Below are positions 1-64,000 of a stretch of DNA of 64,000 nucleotides, in pieces. The stretch spans positions 17,147,495-17,211,494 of the forward strand of contig CM073328.1 of the NCBI GenBank assembly GCA_037043015.1. Direction: 5' to 3'. The position numbers were made by a program, and so were the translations under genes. This stretch comes from Bryum argenteum. Its lineage: Eukaryota > Streptophyta > Bryopsida > Bryales > Bryaceae. The notes beneath the pieces are model-generated. The model was not told the origin of the DNA. It saw nothing but the letters and a program-made list of their open reading frames with translations, and did no database searches. The number at the start of each line of letters is the position of its first letter. Position 1 is the first letter of the stretch.

Positions 1-13
1 GATAACATTTGAT

Positions 14-1710
14 TGATTGACTCCGATTTTGAAAGTGATGGTGAAGAAGATGGTGTGGATTTAGACCGAAACCAAAACGGCATAAAGTGGGAATTCCGGG
101 ATGAAACTTGGGGCAACCCCAATATTTTTTATAATATAACCCTATGCCCATGCCCTTTTTGGGGAATAGAAGAGGCCCTTCTACCACCTACCGAGTTCTT
201 CCGACCTTTATGCAACTCTTCACTCTATTTTGGACTTCACAAATTATGGACTTTATTGTGGAAGAGACAAACCGATATGCCAACTCATCTCTAGATGGCA
301 ATGGCAATACAAAAGGGGGTGCAAAATGATTCAACTTGAGTGTTATTCAACTACAAGCGTCTTTGACATTGTCAATTTATATGGGGCTCAAAGTGCAACC
401 TAATTATCGGACTTATTGGATGCAAAGTGCATTATTTCAATGCCCAATTATTTCTAGCATTTTAACTAGAGCTAGATTTATAGAGTTGAGAAGATGTTTA
501 CATCTTACTCATATGCAAGGAATTCAAAGAGGGAACCCCGGGTATGATAAGTTTATGCAAACTCGGTGGTTGGTTGATGCTATAAGAGAGATGTAAAAAA
601 TGGCATGGTTCCTTGGAAAGTTTTTGATTATAGATGAGATGATGATACATTACAAGGGAACGTACTCACCTATACGCCAATATATGCCAAAAAAGCCCCA
701 AAAATGGGGCTTGAAGGTTTGGTGTGTCGCATGTTCAATTCCAAGTATGTTTGGAATTTTGAAATATATTGTGGCCCAAGGAAACCAACATTTTGCCTCC
801 CATTCTCTTATCTAATGACGCTCAACCTACTCCTCTAATCGGTGACGCTAGATTAGCACATAATGTAGTCTTGAGATTATTGGAAGGATTATGGGGACTA
901 GGGCATTGCCTGACTATGGACAAATTTTTCACAAGCATTGGGCTTTTTACAACACATTTATCAAAAGGCATGTACGCTTATGGTACCATAAGACAAAACC
1001 GTATCGGGTTACCTCTTATTTTTAAAAATACCGCTTCATTCAAAAATGCGCCACAAGGTACTACCTTGTGGAGAATGCATGAAAGCTGAACAATCTCTTG
1101 CGTCATGTGGAAGGACAAGCGGCCGGTATTATTACTTTCTACTCATAGTCTCCCTATCCAAGCACCATGTTAGAAAAAAATAGTAAGTGTTCCCCGTTGC
1201 AACGGACCGGTGCATGAGTTTATTCAAACACCTCCGGTTCTGCTAAAGTATACCACTCACATGTGTGATGTCGACGTTGCCGATCAATTGAGAGCTTCCT
1301 ATAGTTTCCAATCGAGGTGTCACAAATGGTGGCATAGAATATTTAATTTTTGCTAGATGTCACAATACTGAACATGTATATTATCTACATGGAATGTATA
1401 GCAAATGTAAACCGGGGAAGAGCGGCGGTTACACCTATGACACATCTTCAATTCAAGGAAGGCTTGTGTGAAGCACTTCTGGCGAATCGGAGGATGAGGA
1501 GTATGCAACCCAATGATATTCCTGAAGCACCTCGTCAACCGGTGATTTGTACACCAACGTGGACTTCAATGCGACGGCAATGTGTTGTGTGCAAAGTTTG
1601 CGAGCCACATTTTTATTGTCACAAATGTGGTGACAAATGGATGTGTCTCAAAAAAAGGGTGTTACGAAAGGTGGCTTACAGAATTAGCTCTACGTCGTTG
1701 TCCATAAAAT
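14..1710 (+). pseudogene. Broken piggyBac (DDE_Tnp_1_7 type) transposase
   Basis: Fragments in different frames read, in order, like a piggyBac/PGBD transposase: an acidic N-terminus; a segment with LPTFMQLF and ETNRYA; MGLKVQPNYRTYW followed by RARFIELRRCLHL; a catalytic-domain segment with IDEMMIHYKG and QYMPKKPQKWGLKVW; a segment with LTMDKFFTSIGLF and YGTIRQNRIGLP; then DVDVADQLRASYSFQSRCHK; and a C-terminal cysteine/histidine cluster (CVVCKVCEPHFYCHKCGDKW) like the zinc-binding tail of PGBD proteins. In-frame stops near 327 and 594 and frame changes near 735 and after about 1330 break it, so it cannot make transposase. PiggyBac enzymes cut and paste at TTAA and restore the site precisely. 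No terminal repeats were recognised; the 5' end may lie outside the window. Family call is strong; limits are approximate. Confidence 0.88.
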
Positions 1711-2640
1711 TGTGTGAGGATAACTCATTTTGTCAACTTGATTTAGTATTTTACATAATATGTCTTTTCACAAACATGTGAGGTTTATATATGAATGACA
1801 TATGATTTACGAAACCATAAATATTTATGATAATTATGTGTGCAATAAATCTCATGAGCTTCTCTTTCATGTATTATTTTATAACGTATGTATTATTTCT
1901 TATGGGTTGAGGAAGGCCGGTTACAAGCACTAACGCACTGGAACTGTTCCAAGAGAGTCTCTGGACTATCTCAAATTTATCCGCAAAGGAGGATTGAGGC
2001 CCACGAACAAGGATCATTACCCGCACATGAGGACGTCAGAAGATTGAGGCCCTTCGAGCGAGATACAAGGCCCGTATAGGGTATGGTAAGGCAAAGCAAC
2101 CTAGACAGGGCATGGGCCAGCGGGGAGGCCCTGACGACAGAGACTTCCGGCATACTCCAGAGCAACGGTTAGAAGAAACATCTTCGGAATTGACGGAGGC
2201 CCACTGCTTTTTAAAAATCTTTTCATACTGGTCCTTTAGCTTGGCCAGATAAGCAATAAGTCAGAGGTCATTTATAGACCCTGCGACATAGGGCGTCTCA
2301 TTTATGGCATATCGATCATATGCAATATAAATATTATGTTTTGTTTTGTGTGAGAGGGCCCCTGCCATATCCTACATATTGGATCCTTTGAGAAAAACTT
2401 AGGAGTCTAATATTGTATGGCTGCCCTTGTTCTTTTTACTGATTTTTACATGATTTTCCTTTCAATAGTCATAAGTGATTGAGTTTATGGAATTTTTGGA
2501 AATTTTTCCCCCCAAAATTTACAATCACATGCACACATGTTTTCGCCGTTCAAATTTTTTTGGATCTAAATTTTTTTTATTATATGAGCATTTTGCACAA
2601 TATATTTAAGCATCCATACATGTTTCCAACCCCTCTCCAC
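1711..2640. other. Intergenic DNA, nothing recognised
   Basis: Mostly AT-rich. A patch at about 1905-2170 is richer in GC and short-range open on the plus strand, but matches no protein family I know and has no intron signals that I can defend. Confidence 0.4.
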
Positions 2641-2652
2641 TAAGTAATTTAG

Positions 2653-3023
2653 ATGAAGGTTGCAAAAGCAAAATACTTTCAAAAACACTTGCATGAGTGT
2701 TCAAAACTTAGTTATCTACATGGAAAAAAATATGAGCAAAATATTTGGGGTAACAATCATCAACTTGCCCTTGGGGCACCATGCCTCCAGGGCAAAGCCC
2801 AAAAAAACTTTTGCTGCGACTTTAAACGTTATGATCTCACAAACGACAAACATTCAACGGTCCAATTTTGGAGAAGTACCTAAAAATAGGGTCTTCTACA
2901 AGATCTTACGGTTGGAATTCTAAAAAAAGTAAAAACTTTTGTAACATACCCCGGGAGTCCATAGAGGTTGAAAATTGCAATTTTGAGATTTCAAGCTCCT
3001 AAAAACACAAGGAAATTTAGGGG
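2653..3023 (+). mobile_element. TTAA-type MITE, right part
   Basis: Ends in TTTAGGGGTTAA (TTAA at 3024-3027). The interior shares the block ATGATCTCACAAA..GACAAACATTCAACGG with the elements at 23.5-23.9 kb and, in reverse, 37.4-38.3 kb. The left terminus was not found. Non-autonomous; short open frames inside are incidental. Confidence 0.6.
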
Positions 3024-3027
3024 TTAA

Positions 3028-3789
3028 AGCAACAAAATTATTATATCATTATTGTCACAAATTGTGTGAGAATTTTTTGAATTATTTTTTAGGTAAATTT
3101 TTCAACTAAAAGATAACCCAAAAACTTCTCACAAACTTTATGATAATATTGGATGTTATATTTTTGTTCCTTTGAATCATTCAACTCAACATCCAAACAA
3201 TCACTCAAAAAAAATGTCTGTCAAGTACTTACGTTTCATTGAATTTGTACATGGCATATTGAATAAACGATAAATAATTTATGCCATGTTCATGACCTAT
3301 GCATTCTCTTCTTCTATCATTACCAATATATATTTCAACAACATAATAACAAATCGTACATACTATCCAAAATTAAGGCTTTAAGTAGGGGATATGTTCA
3401 TGCTTTGAAAAGCAAAATAGAAAATATAAAATAAAAGACCTTTACATATTTAAAAATTAACCTTTTACTTTTTTCTTAAATTTGCTTATGTCTCAAATAT
3501 GAAACATATATCTGATATTGAGAAAAATGTATAGTGAATAACTAGAAGATTGAGAGTAAAAGCTTAATTACGCATACATACAAAATTATAAAAGCATATG
3601 TATGAGCACCAAAATAAATTCCACACAAAAAACTACTCCAAAGCACCCAAATATAAGATGTTGATAGGTACTAGATATACTCTCTAGGCCCTACTCTAGA
3701 GCAAAAAGCTAATGAAAGAGATGCGAAGTAACAAGGTTTCTAAGTCTCTTTATTCTTGCCAACAAACGTATATAATAAAGTTTTTACTT
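3028..3789. other. AT-rich intergenic DNA
   Basis: No coding, RNA or clear repeat structure seen. Confidence 0.4.
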
Positions 3790-4620
3790 CTTTGAAGTTT
3801 TACTAGTACGTCTACGCGGCGTTGCCACGCTCATACAAAGAATTTTCAATATTGAAGAGGCCAATACTTTGAAATTCAATATCTTGGGCTCTGTCGACCA
3901 AATTTTTCATCCAGTTTTTCCGTGCAACACTACAAAAAATCCGCTTCCAAGGACACCTCATATAGCCTGATCTGACCGATGGTGCCCAAGAGCATCAAAA
4001 CAAACAAACTAAATGATGGACAGAACAAACTACTTGCCTTAAATAATAGACTAGAACGCCCGCGCAACGTTGCCATGCCCATGTAAATAATTTGACCATG
4101 CGTGTCCCTGCTACTGTAAAAAAATGAAAATAAAATCTTAAAAAATAAACAAAATAATTTTTTAAAAATAAAATAAGATCTATGCTTGTAGGCCCACATT
4201 TCCAATTTTGGTAAAGTTTCTAAAGCTTCAAACATGGTCATGGTTGGGTTCCTCTTGTTTTTTTGCTTGATTTAGAATTAGGTCATTTTTGTAGTTTTTG
4301 GTATCTTCTCGGCCATAAACACTTTCAAAGTCAATATCTCAAGTTTGGGGGGTCCGATCTGCAATCCGGTTGTTGCCTACACCCCTACAAAAATACCCAC
4401 TTCCAATGACACATGCAACCCAATCTAACCCGTGGTCCCCAAGATCATAAAGTCACAAACAAACTAAATGATAGACTAGTACGTCCTTCAGGCGTTGCCA
4501 TGCTCATACAATTAATCTTCAATATTTATGAGGGCATAAATACTTGGAATTCAACTCTTAAGAGCCATGATCATGAAGATGATTTTAATTTTCTTGGTCA
4601 TGGTTCTTGATAGTTCTTTT
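3790..4620. repeat. Three diverged tandem-like units
   Basis: The module 'actagtacg..gcgttgcca..gctcat', then 'caatattgaagagg', a 'tcaatatct' segment and 'ccgcttccaaggacac..aaacaaactaaatgatagac', recurs about three times (near 3803-4010, 4045-4470 and 4470-4600). Spacing varies and the copies are well diverged, so this is an old local duplication. No protein-coding signal. Confidence 0.6.
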
Positions 4621-4645
4621 CACACTTGAGACACAGTGTGAAAAG
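4616..4645. other. Perfect 10-bp stem hairpin
   Basis: CTTTTCACAC at 4616-4625 pairs exactly with GTGTGAAAAG at 4636-4645 around a 10-nt loop. It is not followed by a T-run or flanked by a recognised gene. Confidence 0.6.
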
Positions 4646-4959
4646 ACCCTTAACACATAATTCAAGTCAACATTAAGACACAATTTCTACTATTGAATTC
4701 ATTTACTGTTGAATTCCATCTTCATCTCTTGGATTGGATTTGAGTTGAAGTCTATTTTTGTGGTAGGAACCTCACCTCAACCTAAGATGTTTTCAAGGTG
4801 TTTTACTTGGCATGGGTCTTGGTGCAAAGGATCGAGCTATGATGTTTTTTCCTTTGTAGACTTTTGGCAATCTTTACTGATGTTGTGCTATAATTTGAGC
4901 TAGGAAATGTTTTAAAAACCATTTTGGAACTTGAGTGTTTTAGAGATAAAATTTAATAA

Positions 4960-5195
4960 CTTTCTAGTTGGAGAGTTCTTAATTGTAGTAGCTTTGTTAA
5001 TAACATTTTCTCTTTAAAGTGAAAATGATAAAATTTTGTAAAATTATGATTAATAATACATTATAAGCTCACAATCTATAAAGCCGCATGACTCAAATAT
5101 TGATCCACTTGATTGACAATAAGTCCATTACAAAATTATAAGGTTGAAATCTTAAACTGGGGCTCAAGTATATAATACCCGTGCCGCTAAATTGG
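4960..5195. repeat. Dispersed repeat, copy 1
   Basis: Shares with 22,725-22,925 and 29,870-30,090 an ordered set of blocks: a near-palindromic 'cattttc..tttaaagtgaaaatg', then 'gatctcacaatctataaagcc..catgactcaaa', 'gatccac' and 'aggttgaaatct'. In the 22.7-kb copy these blocks lie inside a TTAA-flanked element, so this is probably an eroded relative. The rest of 4646-5487 holds nothing recognisable. Confidence 0.55.
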
Positions 5196-5555
5196 AGCAC
5201 GAATGGCATCCTCAATAGTCACACTTGGAAGGCTTTAAGACGGAGGGGACATGCAAAACTTTTCAAACATGACTTGAAAATTTGACACCAATTACATTAG
5301 ATATCAGCACATTGCACAATAACATATGCAAATTACATTTACATGGCATAAATATCACAATGATCATCTATTATACAATTTTTTTTCATTTGGAGAAGAG
5401 TATATGAACCAAATAGATTGTCTTATTCTCTAATTAATGCCATATTCAAAACATTGCACCTAGCTCAATCAATTTGTTGCAAAGAAATTGAAAATTGGAT
5501 CAAACTTCACCAAGGAGTCATCAACAATTTGCAATGAAAGGAAAGGCCATGGCCG

Positions 5556-5598
5556 GCTATGGCGGAGCAGCGAAATTTTCGCCAAAGCTCGCCATAGC
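5556..5598 (+). other. Imperfect hairpin in presumed 5' leader
   Basis: GCTATGGCGGAGC (5556-5568) can pair with GCTCGCCATAGC (5587-5598), leaving one bulged base, about 75-115 nt upstream of the chosen start codon of the gene at 5671. Whether it is inside the transcript depends on an unknown start site. Effect, if any, is inference. Confidence 0.4.
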
Positions 5599-5670
5599 TG
5601 CACCGACGAGCCCACCCTAATTTCCAATCACCACATTTCTAAAGAAAAGCGCAGAAGTTTCTTCGTAATC

Positions 5671-7509
5671 ATGCTGCTCCAATTCTCCCCCACATCGTTT
5701 TGTGGTTTACCATCGCCGAGTGTTGCTCCACATTCTTCATCGCCACTGCGTGTGGGATTGCAATTGACACCGTCTGCCAAACGGAGGAAGCTGGAAGTCA
5801 TGGCGGGCATGCCTGGATGCACGGGCGATGCTGCCAAGAACCTGCGCTTGCTGTTTGTCGAAATGGGCACGGGCTATGACCAGCATGGGTATGCCTCTAT
5901 CATCCCTTTAACCCATCGAATGCTCCAGTATTGATGCAATCCTGCCATTCTTGAAAATAGGGTTCACATTCTTGCCATGAATCTCTTGCGCTGATCCGAC
6001 CATTCGGGTGAGCTGAAGAGCAATAGATGTGATTTTCTTGGGTACAGATTGAGATTATAGGATTCTATTTAATCTTATTGAAGAAGTGCTTGGTTGTTTC
6101 ATAACACTCTTCCACCTCCATCGTATGATGCTTATGTGCTTTTCATCGAATGGTAAATCTAGACGTCTTTAACAAGGCCATGGTGATGAAGCAGATTTTC
6201 TTCTCGTTGTGCCATTCAAACATGATGGAATTAGGGTTATTTGGCTTATTCTGAATGAGGAAGCATTGCTGGTAGTAATGAGTTTGCATGCAGCTTGATG
6301 TCAACCTGCCAATTTTGAAATTAACCTGACAATGAATCTACATTCGAGTAGCTTGCTCTCGTCTGACCATTTGAGTGAGCGTAAGAGCAACACATATGAA
6401 TTTTTTGGGTACTTCAATGGTATCATAAGAAGCTATCTTGTCTCACCGGAGAAATGCTTCGGTTGTTTCAAAATACTCTTCTAGTTTCACATGGATGCTG
6501 GTGATGATTTCGGATATAATGTGCTTTCCATCAAATTCTTTATTCTGGTCGTTGCATGGCGGATTTTGGACAAGCCTTAGGATGCTGGTGAAGCAGATTC
6601 TACTCCAATCTTGCTCCTTGTTGTGCCATTCACACATGTGAATGAATTAGGGTTATTCTGAAATAAGATCTATTGGCATCTGATACGAGTTTCAAAGTAT
6701 GGAAATGACTGGATCGTTTGGTAAGAGATGTTTATGGTGGAGTTCTTAAGCTCATTCTTTTGGCAGTTGTTGGAAATGGGCAGGCAGGATGTGACAGCGG
6801 CTGCCGTGAGAGCCTGCAAGAATGCCATCAGCTCAAACTCCATACCTGCATTTCGAACTGGTACATTTTCCCACATCGAAATCCATTTATTGAATTACTG
6901 TTCCAAATATGGTACTTAATCGAATGATTGTTGTAGAAACGACTACTCAACATCTGATGTCCATCTTTCAAGATTTTGCAGCAATATAAAGTTTCGTCCT
7001 TAATATTTGCGAGGCGAGGATCAAGAGCTTGTTGATGATGTACATTTCTAAGCAGACAATATGAGGCAGTGGCAGTCTTTGATGCAACGAATTCATGTGT
7101 CCATTCTTTTTATTTGTGATCACAGGTGCGCTTCCTGGAGTGAGTTATCAGCAAATGAAGTTGAGGGTGAAGCTGGGAGTTCCGCATTCAGTACAGAAGG
7201 ATTTGGATATTCAAAAAGTGAAGGCTGTCTTTCCTTAGTAAGTCATGGACATATGCTTCATCATTCGATTTGGAGATTTAGGCAACGAACGCCCTCAAGC
7301 AATCATGCATCTCTTTACACACTGAATGTCTATGATTTAAGTTCCTTGAAGATTCGTAAACAAGCAAATTGTTGTGCAGTGGCGAGATATTGGATGTGGA
7401 GGTTGTGGATGGAGGTCTCATCTGCTCTAGTGGAGTGGCATTGGAAGCCATGGGAGACAAGAATGACGATTGTTATGTAGTGAATGCTGCTGTATATGTT
7501 GGCTACTAG
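5671..7509 (+). CDS. Lin0512-family conserved protein, 4 exons, likely plastid-targeted
   Basis: Exons 5671-5888, 6784-6860, 7126-7237 and 7380-7509 all have GT..AG introns (895, 265 and 142 bp), and phases fit exactly to give 178 codons plus stop. Landmarks: LRLLFVEMGTGYDQHG at the end of exon 1, GQDVTAAAVRACKNAIS across exon 2, GALPGVSYQQMKLRVKLGVP in exon 3, then EVVDGGLICSSG and NDDCYVVNAAVYVGY at the C-terminus. These match the Lin0512 family (PF09585/TIGR02058), small conserved proteins of bacteria and plants with no firmly established reaction. About 50 residues before the conserved core are rich in Ser, Pro and Arg with few acidic residues, like a chloroplast transit peptide (inference). 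ATG 5671 was chosen because it gives that leader; an in-frame ATG at 5488 would add 61 unlike residues. It is the only complete host gene in the window. Function unknown. Confidence 0.9.
5933..6668 (+). repeat. Old tandem duplication inside intron 1
   Basis: Copy A (about 5933-6263) and copy B (about 6296-6668) share ordered landmarks: 'cctgccattcttgaaa', 'ctgaccatt.gagtgag', 'aagagcaacacatatga', 'ttcttgggtac', 'cggttgtttca.aa.actcttc', 'gtgaagcagatt', 'ttgttgtgccattcaaacatg' and 'gaattagggttatt'. The duplication accounts for most of this intron's length. Copies are clearly diverged and neither interrupts the splice sites. Confidence 0.7.
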
Positions 7510-9790
7510 AGCTTACTCCCATCCTAAGTACCATATTTTAGTGGAACCTGCCTTTTTCTTTGTTTTGACCCAAGGAGAGAGGAGGTGTTTCACTACAGAA
7601 ACTGCCATTCTCTTGGCCTTAGGTTCATCAAACTGTATCGTTTTTTTACATCTTGAACTTACTATGCTTATATCAGGCTAGTACAAGAACTTCTGAAATT
7701 TTCTTTTAGCAATTAGGAACGTTGCTTCTTTTGCGCCACAAAAGAAGAATGGCAGGCTTGGAATCATCGTAGTAGCTAACTTTTTTTGTTGCGTACATTA
7801 TTAATGCTCTTGAGTTTTACTTTTTACGCATTATCATCTTTTCTTCTAGGTAGTAATGAAGAAGAATATACTGTATACCCCAGTTCAAATTCAGTCTCAA
7901 ACTCACAGGTCTACAGAAGTTCTGTTTAATACATGGAAATGGATCTCGCATACTTCACAGTTCCATCATGTAGAAAATGCTCCTAACATTTACATTTGTG
8001 GGATCCGTGTAGAGAAAGCAAAGTGATTCGAAGATTACTGAAACTTTTGTGAGTTCGTCAATTGGAAGTGAGTGGATTTCTACTGTGCAGATCTTAATAC
8101 AATGTAGTAACTAAACTGAACACGCACCATTTTACTTACCGGTATGCTCATCTCATTATGCCACTTCGATCCTGAAAATTGATACCTACTTCCACGTATG
8201 CTAAAGATTTATGCAACAAAGTGGGGTAAGTGCATGTTCTGAAAGGCCTCAGAAGGAAAGTAGTAATAATAATGATATAGAACATCTTCAGAAAGGAAAG
8301 TGTGAGTGATGGAATTAATCTGGTGATTTTTTTGACAATTGATGTGTCAATCAATCGAGTATACACATGCACGTGTGTTGAAATTCTCAAGAAGCGTTTG
8401 TTTCTGATGAGATTGAAGATTCTCGTGATGTCCATTTGGAAGTAGTTGAGTTGAAAGCAAAGTGGATTTGCAGAAGAAATGTCTAGTGGTAGACATAGAC
8501 GAGCTTTCGAAGCACATGTTTTAGTGGCTAAACTTAGTGTTCTTGAAGCATGTGTTTACACTTTCAGAATCCTTGGCAGCTCCTTGCAAAGCTGACATTT
8601 TTTTGTTGGCCTCACAATTATTCTGCACGACGGTGCAGTGAACATTTGAAGACGCAAAGGTTACTGGATTCAACCTCAAAGGCATATAGTAGAGTTGTGG
8701 AGCAGGTCTCATAATGGAGCTCTAGTATAACTTATTGCAGAAAAGTCCAAAACTGATGATTCCACTTGCTCTATCTTTTACCTGATTTTCCTCATGCACA
8801 AGGAAAATCATTTTGTGTAACATCCATGGAGATTTCTGGTGTTGGACATTGAGCCATTATTGACCATACTGTAAAGATTTGTTTTCTCACTCAACACTAT
8901 GGTACATTATTTAGGGGGAAGGGTGAAAAAGAAGGACAAGTGTGTTGTAGCATTTAAGTGTGTCAATAAGAATAGTAATATGTTATTAAATAGTTTTGAA
9001 GTTACTCCATAGTTAATCCCTAAAAATCCTCGATGCAAAATCGTCTAAATTGTTGTGAATGACCTGTCCTACTTTTGGTCCCTAAGAATTAAATCTAAGC
9101 ATTCTATGGAGAAATCAATCTAACCGTAGGATATTGAAGTTAACTTGACAATATACTCATTAATGAAATTTGAACTCTTGATTCGTTTTCATTTTGCTAC
9201 ACCATAATGGTCAAAGTTGGCTATATTTTTCTCCTATGGGAATCCAAAAAAGTTGTTCGACTTTCTTGGATCTTCAGAGGTTAATTTGATTGAAATTTAG
9301 TTTGAAAGTTGTATAAGCAAATTTCAATTAACAATCAATTAAAATTTATTGAATTGAAATTGATTTGAAGTAAGGACGTATTATCTCACTTTTATCATTA
9401 CCAAGTTGATATATGGCTGTAGACGGATATATAAACAAATAGACATTTTAATACATGTACAAAGCTAATGCATAAGTAATTGTAGACTCCATATGTGTGG
9501 AGAAATAGAATAATTTTAGGCTAGACTATAGTTATGGCTACCTCCAGCCATCTGGGTAACCCATGGATGGAGTGCATGAAAGACGATGAATGGAGCAAGT
9601 GAGGACGAGAGGTAGAGCACCTTGGATGGATGAGAAGTAGTGCGTATGAGGGTTGAGCAATAGATGACGTTGGGCCGCTCAATGTTTCTTAAAGTCATGG
9701 CTACCTTGAGGTTGCTAGGACTACAAGTGTCCCTAAATTTTAAGCAAACTTACACAAAATTAGGTGAATTTGATAACACTGTGAATTCCA
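7510..9790. other. 3' flank of the Lin0512 gene and unrecognised DNA
   Basis: The first few hundred bases probably include the 3' UTR, but no poly(A) site can be fixed. A block at about 8741-8890 ('gattccacttgctct', 'cccatgcaca', 'gccattat') recurs at 26,920-27,065 within another repeat. No convincing exons were found. Confidence 0.4.
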
Positions 9791-9797
9791 CCATGTA

Positions 9798-9938
9798 GAA
9801 ACTACTCTAAATATGATCAATGACAAGTACTCTAAATATAATCAATGACAAGCTACTCTAAATATGATTGATGACAAGCTACTCTAAATCCTATAATGAT
9901 TGATGGCAAGCTACTCTAGATATGATTGATGGCAAGAT
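9798..9938. repeat. Minisatellite, about 26-bp unit x 5
   Basis: Units of the form 'ctactctaaatatgattgat' followed by 'gacaag' (or 'ggcaag') are repeated head to tail with variation; one unit carries a short extra segment. No spacers of constant length, so not CRISPR-like. Confidence 0.8.
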
Positions 9939-10050
9939 ACAAACGAGAGCATAATAATTGCAATTTGATAGAGGAAAAACACAATAACGTACACTCTACA
10001 TGACTATGACTGCATGGAATTTCACCATTTGAAAAGCTTTAGTCAGGTAA

Positions 10051-10293
10051 GAGACTGCAAAAAGTAGAAATACCAACACCTGTTGCCTCTCAAGAGCCAA
10101 CATTGGGGAACAAAAGATCAGATCTGCAATGAATTTTTGTACTTGTTGCAATCGCATGCTGACTCACGTCCACAAGGACGCTCCTCGGCTGTCAGATGAA
10201 TTCGGACGATACAAGTCCTACTGGACCCGATCCAGAGCACGATTCACCCGCAGCAAGCAAGAACCGGTGGGTGTCATGGCCGATTACAACTGA
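10051..10293 (+). other. Possible terminal coding exon, unknown product
   Basis: A frame open from 10051 to a TGA at 10291-10293 (80 codons) has locally coding-like composition toward its end: after the Met at 10129 it reads MLTHVHKDAPRLSDEFGRYK and ends GVMADYN. It is basic and tryptophan/arginine rich. I do not recognise it. No good upstream acceptor and no partner exon were found, so it may be a last exon, a relic or chance. Confidence 0.25.
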
Positions 10294-11199
10294 ATCTGGA
10301 CTCATTCATGAAATTTGGACGAGAACTAATTCCAGATTTGTTGTTCTGTGAAAGACTCCCTCTTTCTCAATGAAATATCGTGATTTCAATATCACAAGTG
10401 AATAAGATTCAACTTTTAGAGCCTTAATATGCAACATGTGTTGCAGGTTTGTACGACACGAATGTCGAATGGTATACATGTAAAAGTTACTAGATGGCTC
10501 AATATTAGGATAGATCAATATTGTTTGTACTTGTTTGTTGGAACGAAGAGAATCATACAACAACAACATGAAGTGTTTCGACAAACTTTGCAAGCAAATC
10601 TCTATTTTTTAAGAAAAGATGGAGGGAGTAGTTCACTATGCCGATTAAAGATCAATGTTGGGGATTTGAGCAACTGTACATTCTTGAAGAATCCCGAAAT
10701 AATTGGTTAATTGATTGGTTAAGAGAGTCCCATTGCATTACTTCTGTACCGCTTGCAGTCCAGAAGTAGTTTCATGTATCAGTTCGATTCACACAATTAA
10801 ATTACAATTATTTCTCGTGCAATGCATCATTGATTAGCTGGGCTATCGTCAGGTATTGACGTCGGCAATCGACCGATGCGTGAATCCACATGATCCACAC
10901 GCTTGAATTCGATCATCAACTGCCATTCCGTCAACAACATGCAATTGCTTACGATTCTGTCAGGCCCCCGACAAGAGTTCAAACGCCAACCCCAGGTCTA
11001 GTGACTGCCAAACCCACGCTTCCCCACATACTATTAATTAACTGCTTCCTTTCGACCACTCTAATATCATAGGTGACAGCTTGATTCGATTGCACCTTCG
11101 AAATCCTCGGTCGATGTCGAGATCGGAGTGAGCGAAGTGCTTCTTTTAGCAGATATTTTCACCGACATAGCTAGCTAGACATGGATCATAATACCGACT
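10294..11199. other. Intergenic DNA, nothing recognised
   Basis: Mixed composition, richer in GC around 10,850-11,130. No frame or repeat that I can support. Confidence 0.4.
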
Positions 11200-11985
11200 T
11201 CTGTGATTGAAAGTCCTTTTCGTACTATCAGAGGCAAGTGCTCAGGATCCACACTAGTGCGCAAGTAATAGATTACTCTTGATTCTGTGGTTTTTTGAGC
11301 TTTTGGGTTTGAGTGGAGCAAAGAGAATTTTGAATCTACTTGCTCGATCGATGTGCTTTTAGCTTGTGAGACTGTAGGTAGATGTTGATAGAGTACGCAA
11401 TTGCAGTGAAGACGGAGACAACGCACAAAAATGTGCGCTGGTCAGTATCCACATTGTAACTGGCCATTTTCGGAATAGTATAGCACATTGAATTTATTCT
11501 GAGCACACTCTCGATTCTGTTTTTTGAACTCTTGAGTTTGCGTGAAGCAAAAAGAGATTCGATCGACTAGCTCATGGCATACTTTTAGCTTGTAAGAAGA
11601 GCAGCTGTAGTACGCAATTGTAGTGGAGAGAGACTGAACATGTAAGCAGATTGAGCGAAAAAACGACATGGGGCCGGGCCATGGTGGAGGATCGAAGGTC
11701 TTCTTACTGTGCTCTTGTCAAGGTCCACATCGTAACTTGCCATATTCGGAATAGTATAGCACATTGACACGATTCTGAGCACACTCTCGATTTTGTGTTT
11801 GTGGACTCTTAAGTTTGTAAGAAGTTCAATGGCTCAATCGATGTACTTTTAGCTTGTGAGACAAGCAGCTGTTAGTAGTGAGGGTGGAGATTGCAAATGT
11901 GAGCAGATTGAGCGGAAAAGCGACATGGGGCAGGGTGGCTGTGAAGGCGATGGTGGAGGATCGAAAATTCTTTGGGTCTACGTTG
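11200..11985. repeat. Three diverged tandem copies, about 270 bp each
   Basis: Units near 11,200-11,440, 11,441-11,710 and 11,711-11,985 share 'ggaatagtatagcacattg', 'ctgagcacactctcgattctgt', 'cttgagtttg', 'cttttagcttgt.agac', 'gcagctgt' and 'gagcagattgagcg..aa..cgacatgggg'. The first unit is the most diverged. Open frames on the minus strand simply follow the repeat and differ between copies, so they are not taken as genes. Confidence 0.75.
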
Positions 11986-12539
11986 GCGAGCAGAGGAGTC
12001 GATGATCGAGCCAGTTTCTCATTCTTGTGAGAATCCGACAAATTGGCTGTTTATGATGCAAGATGCTCTCCGTCAGTTTCGGAATGGTTGTTCAAAAATG
12101 TGAATTGGTTTCATGCACATTCTGTCTGTGCAACCTCGTTAGTCAATGGTCTACATGTGTGGTTTCAGTGATCAGAAAATGACTGTACCACTGACTTCGT
12201 AGCACATAATGTCAAGTTCGCATTCAAAATGCATCCGATTGAATATTGAAAATTGTACAAAACTGAAGATTTGCATTTTTGCGCATATCTCACATCGCAG
12301 AATGGCACATGCAGATTTAACGGAATTGACATTGAGTTCATAACAAGCGAGGATTTCCTTTGCTGAGACTCTGGAATCGGATCATTGTACGTTTGTATGT
12401 AGAAAACGTGTTCATCCGCAATTGACCATGAAGAACAATATGGTGAGTCCCAGATGTTTGAGAAGTACCGTAGTAGATGCTAATTGGATTGTTTTGACAA
12501 GGTGAAAGTTTGAAAGATCTCGAAACAATTGTAATCAGA

Positions 12540-12900
12540 CGAAGTACTCCGATATGGTTTTATTCAAGTGTGTGAGATGCCACTCTTACCTTCAACCACT
12601 GTAAGCATCGCTGTAAATCTAATACACACGTCTTATCTTAACTTTGTGATTGATTAGTTTGTGATTGATTCTATGTTTGAGAAGTTAACTTGATTACAAG
12701 TGGAAAGAAACTTTGTGATTGATTAGTTTGTGATTGATTCTATGTTTGAGAAGTTATTTTGATTACAAGTGAAAAATTTGAGAATAATACATTGTCCTCA
12801 AATATAAAGACCAAACAGTATTTTGCACGGCTTCGATTTTGTACGTGAACTTCTTGTCCAAAGATCACCGTGAAAAAAAGTGTGCACCATCCCAACCCCT
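12540..12900. repeat. Dispersed block with internal tandem duplication
   Basis: Similar in order to 21,440-21,690: 'cttcaaccac', 'cttatctta', 'gtttgtga..', 'tttgagaagtta', 'cctcaaatataaa', 'gtggacttcttgt' and 'atcac.gtgaaaa'. Within it, about 12,642-12,770, a segment of roughly 70 bp ('ctttgtgattgattagtttg' onward) is duplicated almost exactly. Function unknown; probably part of the same low-copy repeat set as the gene-like islands. Confidence 0.6.
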
Positions 12901-13230
12901 CACCCACCACCTCTTTTCCACTCACATCACTTTACATCCTCGCAACCTTACAGCCTTCGAACAGAATAAATCAAGTTAAAAGAAGTTGTAACGAAATGTT
13001 GATGTTGAAGTAGCGCGAGTGAGTGAAGTAGACCAACTACATTTGATTCTGGCTGTGAACGAGAATTCACATGCTGAAAATCCTCTAAAAGGAAATCGCA
13101 TGCTGATCTGGGGAGTTATAATTTCTGTTATCAAAATTGTTGATCGTGAAATGCTGTCCTTCGCAACAAAAGCGCCACTTCCTTTGTAGCAAAAGTGTCA
13201 CTTAATGAGCAGGCGGGTCTGCCCGGTGTT

Positions 13231-13657
13231 TGAAGAAAGACCTCGTGAATGAGAGGCAAACAGATAATTGTTGATTAGAGATTCAAGGTCTTTATACAGC
13301 AGGTGGGGAGAGTAGATCTATCCCCAATACCTAATTCTTGCGTTAAACATGTAATTCGTTATAATGGGAATATTCAGATTATCAAATTGATGACAATTGA
13401 GCTTGAGTTGAGCCAAATGTATTGTGTGGGTACATTTAGCTCGACTCGAGCTAAACCCACATTTCTCAAAATCAGTGAATAATACCATTATAACGAATTA
13501 CGTATTGTTAGGTTACGGTTAGCATTCGTCTATCAGAGACTTAACAGACTAGACGAATGATGATAAACTTCTGTCCCCTATAGCTGCCTGCCAGGTCAGC
13601 TTCTACGCTGGAGCTCATATGTGCGAGCCGGGTGCCAACAGGTCATATGTGCCAACA
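13231..13657 (-). repeat. Copia 1 3' LTR, holding a MITE
   Basis: Matches the LTR at 19,169-19,431 end to end once the 165-bp insertion (MITE plus one target copy) is removed: 262 bp against 263 bp. Plus-strand limits are TGAAGAAAG..GCCAACA. Confidence 0.95.
13346..13506. mobile_element. MITE nested in copia 1 3' LTR
   Basis: 161 bp with terminal inverted repeats of about 22 bp (AACATGTAATTCGTTATAAT at the left; the right end is its near-perfect complement, ending ACGTATT). GTTA flanks both sides (13,342-13,345 and 13,507-13,510) and is present once in the other LTR, giving a precise empty site. TSD is 4 bp, or TTA/TA within it; superfamily undecided. Confidence 0.85.
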
Positions 13658-13671
13658 CTCCCCCTCGCTTT
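13658..13671 (-). other. Copia 1 polypurine tract
   Basis: On the minus strand the bases next to the 3' LTR read AGCGAGGGGGAG, the purine run expected to prime plus-strand DNA synthesis. Confidence 0.8.
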
Positions 13672-14229
13672 TGATGCTGGAGTAAAGCGTCTTGTTTCCG
13701 GTTGTGGTTGCAATTTGAGCTGCAGATGGATTTCGACAATAGGAATAGCAAAATATGATAGTAAGATGGGCAGACGCGATCAATATTCGCAAGTTGATCC
13801 TTCAATTGTGGAGTATGGCGGCTGCAATCCTCTTGTGGTTGGGTCGATTGTGTGGAGACACTGCGACCGAAGAAGAAGGTCGAAGGTCACCGTTTCTTCT
13901 TGAAATTAGGTTGAGCGAAGATGCTACCTGTCGCCGCTTCAGAGCGAGTTGAAGATAGAGTAGAGATAGGAAATTACTTTCCTTTCCTCTCAGATGATGT
14001 TGTAGAAAGTCGAATTTGGCCGATGATAGCAAAGTCGCCTGCTTCACTCCTTCAACTGACAGGTGTAAGTAGACAGTGGCGACTTCTAATTGATGATTCA
14101 TACGAGTGGAATTTCATGCTCTTCAGTTACGATCCTGCGGGAGCATCAGAGATTGACGTAGAGCTTCTGGCTCCAAAATTAGATATAGATATGGCCAGTT
14201 ATAGGTCTTGGGTGACGTATTTTAATTGA
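13672..14229 (+). pseudogene. F-box-like host gene fragment carried by copia 1, antisense
   Basis: Plus-strand frame 13,921-14,229 (102 codons) begins MLPVAASERVED and contains FLSDDVVESRIWPMIAKSPA followed by SLLQLTGVSRQWRLLI and DDSYEW. This has the F-box pattern LxDDVxxxI..L..SP.SL..L..VSRxWR.LI. F-box proteins bind SKP1 and choose targets for SCF ubiquitin ligases. Only the N-terminal part is present, with no substrate-binding domain. It sits between the end of pol (about 14,300) and the polypurine tract, inside the element and opposite to its transcription, so it was probably captured from a host transcript or gene. The sequence 13,672-13,920 upstream of the ATG may be more of the same host gene. 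F-box call moderate; location inside the element is certain. Confidence 0.6.
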
Positions 14230-14300
14230 GTAAGTCACACTATGACATAATTGGGTCCGCTGGAAGGTATCCTTCCAAAATGTTTTGGGCAACAACTCTC

Positions 14301-17300
14301 TCATGAAATTGAAAGCCTTTGGGTATTGGTAGTTGCTTCATCACTTATTTCCTGTGGACCTTCTTGCTTGGACAGTGTTACTAGCCCTAATTTCTTACGA
14401 ATGCCTTCAAAAGCCACTCTGCCCAGAGACTTTGTAAAGATGTCTGCAATCTGATTGCTTGAAGGTACAAACTTTAGTGCTATTTCTCCTGTGAGTACCT
14501 TCTCCCTCACAAAATGGTATCAAACATCTACGTGCTTGGTCCTGCTGTGGTAGATATGATTATAGGCTAGGTTCAAACTGCCTTGATTGTCACCATGCAA
14601 GATCGTGGGAGTTGACAAATCCTGCATCTTGAGTTCCCCCAAGAGGGGCCTCAACCAGATCGCCTCTTTAGTTCCGTTGGTAAGAGCCATATATTCTGCC
14701 TCAGTCGAAGACACTGCCACAGTTTGTTGTTTCTTGCAATTCCAGGTCACAGGAGTTTCTCCAAGAAAGAAGATGAATCCTGTTGTGGATCTGCGGTCGT
14801 ACGAGTCGTCTGCTCAATTTGAGTCTGTGAATCCACAAATGGTGAGTTTTCTCCCTTGCTGGTAAAACAAAGCAGAATCCATAATGCCTTTGAGATACCG
14901 AAAGATGTGTTTCATGGCCTGCAGGTGCGAATCTTGTCGATGACTCATGAATCGGCTCACGAGGCTCACTGCATGGGAGAGGTCCGGACGCGTGTGCGTC
15001 AAGAAGATATGTTTTCCCACCATCATGTGATAGGTGGTGGGATCAGTACTTGGAGCGGACATATCATGTATGAGTTTGAGCTTCTCTGCTAGGAGAGTGT
15101 GTATAGGGCGGCAGTCCGCTATTCCAAAGTCTGTGAGCATTTCCCTCACGTATTGCCGCTGCGTGATTAGAATCCCCAAAGTACTAAATATAAATTCCAA
15201 TGCCAATTAATAAGTTAGCAGTCCCAGGTCGCTCATGTCAAATTGAGTTTGGATATTAGCTCGAATACTAGCAATGTGTAAGTCGTGACTGCCTGTAACG
15301 TACACATCGTCGACATATAGTAGTAGAATGGTGAGCTTGCCTTCATCTTCAAAGTAATAGAGGTTAGGATTTGCACCAGATTTGGTGAGATGTTGACTGA
15401 TAAGGTAGGAGTCAATACTTGAGTACCAGGCTCTCGGTGCTTGTTTCAGGCCATACAAGGCCTTCTTCAATCGACAGGCTTGGCTAGGATCAGAGCGGGG
15501 AAATCCTGGTGGCGGCTTCACATACAGTTCTTTTGTGATCAAGCCATTTAAGAATGTTGTTTTAACATCTAAGTGATAGATTTTCGAAGAGTGATGACCG
15601 GCGAGGGCGACAATGCTGCACAAGGTGTTCCATTTTACCACGGGGGCAAACGTTTCGGTATAGTCTATCCCTGCTTGTTGTTGAAACCCTTTTGCTACTA
15701 GTCTAGCCTTTACCTTTGCCGGAGTGCCATCTGCATTTGTTTTAACCTTGCAAATCCACTTGATTGAGATCGCTTTGCGCCCTGGAGGTAAGGAGACAAT
15801 GTCCCAGGTGTCATTTCGGGATATTGAATCAAGTTCGCTATGCATGGCCGCCTAGCTTCCAGCCCGGGTGTTGGAGGGCTGCTTAAACGTCGACAGGCAG
15901 AGCGACACATGAGTGTTGGTTAACTACATGAAGATGATAATTTGATAAGAGGGCTGGTGCTTTGCAAGTTCTGTTGCTGCGGTGAAGGTTCGAAGGCTCA
16001 GATACTACTTCAGGAGTTTGTCTTTGATGAGTATGAGTCGGGAACTGTGCTAGATAAGATAGGTCTGAGCTGATGGGTAAGTGAACAGAGAAGTCTGAGA
16101 TAGGAGTGGAAGTTCGACCGAGTGAACTAGTGTGAGACTCTTGTTGGATAGGAAAGGGGTGGTGTAGGGACTCTGACAAACTAGAGTAATCAGGGAGAGA
16201 GTCTGAATTAGGGTCAAAAGTGGGTGACTGATGAGGTAAGATTTTTCGGACCTGTGCACTAATAGGGGAGCTTGGTGACTGAGGAGAAAAAGGGGGTGGA
16301 GGCTCTGCGTTAACCGGTCAATGAGTCGTGGGAGGCGGTTGGGATATGACTGTTTCGAACGGTGAGGGCTGATTCAATGGATCAGAGGGAAGTACAAGTG
16401 GTCTAAGTATGACTTCAGGTAGTATATCGGTGGCCCAAGTCAAGTACCGCTCTGCTGGTTCGGTATTGGAGACCTCGGTGGTGGAAGTCAAACCGCAGGG
16501 AAAGCATGTTTCGTCAAAGTCCACGTCTTTTGATATTAAGATCTTCCTGGTGGAACGATGGTAATTCCTATAGCCTCGAGAGTCGGCATCATAACCTAGG
16601 AACACACACTCTTTTGACCGATGAGCTCATTTGTTGCGGTTGGGAGTGTTGTCCAGTACAAAGGACTTGCATCCAAAGGTTTTCATATGAACAATAGAGG
16701 GTATAGTACCTGTGAATCAAGTGAATGGAGTATCACCATTGTTAGCTCTTGTTGAGATCCTGTTGGTGAGGTAGTTTGCAGTTGACAATGCTTCTCTCCA
16801 TAGGAAGGCCGGAGTTTGACTGTCAAATGCCATACACCTTGCATTTTCAAGTAGAGTGCGATTTTTCCTCTCAGCTACTCCATTTTGGTGGGGTGTGTAG
16901 CTTTGGGTGTATTGGCGCACTATTCCAGTGTTGTTGAACCAATCTTGGAATTCCTTGGAAAGGTATTCTCCTCCTCTATCTGAGCGAATCGCTTTAAGTT
17001 TGAATTCACTCTGAAGTTCAACCATGGCTTTGAATTGTTTGAATCTCAGTAGTGTCTCATCTTTGTACTTCAGGAAATACAGCTAGGTGAACCTGCTGTA
17101 ATAATCTGTGATCGTCATCATGTACTAGGAGCCAGAGATGGAAGCAATTGACATTGGGCCACAAAGGTCGGAATGTACCAGTTCAAGAGGTTGCCGTGTT
17201 CTGGTCCTGTCTGCCAAAGTATAAGGTCGAATATGCTGAGGAGCACCATTGTTAACTCCATTTGAAAGTTGCTGCTTACGCTGGATGAGTCGGTGTCGAT

Positions 17301-18650
17301 GCTGCTTTCCAAGGCGGCAACTGTTGCACAAGTCCAGTGGGCTCCTGATTTGCGGCACTCCTGTAACTTTAGCCTGAAGCGCTATGAATTTGATTGCCTG
17401 ATGATTGACGTGGCCTAATCGCTTATGCCACAAAGTGGCTTCGTATTGTTTTGTGGCAGAAGTGACAATGTTGATGATCTCGTCTGGAGGACGAAATTTA
17501 TATCTAGAGGCCGTTTCTTTGATCTTGCTTGCCTGAGGCCAGAACTTTGCAGGAATCGGGAAAAGGAAATTTCGAAGAATCCATACAGTTCTCAGTCAAA
17601 CAAGACTTTGAGATCTTGTTTATCATCAGTGATTGCTCCGACCAAGATCATGTTTTTGGTTACTCTAGGTACGTACAGAACTTCAGTTAATTTTATTGCT
17701 CCTAGGGTGGTGGGAAGATTCATCGATCCTTGTCCGGCTACATCCAGTTTTTCTCCTCCAGCGGTGCTGACTTTGGAGTGATTCCCTCGTTTGAGATCTG
17801 AAAGGAGATTCTTTTGTCCAGTAACATGTTTAGAAGCTCTACTGTCTAGATACCAATCTTCTTCTTTGCTATGAACTAAGTTGACTTCAGTGAGATTCAC
17901 GGTAAGGAATGAATCAGCTACTACATCTGGAAAGCTATCATAGGAGTCGAGGTCGTCATCCTTGAAGTTGTCAATCAAGTTGACAGTTGACTGATCGGCG
18001 CGACTCAATCTTCATTTCTTCACCTCCGTAGCTAATTCGGGGCAATCACGCAACCAGTGCCCTTTCTGTCCGCACTAGTGACACGTGGTGGTTGACTTGT
18101 TAGCTTTCTGCCGCCCATCGTCCCCTCCAGAGGCTGATCGCCGATTCGTTGGGTTCCGGACAACGTTCTTAGTAAGCAGTGCTTCTGTATCCGTGCGTCT
18201 CGATGATCTCTGACTTCGCCGAAGTTCGTTCTGCAGCAAAGTTGCAGTAAGTGTTGCGGGAGTTGGGAGTTTCTCCATGTACATGATCGTGTTAACCAAA
18301 ACTTTGAGAGAGTCAGGCAGTGCCATTAAGATGTGCTCGACAAGTTCATCGTCTGGAATGGTTTCGCCAACTGCTGCAAACTCGTTTACCAGCTCGGTAA
18401 CTTGTTGAAGAAAGCTAGACATGGTAGAGCTTTTGTTCATCTTGAGGGTCACCAATTGTTTGGGCAACATGAGTTTTCTGGAGTTAGTGGAATTTGCAAA
18501 CAGATCCCTCAACGTCTTCTAGCAAACATCTGGTTCGGAGATATTGGCGATGTAAGGTATCATGCTATCCTTGACAGACAACGCTATCAAAGTGAGTGCT
18601 TTCTTCTCCGCTAACTCTAACGCTGCTTTGTCAACAGGATCAGTGGGTGC
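14301..18650 (-). pseudogene. Copia 1 gag-pol region, fossil
   Basis: Read on the minus strand: gag of the UBN2 type (about 18.1-18.6 kb), a CCHC knuckle with CGQKGHWLRDC (about 18.0 kb), protease with WYLDSRASKHVTG (about 17.85 kb), the pre-integrase segment WHKRLGHVNHQAI with CNSCRLGKQH (17.3-17.4 kb), integrase core with RSDRGGEY and PHQNGVAERKNR (16.8-17.0 kb), reverse transcriptase with WICKVKTNADG and LLYVDDVYVTGS (15.2-15.8 kb) and RNase H with AVSSTEAEYMAL (about 14.7 kb). The order integrase before reverse transcriptase identifies Ty1/copia. It is interrupted several times and is not a functional polyprotein. Confidence 0.92.
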
Positions 18651-18654
18651 TACT

Positions 18655-18911
18655 AACCCCAATTCCGTTAAAATGGCATTATTCCGGTAAAATGGCACAT
18701 CTCAACTTTCTGAACTGTAGTTCAAAAACCATGTGATATAACAGAATTTTAAGGTGATATTAGGGAAAATTAGTGACAATGTACATAAAGAAGTGATATT
18801 ACAAAAAAAATTGTGATATTACAGAATATACCATTTTATATGAGCACAAATGTAAGATCTAGTGTGACGAAATGGCACATGGCATAGTGCCATTTTAACG
18901 GAATTGGGGTT
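18655..18911. mobile_element. MITE with 24-bp perfect TIRs nested in copia 1
   Basis: 257 bp. The terminal 24 bases (18,655-18,678, starting AACCCCAATTCCGTTAAAAT) are the exact reverse complement of 18,888-18,911. TACT flanks both sides (18,651-18,654 and 18,912-18,915), a 4-bp target duplication. The interior repeats 'gtgatatta' about four times. A longer relative lies at 28,280-28,782. Perfect TIRs suggest it is recent and younger than the copia element. Superfamily not settled. Confidence 0.88.
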
Positions 18912-19150
18912 TACTGTCCCTGTGGGTGGATCTACAAGTTTCCACGCATCGTCCCTGTTGAGGAGATTGCGCATCTTGAACTCCCATATGCTATAGTTCT
19001 AACCATCTAACTTGGAGCTCTCAACCATCATACTATCTCTCAACACCATAGGAGTTTAGGTACTTTCACTCACTGATCTGTTCTTCGACTGTCAATCAAC
19101 TAGAACTGACGCTTGAGCTCGAGTTATACTGGTCAGTTTAGTATGCTGCT

Positions 19151-19168
19151 AACCTCGCTCTGATACCA
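19151..19168 (-). other. Copia 1 primer-binding site
   Basis: Directly beside the 5' LTR the minus strand reads TGGTATCAGAGCGAGGTT, matching the common plant copia site complementary to initiator Met tRNA. Confidence 0.92.
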
Positions 19169-19431
19169 TGAAGAAAGACCTCGTGAATGAGAGGCAAAAT
19201 AGATAATTGTTTATTAGAGATTCAAGGTCTTTATACAGCAGTTGGGGAGAGTAGATCTATCTCCAATACCTAATTCCTGCATTAGGTTACGGCTAGCATT
19301 CCTCTATCGGAGACTTAATAGACTAGACGAATGATGATAAACTTCTGTCCCCTATAGCTGCCCGCGAGGTCCGCTTCCACGGTGGAGCTCATATGTGCCA
19401 GTCGGGTGCCAACAGGTCATATGTGCCAACA
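19169..19431 (-). repeat. Copia 1 5' LTR
   Basis: 263 bp. Its inner edge touches the primer-binding site and its outer edge touches the GTGTT target duplication. Confidence 0.95.
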
Positions 19432-19471
19432 GTGTTATGTCCATCGCCACAGAAGCCGGAGGGTTTTGTTA

Positions 19472-19862
19472 GAGCATGCCCAGCCCGGCTCGCCACGCCG
19501 GGCCGGGGAATTTCAATTTGGCGAGGCCTGTCAGCGGCTGGGCCGGGCAAGAGGTCGAAGCGACCTAACGGGGGCCGGTCCAGAGGGCCAGCGGAGCTGG
19601 CCAGCAGGGCCGCCGCCACGCGCTGCCGACTGCCGCAGTAAACTCCCGCAGTACACTACCCGTAGCACTCCATTATTGGTTAAAAGATTTTTGTGTTTGA
19701 GAGGGGCCACGGCAAGAAATGTGGATATGACGAGCTAAAAAGAAGGGCCCTCCAACCCCACTACCCGGGTTAGAGCCTTAGAGGGATGTCGTATGGGCTG
19801 GGGGCCCACACACGACATTCATGGCTCCACAGCCCGGCCCAGCGTATGGGCTCGGCATGCTC
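19472..19862. mobile_element. GC-rich PIF/Harbinger-like MITE
   Basis: 391 bp with imperfect TIRs GAGCATGCCCAGCCC / GAGCATGCCGAGCCC and a TTA duplication (19,469-19,471 and 19,863-19,865), the hallmark of Harbinger/Tourist insertions. The interior is strongly GC-rich, unlike the surroundings, and holds no transposase. Confidence 0.75.
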
Positions 19863-19865
19863 TTA

Positions 19866-20495
19866 GCCTGGTAGCGGCCTCGAGCCCTACCCCTCACATT
19901 CAAGCTTTCAGCCGACGTCTCATCCCATCTGGGTAGGTGGGGTTTAGTGAAAAAAAAGGGTTTGGGTAGTAAGGTCGAAGTACCCATAACCACCAACATA
20001 AGAAAATTCGCCCATTTGTAGCTGGTCTATTTATAATGGGTAATTTTTTTTGGGTGGCAAGATACTTTTTAGGAAGGTTTGCAATTTTTTTATATTTTTT
20101 TGTAAAACACACAAATTAATACAAATTTTCAAACAGTAAAGTACTGCAGGACCTGTAATCAACCTATAGGGTATGCAAAAACCACCTTAGCTGGTACAAA
20201 TTTCCATTCATGATTCGACCCAAAACCACCAGCTTTTGATTGTTTTGATTGGTCAGTTTGAATTGAGTGTTCTGACAATGCTAGTTCAGGCTAGGTGCGG
20301 TTATTGGGAGTGCTGATGGTTTTAGGTACTTCTACCATACTCCGGGTCACCCACACACTCAGCACTTTCATATTTATTTTACGTGGACGCGAGCGTGGCC
20401 CAAGCTTTCAGCCCTTGACATTCCCCGACAGGAGCCTGCACATTACTTGCCCAAGCTTTCAGCCCAGGACATCTTTCGATAGAAGCCTGCACATT
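19866..20495. other. Intergenic DNA with a short tandem duplication
   Basis: About 20,398-20,495 holds two copies of a roughly 50-bp unit ('gcccaagctttcagccc..gacat..cgaYagRagcctgcacatta'). 'Caagctttcagcc' also appears at 19,902. Nothing else recognised. Confidence 0.5.
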
Positions 20496-20507
20496 ATGCC
20501 TACTTTC

Positions 20508-20864
20508 AGGCACTACAAGCCTTGGCTTGGTGGTTAGGGCTTAGGCCCCCAATGAGGAGGTCGTGGGTTCTATTCCCCATGCCGGTGTGGTGCTCACCAC
20601 TATAGTCCACCCAACTATTGTGGGGGGTCTTTGGACCTTGTTGTATGGGTACCTCAAAGCCCTTTGGGGGGATACTATGTCAAGTATCTTCAAGGCATTA
20701 GTAACTAGGCTAGAAACTAGCGTAGTTATAGTGTCCACCCTCGAGAGGGGAAGTAGTATTGTTCTAATTTCCCCTTGTCCAGTGGCCATCGGGATATTAG
20801 CATTACGAACGGACACTTCATTCACGCCGGCCCCTTAGAAAGGGACCGGAGTTTCTATCTATCT
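20508..20864 (+). mobile_element. tRNA-derived SINE, copy 1
   Basis: 357 bp bounded by a 12-bp target duplication ATGCCTACTTTC (20,496-20,507 and 20,865-20,876). The head carries pol III promoter boxes: A box TGGCTTGGTGG (20,524-20,534) and B box GGTTCTATTCC (20,566-20,576). It ends in a short TCTA-rich tail instead of poly(A). Nearly identical to 40,659-41,015, so both are recent. Long frames across it are incidental. Confidence 0.92.
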
Positions 20865-20929
20865 ATGCCTACTTTCCTACAATATAATTCACTCTTCATC
20901 CGCGTTACTCGGAAAAGTATTAATTTGCA

Positions 20930-21690
20930 TGAGAATTGCTCCTGAAAGAACGGTGGGAGCCGGTCGGGCAGGGGCTCCGAGCACACGCCTGCAACAGAAA
21001 AGGGTGAGAGAAGCGAAGAAAAGACAAGAGAAGGGGATTAAAGGAAATAATAGAAGAGAACGGGAAAAGATCAAAGGTCCATCGCCAAGTGTACCGCCCG
21101 TACTTTTCCGTGGCGATTCTCTTCAAGGATCGTTGACTGCGCATCAACACACCATTCGTCTGCCGCCTCTTACGTGGAGTGGAAATCTAGACGATCTGTT
21201 CATTTGGATAGTACCAGAGTTCAAAATAGACGCCGTCGTTTCTTGGACCAATAAATTTATCGATTCATCAATGATATCAGGCAATGATGCTCAACAGATC
21301 ACAGAATTTCCTGCTTTTGGAGTTTCGTGGTACAAAGGACGGAATCAAAGGCTGCTACTAGTCTTTCGAACATCTTCAAATGGAAGCTCATCGACGACCA
21401 TCGCCAGAGGCATTGTTCAGAATATGCGGACATAATAGAATGCGGGTTCAAAAGAATTACATAAGTCATCCTATCTTCAACCACCACAAGTATCTCTAGA
21501 AACTAACACACTTTCGTTTTATCTTAAACTTTTGACTGTTTAGTTTGTGAGTATCCTGAACTTGAGAAGTTACAAATGCCAAAATTGAGTCTTCAAATAT
21601 AAAAATCAAACAACATCTTGGATACTTTCCAACCTCCTTGCTTTTGTATGTGGACTTCTTGTTCATGGATCACTGTGAAAATAATTATGC
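20930..21690 (+). repeat. Diverged gene-like duplicate block
   Basis: 20,936-21,215 aligns in order with 26,325-26,600 ('gggcagg..gctccgag.acac..gc', 'accgccc..acttt.ccg', 'cattcgt.tgccgcc', 'tacgtggagt', 'ctgttcatttggata'). 21,440-21,690 aligns with 12,540-12,900. An open frame 20,929-21,435 spans the middle and contains LLLVFRTSSNGSS; a similar LLRVFRTSSSSSS can be read near 25,910. That could be an old shared exon, but I recognise no protein family and would not annotate a gene. Confidence 0.5.
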
Positions 21691-21699
21691 ACCGTAACT

Positions 21700-22332
21700 A
21701 TGAGCTAATCACAAGGTATAACATCTCAATTCAAGGCAGGCATTTCTTTAAGACTAATACATTGCAAATGAGAATGTTGAAGTGAAGCTATTTGATGTAA
21801 AATCAAAGTTTAAATATTGCATCATTGAATTTTAAAGAAATTTATGTTCACGGTGTTGAATGGACGTGCGAAAATTCAAGAGATGTAATGCTTCCAACAC
21901 AAAAAAATCATAGGAGGAGATCTGCATTTATAATTGCAAATTGTTATGATTATAATATGTGTGTAAGAATTTACAACAGCAAGTGTGTGTAAAAGAAAAT
22001 GAAATTATTGTTTGATTTTTTATTTGTAACTTGCTTTTGGAAATTATGCTATTGTAGCATTCTTAGGTTTCTTGTTTCTAAATAAATGTCATATTTAAGT
22101 ACTTGTGTCAGCCTTGAATAGCCTCCATAAAATATATATATATCAAATGTGTATAACAAAGATTGCAACCAAAAACATTTGGTGTGATATGTACAAAGAA
22201 TGTATAAAAACGAATAGACTATAACTGCTAAGGAGTAAGTTCAAAGGTTGGTATGGTGTCAAGTCTCAAGTCTCAACCATGAAAGAGTCAATACAAATTA
22301 AGTGAGAATTCCACTAATAGGTATAGTTTTCA
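21700..22332. other. AT-rich DNA, nothing recognised
   Basis: No genes or clear repeats seen. Confidence 0.4.
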
Positions 22333-22336
22333 TTAA

Positions 22337-23002
22337 CCCCTAAAAATCCAGGAAAATCAATTTGGTTTTCTGAGATTTCGGGCAGCTCATTTTAACCCTT
22401 AAGCGGGCCGAATGTCGAAAAACGACATTTTGGATGACACCAACTTTGGAGAGCCATAACTTCTTCATCCGGACTCCGTTTTGGACGAAATCACTTGGGT
22501 TGGGTCCCAAATCAAGTCTAGTTTATGTAATGAAAATCTCAGACCCATACAATGAAGTATGAATTAATGGCATGCATTTCAGTGACAGCAGCCTAGTTTT
22601 AGACATTCTTTCCTTTGTAAAATTTAGGGCAGTTTTCACCATTGCAGGGCCATAATTTGCACAAAGAAATTTTTCTCATGGTTTTTTTTTGTTCAAGGAT
22701 GCTACTGAGATGAAGGTGAACAACATTCTAATTGGTGACTTTTTCATTGCAATAAGTCTAATGGTAGCATTTTCACTTTAAAGTGAAAATGATGAAATTA
22801 TGTGATCATTTTTGAGTATTAATACATTATGATCTCGCAATCTATGAAGCCTCATGACTCAAAATTTGACCCACATGATGTTCAATATGTCTACGACAAG
22901 ATTGTACGGTTGAGATTTGGATAACACACTTTTACCTCCACCTATGACAATGCTTTTGAGGATGTGTTCATTTTACTACAAATGAGTCAAACCATTTAGG
23001 GG
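22337..23002. mobile_element. TTAA-flanked piggyBac-type MITE
   Basis: Starts TTAA + CCCCTAAAAATCCAGG (TTAA 22,333-22,336) and ends ACCATTTAGGGG + TTAA (23,003-23,006). PiggyBac elements duplicate TTAA and begin with CCC. The interior has no transposase. It contains the dispersed block also seen at 4.96-5.20 and 29.87-30.09 kb, and a stretch near 22,480-22,560 shared with 50.1 kb. It could instead be the left part of one longer element ending at 23,875. Confidence 0.7.
22768..22791. other. Perfect 24-nt palindrome centred on TTAA
   Basis: 22,768-22,779 (CATTTTCACTTT) is the exact reverse complement of 22,780-22,791. The centre is TTAA. Diverged versions are at 5,011-5,034 and about 29,930-29,955. 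Confidence 0.9.
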
Positions 23003-23006
23003 TTAA

Positions 23007-23875
23007 GCAATTAAATTGATATTTTTGCCTAAGATTTTAACTGGACACTCCCCATAGTGTAATGTGCATGTGGTAAAATTTGCAAAGCCAGATTTTAATT
23101 TTATAACCTTCATCTAGAAATTTTAGGTTTCAAGTCCAAAACGGGCACTTTAAAATAATTTTTTTTTAAGTATTTTTTTTTTGGAAATATGTTCATTACC
23201 AAATTACTATTCAAATTCCAAAGTATCCAAAGTCAAAAAGTTTACCAATTTTACAAGGGCAGCCTCCAAAACTTTCAAAAACAATCTTCACAATTTCTAG
23301 TAATTTTACAATTTTTTCTTTCAAAAATTGCCAAAATTTGAGATTTTGGAATATTTCCAAGAATTTTTTTTTTCGAAATTTACATTCTCATAAATGCACC
23401 TACTCACAGTCTAGATTTTTCTCAAACTAAATATATCATATGTGGTGATTGTTTTACTATATTGTTGTTTTTAGACCTTCTTTCATGAAATAATTTACAT
23501 TAAGGTCAAAAAGTGGAATTGGTTTCTAAAATTTTGTATGAGCGTACCCAACTTGATTACCTACATGAAAAAAAATGAGGGAAAAATGTTTGGAGTAACA
23601 ATCATCAAGTTGCCCTTGGCACCATTTAGACAATGCCTCTCACGCAGCGGCAAAAAAAAGTGTTGGACAAACTTTGATTGTTATGATCTCACAAATGACA
23701 AACATTCAACGGTTGAAATTTTGACCAGTCCTTTGTATACAAGTTAGGTACAAGATCTTATGGTTCAAAGTCTCAAACCAGAAAAAAAGTTTCTCCATTT
23801 CCCCATCTCCCAACCAAGGTGAAAAATGGCAGTTTTTGGTTTTGGAGGTCGAGGAAACGCTTGGATTTTTAGGGG
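23007..23875. mobile_element. TTAA-type MITE, adjoining
   Basis: Right end CGCTTGGATTTTTAGGGG + TTAA (23,876-23,879). In the reverse sense it is colinear with the element at 37,376-38,302, sharing 'ttacctacatgaaaaaaa', 'aacaatcatcaagttg', 'atgatctcacaaatgac' and 'aacattcaacggtt'. Its left terminus is absent or shared with the preceding element's TTAA. Confidence 0.65.
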
Positions 23876-23879
23876 TTAA

Positions 23880-24560
23880 TACATAAGATATTACCATGCC
23901 CTTGTGGTGTTGTCAAGCCTTTACCAACCCCTCCTATTGAAGATTCCATGCTTTAAATCTTACCCAAGGCCCTAATGATCCCTTGCTCATCCCCACCTTA
24001 TCTCTCCTTTATAATTTTAGTATATAAAAAATCATTACTAAGCCAATACCATAATTATCTCAATTTTAGAACTTTCAACTTAAAAGTTGATGAGCCTCAT
24101 CCTTAGATCAATTTTATATGGAAAAATATCTATGAGAAAGAAAAATACAACTCAAAATATGGCAATGGCAGAACAAGCCACACCATCTGAAACCCTAAAA
24201 CAAATCATGCTTGCACTAAAGTGCATAACATAAGTTCATATCCCTCTTGGCTAGATTTGCAATAAACTACCTCAAAGACAAGACCTCAATGTCTAACCTA
24301 ATGAGTTTTATCAAAGACAAACCAAGGATGAAAAAGTCATGGCTCGTTAAGGTTTTAGCCCTTCATCTAAATGTTGAATTCTATAATGTTGAATTCTAAA
24401 ATGTTGAATTCTAGAATGTCGAATTTATTTTTTTGGAAAGTTTTGGGGTTAGTGATACCTTTTTTAGGAAAATAGTCGAACCATTCTCTAAATTTAAATG
24501 GATGTAATCGGCAGGTTGGATGAATGTTGACACAGTAAGTTGGATGAATGTCATAAATCA
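23880..24560. other. Intergenic DNA with short tandem repeat
   Basis: 24,374-24,425 holds about three copies of a 17-18-bp unit 'aatgttgaattctaRaatg'. No genes seen. Confidence 0.5.
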
Positions 24561-24579
24561 TCCTCTCTCTCGGCCGCTC

Positions 24580-26600
24580 GAGTCAGTCAACTTTCCGTCT
24601 GACTGGAAACCAGTGTCGGTTTTCAGTTAAGGGAGAGGAGCGCCAAGGGGGAGAGCGACGGGGGGTGCGAGAGGGGTGCGAGGAGGGAGCGAGGAGGGAG
24701 CGAGGGGGTAGCGAGGGGGCGCGAGGGGTTAAGCAGCGCAGGGTTCCACCGGCGGAGCGCAGGGTTCCACCGGCGGAGGAAACAAGGTCTGGACACTCAC
24801 ACCTCCGCGATATCTGGTCGATGACTGTGCACTTCGTCGCGGAGAACCGGGGCACTTCCTTGGCCTTCACCGAGGCCGAGTATCCCTTCTCTGGATAGGA
24901 TTGGACAACTCACACGCCTCTCATCTGGAAGCTTCCGGAAACCTCCGGAGCTCTCTCAATTTTGCTCTGTCCACGTTTTAGTAACCGACCGTTCTGTCCA
25001 CATTTTAGTGACCGATCTTTTTGATTCAGTGTCGCAAGGTCGCATCGTTTACGACGGGCGGGACGATTGCCTTGCCATTGTGATGAGACTGTGAAATTTA
25101 GGTTTTGTCAGGTTAGGGTTTCGCTCTTACAAGAGGAGTAGTGTCATTCTTGCGGAAATTACGGTAAGTTCGGGAGAGAGAGGAGAGACGCGCGATTGAT
25201 TGATTAGCGAATGCGGGTGACATTCTGAGAATTTAGAGGTTTTTTTAGCGCAAGTTCCTCGGTGACTGTTGTCCGAGCATTCAACAACTCGTGAGTGGGC
25301 ACGACCGTGAGAGCGTCGTAGATCGTGGCGTGGCTATGGAAAAACTCTCTGTTTCTGATTGCCAAAGGAGTGATGCAAGGACTCTGCTCTTCTTCGTAGT
25401 CAGAGAAATTCTCTCACTTTATTTATAGACAATGTATCTACAGAAAAATGACGCTCACAACATGAAAAAGCGTATGAGTTGGAGCTCCAAAAATCTGCAC
25501 ACCTCTATCTTGTACATCCTATTTTATGGCACACCGGAAGAAGAGAGAGCAGCGACAGGAAATTCGAGTTGCTGCGATTGCTGTGCCGGCCATGCCATAA
25601 TGCTTGAAAGTATACTTGGAGTTGCTCCTTTTGACAGCGGTGTCGTCCCGTCTCCTTCTCAGTATATATCGACACCGATATGTGGCCTCATCGACAATTG
25701 CGTGCCGATCAGGCTCTTGGACGCCGAGAACGTTGAAGCACGCGCACGACGTCCATCTCTCCTGACGACGAATCTCTCAGCCACCCACCACGCCAGTACG
25801 CACATGGAGAACACCAGCCGTTGGAACGGGACGAGGTTTTGGCTTCGGCACCGGACGAAAGATATCTACGGGAGTGGCGTCCTCACGGCCCATCTTTGCT
25901 GCGAGTCTTCCGAACCTCCTCCTCCAGCAGCAGCAAGCTAATGTCGCACGCTAACTTCTCACGCGCCCTCAATGCAAAATCCCCAACAGGTAGCAGGCGA
26001 TGACGACCTCGAATGCGATGAGGAATGCTTGCATATGAGAATGGCTTGGCTTTGAATGGCTTTTGATCCCAGGGTGCACGCAAATTACAGCGGGGATTTC
26101 GGAGAGAACGATCCCCATTCTCCTTTGTGAGCCAGCCGCCACATGGCAGTGAATCAGTGATGGCACAATGCAAGGAGAAAACGGCCGAGTAGCACCTCCG
26201 ATAATTACCTCACAAGCTTTCAGTCCTGGAAAATTTTTACATGACAGCCCGTACCCCACCGGCACGTTCTGCATTAAGATTCACTTTCATTTGCATTACG
26301 AGAAGAAGAAAAAAAAGAAGCGCGCGAGTAGTTGTCCTCGAGGCTTCCGGGACGCTGGGCAGGGAAGCTCCGAGGACACACCCGCATCAGGAAAGTGAAT
26401 AGAAGAGAAAGCAAAAGAAAATTGACTGAGGAGGAAAAAGTGAATGAGAGGGGGGAAGTTTGTTAAGGAAATGGCGAAACTAATCTCGGAATGGCACGTA
26501 AGTACCGCCCTGCACTTTCCCCGAGTTTTATTGTTGCCGCCTCCACACGGCATTCGTGTGCCGCCGCCTACGTGGAGTTCAACCTGTTCATTTGGATAAT
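24580..26600 (+). repeat. Gene-like GC-rich island 1
   Basis: Much richer in GC than its flanks and colinear with island 2 (32.0-34.4 kb). Matching points: 24,845-24,920 with 32,290-32,370 ('ccttcaccg..ggc', 'ctctggataggattg'); the telobox 'ggttagggtttcg' (25,111-25,123) with 32,696-32,715; 25,685-25,780 with 33,590-33,680 ('ttgcgtgccgatca.gctct', 'cgacgtccat.tctcctga'); 25,960-26,030 with 33,834-33,905. 26,325-26,600 matches 20,936-21,215. A G/C-rich minisatellite (gcgaggaggga-like and a 'cagggttccaccggcgga' doublet) lies at 24,660-24,780. No frame is conserved between islands, so this may be a non-coding transcription unit, a promoter/leader family or pseudogenes. Confidence 0.55.
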
Positions 26601-26710
26601 ATATAATATTCTACAATTCACCCTTTAAATGTTACACTTGTAAGTTTGTAACCCTCTCAGCTTCCTTCTACTCCCCACATATTGTGCACTACAAATGTTG
26701 AACGTATTAA

Positions 26711-27559
26711 CTCCTGAGAGCCCAATCAACCATTCTATGATCGATTCTGAATTTTGAGGAGTGGTAGCTATGGTAGAGCAGCCAAAAATGGCACAGTGCC
26801 GAAAATGGAGCCCTAGTAATCTTCACTACAATAGTACCATGTACACTCTGCAAAGATTATAGGGCGTCACTTTAGGGCACCATTTTAGGAACACCTATAT
26901 TTCCATCTTTAAAAATTCATTACTCACTGTAGAAGAGTCGAAAAATGGTGATTCCACTTGCTCTAGTTTTCTACTAATTTTCCCCATGCACAAAAATTGC
27001 GTGCACGGGCAACATTCCTGTAGATTTAGTAGTGCTGAAAATTGCGCCATTATAGGACACCTTACCATAACTAGTCCTAAAATATAAAAAATTAGTTGAA
27101 ACTTTTTATTTTTCCAAAAAATTTGGTAAGTTGGAAACAACATCCAATCTATAAAACCTGCTTTGGATTCATAGAATGTTCACAATTAGCCTTTGAACAC
27201 AAAGAGAACAAGGTTTCTTTAGCGTTAAAAAAACTTCTTATTTAAAAAAAATTGATGGTGTACCTTTTAGGTTATCAGTGGCCTTATTCTACATGATCAT
27301 ACAATATGTGACTTTGGCCAATCGATTTTCAATCACTAATAATAAGAAATAGATTTATCAATGATTTTCGAATTTTGACCCCGTTTAATTCATTGTAAAA
27401 CAAATGGTGTTTGTTTTTAGAAATTTAACCATATTTATCTATTTTAAGCATTAAGATCTTCATGTTGTCTTGAGATCAAAATTTCAGAAGAGTCAAAAAT
27501 ACATATTTTATATTGACACATGTAAGTTTATGGCTCTAAATCCCTTGGGTCTTTAGTGG
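26711..27559. mobile_element. TTAA-type MITE with an internal insertion
   Basis: Starts TTAA + CTCCTGAGAGCCCAATCAACC (TTAA 26,707-26,710) and ends GGGTCTTTAGTGG + TTGA. It is colinear with 35,774-36,319 except for about 295 bp (26,775-27,070) absent there; part of that extra segment recurs at 8,741-8,890. So one transposon appears to sit inside another. Confidence 0.65.
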
Positions 27560-28279
27560 TTGATTGTTAACAAAATGATATCCCTTCCATGTATTTTTGA
27601 ATTTATACATGATAACAGATGATAAACATCACTATACATTAACAATATGAATGAATAGAAGCTAACATTTGTACAATGTCAAAGTTGCACTCCATGAATT
27701 TTAATCCCATTGCATGAGTTTAGATTCGTTGAATGTATACATTTTATAAAATGTTATATTCTTGAAATCACGTTCTTGACAATGTTAATACTTTATAAAC
27801 GTTGAATTCTGAATATTTTTAAAATTTTGTTATTAAATGTTAAGTGTTACTGACTCTAAACATTATGAAGAGCTTATCAGCTTACATCTGAAGGTTAACA
27901 TTTATAGAGGGTAGATTGTACTTTGGTACTATAGAATGCACGCTTTAACCGTAAAGATATGTGTTATTTTTGGATATCCAATGTGTAAAAGTAGCAAAAT
28001 CACATCCTTGAAGTAATTACTTATTTTTATTTTAATTGTAATATTATGATCTTGTACCTAACAAACCATCCGATTGGCATAAATTAACAAGCGTCTACTT
28101 TTTTGGAAATTTGAAGAATTACAAAATGACTTTGCAAAACATTGATTAAATAGTATGCGTATTAAATTTGTAAAATATTGCATGGTTCTTGAGGAGTTGA
28201 ATTTCCTCCATCCATTGTTAGAGAATAATTAAATTCAAGTGAAAGCTTTAATTCAAGTGTAAGGCTCAATTCAAGTGTA
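27560..28279. other. AT-rich DNA, nothing recognised
   Basis: Short repeats 'aattcaagtgtaag' near 28,235-28,280 are the only structure. Confidence 0.4.
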
Positions 28280-28782
28280 AGCCTCAATTTTGTTGAAATG
28301 GCGTTATTATGCTAAAATGCTGCCTTGTGGGGTACAAAAAACCAGACAAATAACATAGGTTATTGTGAGTTTGTGACATTGAAGGAAATTTTTTGAGAAT
28401 TGGAATCCAATGAAATTGTTATTCTCCAATAGCCGTTGAAATAATTTTGGCCTTTGACAAATTATTTCTCAACGTCCCTTCAGAAACAACAATGTTTTTC
28501 AAGTGTTAATTAGAAATATTGGCCTTTAACCTGTTTTCATATGTCCATTACCATCAAAGTGTGTGATATTAAAGAATTTTTGGTGATATTATAAAATCAG
28601 TTGATATTATGTAGAATGTGCTTGATATTAAAAACGTGCTATTTTACAAGCACGAGTTTTTCTAAACTACTCTTCAAAAATATATGTGTAAATCCCATGT
28701 CTTAGAACGTGGGCCAAAATGGCACATTAGGGTATTGACAAAATGACATTTGGAATAACACTATCATAACTGCGTTGAGGTT
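28280..28782. mobile_element. Long relative of the gtgatatta MITE
   Basis: The left end (CCTCAATTTTGTTGAAATGG) resembles the TIR of the MITE at 18,655, and the right end ends GCGTTGAGGTT, roughly complementary. The interior repeats 'gatatta' about five times and has 'aaatggcacatt'. About 500 bp, diverged; target duplication uncertain (TGTAA on both sides is possible). Confidence 0.6.
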
Positions 28783-28794
28783 TGTAATTCTTAA

Positions 28795-29532
28795 CCCTGG
28801 AACGTCGGAGCGGCCATTTTATGTCCGATGAACAGAACATTTTCACTGTAACCTATTATTGCGGGATGAATTTCATTCATGATTTTTGTAATTGGATTTA
28901 TGAATGATAATAGCATATCATGGAATTCATTTGAGGTCATTTAAGGTATTTCCTAAGATCACATGTGGTATGAAAGTTGAAAGAATGGTTAAAAACAAGT
29001 CACCACACAAAGGCATTTCGCAACTTTTTCCTACTTTTATTAAGTCTCAAATTTAGGCAACTAAATGATCTCTTTTGAGTTCAAGCTCAATTCATAAAAT
29101 GAATCTTACCAAGTCTTGTTTCTACTCCAAGTTAGAATTTCAAGAAATTCCTAATATCTAGTGATTTATCGACACCTTAAGTTTACATGCCTATAGGGTC
29201 TCTTTCTCAATTTTCAAATATAGCATGACACGAAACCATGGATTACACCATGCTATTCTTCACTACAATGTCCCCTTATTCCAAAAATTTCAGATTTTTT
29301 GAAAGTGATTTGTATTTGATATGAATTATTTTTGGTTTTTCTTTGAAAATTCACTTGAATTTCAAATCTTCCCAAAAAAATCTGAAATTTTTACAGCATA
29401 TGAAAAGCATGTGATCACATCTACGAAAAATAAAATAAAATATTTTACTTTCAGGTAAAGTGGCGAAATGGAGGATTCAGAGTAAGACATATCAAAGTTC
29501 AGGCCACGGTTATGGGCTCCGACGTTCTAGGG
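28795..29532. mobile_element. TTAA-flanked piggyBac-type MITE, long TIR
   Basis: 738 bp. TIRs CCCTGGAACGTCGGAGC (left) and CCCTAGAACGTCGGAGC (right, read inward) match at 16 of 17 bases and are flanked by TTAA at 28,791-28,794 and 29,533-29,536. The terminal CCCTAGAA resembles classical piggyBac ends. No coding region. Confidence 0.85.
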
Positions 29533-29536
29533 TTAA

Positions 29537-30170
29537 GGTAGCAAGTTTTGGGGCACTTTACCTGGGAGTCATGAATGCCATTAATGAGGCCTAGGACATC
29601 AAACATCCCTCTCATGTGAATTTTCCTATTTATTGAAATTTGAAAAATGGACCAATTACATAAAAAGAGATTCTTGCCCTTCTTCCCCCATGTACGCCTT
29701 GACTCCCTATGTAAATTGTTTCATGGTTCATCTGAGATGTTTTGAATACGAGGCTTGCATTTTAGTGCAAGAAGTTTATTATTGGACTAGTTTATCTTTG
29801 TTGATTTTGGTAAATGTTCACGATTACAAGGCTATTATTTCAACCAAAAATTATTTTTGTGTATTTATAAGATGAAGATGAGCAGCTTTGTGATTGGTGA
29901 TTATCTATTGTAATAAGTTTTTTGGTAGCATTTCTACTTCAAAGTGAAAGGAATGTAATTTTATAATCTTTTATTGGTACATATACACTATGAATGTATG
30001 ATCTTGCGATCTATAAGGCCTCATACGTCCAAATTTGATCCACATTGTTTTTGATAAGTTTTAGACAAGCTGATACGCTTGAGATTCAACTTATATTACC
30101 TTCATTTACATATTTGATACTTTTTTTTGTTTTAGACTAAAATAGACCAAGATGTCTGGAGTTAAGATTA
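29537..30170. repeat. DNA including a dispersed repeat copy
   Basis: 29,870-30,090 matches the blocks at 4,960-5,195 and 22,725-22,925 ('ggtagcattt', 'gatcttgcgatctataaggcctcat', 'gatccacat'). The rest is unremarkable. Confidence 0.5.
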
Positions 30171-30175
30171 ATTTC

Positions 30176-30995
30176 AATTCCTAAAGTCGAAAGGCACCAA
30201 AACTACCGTAATGCCTCAAAAACCACCCTCTTTCGATGCAAGATGAAAATTTACAACTTTTGGTTTGTAACCGTATGATCTTGTACCAAACTTGTCCATG
30301 TATGTGTGTACCAAATCTTAGCTTCAAATTGCTCACCAATTGTGAGATCGTAATATTCAAAGTTGAAAAAAAAGTTTTTTTCACTTGTAACAAAATGGGT
30401 TCAAAGTTTACGTGAGGCCAAAAAACCAATTTTAAGAGTAAATTTAAATTGAGGCTCTTCACATTCTTATTCCTAGGTAAGTTAGGAACATGTCTATACA
30501 ATTTTTACCCTCATGCGACAAAAACTAAAGAAATGCTTGAATTTACACATGGAGGTATGCTCAAATTCATAGACAAAGTCCAGTCTTTGACAATAAAAAT
30601 GGCATGTGAAGAATAATTGGATTAAAGATCCAAATGGTAAGATCATGCCTTGAAACCTTGTGTCCATGTACAAAATATAAAACTTGAAAAAAAGTAAAAG
30701 CTTAATTTTTGGATAAGTTTTGAATTTGTGCAGTTTAATAGATTTTGGGAAGATTTTTGAGAATGAATGAGCATATACCGCAGTTTGGGCAGATTCAAAA
30801 TTGTGTTGTCAAAATTTGACCATAAATGTTTCCTAAAGTATGAGGAATTTTGGGGCATAAAATGACTTCTCGGAAAGGTATGAGAAAATTCTACAATGTG
30901 CAAAAGGTTTCAACTTCATGATAACTAAATGTAGTAAATACAAGGCTAACCAGACTCCAAAGTCTGGTTATGGGCTCTATTCGACAATAGGGGTA
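30176..30995 (-). mobile_element. Eroded TTAA-type MITE, reverse orientation
   Basis: In reverse it matches the element at 63,289-63,738: 'cctaaagtcgaaag', 'accaccctctttcgatgcaagatgaaaatt', 'ttgtccatgtatgtgtgtacc' and 'gaggctcttc..attcttattcctaggtaa'. The outer end near 30,985-30,995 ('aataggggtaag') is a degraded terminus. Old copy. Confidence 0.55.
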
Positions 30996-30999
30996 AGAT

Positions 31000-32030
31000 C
31001 ACGTACCCACAACCCAAGTTGATACATTTTACATGGGGAGTCAAAGCCAACAAATCTCCAAGTCAATTCACACACATTTTGAGTCCAATTGGCCCCATGG
31101 GTCACTTGGAGAACACGTTAATCAAGTAATGAAGTGAGGGCCAATTCCCCCATGTGTAAAGCCCTTGGGGCCGATTTCTAGAAGGAAAAACATAATATTA
31201 GCTACATTCCATGCTTTTGATTTGTTCACATTGAAGTATTTTAGTGAAAAAATAATTTTGTATTGAAATCAAGAAACGGCCTCTAGGCCATGAATTGGCC
31301 TTCCATTCTTGTATCTCCCAACTTTTGGAGCGCGGGCCTTGTCATAACTTGTCCTAAACCCATTATAACAGAATTTTAGAATATTAGCCTTAACTCCCCA
31401 TGTAAAGCCCCTCGGGCCAATTTCAAGAATTGGACCAATCACAAGAGAGGATTTGGTCATGAATTGGCCCCATCGTATAAAGCGGCCCTTAGTATCCAAG
31501 GAGGTTTCATGTGTTTCATCTGTGATCTTTGTCCTCTAGGAGTCTCTCCTCTAGAGAAGTACTTTGGAAAGTTGGATGTTACTCACGGGATACTTGGGTG
31601 ATCTTTTGTTTCTCAAATGAACAATATCTTGAGCTTCCAAAATGGAATTAAAAAAATGTCGACCTATTTGCCTGATTTTACACTAACCATAGGATCACCC
31701 CGAATAACTTCAACATACTTCCGCGTTCTGGGTCAATGATCGGGAAAAAACGGACGGCTAGTTCATTATCAACCGATAGAAATGGTTGCTTTTGAAAACA
31801 CAAGCCAAAAACCGATGAAATTTACAAGAAATTTCTATTCTCAGTATAAAATGAGACAATTGCGGGGATAGTTTCACCTAAAACTGGTTGGACAAGAGAA
31901 CTATAGGATCTTAGCCACTAAGGATGAAATTATTTCCCGATCCCTGTTCTAAGTATGATGCCCCGCAATTGTGTGTACAGTAATGTAGTGAGAAGGATGA
32001 AAGCATGGAACACTGAAGACAGAACCAGAT
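31000..32030. other. Intergenic DNA with weak internal repetition
   Basis: Phrases such as 'ccccatgtaaagccc.tcgggcc' and 'catgaattggcc' recur two or three times between 31,020 and 31,500. No genes. Confidence 0.4.
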
Positions 32031-34390
32031 TTGGATGAATGTTTGGGCCTCGTGCTATCCGTCACTGCTGACGGCCACTCTGACGTATGAATCACCTTCA
32101 TTGGAAGCCACGGCGGTTTTTTCAGTTATGCCACGAAGACTAGGAGCTGAGCGGTGGAGGGGAAGGGAGGGAGAGCGGAAGGTTAGGGGAGAGCCCTCTG
32201 CCATCCGACGTGCACATCGGGAGCCGTGCGGCTTAAGATGGAAGTCTGTACTGTACACAGAATCGTCGAATTTGCGTGAGCAAGCGGGCCCCTGCTTTCC
32301 CTTCGCCTTCACCGCGGCTCACTCTCCGATTCTCTGGATAGGATTGCTTCTCTGACGCGCCTCGCCTCTGAAATTCTCTTGAAACATTTGCTTTGTCAAA
32401 GTTCCCGAAGATCAAGTGCTCTGAGGCCGTGACATCCGCATCGATTACGTCGGGCAGGGATCGCTGTATTACGCCCCTCCAACCCATTTCAGGAGCCTCC
32501 ACGAACGAATGGAAATTTTCCTTCCAAAACCTTGCATTCTCAATTTCGAGTCCCCAATTCCGTTAGTATTTAATGACATTGAATTCGAGTATGGGGCCTG
32601 CGGTCCGAGGCTCCATTACCCTTCCCGAGAATTCTCGTTGAGGTGGTTTACAGCAGTCCGATGGGCAGAGCAATCGCCGACTTGAGTTTCAGTAGATTTA
32701 GGGTTCGTTAGGGTCTGCTTCGACAAAAGCGTAATTCTCATTCTTGCAAATTAAGACGGAAAGTTCGGCAAATGCGGTGAAGAGAGGAAAGATTTATTTC
32801 GCCGTAGGCGATTGCTGAGTTTGTAAGTTTGATTATATCGAAAGATTTCTCGGTAGTTTCAATGGCCATAGCCGGAGCATGACTATGGCAATGGCCACAA
32901 CTGATCTTCTAAGCACTCAGGTTTGCACACTCGTAGAGTGCGTCTCCGTATCGGTAATGCAAACTCTACGACTGGACATGATAGCACGTTCAAGTATTAT
33001 ACGGCTAATCAATTCATGAATTGCGTTCATCGCACAATACTTTCGACGTCCAAAAAAGTATAAGAAGAAATATCCTGAAATCACGTATGCACCGGCAGCT
33101 AGCTGTTTCTAGGTGCCAAACAACAGACACAGTGACGGAAGACCTCTGGAATTCTTAACCAAAGAAAAAAGTGATGATTTAGTAGAAGGCAATGTCTGTA
33201 CAGAATATTCGATCTCGCGTCACTACTACGACTGGTCTGCTCCGCCGTGAGTGGCGGGTAGAGGAGATGGCCAGAGGGATGTTAACCATGGCTGGGTGGA
33301 TGCACTGACCTTCTCACATGCACTCCACCAAAAGCAACCTCTGGAGTGAAGCTCCTATAATCTACACCTCCATCTCAAAATCTACCCAGCAAGCATTCTA
33401 CATATCCATGGGGGACGATAAGGAAAGAAGGAGCAGAGACGGCGTTAGACATCAGCTTCTTCTTTGTCCGTCAGAACCCTTCATTGGCTGATGGCTGTGC
33501 CGATTATGCTTGGGGGGGTGCTTCTTTTGATAGATGTAGTCGTGTCCTTCGGAGTAACCTATACCAGTAACACAGATGCATGCACGTAGCCTCATCGTCA
33601 TGCAGTTGCGTGCCGATCAAGCTCTGGGGACGTCGAAAATGATAAACCTTCTGCGCATCGACGTCCATTTCTCCTGAGGGGGACTGTGTCAGCGAGCACC
33701 AGATGTGGAAACAGGGGGAGGCGGGGGTCGTGGCTTGGGCGTCTTCGGTGGGTTGTAGACGCTCACGGGCGTAGCGTCTTTAGAACCCATGAACCTCCCC
33801 CAAGCAGGACCAAGCGAAGGGCCGCTCACTTAGTCCTCACACACCCTGGATGCAAACCTACAAGAGCTAGCCGGGGAGGATGACCACAATCCAGACCTCA
33901 AAGGCCAGGCGTTACCAAACTATGCGATTGAGAATGGGAGCAAAGTATGCGATTGAAGGCTTATGAAGCGATGACTCCGCCGCATTGAGGCGACAGTATT
34001 GATAGCATGATGAGCACGGTCCTCGGGACCTGTAATTACCTCGTCTGCACGTCAAATCATTTTTCAGCTGAATACATATACATCTGTGTTTATGGAGCCA
34101 ATGAAAACTGCGCCATGGTGGGAATTGTTGTGATCAAGTGCTGAATGGTGCTTGCGTAATGAGCAAGTAGAAACAAACATTGACCATCTAACTTGACTGA
34201 CAAGGAGATTCTCAAAGAAAATTCAAACTGTTGCCTGCATCGCCACATGTCCAGCCCGCCGACCAAGCAGCAAGAGTCCTGTCAAGCAACAACCGCAGGG
34301 ACGCATAAGGGCACTCGTGCTACCAGCGGTCCAGCGTTTCTCGGAGGCCTATCAGCCAATGGGATTTTCTCTTCAGAATTCCTGTAATTT
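32030..34390 (+). repeat. Gene-like GC-rich island 2
   Basis: Colinear with island 1 and, in part, island 3. 32,800-32,945 ('ctcggtagtt..atggccatagccgga', 'ggccacaactgatcttctaagca') matches 52,180-52,270. 33,685-33,800 ('gtcagcgagca', 'gtagacgctcacgggcgtagcgtctttag') matches 61,672-61,765. 34,340-34,555 ('atcagccaatgggattt', 'agaattcctRtaatttt', 'gcctgcRgccYcaaattactct', 'cattttaagcct') matches 42,505-42,680. A telobox-like 'atttagggttcgttagggt' lies at 32,696-32,714. No long frame shared with the other islands; product unknown. Confidence 0.55.
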
Positions 34391-34572
34391 TTGATATGAC
34401 CCCCCACGACTGTTTTTGATAATTTTGAATTCAGAAATATGGTCTGCGGCCACAAATTACTCTAGTATCTTACTCCATGACATTTTAAGCCTATACACTG
34501 AAAATTTAGTAAGCTCTTTACCCCTCCCCTCCCTTGGGGGCAAGGGAGCTCTTTACCCCTCCCCACTCAAAT

Positions 34573-34645
34573 GCTAGTGTTAGATGAAGATTAGTGTCAG
34601 ATGACGATTAGTGTTATATGAAGATTAGTCTTAGATTGACTATTC
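34573..34645. repeat. Short tandem repeat, about 17-bp unit
   Basis: About four copies of 'gtgttagatgaagatta' with small changes. Confidence 0.7.
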
Positions 34646-34687
34646 ACCCACAACACTAAATGTCATTAGTTGTTACAATAAGTGTTA

Positions 34688-34928
34688 CCCCTAAAGGTCC
34701 AGGAAAGCGAAAACTGCTTTTTGAAGTCCAAAAGTCAGCCAACTTTGACCATTATAATCTCACAAATGAAGAAGAATCAACGGTTCAATTTTGGCAAGTG
34801 AGTGGAAGGTTATGTTAACTTCAAGATCCTACGGTTGGATCTTCCAAATAATTCTTAGATTGAGAGTTTTTAGGCCTAAAGTAAGGGAATGTCCATTTTT
34901 ACAATTTTGCATCAAGAACCTTTAGGGG
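34688..34928. mobile_element. Short TTAA-type MITE
   Basis: Ends CCCCTAAAGGTCCAGG and GAACCTTTAGGGG. The right flank is TTAA (34,929-34,932); the left flank reads GTTA. The interior has the family block 'tataatctcacaaatgaag..aatcaacggttcaatttt'. About 240 bp, no coding. Confidence 0.75.
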
Positions 34929-34932
34929 TTAA

Positions 34933-35769
34933 GGTAAGGTTTCAAACAAGCCAGCGCCGCATTTGCTTCATCTTCCTCGGTTTGCCATACTACTTCCTTT
35001 CTCTTCTTGCTATGGGCTTATGCCACACTCCTTGATTGCTTTTATTATCTACGTGTCAGCGGATTTACATGTAGCTACAAAGATCATTTTTTAGTGTTGA
35101 ACTTACTGTGGCTATTGAGTTTTGTTGTAGAGGTGTGGGGTCTTATCTTGCGTAAGAGCTGTGGCGCTCATTTTCCTGAAGATTTCCAAAAGATCCCCTA
35201 ATTTATCATGTCCATTGTAGAAGATGACATCTTGAGCGCTCACATCTTCTAACACATGTAAGGTTTCGAGTCCGTGCTATTCCTCTGTTGAGAAGTTGAT
35301 TCTTATTTACATGAATCTGCTTGTTTGCTTAAAGTAGTTCTGCATTGCAAACACGACATCTTTCAACACTGAGGGTTCCTCTCTCTTGGTCGTCATATCT
35401 ACTTTTAGAGATATAGGCATTCACTAAGATTGCAATTTCTTAAATGGATTTAGACTAATTGCTCCGCATTGGTGCAGAGGTATTATTCGGACTATAAAGT
35501 CAACATTGGAAATACCTCCTAAATAAGAATAAGATTCCCTTCTCATTCATTTTGTTTTATGCATTCTAAATTTTACATTTTAGTTCTTGTTCCAAAAACA
35601 ACCATTTTAGTTTTATGTACGTATGTATTGACCAATGATATTGTACCTGAATGTTCATATGAGAGATTCATGCATACATAGAATTGATGAATTTGGCAAC
35701 ATTCATGTGAGACGATCTTTATTAAAAGTGTCGACAATTGCATGAGCAATGGCTTTTGTGTTGCTAATT
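34933..35769. other. Intergenic DNA, nothing recognised
   Basis: No supportable gene. Frames here are short and lack family resemblance. Confidence 0.4.
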
Positions 35770-35773
35770 TTAA

Positions 35774-36319
35774 CCCCTAAGAGCCCAATCAACCATTTTA
35801 TGGTCGATCCCAAATTTTGAGGAGCTGTACTTGGATAGAAAAAGATTTTTTTTTTGAGATTTTTTTTTTAACAGAACAGAAGTTTGGTAAGTTGGGAACC
35901 ACATCCAATTTACAGAACCTTGTTTGGATTCATAGGTTGTTCACAATAAGCCTTCAAACACAAATAGGGCAAAGTTTTCTTAGTGTAAGATAACTTACTA
36001 TTTTGGGAAACTAATAAGGTTCCTCATAGGTCACTTGTGGCCTCTCTCTATTTTATCATATAATATGTGATTTTAGCCAATCATAGCAATTTCCAATTAC
36101 TAATAATAGAAATTACATATTATATTGTTTTTCAAAGTTTTACTCTCTTTAATTAATTTTGAAACATTTCTTACTTATTTCAGAAAATTGAACTGTATAG
36201 ACCTACTTTAGGGTTTAAGGTCTCTATACTATCTTTGGAGCGCTTCTTCATAAGGGTTACTGAATTCATATTTTATAACACATCTAAGTATTTCTTCAAA
36301 CCCCTCGGGCCTTAAGGGG
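35774..36319. mobile_element. TTAA-flanked piggyBac-type MITE
   Basis: 546 bp. Left end CCCCTAAGAGCCCAATCAACC, right end read inward CCCCTTAAGGCCC, flanked by TTAA at 35,770-35,773 and 36,320-36,323. Relative of 26,711-27,559. Confidence 0.78.
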
Positions 36320-36453
36320 TTAAGAGACCCAAGCTGTCTTTATGTGTTGATAATCACAAAGGCACTCAAACATATGACTTGTTGTATTAAGAAGTCATCA
36401 CACTCAAGTGCTCATGCATTGATTTTAGAATTCCCAAAAGGTTCATTGCTTCA

Positions 36454-36470
36454 CCACACACACACAGACA

Positions 36471-36523
<53 letters not shown>

Positions 36524-36540
36524 AAAAAAGAAAAAAGAAA
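36454..36540. repeat. CA repeat plus long A-rich tract
   Basis: A short CA run, then about 50 consecutive A (36,472-36,521), then A with scattered G. It may be a retroposon tail, but no body or target duplication is visible. Confidence 0.9.
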
Positions 36541-37371
36541 GTTTTATATATCCAACACTAAATGTGCTAATGTAGATTTTTGAAGTTACAAATTAGTACA
36601 AATCATGTTAAAAGTTGACAATCAGTGTTCTAACGCTAAGGAGTCAATTGACATCTAGCGTATCCGTCGGCTATTATTGTTCCCAACATTAATCTACCTA
36701 TTTAGTGTGGTGAAAAACAAGCAGTGTGGCTCCGGCATCAAGAGGGGTGATCAACAAAGGCACGCAAAGTAATGGGTAGTCTGAGCGGCTGACCTTGCCA
36801 TAGTGTTGCGCCTCATTGTCCAGCCAAAATTTTGAGGGGTTAATGTTGCCCTCACTTTGAGTGACTCTGCCCTCACCTGTCCTATCAATCCATGAAGGTT
36901 TTAACGATAATTTCTCGGTCTAAAATGAGAGTATTTTTGGAACTAAGAATGTGCAAAGTAGAATTTTGGTGAGTATAGTCTTATATGCAATTAAAGGAAC
37001 TTCATTTGGGTACGTAGATTATTTGGTATAAGCCTTTAAAAGAAGTCTCGCAATGCATTTTCGTTAGCACTTTAGAGGCCAAAGTCTACACCAATTATAT
37101 CTCAGAATTGGTTTGAGATGGGCATCAACTCCAAATGCTCAGCATCAAAAACAAATTACAAAGGCACGGATAGTGTAAGAGTTATTGATAACTCCTCCTA
37201 TTAATCTCTAATATTCTTTTTATGAAGGTTATTACATATATTTATAGTGATGTGTGACTTAAAGAGTTGAAGAAGGAGATGATAGTTATAAACCTTAGCT
37301 TTTTAGTTCACTATGTATTAGTGTGATTATATTGTAATGCTTGTTTGAAGTCAACTCCCTAATTTTTTTTG
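36541..37371. other. Intergenic DNA, nothing recognised
   Basis: GAGGGGTTAA at 36,834-36,843 could be the end of another TTAA-type element, but no mate was found. Confidence 0.4.
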
Positions 37372-37375
37372 TTAA

Positions 37376-38302
37376 CCCCTAAAAATCCAAGCGTTTTTTG
37401 GCCTTCCAAAACCAAAAACTGTGATTTTCTACCACCTTGTTTGAATTGAGATATGGTCAAAAAATTTATTGTTTTTCTGTACTTTCAACCGTAAGATCTC
37501 AAACCCACCTACTATTTGTACTACCATGTGAAATTTCAACCGTTGGATCTTCACCGTTTGTGAGATCTTAACATTCAAAGTTGGTGCAGAAGTTTTTTTG
37601 GGCATTGCTTGTAAGACATTGTTTCCATGGAGCATAGGTAAAATTGAAGATTGTTACCCCAAACATAATTCCCATATTTTTTCCCATGTAGATAATCAAG
37701 TTGGGTACGCTCATGCAAAATTTTGGAAACTCATTCCATTTGTGTGACCTTCATGCAAATTATTTCCTAGAAGGTCTAAAAACATCGATATAGTAAAACA
37801 TGCATTTCCTTCGATATATTTGATTTAATTAAAAATCCAATCGGCAAGTAGGTGCCTTTATGAGTTTGTGGAATTTGAGAAAAAAAAAATTGGAAAAATT
37901 CCAAAACCTCAAATTTTGACAAATTTTGTAAGAGTTAATTCAGAAATTACTAGAAATTGTGAAGATTGTTTTTGTAATTTTTGAGGGCTGCCCTTGTGAA
38001 ATTCACAAACTTTTTGAGTTAGCTCACTTTGGAACTCAAGTAGTAATCTGGTCATGAACATATTTCCAAAAAAAAATCTCAAAAAAGTACTAAATTTAAA
38101 CTGCCCCAGTTCGGCTCGCAAACCAAGAATTGTCGTAGAAGACTCAAAAATTGGAATTTGGCTTTGCAAATTTTACCACATACACTTTGCAGTATAGGGA
38201 GCACCCATTAAAAAATTTGGGCAAAAGTATTACTTTTAACCTATTCATCTAGGCTGCCCAAAATAGCAAAAGCCCGATTTGGTCCTCTTGGATCTTTAGG
38301 GG
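37376..38302 (-). mobile_element. TTAA-flanked piggyBac-type MITE
   Basis: 927 bp with TIRs CCCCTAAAAATCCAAG and, read inward from the right, CCCCTAAAGATCCAAG (one difference), flanked by TTAA at 37,372-37,375 and 38,303-38,306. In reverse it is colinear with 23,007-23,875, which makes it the most complete representative of this subfamily in the window. Confidence 0.85.
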
Positions 38303-38306
38303 TTAA

Positions 38307-39270
38307 CTGAATGCTTGTTTTTCATTAAATTCTTAAATTGCATATTTCTTTTTCATTGGTAAAACAATATTTACTCTCACAAAGGATAGTTCTCATATGA
38401 ATGCTCTACAAGAAACTAAGATTATGAATTCATATTATCTTATAAAAAATGTAAAAAACATCCATTGACTTGTTTATTAAGAAGAAAGTTGTAGCATCCT
38501 ACCCCTTGTGCTTTCAGGGATTAACCTCTTTAGGACTAAGGTGGGTTCACCAAGAAACAAACTTTGTGAGTCTAGTTTGAGTTCAGAGGGGAATTATTTT
38601 GAATTCAATGTTTCACTTTCTGATAAAACAAACTCAAATTCTATAGTCCTCGCAAGATTGCCTAGAACTTCATTACCGTAACACCATAGCAGGTTCGCCA
38701 CCTGCCGCACGAATATTTAATTTTTTTGAAAAAATAAGGTTCGCCTCCCAAAAAATGATTTTTTTGAGGTTCGTTTTCTTAGTTATTTGATAAAAAAATT
38801 ATTCGTGTGCAAGAGATAGATGTACTTAACTTTTCATCTTGATTTCATTCTTCATCAATTTTTGGCGGCCATACTTGGATAACCTAACTACGGTACATAT
38901 TTACTGATTTCCTGTACTTTTGTTTTTATTTTGGTACAATTTTAATGTTATTCGTTTCTTTTTTCTTGTAATTTCTGTTTTTTTACGTTTTCTTTTTTTG
39001 AGAATTATTTATGAACGAAAGTGCTATGGTGTTACGGTATGTAGTGATTTCTTGTATGAGGCTTTTAATTTTTTACACAAAATTCGCAAACTTTCTTTGA
39101 GGATACTTTGTGTCTCATAGTCCTCTAGGGTTTAAACCAAACCCAGACTATGGTTCCACTTCACTGGACAAGGTGGAGAGTTGCGTCGCAAAAGTTTTGG
39201 ATGAAGAAAATCCTTTATTGTTTCGGAAATGATTTAAACATTACCGGTGCATGTGGAAAAGTGATACCAA
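38307..39270. other. AT-rich DNA, nothing recognised
   Basis: Some T-rich runs; no gene or repeat supported. Confidence 0.4.
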
Positions 39271-39279
39271 ACTAACAAA

Positions 39280-40080
39280 TGTTTATTATGCCTTATGTAT
39301 TATTATGCCTTATTTATTATTATGATTCCAATCATTTTCAAAAGAATACAAGATGTGACATTGATTCAAGTCATGGTTACGTTCCAAAATGTCTACTAAA
39401 CGGATGTTCATATCTACCAATGTCTTTAATTGAGCTCACCAAATACAAGGTCATAAAATGCTCTTGGTCACATACGCATAATATGATTAGTTAAACAAAT
39501 TATTTATTTATTTTTGTGTTTTCCTATAGCTTGTGTAAAAAAGTTCAACACTCACTTACGTGAGAAACATGAAACTAGCCAAATATAATCAACACCACAA
39601 TAAACAAACCCCATACACTATTAACATAAGAGTCGGTGCACATAAATAGGCATAGAAAAGGTAAAATCCCCCCACCCTCCTCATGCCTTACCGTTTGTGG
39701 TAGCTACCAAGGAGGTCAAAAGCCTCATCATCTCATGATTCTTATCATGTTTTTTTCCCTCTTAGTAGTTGTTGCGAAGTCTTGCCTCTCCCCCATCATA
39801 CTTCCTTCTCTCTTGGTAGCTGTTGGTCCCCATTGCCCCTTCCCAATAGCCTATTCCATGGTCCCTGCTAGAGAAGTTATTTACTAGCCTCATGTTCTAT
39901 CTTTCCTTCTCTTTGCCATGTTCATAGTAGCTTTGAATTCAAACCTTCTTCTTTACGCCCTCAGCAATCATGCTTAATCACCCACTAATCACCCACTGAC
40001 CACTCTTTACATTAATTGAGGAGAAAATTTCATATGTATCATAGAGTTGACACCCTTTGAAAAAAAGAGATTTAATACAT
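39280..40080. repeat. Diverged segmental duplication, copy 1
   Basis: Three blocks recur downstream: 39,281-39,510 with 41,760-41,970 ('atgtcttYaattgagc', 'taaaatgctcttg.tcacatac', 'taatatgatta'); 39,560-39,655 with 42,165-42,260 ('gaaacatgaaactagccaaa'); 39,895-40,080 with 41,085-41,230 ('ttccctttgcca', 'catatgtatc'). The order is A-B-C here and C-A-B downstream, as expected from two tandem units offset by one block. Confidence 0.6.
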
Positions 40081-40119
40081 TTTGAAAGAGGTCATTCAAA
40101 TGTTAAATACAAATGTTAC

Positions 40120-40276
40120 ATCTCCTAGGAATAAGAATTTGAAGAGCCTCAAGTCATATATGATTCCAAATATGTTCATTTTTGCCCTCAAAACATCACT
40201 TTCCCTTCTAATAACAAGGAAATGGAACATTTTTTTCCAGCTTTCAACGTTACGGTCTCGGTCTCACGAATGTTAA
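40120..40276. repeat. Fragment of a TTAA-type element
   Basis: 'Cctaggaataagaatttgaagagcctca' and the following blocks match the 63.3-63.7-kb element interior. Ends absent. (Only the first 20 bases are diagnostic: cctaggaataagaatttgaa.). Confidence 0.5.
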
Positions 40277-40364
40277 GGAATTTTTGTTTAAATTTTTGGA
40301 TGCATATGCACATATAAGTAAACTAATAAATCCTACCATTACATATTTCCAAATTCATTCTTAA

Positions 40365-40611
40365 CCCCTGAGCGCCCATGCGGACTAAATGTGTCCGCCA
40401 GTCAGAAGTCAACCATTGTTTGACCATTATAGAAACCAAATCCGTGCGGTGAAATCCATCCCAATTTTTCCCACACCTTCGCATCCCTGTTCTTCATGTT
40501 TCTCAACGGTGAAATTGAAAATAATCAATTTCTGTAGAATTGGCACCCGATAAGCTTGGGCACGGTCTGCACACCTTGATTTTCGGGCTTTTTGGAGGGG
40601 GCGCTCAGGGG
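40365..40611. mobile_element. Compact TTAA-flanked piggyBac-type MITE
   Basis: 247 bp. TIR CCCCTGAGCGCCC is repeated exactly in inverted form at the right end (GGGCGCTCAGGGG), with TTAA at 40,361-40,364 and 40,612-40,615. No coding. Confidence 0.88.
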
Positions 40612-40658
40612 TTAAGTGAAGATTCTTACTCTACGTTGTAAGAAGGTATATTTGAAGG

Positions 40659-41015
40659 AGGCACCACAAGCCTTGGCTTGGTGGTTAGGGCTTAGGCCCC
40701 CAATGAGGAGGTCGTGGGTTCTATTCCCCATGCCGGCATGGTGCTCACCACTATAGTCCACCCAACTATTGTGGGGGGTCCTTGGACCTTGTTGTATGGG
40801 TACCTCAAAGCCCTTTGGGGGGATACTATGTCAAGTATCTTCAAGGCATTAGTAACTAGGCTAGAAACTAGCGTAGTTATAGTGTCCACCCTCGAGAGGG
40901 GGAAGTAGTATTGTTTCAATTTCCCCTTGTCCGGTGGCCATCGGGATATTAGCATTACGAACGGACACTTCATTCACGCCGGCCCCTTGGAAAGGGACTG
41001 GAGTTTCTATCTATC
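40659..41015 (+). mobile_element. tRNA-derived SINE, copy 2
   Basis: 357 bp with a 12-bp target duplication TATATTTGAAGG (40,647-40,658 and 41,016-41,027). A box 40,674-40,684 and B box 40,717-40,727 are identical to copy 1. Only a handful of differences from copy 1 across the whole length. Confidence 0.92.
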
Positions 41016-41079
41016 TATATTTGAAGGTAATGCATGCAAATGGTGCCTTGAACATGTGGAGATAATCTAATGGCTGGCT

Positions 41080-41720
41080 TATGTCCAATCCCTCCTTCCC
41101 TTTGCCACATTCTCGGTGGTTTTGAATTTAAATTGCTTGTTTTACACTTGAGCCGTCATGCATATCATCCATATGTATCTAAGAGTTCACACTTTTGTAA
41201 GAAATATTTAAGGCAATTTGAAATGGAATATTTAGAATATTCAATAATATCTCCAAATAGTCAATTTTATGGTGGATATTGAGAATAGAAGCATGCAAAA
41301 GTAAATTCATCAATATGATGAAAATGACAAATTTTATGTAATTACATATACGTGGTTATGGACAAACTTTGAACACATCTTTCTACTTGTGGAGATAAAG
41401 TGCATTTATCATTCATATCTTGTGATTCATAAACTTGGAGAATGAGAGATGTCATGTTTGAAGCACGAAATAGGTGAAAATGGCATAGGGTAAGGGGGAC
41501 ACCATACGGTTACGGGGACATGGATTATAACGTGACACCGTAACGGGGACACGGATGGTATCGTAACAAGACCATTTGTAGATGAAACTTTTTAGGTAAC
41601 AAGTATCAATATAGGGAAAATTGGGGGCAAAGACCTTTAAATGAAAAAAGTATTTAAGTAGGCGTGGCAACGGGCCATGGCATACTAACATTTATTAGAT
41701 TTTCATTTTAATTTTAAGAG

Positions 41721-41765
<45 letters not shown>

Positions 41766-42260
41766 TATCACTATAATTCCAATAATTCTTAAGAGAGTAT
41801 TTTTGAAAACACACGAATTTGAAAATGAGTAATTTTTATACATATTGTTTCAAAATGTTCATTGACTAGAAGTCAAATATTAAACAATGTCTTCAATTGA
41901 GCCTATAACCCAAAGTTATAAAATGCTCTTGTTCACATACATATAATATGATTATTTGAATAAGATGATTTGTAATGTTTACCTGATGTTAGTGTGAAAG
42001 TATGGACACTTATTTAGAGAGTGAAGTTGTGCTTACAAAGGAGGCTTAAAATAATTACGATACACATGCCATGGTCCAATTCCAATACAAAAAATTGGTA
42101 GGTTTGAGTTGATCATCCAATGATAATAGAGTGTACCCCTTTGAACAAACCATCCAATGGGAAACATGAAACTAGCCAAAGATAATCAAATACCATAGCA
42201 AGCAAATCCCATAGACACCATTAAAACAAGAGCATGTGCACGTAACATTCGAAATTAAAA
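41080..42260. repeat. Diverged segmental duplication, copy 2
   Basis: Counterpart of 39,280-40,080. Between blocks, 41,500-41,575 has degenerate 'gtaacggggacacgga' repeats. Confidence 0.55.
41721..41762. repeat. (AT)n microsatellite
   Basis: About 20 uninterrupted dinucleotides. Confidence 0.97.
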
Positions 42261-42680
42261 CTCGGAGTCACCACCGGATGTTGCACAAAATTCTGTCAAA
42301 ACACTCACTCAAGAAAAGCGGCAAAAACACATGGTGGGGTGGAGAAGTAACCCGGAGCGAAAGAAAGTGAGCTCGGACGGGAGCAAGCAAGATGACGATG
42401 GTGAATGAGACTGATCGAGGGTGGGGTTTTATCACAATCATGGCTTGCATTTCTTGGCCGGGCCGGACGCCTGTAAAAGAGTGCTACAAGCATTTCTCAG
42501 AGCCCCATCAGCCAATGGGATTTTTTTTTAGAATTCCTAGAATTTTCTATTTGGATCTCACTAATGTCTTCGATAATATTGAATTCAAAATTGGAGCCTG
42601 CAGCCCCAAATTACTCTAAGAGAGTAGTCTTGCCATTTTAAGCCTGAACATTAAAAATTTAGGAGCTCTTTACGCCTCCC
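42261..42680 (+). repeat. Island fragment
   Basis: 42,505-42,680 matches the 3' end of island 2 (34,340-34,555). Upstream DNA is GC-richer but not clearly alignable. 42,690-42,998 holds nothing recognised. Confidence 0.5.
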
Positions 42681-43002
42681 TTGCCCCTCGAGAAACGCTC
42701 ATAATACTGATTTACAACACTGATTTACAGTGATCCGGTCGGGCCCTCTTACAATCACAGCGGCCCTTTAACTAAGGTCAACATGCCTATTCCCGAGCAT
42801 TTAAGGGGTTTTTGTAGTTCTTCATAAAATTAAAACATGAAATTTTTCCCTCAGATTAGCAAATCCAGTAGAAAATTAGTTCAAGTTGAATCATAATCTT
42901 CTTAATAATTCTCCATTAATTATAAATTTCCAAAGTAGGAGACAAGTAGACTCCTATAATGGGGCATTGGTGGGGCATTAAACCGTGCGTTTCATTGCTT
43001 AA

Positions 43003-43588
43003 CCCTTAATTGTCACCGGTGGCCAAACTGGTCACCAAGGTCATTGTTTTTGCTTTTGGGGTCCGACAGAGTGGTAGGGTGCAAATCTCGTCCAAAGGCA
43101 CCCCTATTCTTTTGTTTTTCCGAATCCAATGCTCCTTCCCGATCGCCTTCTTGAGGTTTGTGTGATCCGCGCGAAATTGTAGGGGCTACGTGATCCCATG
43201 GTCAATGCTCTTTGACTTGGCCTTTCTTTTTATTTTTTTGACGATTTTTTTTCAAAATAATAAAAAATCTTCATCTTTATCCCTATACCGTGCTCTATGA
43301 TGCCAATTTTCAGAAAAAAATGACCCAAGGGAGGAAAAACCAAAAAAGCAATACAATATTTCTCACTCATGATCAGCAACCAAAACATTTTTTTCTCAAC
43401 GGTGCCATTTTTTGAGATTTTACCCGATGTGATCGATCTTTTTTGCATTGGTCACATCACCAAGTTACCTTGATAACCACCGTTTCCGATTCTCAAAATT
43501 GTTTTACCTTGAGTGCAGAAATAAGGCCAGAAGACAATGAGGTTGCATTTCTCTCCAATTTGTGGAAAACAAGGATGTCAATTAAGGG
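43003..43588. mobile_element. TTAA-flanked piggyBac-type MITE
   Basis: 586 bp. CCCTTAATTGTCA at the left and CCCTTAATTGACA read inward from the right, flanked by TTAA at 42,999-43,002 and 43,589-43,592. No coding. Confidence 0.82.
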
Positions 43589-43592
43589 TTAA

Positions 43593-44130
43593 TGTCCATC
43601 ACACACCAACCCACATGTGGACAAGAACCACCCTGAGGGAGGAAAGCACTTGGCATTTGTGTAAGAGGCAAGTTATTAATGAGCTCCACTTCGGTGGTGG
43701 GATGCTCGGTTTAATTTGGGCATGTAGAGTTCGATTTTAGGAAGGCGCTCGGAAATAGGTTGATCAACCGTAGCGTTGACAGCAGCGGCAAAGTTCGTGT
43801 GCAGTGCGTGATTGATGCGGCCTTGCGTTCATGACCATCTTGACCTAATTATTGGAATATATCTCATGGGTGAACTAAATATGAAATGTGTTTATAAAAA
43901 TATTAATGGATTGACTTCAATAATAATATTTGCTAGTACAAAATATATGATTTGATGTTTTATGATTCCAATTATAAAAAGTGGTGTGGAATATTTGGTC
44001 AAATTCATAGTTGCAACATGCTTATTAAAACTTAGAACTGTGCTTTGAAACCGGTTTTCAATAACATTGATTCTACAATAGGAGTATCACCAATTAATTT
44101 TGATGTTACAATCAATTTTTTTATTAACTT
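43593..44130. other. Intergenic DNA upstream of the gypsy element
   Basis: Nothing recognised. TGATGTTA at 44,100-44,107 happens to match the start of the 3' LTR, but the following bases do not continue the match. Confidence 0.4.
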
Positions 44131-44154
44131 AGAAGCATCCTAGCTCGTAGAAGT

Positions 44155-44252
44155 TCTAGAAGCATCCTAGCTCGTAGAAGTTCTAGAAGCATCCTAGCTC
44201 GTAGAAGTTCTAGAAGCTTCTTGGGTTCTAGAAGCTTCTTGGGTTCTAGAAG
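44155..44252 (+). promoter_or_regulatory. Heat-shock-element motifs in 5' LTR
   Basis: TTCTAGAAG occurs at each repeat junction, and TTCTAGAAGCTTC (TTCnnGAAnnTTC) occurs twice just upstream of the TATA box. Alternating nGAAn/nTTCn units are the binding sites of heat-shock factors. The 3' LTR has a longer array. Confidence 0.65.
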
Positions 44253-44295
44253 TATATATAGGAGTCGAGGCTGAAGAGTTCTTCAGTCTCGACAA
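44253..44295 (+). promoter_or_regulatory. TATA box and predicted transcript start
   Basis: TATATATA at 44,253-44,260. A start about 32 nt downstream would be at 44,285, where the sequence is AGTCTCGACAA. The region 44,264-44,293 can also fold into a near-perfect stem (GTCGAGGCTGAAGA with TCTTCAGTCTCGAC). Confidence 0.65.
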
Positions 44296-44421
44296 CGCAT
44301 CTCTTGGAGCTCTAGCTCACCTCTCTTGGTGTTATTCGTGTACTCTTCTTGTTAATCCAAGCTCTTGTCAGTTTTCGTTAGTTTCCAGATATTCTTGTCA
44401 TCTGTTTCCGTGTCCCTGACA

Positions 44422-44437
44422 GTTTGTCGAGACTACC
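44422..44437 (+). other. Self-priming-type primer-binding site
   Basis: Two bases after the 5' LTR, TTGTCGAGACT (44,424-44,434) is the exact reverse complement of AGTCTCGACAA at the predicted RNA 5' end (44,285-44,295). Tf1/sushi elements prime reverse transcription from their own 5' end by an 11-nt match of this sort. No tRNA-type site lies at this position. Confidence 0.75.
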
Positions 44438-44610
44438 TTTTCACAGATATCAGAGCTAGTCCCTTCTTGTTGGAGAGAGTGGATTACCCCTCTTCTTGGA
44501 GTCTTGAGGCGTTTTAGAGGTTGCGGAGTACCCTCCTTTAAACCAATATTGTTCTCTTGTCAAATTTTTTCTTTTCATTCGTAGATTTGGTCAAAGATCA
44601 AGACGTCAAT

Positions 44611-46317
44611 ATGGCTGAAAATTTGGAATCCAAATTGGACGCCATCATGAATGCTCTTGCTACGTTAACACAGAGACAAGCGGAGATAGAAGGAGCCATG
44701 GCAAGACTTCACAGTGATGGAGCATCCGGGATAACATCATCCAGGATTCACCAGTCTCAAGCTACTACACCGGAGGAGGCGACTAAACCTTTAGTTCAAC
44801 AAAACCCAATGATTCAACAACGGAAGGAGCCTAGAGTTAATCTTCCTGACAAGTTCGACGGAACGCGTTCCAAGTTTCGAGGTTTTGTCAACCAAATCAG
44901 GTTGATAACGATTTCTGAAACTGAACGATATCCGACGGAGGAGGCGCGTGTTGGACTTGTTGGAACTCTGTTTACAGGACAAGCTGTGTCGTGGTTTGCC
45001 CCATTGTTCGAGAAATGATCGCCAATTCTGAGCAACTTTGAGACGTTCTTGGAAGCATTTGCAGAAGCATTTGGCGAACATGACAAGGTTCGATGGGCTA
45101 CAACAAAGATCCGATCACTCTGACAAGGGACGCGCTCTCGCATCGATCTCACGATCGGTTTCGGACAAATCAAGCTAGTGACATCAATCAAAGAAGAAGC
45201 ATTGGTGAGTCGGTTTTATTGGGGTTTGAGGATGATGTGAAGGACCTACTTTTATCCCTCCCCCGATCCGCAAACGCTCAACGAAGCCATTAGCCAAGTC
45301 AAAAGTCGACAACCGTTTATTCCAAATATCGTCAGACAAGAAATACCAAAAATACCAAACGAATCGCTACACCACGAGTATGTTGGCAAACAATTTGAGT
45401 TCTCATTCGGAGGCAGAAGCCAAGCAGATCAACGCGGTGCGTGTCAGACCTCTTACTCCAGAAGAAAAGAAACGGCGTATGGAAGAAGGACTCTGTTTGT
45501 ACTGCGGAGAAGAAGGCCACAAGGTTGGAAATTGCTCCAAGAAGCAGAACCGGAGCATTGTTAAGACTAGGAGTGCGGTGATCCCGGAAAACGACGATGC
45601 CCAGCCACAGTAGAAACCGTGCGGCTGGACGATTCAATGCCGCGACAACAATCAGGTTCCTCTTTCTCTGCCCAACCTGCCCATTGTTTTACAATTCCCT
45701 TGTCTCTTGGTCCTCAAAAACACAAAACTTTAGCGCTATTAGATTCGGGAGCATCTACTTGTTTTTTAGATGAAGAATTTGCTAACCGTCACAGGATTCG
45801 TCTAGTACAGAAATCCAAGCCTGTTCATGTAGAGGTGATAGATGGACGACCTTTATTGTCTGGCAGTGTCACCCATGAATCAGTACCTATAGAGGTGGCG
45901 TTTAAGGACCATAGTAATTACGTTGTTTTTAATGTCATTAGAACCCCGTCAAACCCTGTCATCCTAGGTCTCTCCTGGTTAGAACAACATAACCCTACCA
46001 TAGATTGGAAGTTGCGGAAAATGAATTTTTCCAAAGAACATTCTAAGAGCCAACCTAGTAGACATCCCAAGATAGGGAAACCATTGTTTATTGGAGCAAG
46101 GGCGTTCGTACGATCATCCAAAGAAAGAGCACCCTTCGTCATCTATGCAGCTCCAACTAGCACGGAGAAGAGTTCGACGGCAAGCATACCAGAACAATAC
46201 AAGGATTTTGAGGACATGTTTCAGAAGAAGAACGCGGACATGCTACCGGAGCATCGACCATACGACTGTGCCATAGACCTGCTAGAAGGAGCACAACCGC
46301 CTTTTGGCCCAATCTAA
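44611..46317 (+). pseudogene. Gypsy gag and protease region, fossil
   Basis: Begins MAENLESKLDAIMNAL with a heptad-like N-terminus, then the capsid-like segment VNLPDKFDGTRSKFRGFVNQ, a single CCHC knuckle CLYCGEEGHKVGNC (about 45,498-45,540) and a retropepsin segment with LALLDSGASTCFLD (about 45,730-45,770). Gag packages the RNA; protease cuts the polyprotein. About three breaks in this part. Confidence 0.88.
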
Positions 46318-46419
46318 TATCTCTCTCAAACGGAGTTAACGGAGCTGCGAAAATATATTGACGAAAATCTAGCGAAGAACTTCATTCGTCATTCAAAGTC
46401 GCCAGCTGGGGCACCGATC

Positions 46420-49092
46420 TTGTTCGTAAAGAAGAAGGATGGCTCCTTGCGAATGTGCGTGGACTATCGAGGCCTCAACAAGGTAACTAAGAAAAATCGT
46501 TACCCGTTACCCTTGATCTCTAGTCTCTTGGAGCAGCTCGGGCGTGCAAAGATCTTTACAAAAATTGATCTGAGGGGAGCTTACAACCTCGTACGGATCA
46601 AGGAAGGAGATGAGTGGAAGACAGCGTTCCGCACAAGATATGGCCATTTTGAATATAATGTCATGCCTTTTGGCCTTACCAATGCTCCGGCTGTTTTCCA
46701 ACACATGATGAATAACATCTTTCGGGAGTACCTTGACGACTTTGTTGTCATATATCTGGATGACATCCTGATATTTTCCAAAAACGAAGAGGAGCACGAG
46801 AAGCACGTTCGTTTAGTCCTCGAGAAACTACGAGAACGAGGACTCTACGCCAAGATGGAAAAGTGCCTATTCCACCAAACCGAGATAGAGTTTCTAGGGT
46901 TCATTGCGACTACAGATGGCTTGAAGATGGACCCCAAGAAGGTGGAAGCAATTGTATCCTGGGAGGTTCCGAAGACGGTTAGAGACGTACAATGTTTTCT
47001 TGGATTTGCTAACTTCTATCGGATCTTCATCAAGAATTATTCTCGGGTCGCTGCTCCACTCACCCGATTGACGTGTAAGGACAAGCTAGAATGGGGACCT
47101 CAAGCCGAACGAGCATTTCAAGATCTCAAGACGGCGTTTACTACGGCTTCAGTCCTGCTACACCCTGACTTTGCAAAGGCCTTCTATTTGGAGACCGATG
47201 CTTCTGATTTTGCTTTTGGAGCCGTACTTTCACAGATGGGCGCAGACGGGAGGCTTCATCCAGTTGCGTTTTATTCTCGGAAGTTCTCTGCTGCGGAAAT
47301 TAACTACGAAATCCACGATAAGGAACCCCTTGCCATAGTAGATTCCTTTCAAGAGTGGAGACACTTTCTCGAAGGCGCTGCGCATCCGGTGACCGTATAC
47401 ACGGATCACAAGAATTTGGAGTACTTCATGTCGGCTCGAATCCTGAATCGACGTCAAGCTCGGTGGAATATGTCGTTGTCGCGATTTAATTTTGTTATCA
47501 CCTATCGGCCTGGGAAGCAGCAAGGACTATCGGATGCATTATCGAGGAGATCGTATCTCACGCCTAAGACTGGGGAAGAAGCATTTGATCAACAATGCAC
47601 CACATTGTTGAAACCGGAACATTTTAGAATTTGCGTTGCTGTCGTGCCAATTGATGCGGACTTCCTCGACCAGGTACGCACTGTAACAACCAAAGATTCT
47701 GTAGCTCTTGAGATCAAGAAGCGTGCCGATAATGACAAGTTCAAGGTGGAGGGAGATCTTTTGTATTTTGAAGAGCGACTATATATTCCAAAGGGACCAA
47801 CACGACTTCGAGTTCTCCAATCTCGCCACGACTTTCCAGCAGCAGGACATTTTGGATACAACAAGACATTGGAGCTTATTTCGCGAGATTTTTGGTGGCC
47901 TCAAATGTGGAAGGATGTGAAGGAGTTTGTCCTCTCTTGTGATATTTGTTCAAGGTCAAAGAACCCTCGGCATCGCCCCTATGGACTTCTGCAGCCATTG
48001 TCTATTCCGCATCGACCATGGTCTTCAGTTTCCATGGACTTCATTACGGACCTGCCGCCTTCAAACTCGTTCGACAGCATCTTTGTTGTGGTGGATCGGC
48101 TTACAAAGATGGCGCATTTTATTCCTTGCAAGAAGACATCGTCAGGCGAGGACACAGCAAGACTCTTTCTTGATAATGTATATCGTTATCATGGCTTGCC
48201 AGATGACATCGTGTCAGATCGAGGAACTCAGTTCGTCTCCAAATTTTGGAAATCTCTTTTCGAGATTTTGAAAGTGGATATCAAACTTTCTTCAGCCTTT
48301 CACCCTCAAACTGACGGTCAGACGGAACAGGTAAATCAAGTCTTGGAGCAGTATCTACGCTGCACCATCAACTACCAGCAAGACGATTGGACCGAATATC
48401 TACCGTTTGCCGAGTTTGCCTACAACAACACCCTTCATGCGTCGTCTCAACAAACACCGTTTTTTGCCAATTATGGATACTATCCGAAACTTGATTTGTT
48501 AAATCCAGTGGCCAATAACAACCCGGCAGCAGAAGGCTTTGTGAGACAGCTATCGGAGCTTCAAGCTACGTTGCGACTTCAATTACAAACTGCCCAAGAC
48601 TCTTACAAGGCGTCCGCAGATAAATTTCGGAATAAGGCACCCACTTTCAAGATTGGAGATAAGGTATGGCTGCTTCGACGAAACATCAAAACCAAGCGGC
48701 CATGTGACAAGTTGGACTATCGAAGATTGGGGCCGTTTGTCATCGAGAAGCAAATCAATCCAGTGGCGTACCGGCTAGAGCTACCAGCTGCTATGAAGGT
48801 ACATCCAGTCTTCCGCGTGTCCTTGTTGGAACCTTATCGAGAGTCTATTTTTCCTGGAAGAATGCAAAGTCCGCCACCTAGTGTCGAAATCGAGAACCAT
48901 GAGGAATACGAGGTAGATAAGATACTAGATTTACGGCGAAGATGGGGAAAATTAGAATACCTCGTGCATTGGAGCGGCTACGATATTAATGAACGAACAT
49001 GGGAGGATGCCGAAAATCTCGCAAACGCGCCAGAGAAGGTACAGGAGTTTCATCAACGATATCCTCGTAAACCCAAGCCGGTTCGGCGATAG
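46420..49092 (+). CDS. Gypsy pol: RT, RNase H, integrase, chromodomain (890-codon open frame)
   Basis: Open frame with, in order: reverse transcriptase (residues about 1-190, active site YLDD at 112-115, FGLTNAPAVFQ at 84-94), RNase H (about 240-370, TDASDFAFG near 259), zinc-binding integrase N-domain (about 465-520, H..H..C..C in HDFPAAGHFGYNKT.. CDICSRSK), integrase core (about 535-700, SDRGTQF near 600, HPQTDGQTEQ), a GPY/F-like segment and a chromodomain (about 826-880, EYEVDKILDLR.. YLVHWSGY.. TWEDAENL). Integrase after RT marks Ty3/gypsy; the chromodomain marks chromoviruses, where it guides insertion to particular chromatin. It probably belongs to one polyprotein with the upstream region. 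Confidence 0.95.
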   Translation: MFVKKKDGSLRMCVDYRGLNKVTKKNRYPLPLISSLLEQLGRAKIFTKIDLRGAYNLVRIKEGDEWKTAFRTRYGHFEYNVMPFGLTNAPAVFQHMMNNIFREYLDDFVVIYLDDILIFSKNEEEHEKHVRLVLEKLRERGLYAKMEKCLFHQTEIEFLGFIATTDGLKMDPKKVEAIVSWEVPKTVRDVQCFLGFANFYRIFIKNYSRVAAPLTRLTCKDKLEWGPQAERAFQDLKTAFTTASVLLHPDFAKAFYLETDASDFAFGAVLSQMGADGRLHPVAFYSRKFSAAEINYEIHDKEPLAIVDSFQEWRHFLEGAAHPVTVYTDHKNLEYFMSARILNRRQARWNMSLSRFNFVITYRPGKQQGLSDALSRRSYLTPKTGEEAFDQQCTTLLKPEHFRICVAVVPIDADFLDQVRTVTTKDSVALEIKKRADNDKFKVEGDLLYFEERLYIPKGPTRLRVLQSRHDFPAAGHFGYNKTLELISRDFWWPQMWKDVKEFVLSCDICSRSKNPRHRPYGLLQPLSIPHRPWSSVSMDFITDLPPSNSFDSIFVVVDRLTKMAHFIPCKKTSSGEDTARLFLDNVYRYHGLPDDIVSDRGTQFVSKFWKSLFEILKVDIKLSSAFHPQTDGQTEQVNQVLEQYLRCTINYQQDDWTEYLPFAEFAYNNTLHASSQQTPFFANYGYYPKLDLLNPVANNNPAAEGFVRQLSELQATLRLQLQTAQDSYKASADKFRNKAPTFKIGDKVWLLRRNIKTKRPCDKLDYRRLGPFVIEKQINPVAYRLELPAAMKVHPVFRVSLLEPYRESIFPGRMQSPPPSVEIENHEEYEVDKILDLRRRWGKLEYLVHWSGYDINERTWEDAENLANAPEKVQEFHQRYPRKPKPVRR

Positions 49093-49224
49093 CTTCTTTC
49101 TGACGCTTACCCACTCAGGAACATAAAAGGGAGGGAGTGCACCACAAAAATTCATAGTTGATGTAGTTATTTTGTCTAAGATTGAGTAGAAATTTTCTAG
49201 TAGCCATAGTTTAGTCTTCTGATA

Positions 49225-49577
49225 TGGATAATCAAGAGATAGAAAGTATACCAGTTATGTCATCTCAACCAGCAAACTCACGAAGACGACCTCGAGATGA
49301 AAAACCGCCTGCACCACGACAACGACGAAGGATACCAAGCAACTGATCGCTGGTGATTGTATTCGAAATGGAGCCTGCGTTCAATGGTGTGCCAGAAGGC
49401 GTGTTTGCAGGACAATTTCACAATGAAGACACGGAGGTTCATGCTTGGTCGGAAGTGGAAGGCGTGGGCCACTACCGTTGGCTTCAAGGACCAATGAACT
49501 ACTTACCTCGTGAACAACAATTGGAGTTCATTGCAGACGTGATGCGGCAGATCTTCATTTTTCTGCGTTGGTATTAA
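49225..49577 (+). other. Two small frames after the gypsy pol
   Basis: Between pol and the polypurine tract are a 40-codon arginine/proline-rich frame (49,225-49,347, begins MDNQEIESIP) and a 74-codon frame (49,353-49,577, begins MIVFEMEPAF). Neither resembles envelope or other known extra retroelement proteins. Coding status unknown. Confidence 0.35.
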
Positions 49578-49612
49578 CTCACAACAACATTGCTTCTCGG
49601 AGACCTCGAAGC

Positions 49613-49624
49613 TAAAGGAGGGGG
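49613..49624 (+). other. Gypsy polypurine tract
   Basis: AAAGGAGGGGG lies directly before the 3' LTR start TGATGTTAGGG. Confidence 0.85.
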
Positions 49625-50060
49625 TGATGTTAGGGACATAGGCTCTGGAACCTTCTTGAAGGAAGTCTCTAGAAGTATCTTGAACCTTCTAGAAAGAAAG
49701 TCTCTAGAACCTTCTAGAAGGAAGTCTTTAGAACCTTCTAGAAGCTAGTCTCTGGAACCTTCTAGAAGCTAGTCTCTGGAACCTTCTAGAAGCATCCTAG
49801 CTGGTAGAAGTTCTAGAAGCATCCTAGCTCGTAGAAGTTCTAGAAGCATCCTAGCTGGTAGAAGTTCTAGAAGCTTCTTGGGTTCTAGAAGTATATATAG
49901 GAGTCGAGGCTGAAGAGTTCTTCAGTCTCGACAACGCATCTCTTGGAGCTCTAGCTCACCTCTCTTGGTGTTATTCGTGTACTCTTCTTGTTAATCCAAG
50001 CTCTTGTCAGTTTTCGTTAGTTTCCAGATATTCTTGTCATCTGTTTCCGTGTCCCTGACA
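49625..50060 (+). repeat. Gypsy 3' LTR
   Basis: 436 bp, TGATGTTAGGG..CCCTGACA. U3 starts with about five degenerate 24-bp units (ctctggaaccttctagaagc + tagt), then the 27-bp and 18-bp units also seen in the 5' LTR, then TATATATA (49,892-49,899). Confidence 0.92.
49645..49891 (+). promoter_or_regulatory. Dense heat-shock-element array in gypsy U3
   Basis: At least six stretches fit the full consensus nGAAnnTTCnnGAAn (for example GAACCTTCTAGAAG), and one fits nTTCnnGAAnnTTCn next to the TATA box. The motif is built into the tandem units, so the array grows with them. Binding by heat-shock factors is inferred from the motif. Confidence 0.7.
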
Positions 50061-50515
50061 CAAAGGTAGAAATGTGTTGAAACTTTAAAGAGCCAAATAC
50101 TTTTTTCATCCAAAGTCAGATCTTGGCGAAATAAGTTGCATTGGGTCCCAAATCAAGTTTAGTTCATGTGGTAAAAATCTCATATCCATCCAAGAAAGTA
50201 TGCATATATGACAAGTATTTTACTTTAAGCAACTTTTAATTTTGGGTTCTCAAACATGGAACATGTCTACCATTGCAAGCCAATCATGCAAAATCTAACT
50301 TTGTTCTCATGAGAGAAAATTTATAAGTATAATATTTAGTATGAAATCAAATGGATGGATTTTCAATATTTACCACACTTGATTTGGGATTCACCCAAAA
50401 GTAATTTCGCCTAAAATGAACTTCAGTTGAAAGAGTTATTGCTCTTCAAAGTATCAACCATTCATCAAAAATGCCATTTTCTGGACATCTAGGATGTTAG
50501 GAACTAAAAGTGTCC
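50061..50515. repeat. Inverted-repeat element beside the gypsy 3' LTR
   Basis: The left arm (about 50,095-50,190: 'ggcgaaataagttgcattgg', 'gtcccaaatcaagttt', 'atggtaaaaatctcatatccatc'-like) is repeated in reverse on the right (about 50,345-50,480). The same arm occurs at 22,440-22,560 inside a TTAA-flanked MITE, so this is probably a related foldback element, cut on its left by the gypsy LTR. DNA from 50,516 to 51,500 holds only a lone TTAA-type end at about 51,244 (CCCCTAAAGGTCTGAGCG). Confidence 0.6.
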
Positions 50516-51514
50516 TATCACCTGCAACACTTCTCATGAATTTGAGATTTGCAAATTTAGAGTTGATATTCGAGTTTCAAAAAGCCTATTAGATAAGACA
50601 TTTTTAAATGTTCAACGATAAACAATTGTTTGTTAACACAACTATGGTTCAGCAAATGCCACAATTATGCAAAATATTATAGTACTAGAAATTGTAGAGC
50701 AAGTGTCTCAATCTATTGCTTTCATTTGAGTGTTCAAATAATGAGCACACAAAGTTTATCTCAAGATACATGGGCTCATTCTCGATGAGAGATTTGTACC
50801 TCTTATGTTGTGGTGTGAAGCAGTTTTTGATAAGAATATATGTAGCTCAATAAAAGGGATAATTGATTCATCCTCTAAAGGCGGCAAGAATAGTGATCAA
50901 ATTAAAGTTTAGAAGCTAGGTATTGCTCAAATTGCACCATCCTTAGAGTTCTAGTGTGGCATTTGTAATTGTGTGGGGGTCTCTTACAAGCTTTTTTGTA
51001 AGCTTATAAGAAAATCAAGACTAATCAAAAACCTACTCTAGAAGAAGTGATACGAAAGGATAAAGTATGAGTTCAAGTATCTCTTGATCAACTTTGTACA
51101 CTTATTTCAATATGCATGCTAAAACATTCAAATTGAAGCAATGGATGGGAACACTAGCTCGTAAATAGTGTATGAAGTGTTTGTAATTTCTTCCTATGTT
51201 TTTCTCTAACATGTGTGTAAATTTGTATTGATAATGTATTTGACCCCTAAAGGTCTGAGCGTGCTGTGGCGACCAATAGAATACGATGTATTTTGGTTGT
51301 ATTTGGAGTGAATGCACACCTTTAATGGGTTTGAGTTCAAAGAAGAAGTTGACATGTGAATTAATGCGGTTCTAGTGAGCTATTACGATTCCTGTTTAGA
51401 GTTTCTTGTTGGTAGAAAATCCTAATTATACGACATCGTACATACTATCCCCAAGGGACCTTTAAGTTCATTGTGATTGCAACACATTTTACAATTTCCA
51501 AATATGATGATTTT

Positions 51515-51720
51515 TGAGTGGACGGGCGGACGGATGCCTTTGTTCCATGGCAGGACGGATGGAAGAACGGACGAATAGGCGGACGGATGGAAGAACGGAC
51601 GAATAGGCGGATGGATGAAAGAAAGGACAGATGGCGGACGGATGGAAAGACGAACGGATTGGCGGACGGATAGATGGCTCTGTTCTGATAGCCATCGAAG
51701 GATGTTTGGACGGACGGAAG
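51515..51720. repeat. GGAC/GGAT-rich minisatellite
   Basis: About five degenerate units built from 'cggacggatggaagaacgga' and 'cgaatagg'. Frames on the minus strand translate to serine/proline/arginine repeats only because of the repeat. Confidence 0.85.
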
Positions 51721-51739
51721 GTCGGATCGATGGCTTCGT

Positions 51740-53532
51740 GCAATACAGTCCTGCGCTTGGGTTTTGTCTGCTCTCGTTTAGGCGCTCCTCCCGCTCAGTA
51801 TCGTATCGTTTCTGCTTGCAGCTGAAGTTTTTGAAATGTCTGTACAGACATTCGCTTCTCAGCAAATCGCCTTGCTCCGTTGCTGGAAATTGCTGAAAAC
51901 GAGATAGCCCGCGTGTCGTCACTCTGTCCGATTTATCGTCGGCCGAGTTTCATTTCCCCGCTGATTATTGCAATGGTTACGCGCAAGGCCACGGGAAGTG
52001 TCACCACACTTTCATTGAATAGGCCACGTTGCAGCGATCGAGCACGGACGGAGTTAACGATAACCAAGTGCATTATTCCAGGTATTTGGTTAGGGTTTGC
52101 TACGCGAGAGGGCAAGAGCCGGATAGGATTTCGTGCACAGTAGAGAAATGCTCGGAAATTCCGAGGCTGGTGAGGTTAACTCTCTCGCAAGTTCCTTGGT
52201 AGTTCCTATGGCCATGGCCGGAATTTCGTGTTCGGCCATGTCCACAACCGTTCTTCCAAGCAACAGTGAGTGAGTCTGGCTTGGCTATGGCCGGACCATT
52301 GGCATTTCGTGTTCGGCCATGTCCATGAGAGATTCATCAATTAACAGAGAAACAATCTGGCGGTGTCAGTACACGAAAGTAGGAGGCTTGGTATTCGGAA
52401 AGGAATCGTATCCGGTCGACTGTTATGAATGCAATGGCTGATAGTTAGGTAGTCTCTCTGTTTCGGCCATATCCATAACAGATCTTCCAAGCAACAGCGA
52501 GTGAGTCTGGCTTGGCTATGGCCGGACCATTGGCATTTCGTGTTCGGCCATGTCCATGACAAATCCATCAATTAACAGGGAAACAATCTGGCGGTGTCAA
52601 TACTCAAAACTAGGAGGCTTGGTATTCGGAAAGGGATCGTATCCAGTCGACTGCATTGAATGCAACGGCTGATAGTTAGGTAATCTTTCTGTTTGGGGAA
52701 TGCCAACAACGACAGACGGACTGACAACAGGCCTTAGTTCTTCTCAATAGAGAAGTTTATTCATTGGTAAATAATGTGCACACAACATGATGATCAATCT
52801 GATCACATGGCTGTTTGCTTCTTCACAACAATCGGTCTTTGAATTAGACCTTCACTACCGTAGCCTACTAGCAGCTTCGTTCATAAATAATTAGAAAAAC
52901 AGAAGTCGAATTTTTTTGGAAATTACATTTGCAGGCTGCCGAAACAAAGAGATATTACAATATAAGAATTTCGAAATATTCAAAATAAAGGAGAAGCCAC
53001 CCGTCTTTAAATGAAAGAGCAGCCACCAGTCTTTAATGCATACTGTACAAAGCGCCCATGAAAAATGAATAGGATTCTGGATGAAAATTGAACTTATGAA
53101 TATTTATTTTCCAAAAAAACCGATTTAAAAAAAATTCATTTTGGAGGTGTCGAACATCATTTTTTCAAAATAATTAAATATTCGATGGAGCATGGTCGAA
53201 GCTGCTAGAAGGCTACGGTAGTCTAATTCACCATCCCGGTGCCATGCTTGGCACACAGAGATTGTACTATGCATTTTTTTTCTTTTTGATAACTAATGAA
53301 AGCAGGGAGTAGAGATGACTCCCTAAATTTGTGTCAGTGCCTTCAATTTCTGCACTGTCCATTGCACGATGCTTGAAAGAAGTGCTCGGGGTGGCATGTC
53401 CGACATCGCCCTCCGCAGCGATGGACATGGACCCCAAATCTGGTTGAATTCTGCTCCCAGGTGCATGTGGCTTCATCCAGATGTGTGCGAATCACGCCCG
53501 ACAATGAATGAGCCTGTGTCCGCATCGATGTC
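51740..53532 (+). repeat. Gene-like island 3, left half
   Basis: 52,180-52,270 matches island 2 at 32,840-32,945. A telobox 'ggttagggtttgc' lies at 52,088-52,100. Its last bases 'gcatcgatgtctct' correspond to 'gcatcgacgtccatttctc' at 33,656-33,674 in island 2; copia 2 then begins, and the match resumes at 61,668. No recognised protein. 52,700-53,250 has no clear content. Confidence 0.55.
52228..52690. repeat. Tandem duplication, period 231 bp
   Basis: Two copies of a unit with 'ttcttccaagcaacagYgag', 'ggctatggccggaccattgg', 'gtgttcggccatgtccatga', 'aaacaatctggcggtgtca' and 'gtcgactg.attgaatgcaa'. Similarity is high, so the duplication is fairly recent. Confidence 0.85.
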
Positions 53533-53537
53533 TCTCT

Positions 53538-53927
53538 TATTGAGATTCAATAGAGGAAGAGAGAGAATACAACACACTCAAAGCTTACAAACAAGTAGAG
53601 CAATGAATGCTTGAATGAGATATTGCCTTCTAGCAAAGGCCTTTACTTATACTTCCTTAATGGCACCTTCCTAGTGCCTTCTTGTACATTTTCCAAGTGC
53701 CTTTGGCCCACATGGTTCACATGTGTGCCCCTTTAGTGTTTGCCACCACCTACTTGTCTTCTTGCCTCCTAAAGTCAACAAAGTGGGCTGGTCTTCTCTC
53801 CCCTCACTATTGCTCTTAGAACCAGCCCCTTTCCACACTCTAGAATACTAAGTATAAGTTTCCATATATATATACTCTAACAAGTACTAATTGCTCTTAT
53901 AAACTACGAGCAATCTATTCTTCAACA
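53538..53927 (-). repeat. Copia 2 3' LTR
   Basis: 390 bp. Next to it inside, the minus strand reads CTCGCAAAGTGGGAG, a plausible polypurine tract. Confidence 0.92.
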
Positions 53928-54055
53928 CTCCCACTTTGCGAGTAGTTACCACCTCGCAATCCCATCGCCTTCGTAAGCTTCTCGTGCCTCACCTTAGCAA
54001 GCGCCTTGGTCAACACATCACCCACCATATCCTCTCGTTGAGCAATACCATGTTC

Positions 54056-57000
54056 TCACCTCTCCATCCTCCAACTTCTCTCGAATGAAATGGTGTTGCA
54101 CATCAATGCGCTTCGCGAGAGTCGTGCTTGGATCCTTTGCAAGAAAGCAATACACCCTTGGTTGTCACACATGATGCCCGTGGCTCCTCTCGCACAAAAC
54201 CCAACATCCTCCAATAGTTGCCGCAGCCACAATGCCTCCTTTAAGAATGGCTCGCCGCCATGTATTCCGCTTTCGTAGTAGACACCGCTATTGTGGGTTG
54301 CCTCTTGCAATTCCACGAGATTGCGCCATCTCCTACAAAGAACACATACCCTGTCGTGGATCGGCGCTCATTCACATCACCCACCCAATCCGCATCACAA
54401 TATCCCTTCAACTCAAGGTCTTTACCTCAAAGGCACAACAGAATCAATGGTGCCTTTCAAGTACCTCAAGATGCGTTTTACCGCCATCCAATGTTGAGGA
54501 CCAGCCTTTGCCATGAATTGGCTCACCATGCTCACCGGGAATGCAAGGTCACCCTTGCGCCACCATTGCATACATCAACGACCCCACCGCCGCTTTCTAT
54601 GGAATGGCCTTCATCTCTTCTTCAACCTCCTTGAACTCCTCATCCGAAAGCTTCAACAATGACCCTTCACATCAAGAGGGGGTGCCAATGGGCTTGCATT
54701 CCTCCATGTTGAACCGCTGAAAGACCTCCTCGATGTACTTGCCTTGGCTCATGGTGATGGTGCGTGCGCTGCGATTGCGCTCAAATGCAACACCAAGGCA
54801 AAACTCCAAAGGCCCAAGATCACTCATCTCAAACTCCTTCTCAAGCTTGGCCTTCAACCACTGCAACACCGCATCATCACTAGCCAAGATAATCAAATCA
54901 TCAACATAGATGATCACAATCAACAAGAACTCCTTAGTTTGCTTTACATACAAGGAGTGATCCGCATGGCTTCTAGAAAAGCCTTCTTTCGTGAAGAACA
55001 AGTCAATCCTTTGGTACCACGCCATTGGAGATTGCTTGAGCCCGTACAACGACTTCTTGAGCCTACAAACAAGGTGTTGGGTGCCCTCCTCCACAAAGCC
55101 AAGGGGCTGGTCCATGTAGATGTCCTCCTCCAACTCACCATTCAAGAACGCCGTCTTGACATCCATTTGGTGAATCTCCAAGTCCATGGCTGCCCCAATC
55201 GCCAACATGCATCGTATGGTGGTAAACTTGGCCACGGGTGCAAAGGTCTCATGGAAATCCACACCCTCCACTTGGAGAAGCCCTTGCCACCAAGCGTGCC
55301 TTATAACGCAAAGACGTTGCCTTGTGCATCCCTCTTGGTCCTAAACACCCACTTACAACCAACACTTTTGCGCCCTTTGGCAATGGGGCCAACTCCCATG
55401 CGCCATTGGCCATTAGAGATCCATACTCCTCTTGCATGGCCAACTCCCACTTGCTTGCATCCACACTTTGCAAAGCATCACCCAAAGTTAAAGGATCATC
55501 AAAACAAGCCACATTTGCACGTTCTACCTCACTAGGTGGTGGGAGAATGTGGTTCATCCACCAATCGCCAAGCGGCCGCCTCTCCCCTTGCGGGGTACCT
55601 TGAACCTTGTGTTTCGCGCCCTCTCCAATCTCCTCATCTTGTGGTTGCCTCTCCTCCACAACCTCCTCCTCTTGTTTGTCTTGTTGCTCTTCTTCAACTT
55701 CTCGAGCAAGCGGCGCTGAAATTGAGGTGCATCCACTACAATCACCGTGAAGTGGCTCCAAACTCCCACTTGGATGCATCTCCACATTTGCATCCGCACA
55801 AGTAGCGTCCTCCGCAAACACCACATCACGACACTTTAGGATCTTCTTAGTCTCCAAACACATCAACCTATATGCCTTGGTGCCTTTACAATAACCAAGG
55901 AACAAACACCTTGTGCCCTTTGCATCAAGTTTAGTCCTCTTCTCATCCGGCACCTTTGCATAAGCAATACAACCAAATACACGCATGTGTGCGATCAAAG
56001 GCCTCCTACCACTCCATGCCTCTTGGGTGTCTTTACCAACAATCGCACTAGTTGGGCACCTATTTCGTGTGTACACCGTCAGTAACCACCGCTTCCGCCA
56101 AAGGTTCTTGTTGAGGTTTTGGTGGTGTAGCATGCTCCTTGCCATCTCCACAATTGTGCGGTTTGCACGCTCCGCCACTCCATTTTGTTGTGGTGTGTAG
56201 GGTGTTGATAGTTGCCTATCAATGCCATGTCTTGGAAGAAAGCGCTCAACGCCTTGAAGTGAACTCCTCCATTGTCCGATCGAAACGCCTTGATCTTGTG
56301 CTCCGATTGCTTCTCCACAAGCGCCTTGAACTCCACAAACTTGGCAAATACCTCTCCCTTGGACTTCAACACATACACCCACACCTTCGGAAGGTCATCT
56401 ATGAAAGTCACAAAATACAAGAAACACCCATGGAAATGGTCTTGAATGGACCACACACGTCCGAATGAATCAACTCCAATGGCTTGCTTGCACGCCGACC
56501 TCCCTCACTTGGAAATGGAGTCCTTGAAAGCTTGCCTTCAATGCAACCTCACAAACCGAATTTGATGCACCATCCTTGATTTGCATGCCATTCACCATGC
56601 TTTGAAGAGCCTTGACACTCTTGACATTCAAATGCCCAAGGCGTCTATGCCATAGCTCCAAAGGCGATTGTGGCATTGGCCGCCATTTGCCATTTCATGC
56701 ATGGAGAAGGGTATTTCATACAAACTCCCTACTCTAGGCAATCTAGCAATCACCTTCCTATTGGCTGCCCTCACAAGGCATGCATCATCATCAAATTCTA
56801 CCTTTAAACCATTCAAAGCAAGCTTTACAACCGAAATCAAGTTCCTCTTGAACTTGGGGATATGGAGCACCTCCTTCATGTGGATCTTATGCTTCACTCC
56901 CATCACCATCGCCTCCTCAACAATTGTACCAACACCAACCGCATGCACAATGCTATCATCTCCCAAGTGCACATTGCGTGGTGGTGAAATTACCTCATAC

Positions 57001-57411
57001 GTTTGGAACGCTGCCCTATGCGGCGTCATGTGTTTGGTGGCTCCCGAATCCATGACCCACGTGGCCATGGTGTTGTCATCTCCATCGTTGATTGCCATAG
57101 CATGCTCCTCCTCTTTCTCCACCTTGCTTGCAACAAAGGCGCTTAGAAACGCATAGTCCTCTCCATTGTCTTTGTTGCTTGCTAGGTTTGCACTCTCCTT
57201 CTCCTTCTTCTTGTTTAAGAAGCAATGCATTGCAATGTGGCCCGGTTTGCCACAATTGAAGCACGTCCTTGGCCCATTTTGCATCCTCCCTTTGTTTTGG
57301 GCCGCCACCAACGCTGCCTCACCACTTTGAGCACCCTTCTCCTTCCTCTTGGACACTTCATGCATCAACCTTGACACCACAAACTCCATCTTAAGGTCAG
57401 CAATGTTCAAG
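54056..57411 (-). pseudogene. Copia 2 pol and 3' gag region, fossil
   Basis: Minus-strand landmarks: gag knuckle CFNCGKPGHIAMHC (about 57.23 kb), protease WVMDSGATKHMTP (about 57.04 kb), pre-integrase LWHRRLGHLNVKSV (about 56.65 kb), integrase with FRSDNGGVHF and TPQQNGVAERANR (56.1-56.3 kb), reverse transcriptase with VKTAFLNGELEEDIYM and IIYVDDLIILAS (54.7-55.3 kb), RNase H remnant (54.06-54.32 kb). Related to the common plant TNT1-like copia type. Broken. Confidence 0.92.
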
Positions 57412-57416
57412 GTCTC

Positions 57417-58709
57417 TGTGAGCCAAAAAACCACTTTGGGGTGGCAATTGGTCACAAGGATCAAGATCACAAGAGAAATGAAGAAGGGAAGAAGGGAAAC
57501 AAGGAGAGGATGAAGAACAAGGGAAAGAACAAGAAGAAACCACCGGCCGGATGCATTTTTAAGTACCCTTCAGATTCTAGGCCGCCATTTCTCCATCCTA
57601 GCTCGGAATTGGGCGTGCATTAGCTTTTTAGAAAGCCAACTTAATTGTGCATCTACCCTGAAAATCTCAAAAGCATAGGACAAAAAACCTAGGACTGATT
57701 GCCATTTGACTGGGCCTTGTTTTTATACCATCCGGCCGAGAACACCTTCAACACTACTGACTTTGGGAGGTGATTTCTCCCTCCCTACAGATCGGAATTG
57801 GACGAGCCATATACCAAAAGAAAGCTACTGAGGAGATCTACCAGCATCCTAAATCTCAATCGATTTGGACTAAAACCGAGGGACTGATGGCTATTTGATC
57901 GAGAGGCACTTCCAAGGAGATGAGCAAATGACAACAATCTACAAGGAAGAGCAAAAACAAGGAAAGAGGGGAGCAAGAAGAGAGAGAAGGAGGCCCATGG
58001 CCTTCCTTCTCTTCACTAACTAAGCATTAGAAGAGGGAGAGGAGAACACCAACATGAATCAATGAACAAGAGGGAATGGATTGATTTATTGATTATAGCT
58101 TGAAAACAAGCTCTTAAGTACAAATGGAGGAGCCGCCAAAGAGGCGGCTCACCCTAACCCTAAGGCCCTAATCTAAGGCCTCCATGGATGAATGACGCTC
58201 CATCCTCCATGGCGCTCCATCCTCCATGGCCCTCCACCTTGAAGAACCCCTACAAACGAATGTAACTCACAATTGCCACCACAAAGTCAATTGGACAAGA
58301 CCAAAACAATCAAGTCTCAAACACAAAATATGAACACCCGAGGTTAATTGTGCAAGGCCAATGGTAAAACATCTAACTCTTAATCAAGCAACTAACCCTA
58401 TTTCTAATTAAGGATCCACTAGGGATTCATTCCTCCTCTAGTCCTTCCCCATCAAACTATGGATCCACTAGGGGGATTCATTCCTCCTCTAGCCCTTCCA
58501 CACTAAATCTAATCTAAGGCTTAAATAAATGCCAAACATCCTATCCAAGGCCTTACAACAACCATCCTCAAACATGCATATTGTATTCAAAACTTAATTA
58601 TCTTAATTTCACCAATCTACTTCAAAATGACATTTGCTAATTAACAATTCATTTATAAAAGTAACAAATAAACAATAACATCAAAAGAGAGCAATAACAT
58701 GCTCTCACA
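57417..58709 (-). repeat. Left LTR of the nested element
   Basis: Near-identical to the right LTR; differences are a few one- or two-base changes, mostly in homopolymers. Within the LTR an older internal duplication of about 190 bp is visible (57,600-57,710 against 57,785-57,905: 'tcggaattggRcg', 'agaaagc', 'aRgactgatKgc.atttgactg'). Confidence 0.93.
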
Positions 58710-58857
58710 GGTGGCGGCCATCTGGGACGACTCGAAGAGGAGAAGAACCCAAAACTATGCTCAATGGGCAACACGGTCATATGATAATTGCCTTCCAAGC
58801 AATGGACCTACAAGGCTAACAAGCCTACAAAGAAAGCTCCCGGCAAACGCACCAATT
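58710..58857 (-). other. 148-bp internal domain of the nested element
   Basis: Too short to code. One edge carries the PBS-like sequence described for the element; the other edge (GGTGGCGGCCATCTGGGACG, plus strand) is not an obvious polypurine tract in either orientation. Confidence 0.75.
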
Positions 58858-60149
58858 TGTGAGCCAAAAAACCACTTTGGGGTGGCAATTGGTCACAAGG
58901 ATCAAGATCACAAGAGAAATGAAGAAGGGAAGAAGGGAAACAAGGAGAGGATGAAGAACAAGGGAAAGAACAAGAAGAAACCACCGGCCGGATGCATTTT
59001 TAAGTACCCTTCAGATTCTAGGCCGCCATTTCTCCATCCTAGCTCGGAATTGGGCGTGCATTAGCTTTTTAGAAAGCCAACTTAATTGTGCATCTACCCT
59101 GAAAATCTCAAAAGCATAGGACAAAAAAACCTAGGACTGATTGCCATTTGACTGGGCCTTGTTTTTATACCATCCGGCCGAGAACACCTTCAACACTACT
59201 GACTTTGGGAGGTGATTTCTCCCTCCCTACAGATCGGAATTGGACGAGCCATATACCAAAAGAAAGCTACTGAGGAGATCTACCAGCATCCTAAATCTCA
59301 ATCGATTTGGACTAAAACCGAGGGACTGATGGCTATTTGACTGAGAGGCACTTCCAAGGAGATGAGCAAATGACAACAATCTACAAGGAAGAGCAAAAAC
59401 AAGGAAAGAGGGGAGCAAGAAGAGAGAGAAGGAGGCCCATGGCCTTCCTTCTCTTCACTAACTAAGCATTAGAAGAGGAGAGGAGAACACCAACATGAAT
59501 CAATGAACAAGAGGGAATGGATTGATTTATTGATTATAGCTTGAAAACAAGCTCTTAAGATAAATGGAGGAGCCGCCAAAGAGGCGGCTCACCCTAACCC
59601 TAAGGCCCTAATCTAAGGCCTCCATGGATGAATGACGCTCCATCCTCCATGGCGCTCCATCCTCCATGGCCCTCCACCTTGAAGAACCCCTACAAACGAA
59701 TGTAACTCACAATTGCCACCACAAAGTCAATTGGACAAGACCAAAACAATCAAGTCTCAAACACAAATATGAACACCCGAGGTTAATTGTGCAAGGCCAA
59801 TGGTAAAACATCTAACTCTTAATCAAGAACTAACCCTATTTCTAATTAAGGATCCACTAGGGGGATTCATTCCTCCTCTAGTCCTTCCCCATCAAACTAT
59901 GGATCCACTAGGGGGATTCATTCCTCCTCTAGCCCTTCCACACTAAATCTAATCTAAGGCTTAAATAAATGCCAAACATCCTATCCAAGGCCTTACAACA
60001 ACCATCCTCAAACATGCATATTGTATTCAAAACTTAATTATCTTAATTTCACCAATCTACTTCAAAATGACATTTGCTAATTAACAATTCATTTATAAAA
60101 GTAACAAATAAACAATAACATCAAAAGAGAGCAATAACATGCTCTCACA
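58858..60149 (-). repeat. Right LTR of the nested element
   Basis: Near-identical partner of 57,417-58,709. A lysine-rich open frame (about 58,882-59,064 and its twin at 57,441-57,623) is present in both LTRs but has no family resemblance and is not taken as a gene. Confidence 0.93.
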
Positions 60150-60154
60150 GTCTC

Positions 60155-60676
60155 TAAAGTGGTAATCAAATGCTCAAACGAAGATGGCAAGCTATCAAGC
60201 AGCGTCATCACTATATCGTCCTCCCTCATGGGCACTTCCAAGCAAGCGAGCTGATCGGCGAGTGCCTTGATGTTGTTGATGTGCTCCAAAAGATCAGCGC
60301 CTTCCTCCATCTTGATTATGAAGAACTTGCGCCTCAAGAAGAGGATGTTGGCCAAACTTCTTGTCTCATGAATGTTGCAAAGCACCCTCCATGCTTCCGC
60401 TGGTCCTTTGCAACTCTTGATGTGAGCAAGTTGGGCATCCACCAAATTGAGCCCAATCATGGACATGGCCTTCCTCACCCTCCTTTGATAGTCCTTCTTG
60501 TCCTTGTCACTTGCATCAGATGGTGGAGCCTCCTCCGTGCCTTCAATAATCTCCCACAAGTCCATGGAAGAGAGGGTCAAGTTCATCTTGAACTTCCACA
60601 AGTTGAAGTTGGTGCCATTGAACTTCTCAAGTACCCTAACACTCTCACCCTCCAAAGTGGCCATAGCCAAGCACAC
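60155..60676 (-). pseudogene. Copia 2 gag N-terminal part
   Basis: Minus-strand frame starting near 60,676 with MATLEGESVRVLEKFNGTNF and WKFKMNLTLSSMDLWEII, then UBN2-type segments ETRSLANILFLRRKFF and HINNIKALADQLA. This is the gag N-terminus of TNT1-like copia elements. It is separated from the rest of gag by the nested element. Confidence 0.9.
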
Positions 60677-61266
60677 ACGCTGCCCTTACAACACCAACAA
60701 CTCAAACGAGCTACCAAACACTCAAATCAGCCCCCTACTAGTGTGTAAACACACTTGCGCACAAAACAATGTACAAAAGCCCTTTTCTACACTCAAACAA
60801 GCAAGATCCACTTGCTCCTACTCAAATCAGATCCTAAACAAGCTTTGTGACCTCCAAATGCTAGATCTCGATCTCTACCACACACCCAAGGTGTGGTTGC
60901 ACCTCTAAGCACTCAAATCAACCCTCTCGGCTTGCAAATTGTGCACTTGTGCATCAACTACTCTAGATCAGCCCTCAATCTATCACAAACAAGCTTCTAC
61001 AACTCCGAATCACTCAAATGTAAGTAGAAGAGCCTCAATTGACCTCCTTAGCACCTCACTAGCTCAAATCAGCCCCTAGTGTGCACACAAGCACTCCAAA
61101 TGGTTCCAAACACCTCCAAAACGGCTCCAAGTGCACCTCCAAAGTTCCAAGGACCTCCAACATGTGCAAATCAGCCCTCCACGTGCTTGTAACACCTCCT
61201 TGACCTCCCCAAGCCTCCAAAAGTATTCAAACTCAACCTCACTACAAGAGTAGTGGGCCCATAACC
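60677..61266 (-). other. Copia 2 leader
   Basis: Region between the 5' LTR and gag. Next to the LTR the minus strand reads GGTTATGGGCCCACTACTC, not the usual Met-tRNA site; I cannot name the primer. Confidence 0.6.
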
Positions 61267-61662
61267 TATTGAGATTCAATAGAAGAAGAGAGAGAATACA
61301 ACACACTCAAAGCTTACAAACAAGTAGAGCAATGAATGCTTGAATGAGATATTGCCTTCTAGCAAAGGCCTTTACTTATACTTCCTTAATGGCACCTTCC
61401 TAGTGCCTTCTTGTACATTTTCCAAGTGCCTTTGGCCCACATGGTTCACATGTGTGCCCCTTTAGTGTTTGCCACCACCTACTTGTCTTCTTGCCTCCTA
61501 AAGTCAACAAAGTGGGCTGGTCTTCTCTCCCCTCACTATTGCTCTTAGAACCAGCCTCTTTCCACACTCTAGAATACTAAGTATAAGTTTCCATATATAT
61601 ATATATATACTCTAACAAGTACTAATTGCTCTTATAAACTACGAGCAATCTATTCTTCAACA
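61267..61662 (-). repeat. Copia 2 5' LTR
   Basis: 396 bp; differs from the 3' LTR mainly by a longer TATATA run, which lies where the promoter TATA is expected. Confidence 0.93.
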
Positions 61663-61667
61663 TCTCT

Positions 61668-62130
61668 CATTCAGCGACGCACATAGATAGGGCGGTTTGG
61701 CCTCGATTGCGGACGTGGGCAGTAGACGCTGACAGGGGTAGCATCTTTGGCATCCATCGCTCCTCTAAAACTCTATCAACCTCTCACAAGTTGAGCAGCT
61801 ATCAATGTCCTTCCTCCACACGAGTGCCCTCGAGCTTGATACTTACACTCACGAGCAGCGGCTATCAGTACGTTCTTCTGCACACGAAATCTTCACTCTG
61901 CACAACCTCTCGTAGACTTGATTCCCACACCTACACGCAGGGAATGCTCACCACAACTCGAATGCTCAATGAATTTGCTACCGTCGAGGCTTTCGTATAT
62001 ATAGGGATCAACGCTTCATCTTTATCTTTTTCAATTCTTTCCTTTTCTTTTGTTGCATTGCAGCTATGTCTCTGGCTTCTGTCGAATTTCGCTAAAAAAG
62101 AAGCGGTGGGCTTGCAGGGAACGCAGTAAA
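61668..62130 (+). repeat. Gene-like island 3, right half
   Basis: 61,672-61,765 matches island 2 at 33,685-33,800 ('gcgacgcac..gat', 'ggcctcgattgcggacgtgg', 'gtagacgctgacaggggtag', 'catctttgg'). TATATATAGGG at 61,999-62,009 could be a TATA box. No recognised protein. Confidence 0.55.
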
Positions 62131-63284
62131 GGGTAATAAACTTTATACATTGTAGTAGATTGACTAAGTCTGTTTTACTTTCTTCCCGACTGAATAAAAA
62201 ATATTAGAAATGTCTGCGGGCCAACTGTATTAACTTCCGAAGGGTCATGTGGAGGAAATCACGGCGCTCCTGCTGCAGGTACACTACCAATGAGAGCCAA
62301 CAAAACTGTGATCCTTTAGGAAAATTTATAAAATATGCGAGTGTACCACTGCTGCATACTAAAGTTGGTGGCTGTGTATCCAACATTCCAACTGTTATGG
62401 CGCTAGATCTAAGGGGCGCTGACAGGGACTACAGATATCAGGTGACACGCGCCAGGAGCGTCCCCCATTCGCGCTGCGTGTACCGAACTAGCACTTTTAC
62501 CTCGAACCCGCCTCCAGGTAGCCGGGTCCGCAAGGCATTTATTGGTTTGAATCCATTGCCTTGGTATTCGTAACGGTTTCTGACTGTTATTTTGGATGGT
62601 GTGGGGTTTATAATAATATTGTAAATCTGGAATGTAATGAATATTTTGTTCCTACTATTTATAATTTTTGTTTTGGGTTTGGGTTTGGGTTTGAATTTGA
62701 ATAGTAACTACATTTTCACAAGGGGAGGCTAGGGAATGTCCCTCAAGGGTTTACACTATGGTGAAGAGGGTTCATTATCAATGCCGCAAACTCACTTTTA
62801 GCCAACTGGTAAATGAAGACCTTTGCCAAACTCGCTTCGAGCCAATTTGTAAACGAAGACCTTTGCTGATCAATCAAACTTTTGAGGACCTTTGTAACTT
62901 CGTAACTGCTTCACTCGAAACCAGTCTTGGAGAGGTCATGCCCTCTAGAGTTCTCTCATGTTGACAAAAAGTTGACGGCTTTTGTTTACCACTTGTATCT
63001 TTCATCAATATAACTCGGACTTACCATGACTATTGTGAAAATGGCATTCCAACCATAGGTGTCTTGAATTGTATCATGGTGGAGAAGGCACTTCCATCAT
63101 TGGCATCACGACCTTCGAGTGTACATGCAAGGATATGATAGGTTGAACAAGGGGAATATAGATTTGAAGAAAGTTAATAGGTGAGAAAGTGTTAACTTTT
63201 TCAACCAATCTCATTTGAGGAGTCCCCTTCCAACCAATCACATCTTCCTACATTTCTAGACAACCGGTCGTGTCCACCATAGAA
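62131..63284. other. Intergenic DNA with small repeats
   Basis: Four TTTGGG-like units at 62,672-62,692, and a two-copy repeat of about 37 bp near 62,797-62,870 ('aaaYgaagacctttgc'). 62,390-62,573 is GC-rich and open on the plus strand but unrecognised. Confidence 0.45.
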
Positions 63285-63288
63285 TTAA

Positions 63289-63738
63289 CCCCTAATCCGG
63301 TCATTTGGGGTCTGGTCAGCCCCATATTTACTATATTTAACTCGTACGAGATTGAAACCTTTTGCAGTTGAAGAGTTTTTCAATAGCTTTCTGAAAAGTC
63401 ATTTGCGTAGGCACATTCCTATTTCACTTAGGAATAGGAATTTGAAGAGCCTCAGTTCAAACTTACTCTTAAAATTGCTTTTCTCGGTTCACAAAAAACT
63501 TCAAACCCATTTTGCAACAAGGGAAAAAAACTTTTTTTCAATTTTGAATGTTATGATCTCACATTTGGTATGGAATTTGGAACTAAGTTTTGGTACACAC
63601 ATACATGGACAAGTTAAGTATATAATCTTACAATTACGTACTTGAGATTATGTCAAAAGTTGAAATTTTTCATCTTGCATTAAAAAGAGGGTGGTTTTGA
63701 GGAGTTCTAACAGTTTTGGGGGCTTTCGACTTTAGGGG
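63289..63738. mobile_element. TTAA-flanked piggyBac-type MITE
   Basis: 450 bp. CCCCTAATCCGGTC at the left, TTTCGACTTTAGGGG at the right, with TTAA at 63,285-63,288 and 63,739-63,742. It shares its interior with the eroded copy at 30.2-31.0 kb and the fragment at 40.1 kb. Confidence 0.78.
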
Positions 63739-63870
63739 TTAATTGCCCCGACTGAGTCCCTTGCTTTTCTATAGGCCACTTCTCAGAACTGTAATATCCT
63801 TGCACTGACTATAAATCAAGGTCAAGAATAAGCATAAGGATGCATTCATTAGACAGCATTGATTAATCAG

Positions 63871-64000
63871 GCACGAGAGAATGTCCTGCCCAATCTTCAA
63901 GTACATGATGATGATAGGATGAAAAGTTCAGTTGACAAAGGTGGTTGTCAGACAGCAGAGGACGTGGAAATGATTTGTGCCCCTAGTTATGATAGTACAT
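63871..64000 (+). other. Possible partial exon at the window edge
   Basis: After an acceptor-like 'gattaatcag' a frame is open to the end of the window (ARENVLPNLQVHDDDRMKSS, then VDKGGCQTAEDVEM). It is hydrophilic with coding-like codon use, and the frame upstream closes at a TAG near 63,850. I do not recognise it. It may be an exon of a host gene lying mostly beyond the window. Confidence 0.3.

Follow-up and report, generated by a model that had tools for sequence, protein, structure and literature searches.

Probable self-priming of reverse transcription by a moss Ty3/gypsy chromovirus, and a predicted hairpin at its U3/R junction

The 64,000-nt stretch of Bryum argenteum DNA analysed here (the window; contig CM073328.1) carries on its forward strand a Ty3/gypsy element whose pol frame of 924 codons (46318-49089) encodes reverse transcriptase (RT), RNase H, integrase and SH3 domains and, after the integrase, a chromodomain (48907-49059; PF00385, residues 864-914), all by Pfam and in one frame; the SH3 domain is Tf2-1-like. 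A stop codon divides this frame from an aspartic protease frame (45571-46314; PF13975, PF08284, PF13650), which is preceded by a gag-like region (44542-45561) that is spread over several frames with stops and matches DUF4939 only weakly, below cut-off. The 3' LTR (49628-50060, 433 bp, TGTTAGGGACA...TGTCCCTGACA) is complete and lies directly behind the polypurine tract AAAGGAGGGGGTGA (49614-49627); the same tract precedes the 3' LTR in sister copies. Part of U3 is missing from the start of the 5' LTR: its homology with the 3' LTR begins at about 44130, so that the first coordinate of the interval 44130-44421 is approximate. Between 44225 and 44421 the two LTRs are identical at 197 of 197 nt. 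The window copy is young by its LTRs and recently inserted, but it is now defective. Short tandem repeats of 24-27-bp units occur in U3 (44130-44252 and 49644-49892), and their number varies between the two LTRs of the window and among copies. At 49215-49574, downstream of pol and ahead of the polypurine tract, two short frames (43 and 76 codons) have no Pfam match. Elsewhere in the window, frames that resemble Ty1/copia pol and gag (judged by eye) lie on the minus strand at 14814-18512 and 54672-60676, and a 231-bp unit occurs twice in tandem, 91% alike, at 52231-52692.

The last base of the 5' LTR, which terminates in CTGACA, is 44421. Two nucleotides (GT, 44422-44423) separate it from the putative primer-binding site (PBS), TTGTCGAGACT (44424-44434), which is an exact reverse complement, over 11 nt, of AGTCTCGACAA at 44285-44295; the original prediction had placed the two partners at these coordinates, and they hold. 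The TATA box TATATATA (44253-44260) begins 32 nt upstream of the first base of the match, a distance that is about constant across LTR subfamilies, and the 11-mer is accordingly positioned where a TATA-driven transcript should start, as had been proposed; position 44285 is taken below as the predicted RNA 5' end and R nt 1. The surrounding TCAGTC fits the named initiator motif TCAKTY (PMC3601003). Comparison of the LTR (44130-44421) with the 24 nt downstream of it gives no inverted match longer than these 11 nt, and there are no 12-mer matches. Within the window the exact R 11-mer is found at 44285, at 44424 (on the minus strand) and at 49924, the copy of R in the 3' LTR; with up to one mismatch there are 4 matches, compared with 0.86 expected.

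A host tRNA, whole or cut, might nevertheless be the primer, the R/PBS match then being incidental or structural. Some plant elements do have half-tRNA or partial tRNA sites, according to Neumann 2019 (PMC6317226). The 5' LTR of the moss element is not followed by the TGG that would receive a tRNA end. A tRNA match from 44422 onward that would be better than the match to R was sought among 36 host tRNA genes (32 of them distinct, out of 64 matches listed), and the longest exact match is 7 nt, against an average of 6.6 nt for shuffled PBSs. The genes for seven kinds of tRNA (Met, Trp, Ser, Val, Pro, Cys and Glu) lie outside the set of 36, and this leaves the tRNA explanation some room. A search for a tRNA-Met-like PBS in six related elements (L071-L076) did not find one. 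An incidental match also gives no reason for R and PBS to change jointly from family to family, as they do in families II to IV described below. We regard priming by a tRNA as improbable.

The original prediction also expected the pairing to recur in other genomic copies. The genome (258.8 Mb in 25 contigs) was searched and 40 of 419 candidates were scored; among 26 sister copies fetched (family I), 25 have the exact pairing and one (L016) has a single mismatch. (These counts omit L001, which is the window itself, L003_3, which duplicates L013, and L017, whose match ends before the end of the PBS.) A further full-length match outside the 26, at C1:10215466, has one mismatch in R. In an alignment of 27 rows, 1 of 594 cells has changed at the 22 paired positions, compared with 124 of 5072 at the other 188; the P of 2e-5 for this difference is optimistic because the rows are related. 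Considered separately, R is equalled in constancy by 8.5% of 11-nt windows and the PBS by 16%. At least 10 copies, the window copy included, were seen to have both LTRs among the 40 of 419 candidates scored. Perfect 5-bp target-site duplications flank all 8 sister copies that were checked (one other was not among the 8, and the window copy, its 5' LTR being truncated, has no duplication to check), and these duplications fix the LTR ends and therefore the +2 position of the PBS.

Genome-wide, the exact pair at a spacing of 110-140 nt occurs at 77 places and a reversed-pattern control at none; when the spacing is fixed at 128 and up to 3 mismatches are tolerated, the count is 59 (control again 0), and at 44 of these places the pair is exact. 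Twenty copies fetched from the 77 places fall into LTR subfamilies A (that of the window), B and C, and the 11 copies of subfamily C share 71-78% identity with the window across 269-285 aligned nt. Since these 20 copies were found by the pair pattern, their pairing is not an independent count. R nt 1 is a G rather than an A in three copies (C4:2827953, C4:11178162 and C7:6899402); facing a T of the PBS, it would form a terminal G-U pair in the duplex.

Close kinship among sister copies makes shared sequence weak evidence when taken alone, and this is the opening for a different account, in which the R/PBS complementarity arose as a chance match and was inherited by descent. The chance of an 11-nt match at one fixed pair of positions is 4^-11, or about 2.4e-7, and other families of the same genome have matching pairs of their own. 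With a Tremellales pol protein (P0113) as query, 53 matches were found in the genome; 12 further elements were hand-picked from these, mostly for open frames, and their upstream DNA was compared. The LTR/PBS junction could be located in 6 of the 12, and all 6 have R/PBS complementarity; nothing follows from the other six (L072 with L084, L077, L078, L079, L081 and L082), whose junctions were not located. One of the located junctions (L076) belongs to a further subfamily of family I, with a match of 12 nt. Family II (L074, L075 and L080) has ACTCTCTTCAA as its R sequence and a match of 11-13 nt that follows CA+GT, with TATA at -32. Family III (L073) has ATCTGGTATT, a 10-nt match, TATA at -32 and the target-site duplication ATACC. 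In family IV (L071), a 9-nt match, ACGCAACCT, starts two nucleotides after the LTR, with TAAATA about 28 nt upstream. (The LTR ends of L073, L080 and L071 were set by comparison of both LTRs.) The pairing is thus shorter than 11 nt in families III and IV. A filtered scan for such pairs passed 8, of which 5 are at located junctions, while a block-shuffled control gave 0.6 per full set. Scans that used the TATA filter and seeds of 10 and 9 nt did not pick up the family IV match, which appeared once the LTR of that family had been defined; its R/PBS evidence is for this reason the weakest of the four.

Unrelated R sequences with matching PBSs in three families imply that primer and site have been replaced together. 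Chance with descent does not anticipate a different matching pair in each of families II, III and IV, nor the excess of passing pairs over the control, and we consider it very improbable indeed. Several families with joint replacement of primer and site offer a clean natural test of self-priming in land plants. The geometry (TATA at -32, PBS at LTR end +2), a PBS without TGG, retention in sister copies and co-replacement of R and PBS elsewhere in the genome together support the central proposal of the original prediction: it is highly probable, judging from these sequence comparisons, that the window element primes its own reverse transcription from the first 11 nt of its RNA.

The sequence of events would be as follows. 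Transcription would start at 44285, as the TATA distance suggests, and the first 11 nt of the RNA would pair, by virtue of their complementarity, with the PBS 2 nt past the 5' LTR. The element's RNase H would then cut after nt 11, as in Tf1, and the 11-nt fragment released in this way would serve as primer for minus-strand DNA, so that minus-strand strong-stop cDNA would carry AGUCUCGACAA attached to it. The PBS of the new copy would be a copy of the parent's R nt 1-11. R and PBS should therefore stay matched in sister copies and change jointly across families; that the two have been replaced together would be explained, on what is known of the cycle, by the copying of each new PBS from the primer. 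Self-priming raises the question of how an RNA that carries its primer at each end can draw on the 5' copy while sparing the 3' one. Within the 3' LTR these R nucleotides can pair with an arm in U3, and such pairing may shield the second primer copy from use and from cutting.

The structure in question is a palindrome at 44264-44293 (a 13-bp stem and a 4-nt loop) in which an arm in U3 pairs with a 3' arm whose last nine nucleotides are R nt 1-9; its copy in the 3' LTR is at 49903-49932. The 3' LTR stretch 49898-49942 folds with -22.7 kcal/mol (z -5.3), and none of 200 shuffles is as stable. Other 40-nt windows as stable were not encountered in the window's 3' LTR (0/313), in one subfamily B copy (0/267) or in one subfamily C copy (0/252). 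In subfamilies B and D one A-U pair of the stem has become G-C, through changes in both arms, and the loop is GCAA. Across 16 distinct rows 91.8% of cells pair, and 28-46% do so when the arms are slid; three rows with 1-nt indels (L018, L050 and L061) were left out of the covariation count. Shuffles reach the covariation score in 12 of 500 cases, the share paired in 64 of 500 and the count of doubly changed pairs in 176 of 500. The covariation support from family I is thus modest, in part because subfamily C rows were found by the exact R 11-mer, which fixes one side of the stem. Families II and III, with unrelated arms, also fold across U3/R, with 0 to 1% of full shuffles as stable, and as a prediction from sequence this is better evidence for the hairpin than the covariation within family I. 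In family IV the hairpin does not reach significance, 35.8% of full shuffles being as stable. Other LTR windows as stable number 0 of 165 in family III, 64 of 502 in family II and 6 of 190 in family IV. Overall, the hairpin is clear in three of the four families.

The RNA would begin at R1, and the hairpin could therefore form only at its 3' end. At the RNA 5' end, without the U3 arm, R nt 1-11 would be free for the PBS; at the 3' end, R nt 1-9 would be locked, which would keep the second copy from the PBS and from cutting and protect the acceptor for strand transfer. In family I the hairpin is predicted to be the more stable of the two pairings (-22.7 kcal/mol, against -16.2 for the R:PBS duplex), and in family II slightly the less stable (-13.5 against -14.6). 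The hairpin might thus lock the 3' copy of the primer, a role that we infer from its position; the lock is the least certain step of the scheme. If it does operate, it bears on how the 3' copy is spared.

The palindrome sits between the TATA box and the start site, and it may alternatively be a promoter element at the DNA level, a protein-bound dyad for example, with no connection to priming. The modest covariation of family I, in which one pair has changed on both sides, fits such an element, as does the absence of a significant hairpin in family IV; arms that match perfectly at 14 of 14 positions, wobble included, occur at 15 places in the window as a whole. Against such an element, one G-U pair is kept in 14 of the 16 distinct rows, subfamilies B and D have the GCAA loop, and one shared protein site would not predict arm sequences that differ among families I, II and III. 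The promoter explanation comes, in our estimate, just short of an even chance.

In the leader as a whole (44285-44460), the minimum-energy fold includes the 11-bp R:PBS helix, and the leader is no more stable than its shuffles (z -0.5; 54 of 200 shuffles reach its stability). In subfamilies A and B, R/U5 could form a second duplex with the stretch that follows the PBS, one that 10-17% of shuffles reach; in the subfamily C rows 0-78% of shuffles are as stable, in a comparison confined to one side of the PBS. In the Tf1 'pretzel', neighbours of the PBS form further duplexes with the LTR (PMC10085805). The post-PBS duplex was considered as proof of a similar structure and set aside, since it fails to reach significance in most of the rows tested.

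The host is a moss, and hence a plant, as the original prediction had conditionally assumed; a piece of plastid ycf1 is also closest to mosses among named proteins. This piece is on contig C14, taken as the host's plastid, which has ndh-like frames too and is AT-rich over the 10 kb analysed (L031, G+C 0.232). Four proteins without names match the ycf1 piece at 96-97% identity; the nearest named ones are those of Bartramia (78%), Plagiomnium (77%) and Cratoneuron (76%), and liverworts and ferns score far lower. The prediction of a Tf1/sushi-like lineage in plants stands in so far as it accords with a group I chromodomain and with two fungal neighbours in the RT tree; it is not new, such a lineage being already in print. 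Three cage positions of the chromodomain are aromatic, as in group I: Y, W and Y align with the cage positions of CBX5 and CDYL. In the RT tree, families I and II form one clade (11 rows, support 100/100) within a weakly supported part (83/82) that also holds chytrid and Tremellales proteins. Families III and IV are in a separate clade of 11 rows (L094-L096 and L100-L107), all from this genome, with support of 100/99. The tree has 40 rows (23 of 120 listed proteins, 16 loci and the window) without reference elements of the named clades, it came with a long-branch warning, and its sampling is biased because hits to the window supplied the database rows. The placement being weak, the name of the clade rests on features; by these, the element fits the Tcn1 clade of mosses and club-mosses, Tf1/sushi-type chromoviruses. 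Two scans of viral contigs for relatives outside this genome, one using the pol protein as query and the other an 11-row alignment, did not confirm any. A combined reading, in which the U3/R hairpin is a lock, primer and PBS change together and self-priming extends to the second moss chromovirus clade (families III and IV), is put forward tentatively, as a possibility with the odds against it.

A group I chromodomain has been reported for Tcn1-like elements of mosses and Selaginella (PMC3350952), and the clade itself has been described (Novikova 2010, PMC2864245). Most of its moss and club-moss members lack tRNA PBSs and are predicted to self-prime (Neumann 2019, PMC6317226). A self-priming moss lineage, having been predicted there, is therefore not new. 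The window element shares with the Tcn1 clade its moss host, its group I chromodomain, a PBS that is not of the tRNA type and predicted self-priming; it differs from Selaginella SM-Tcn1, in which no PBS was found (PMC2864245), in having an explicit R/PBS pair, and it has a U3/R hairpin, of which the parts of PMC6317226 and PMC2864245 available to us make no mention. A limited and mostly open-access literature search likewise turned up no report of a U3/R hairpin. It is the hairpin that is the less expected part and the one worth following.

Comparison with better-known systems brings out the same features. In Tf1 the initial 11 nt of the RNA anneal to the PBS and are cleaved off between nt 11 and 12 (PMC7175516). 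Complementarity of RNA nt 1-11 to an LTR-adjacent PBS is common to the moss element and to Tf1, Tf2, Tj1 and Tosmo of fission yeasts, and so is a chromodomain integrase (PMC7175516, PMC4600332, PMC10085805). In Tf1, however, priming has been demonstrated by experiment, whereas here it is predicted from the DNA, and the 'pretzel' duplexes of Tf1 are not clearly supported in the moss element. The TAR lineage of plant elements (Houba, Osr-1; PMC6317226) is likewise predicted to self-prime, but it belongs to the Ty1/copia superfamily, lacks a chromodomain and is not the lineage of the moss element. In the fungal GalEa Copia elements, a hairpin (the Conserved Hairpin Site; PMC5445492) is similarly tied to an unusual start of reverse transcription; that hairpin lies downstream of the 5' LTR, and the LTR contains no complement of it, in contrast with the moss hairpin, which spans U3/R and contains the primer.

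Some family I units have a different arrangement. At C7:15759895-15767471 (L003, L004, L005, L012 and L013) they form a tandem array with a period of about 2 kb, each unit consisting of an LTR and the internal part as far as the equivalent of window position 45665, pol being absent from the compared stretches. Plants are known to have LTR elements in tandem (PMC11899658).
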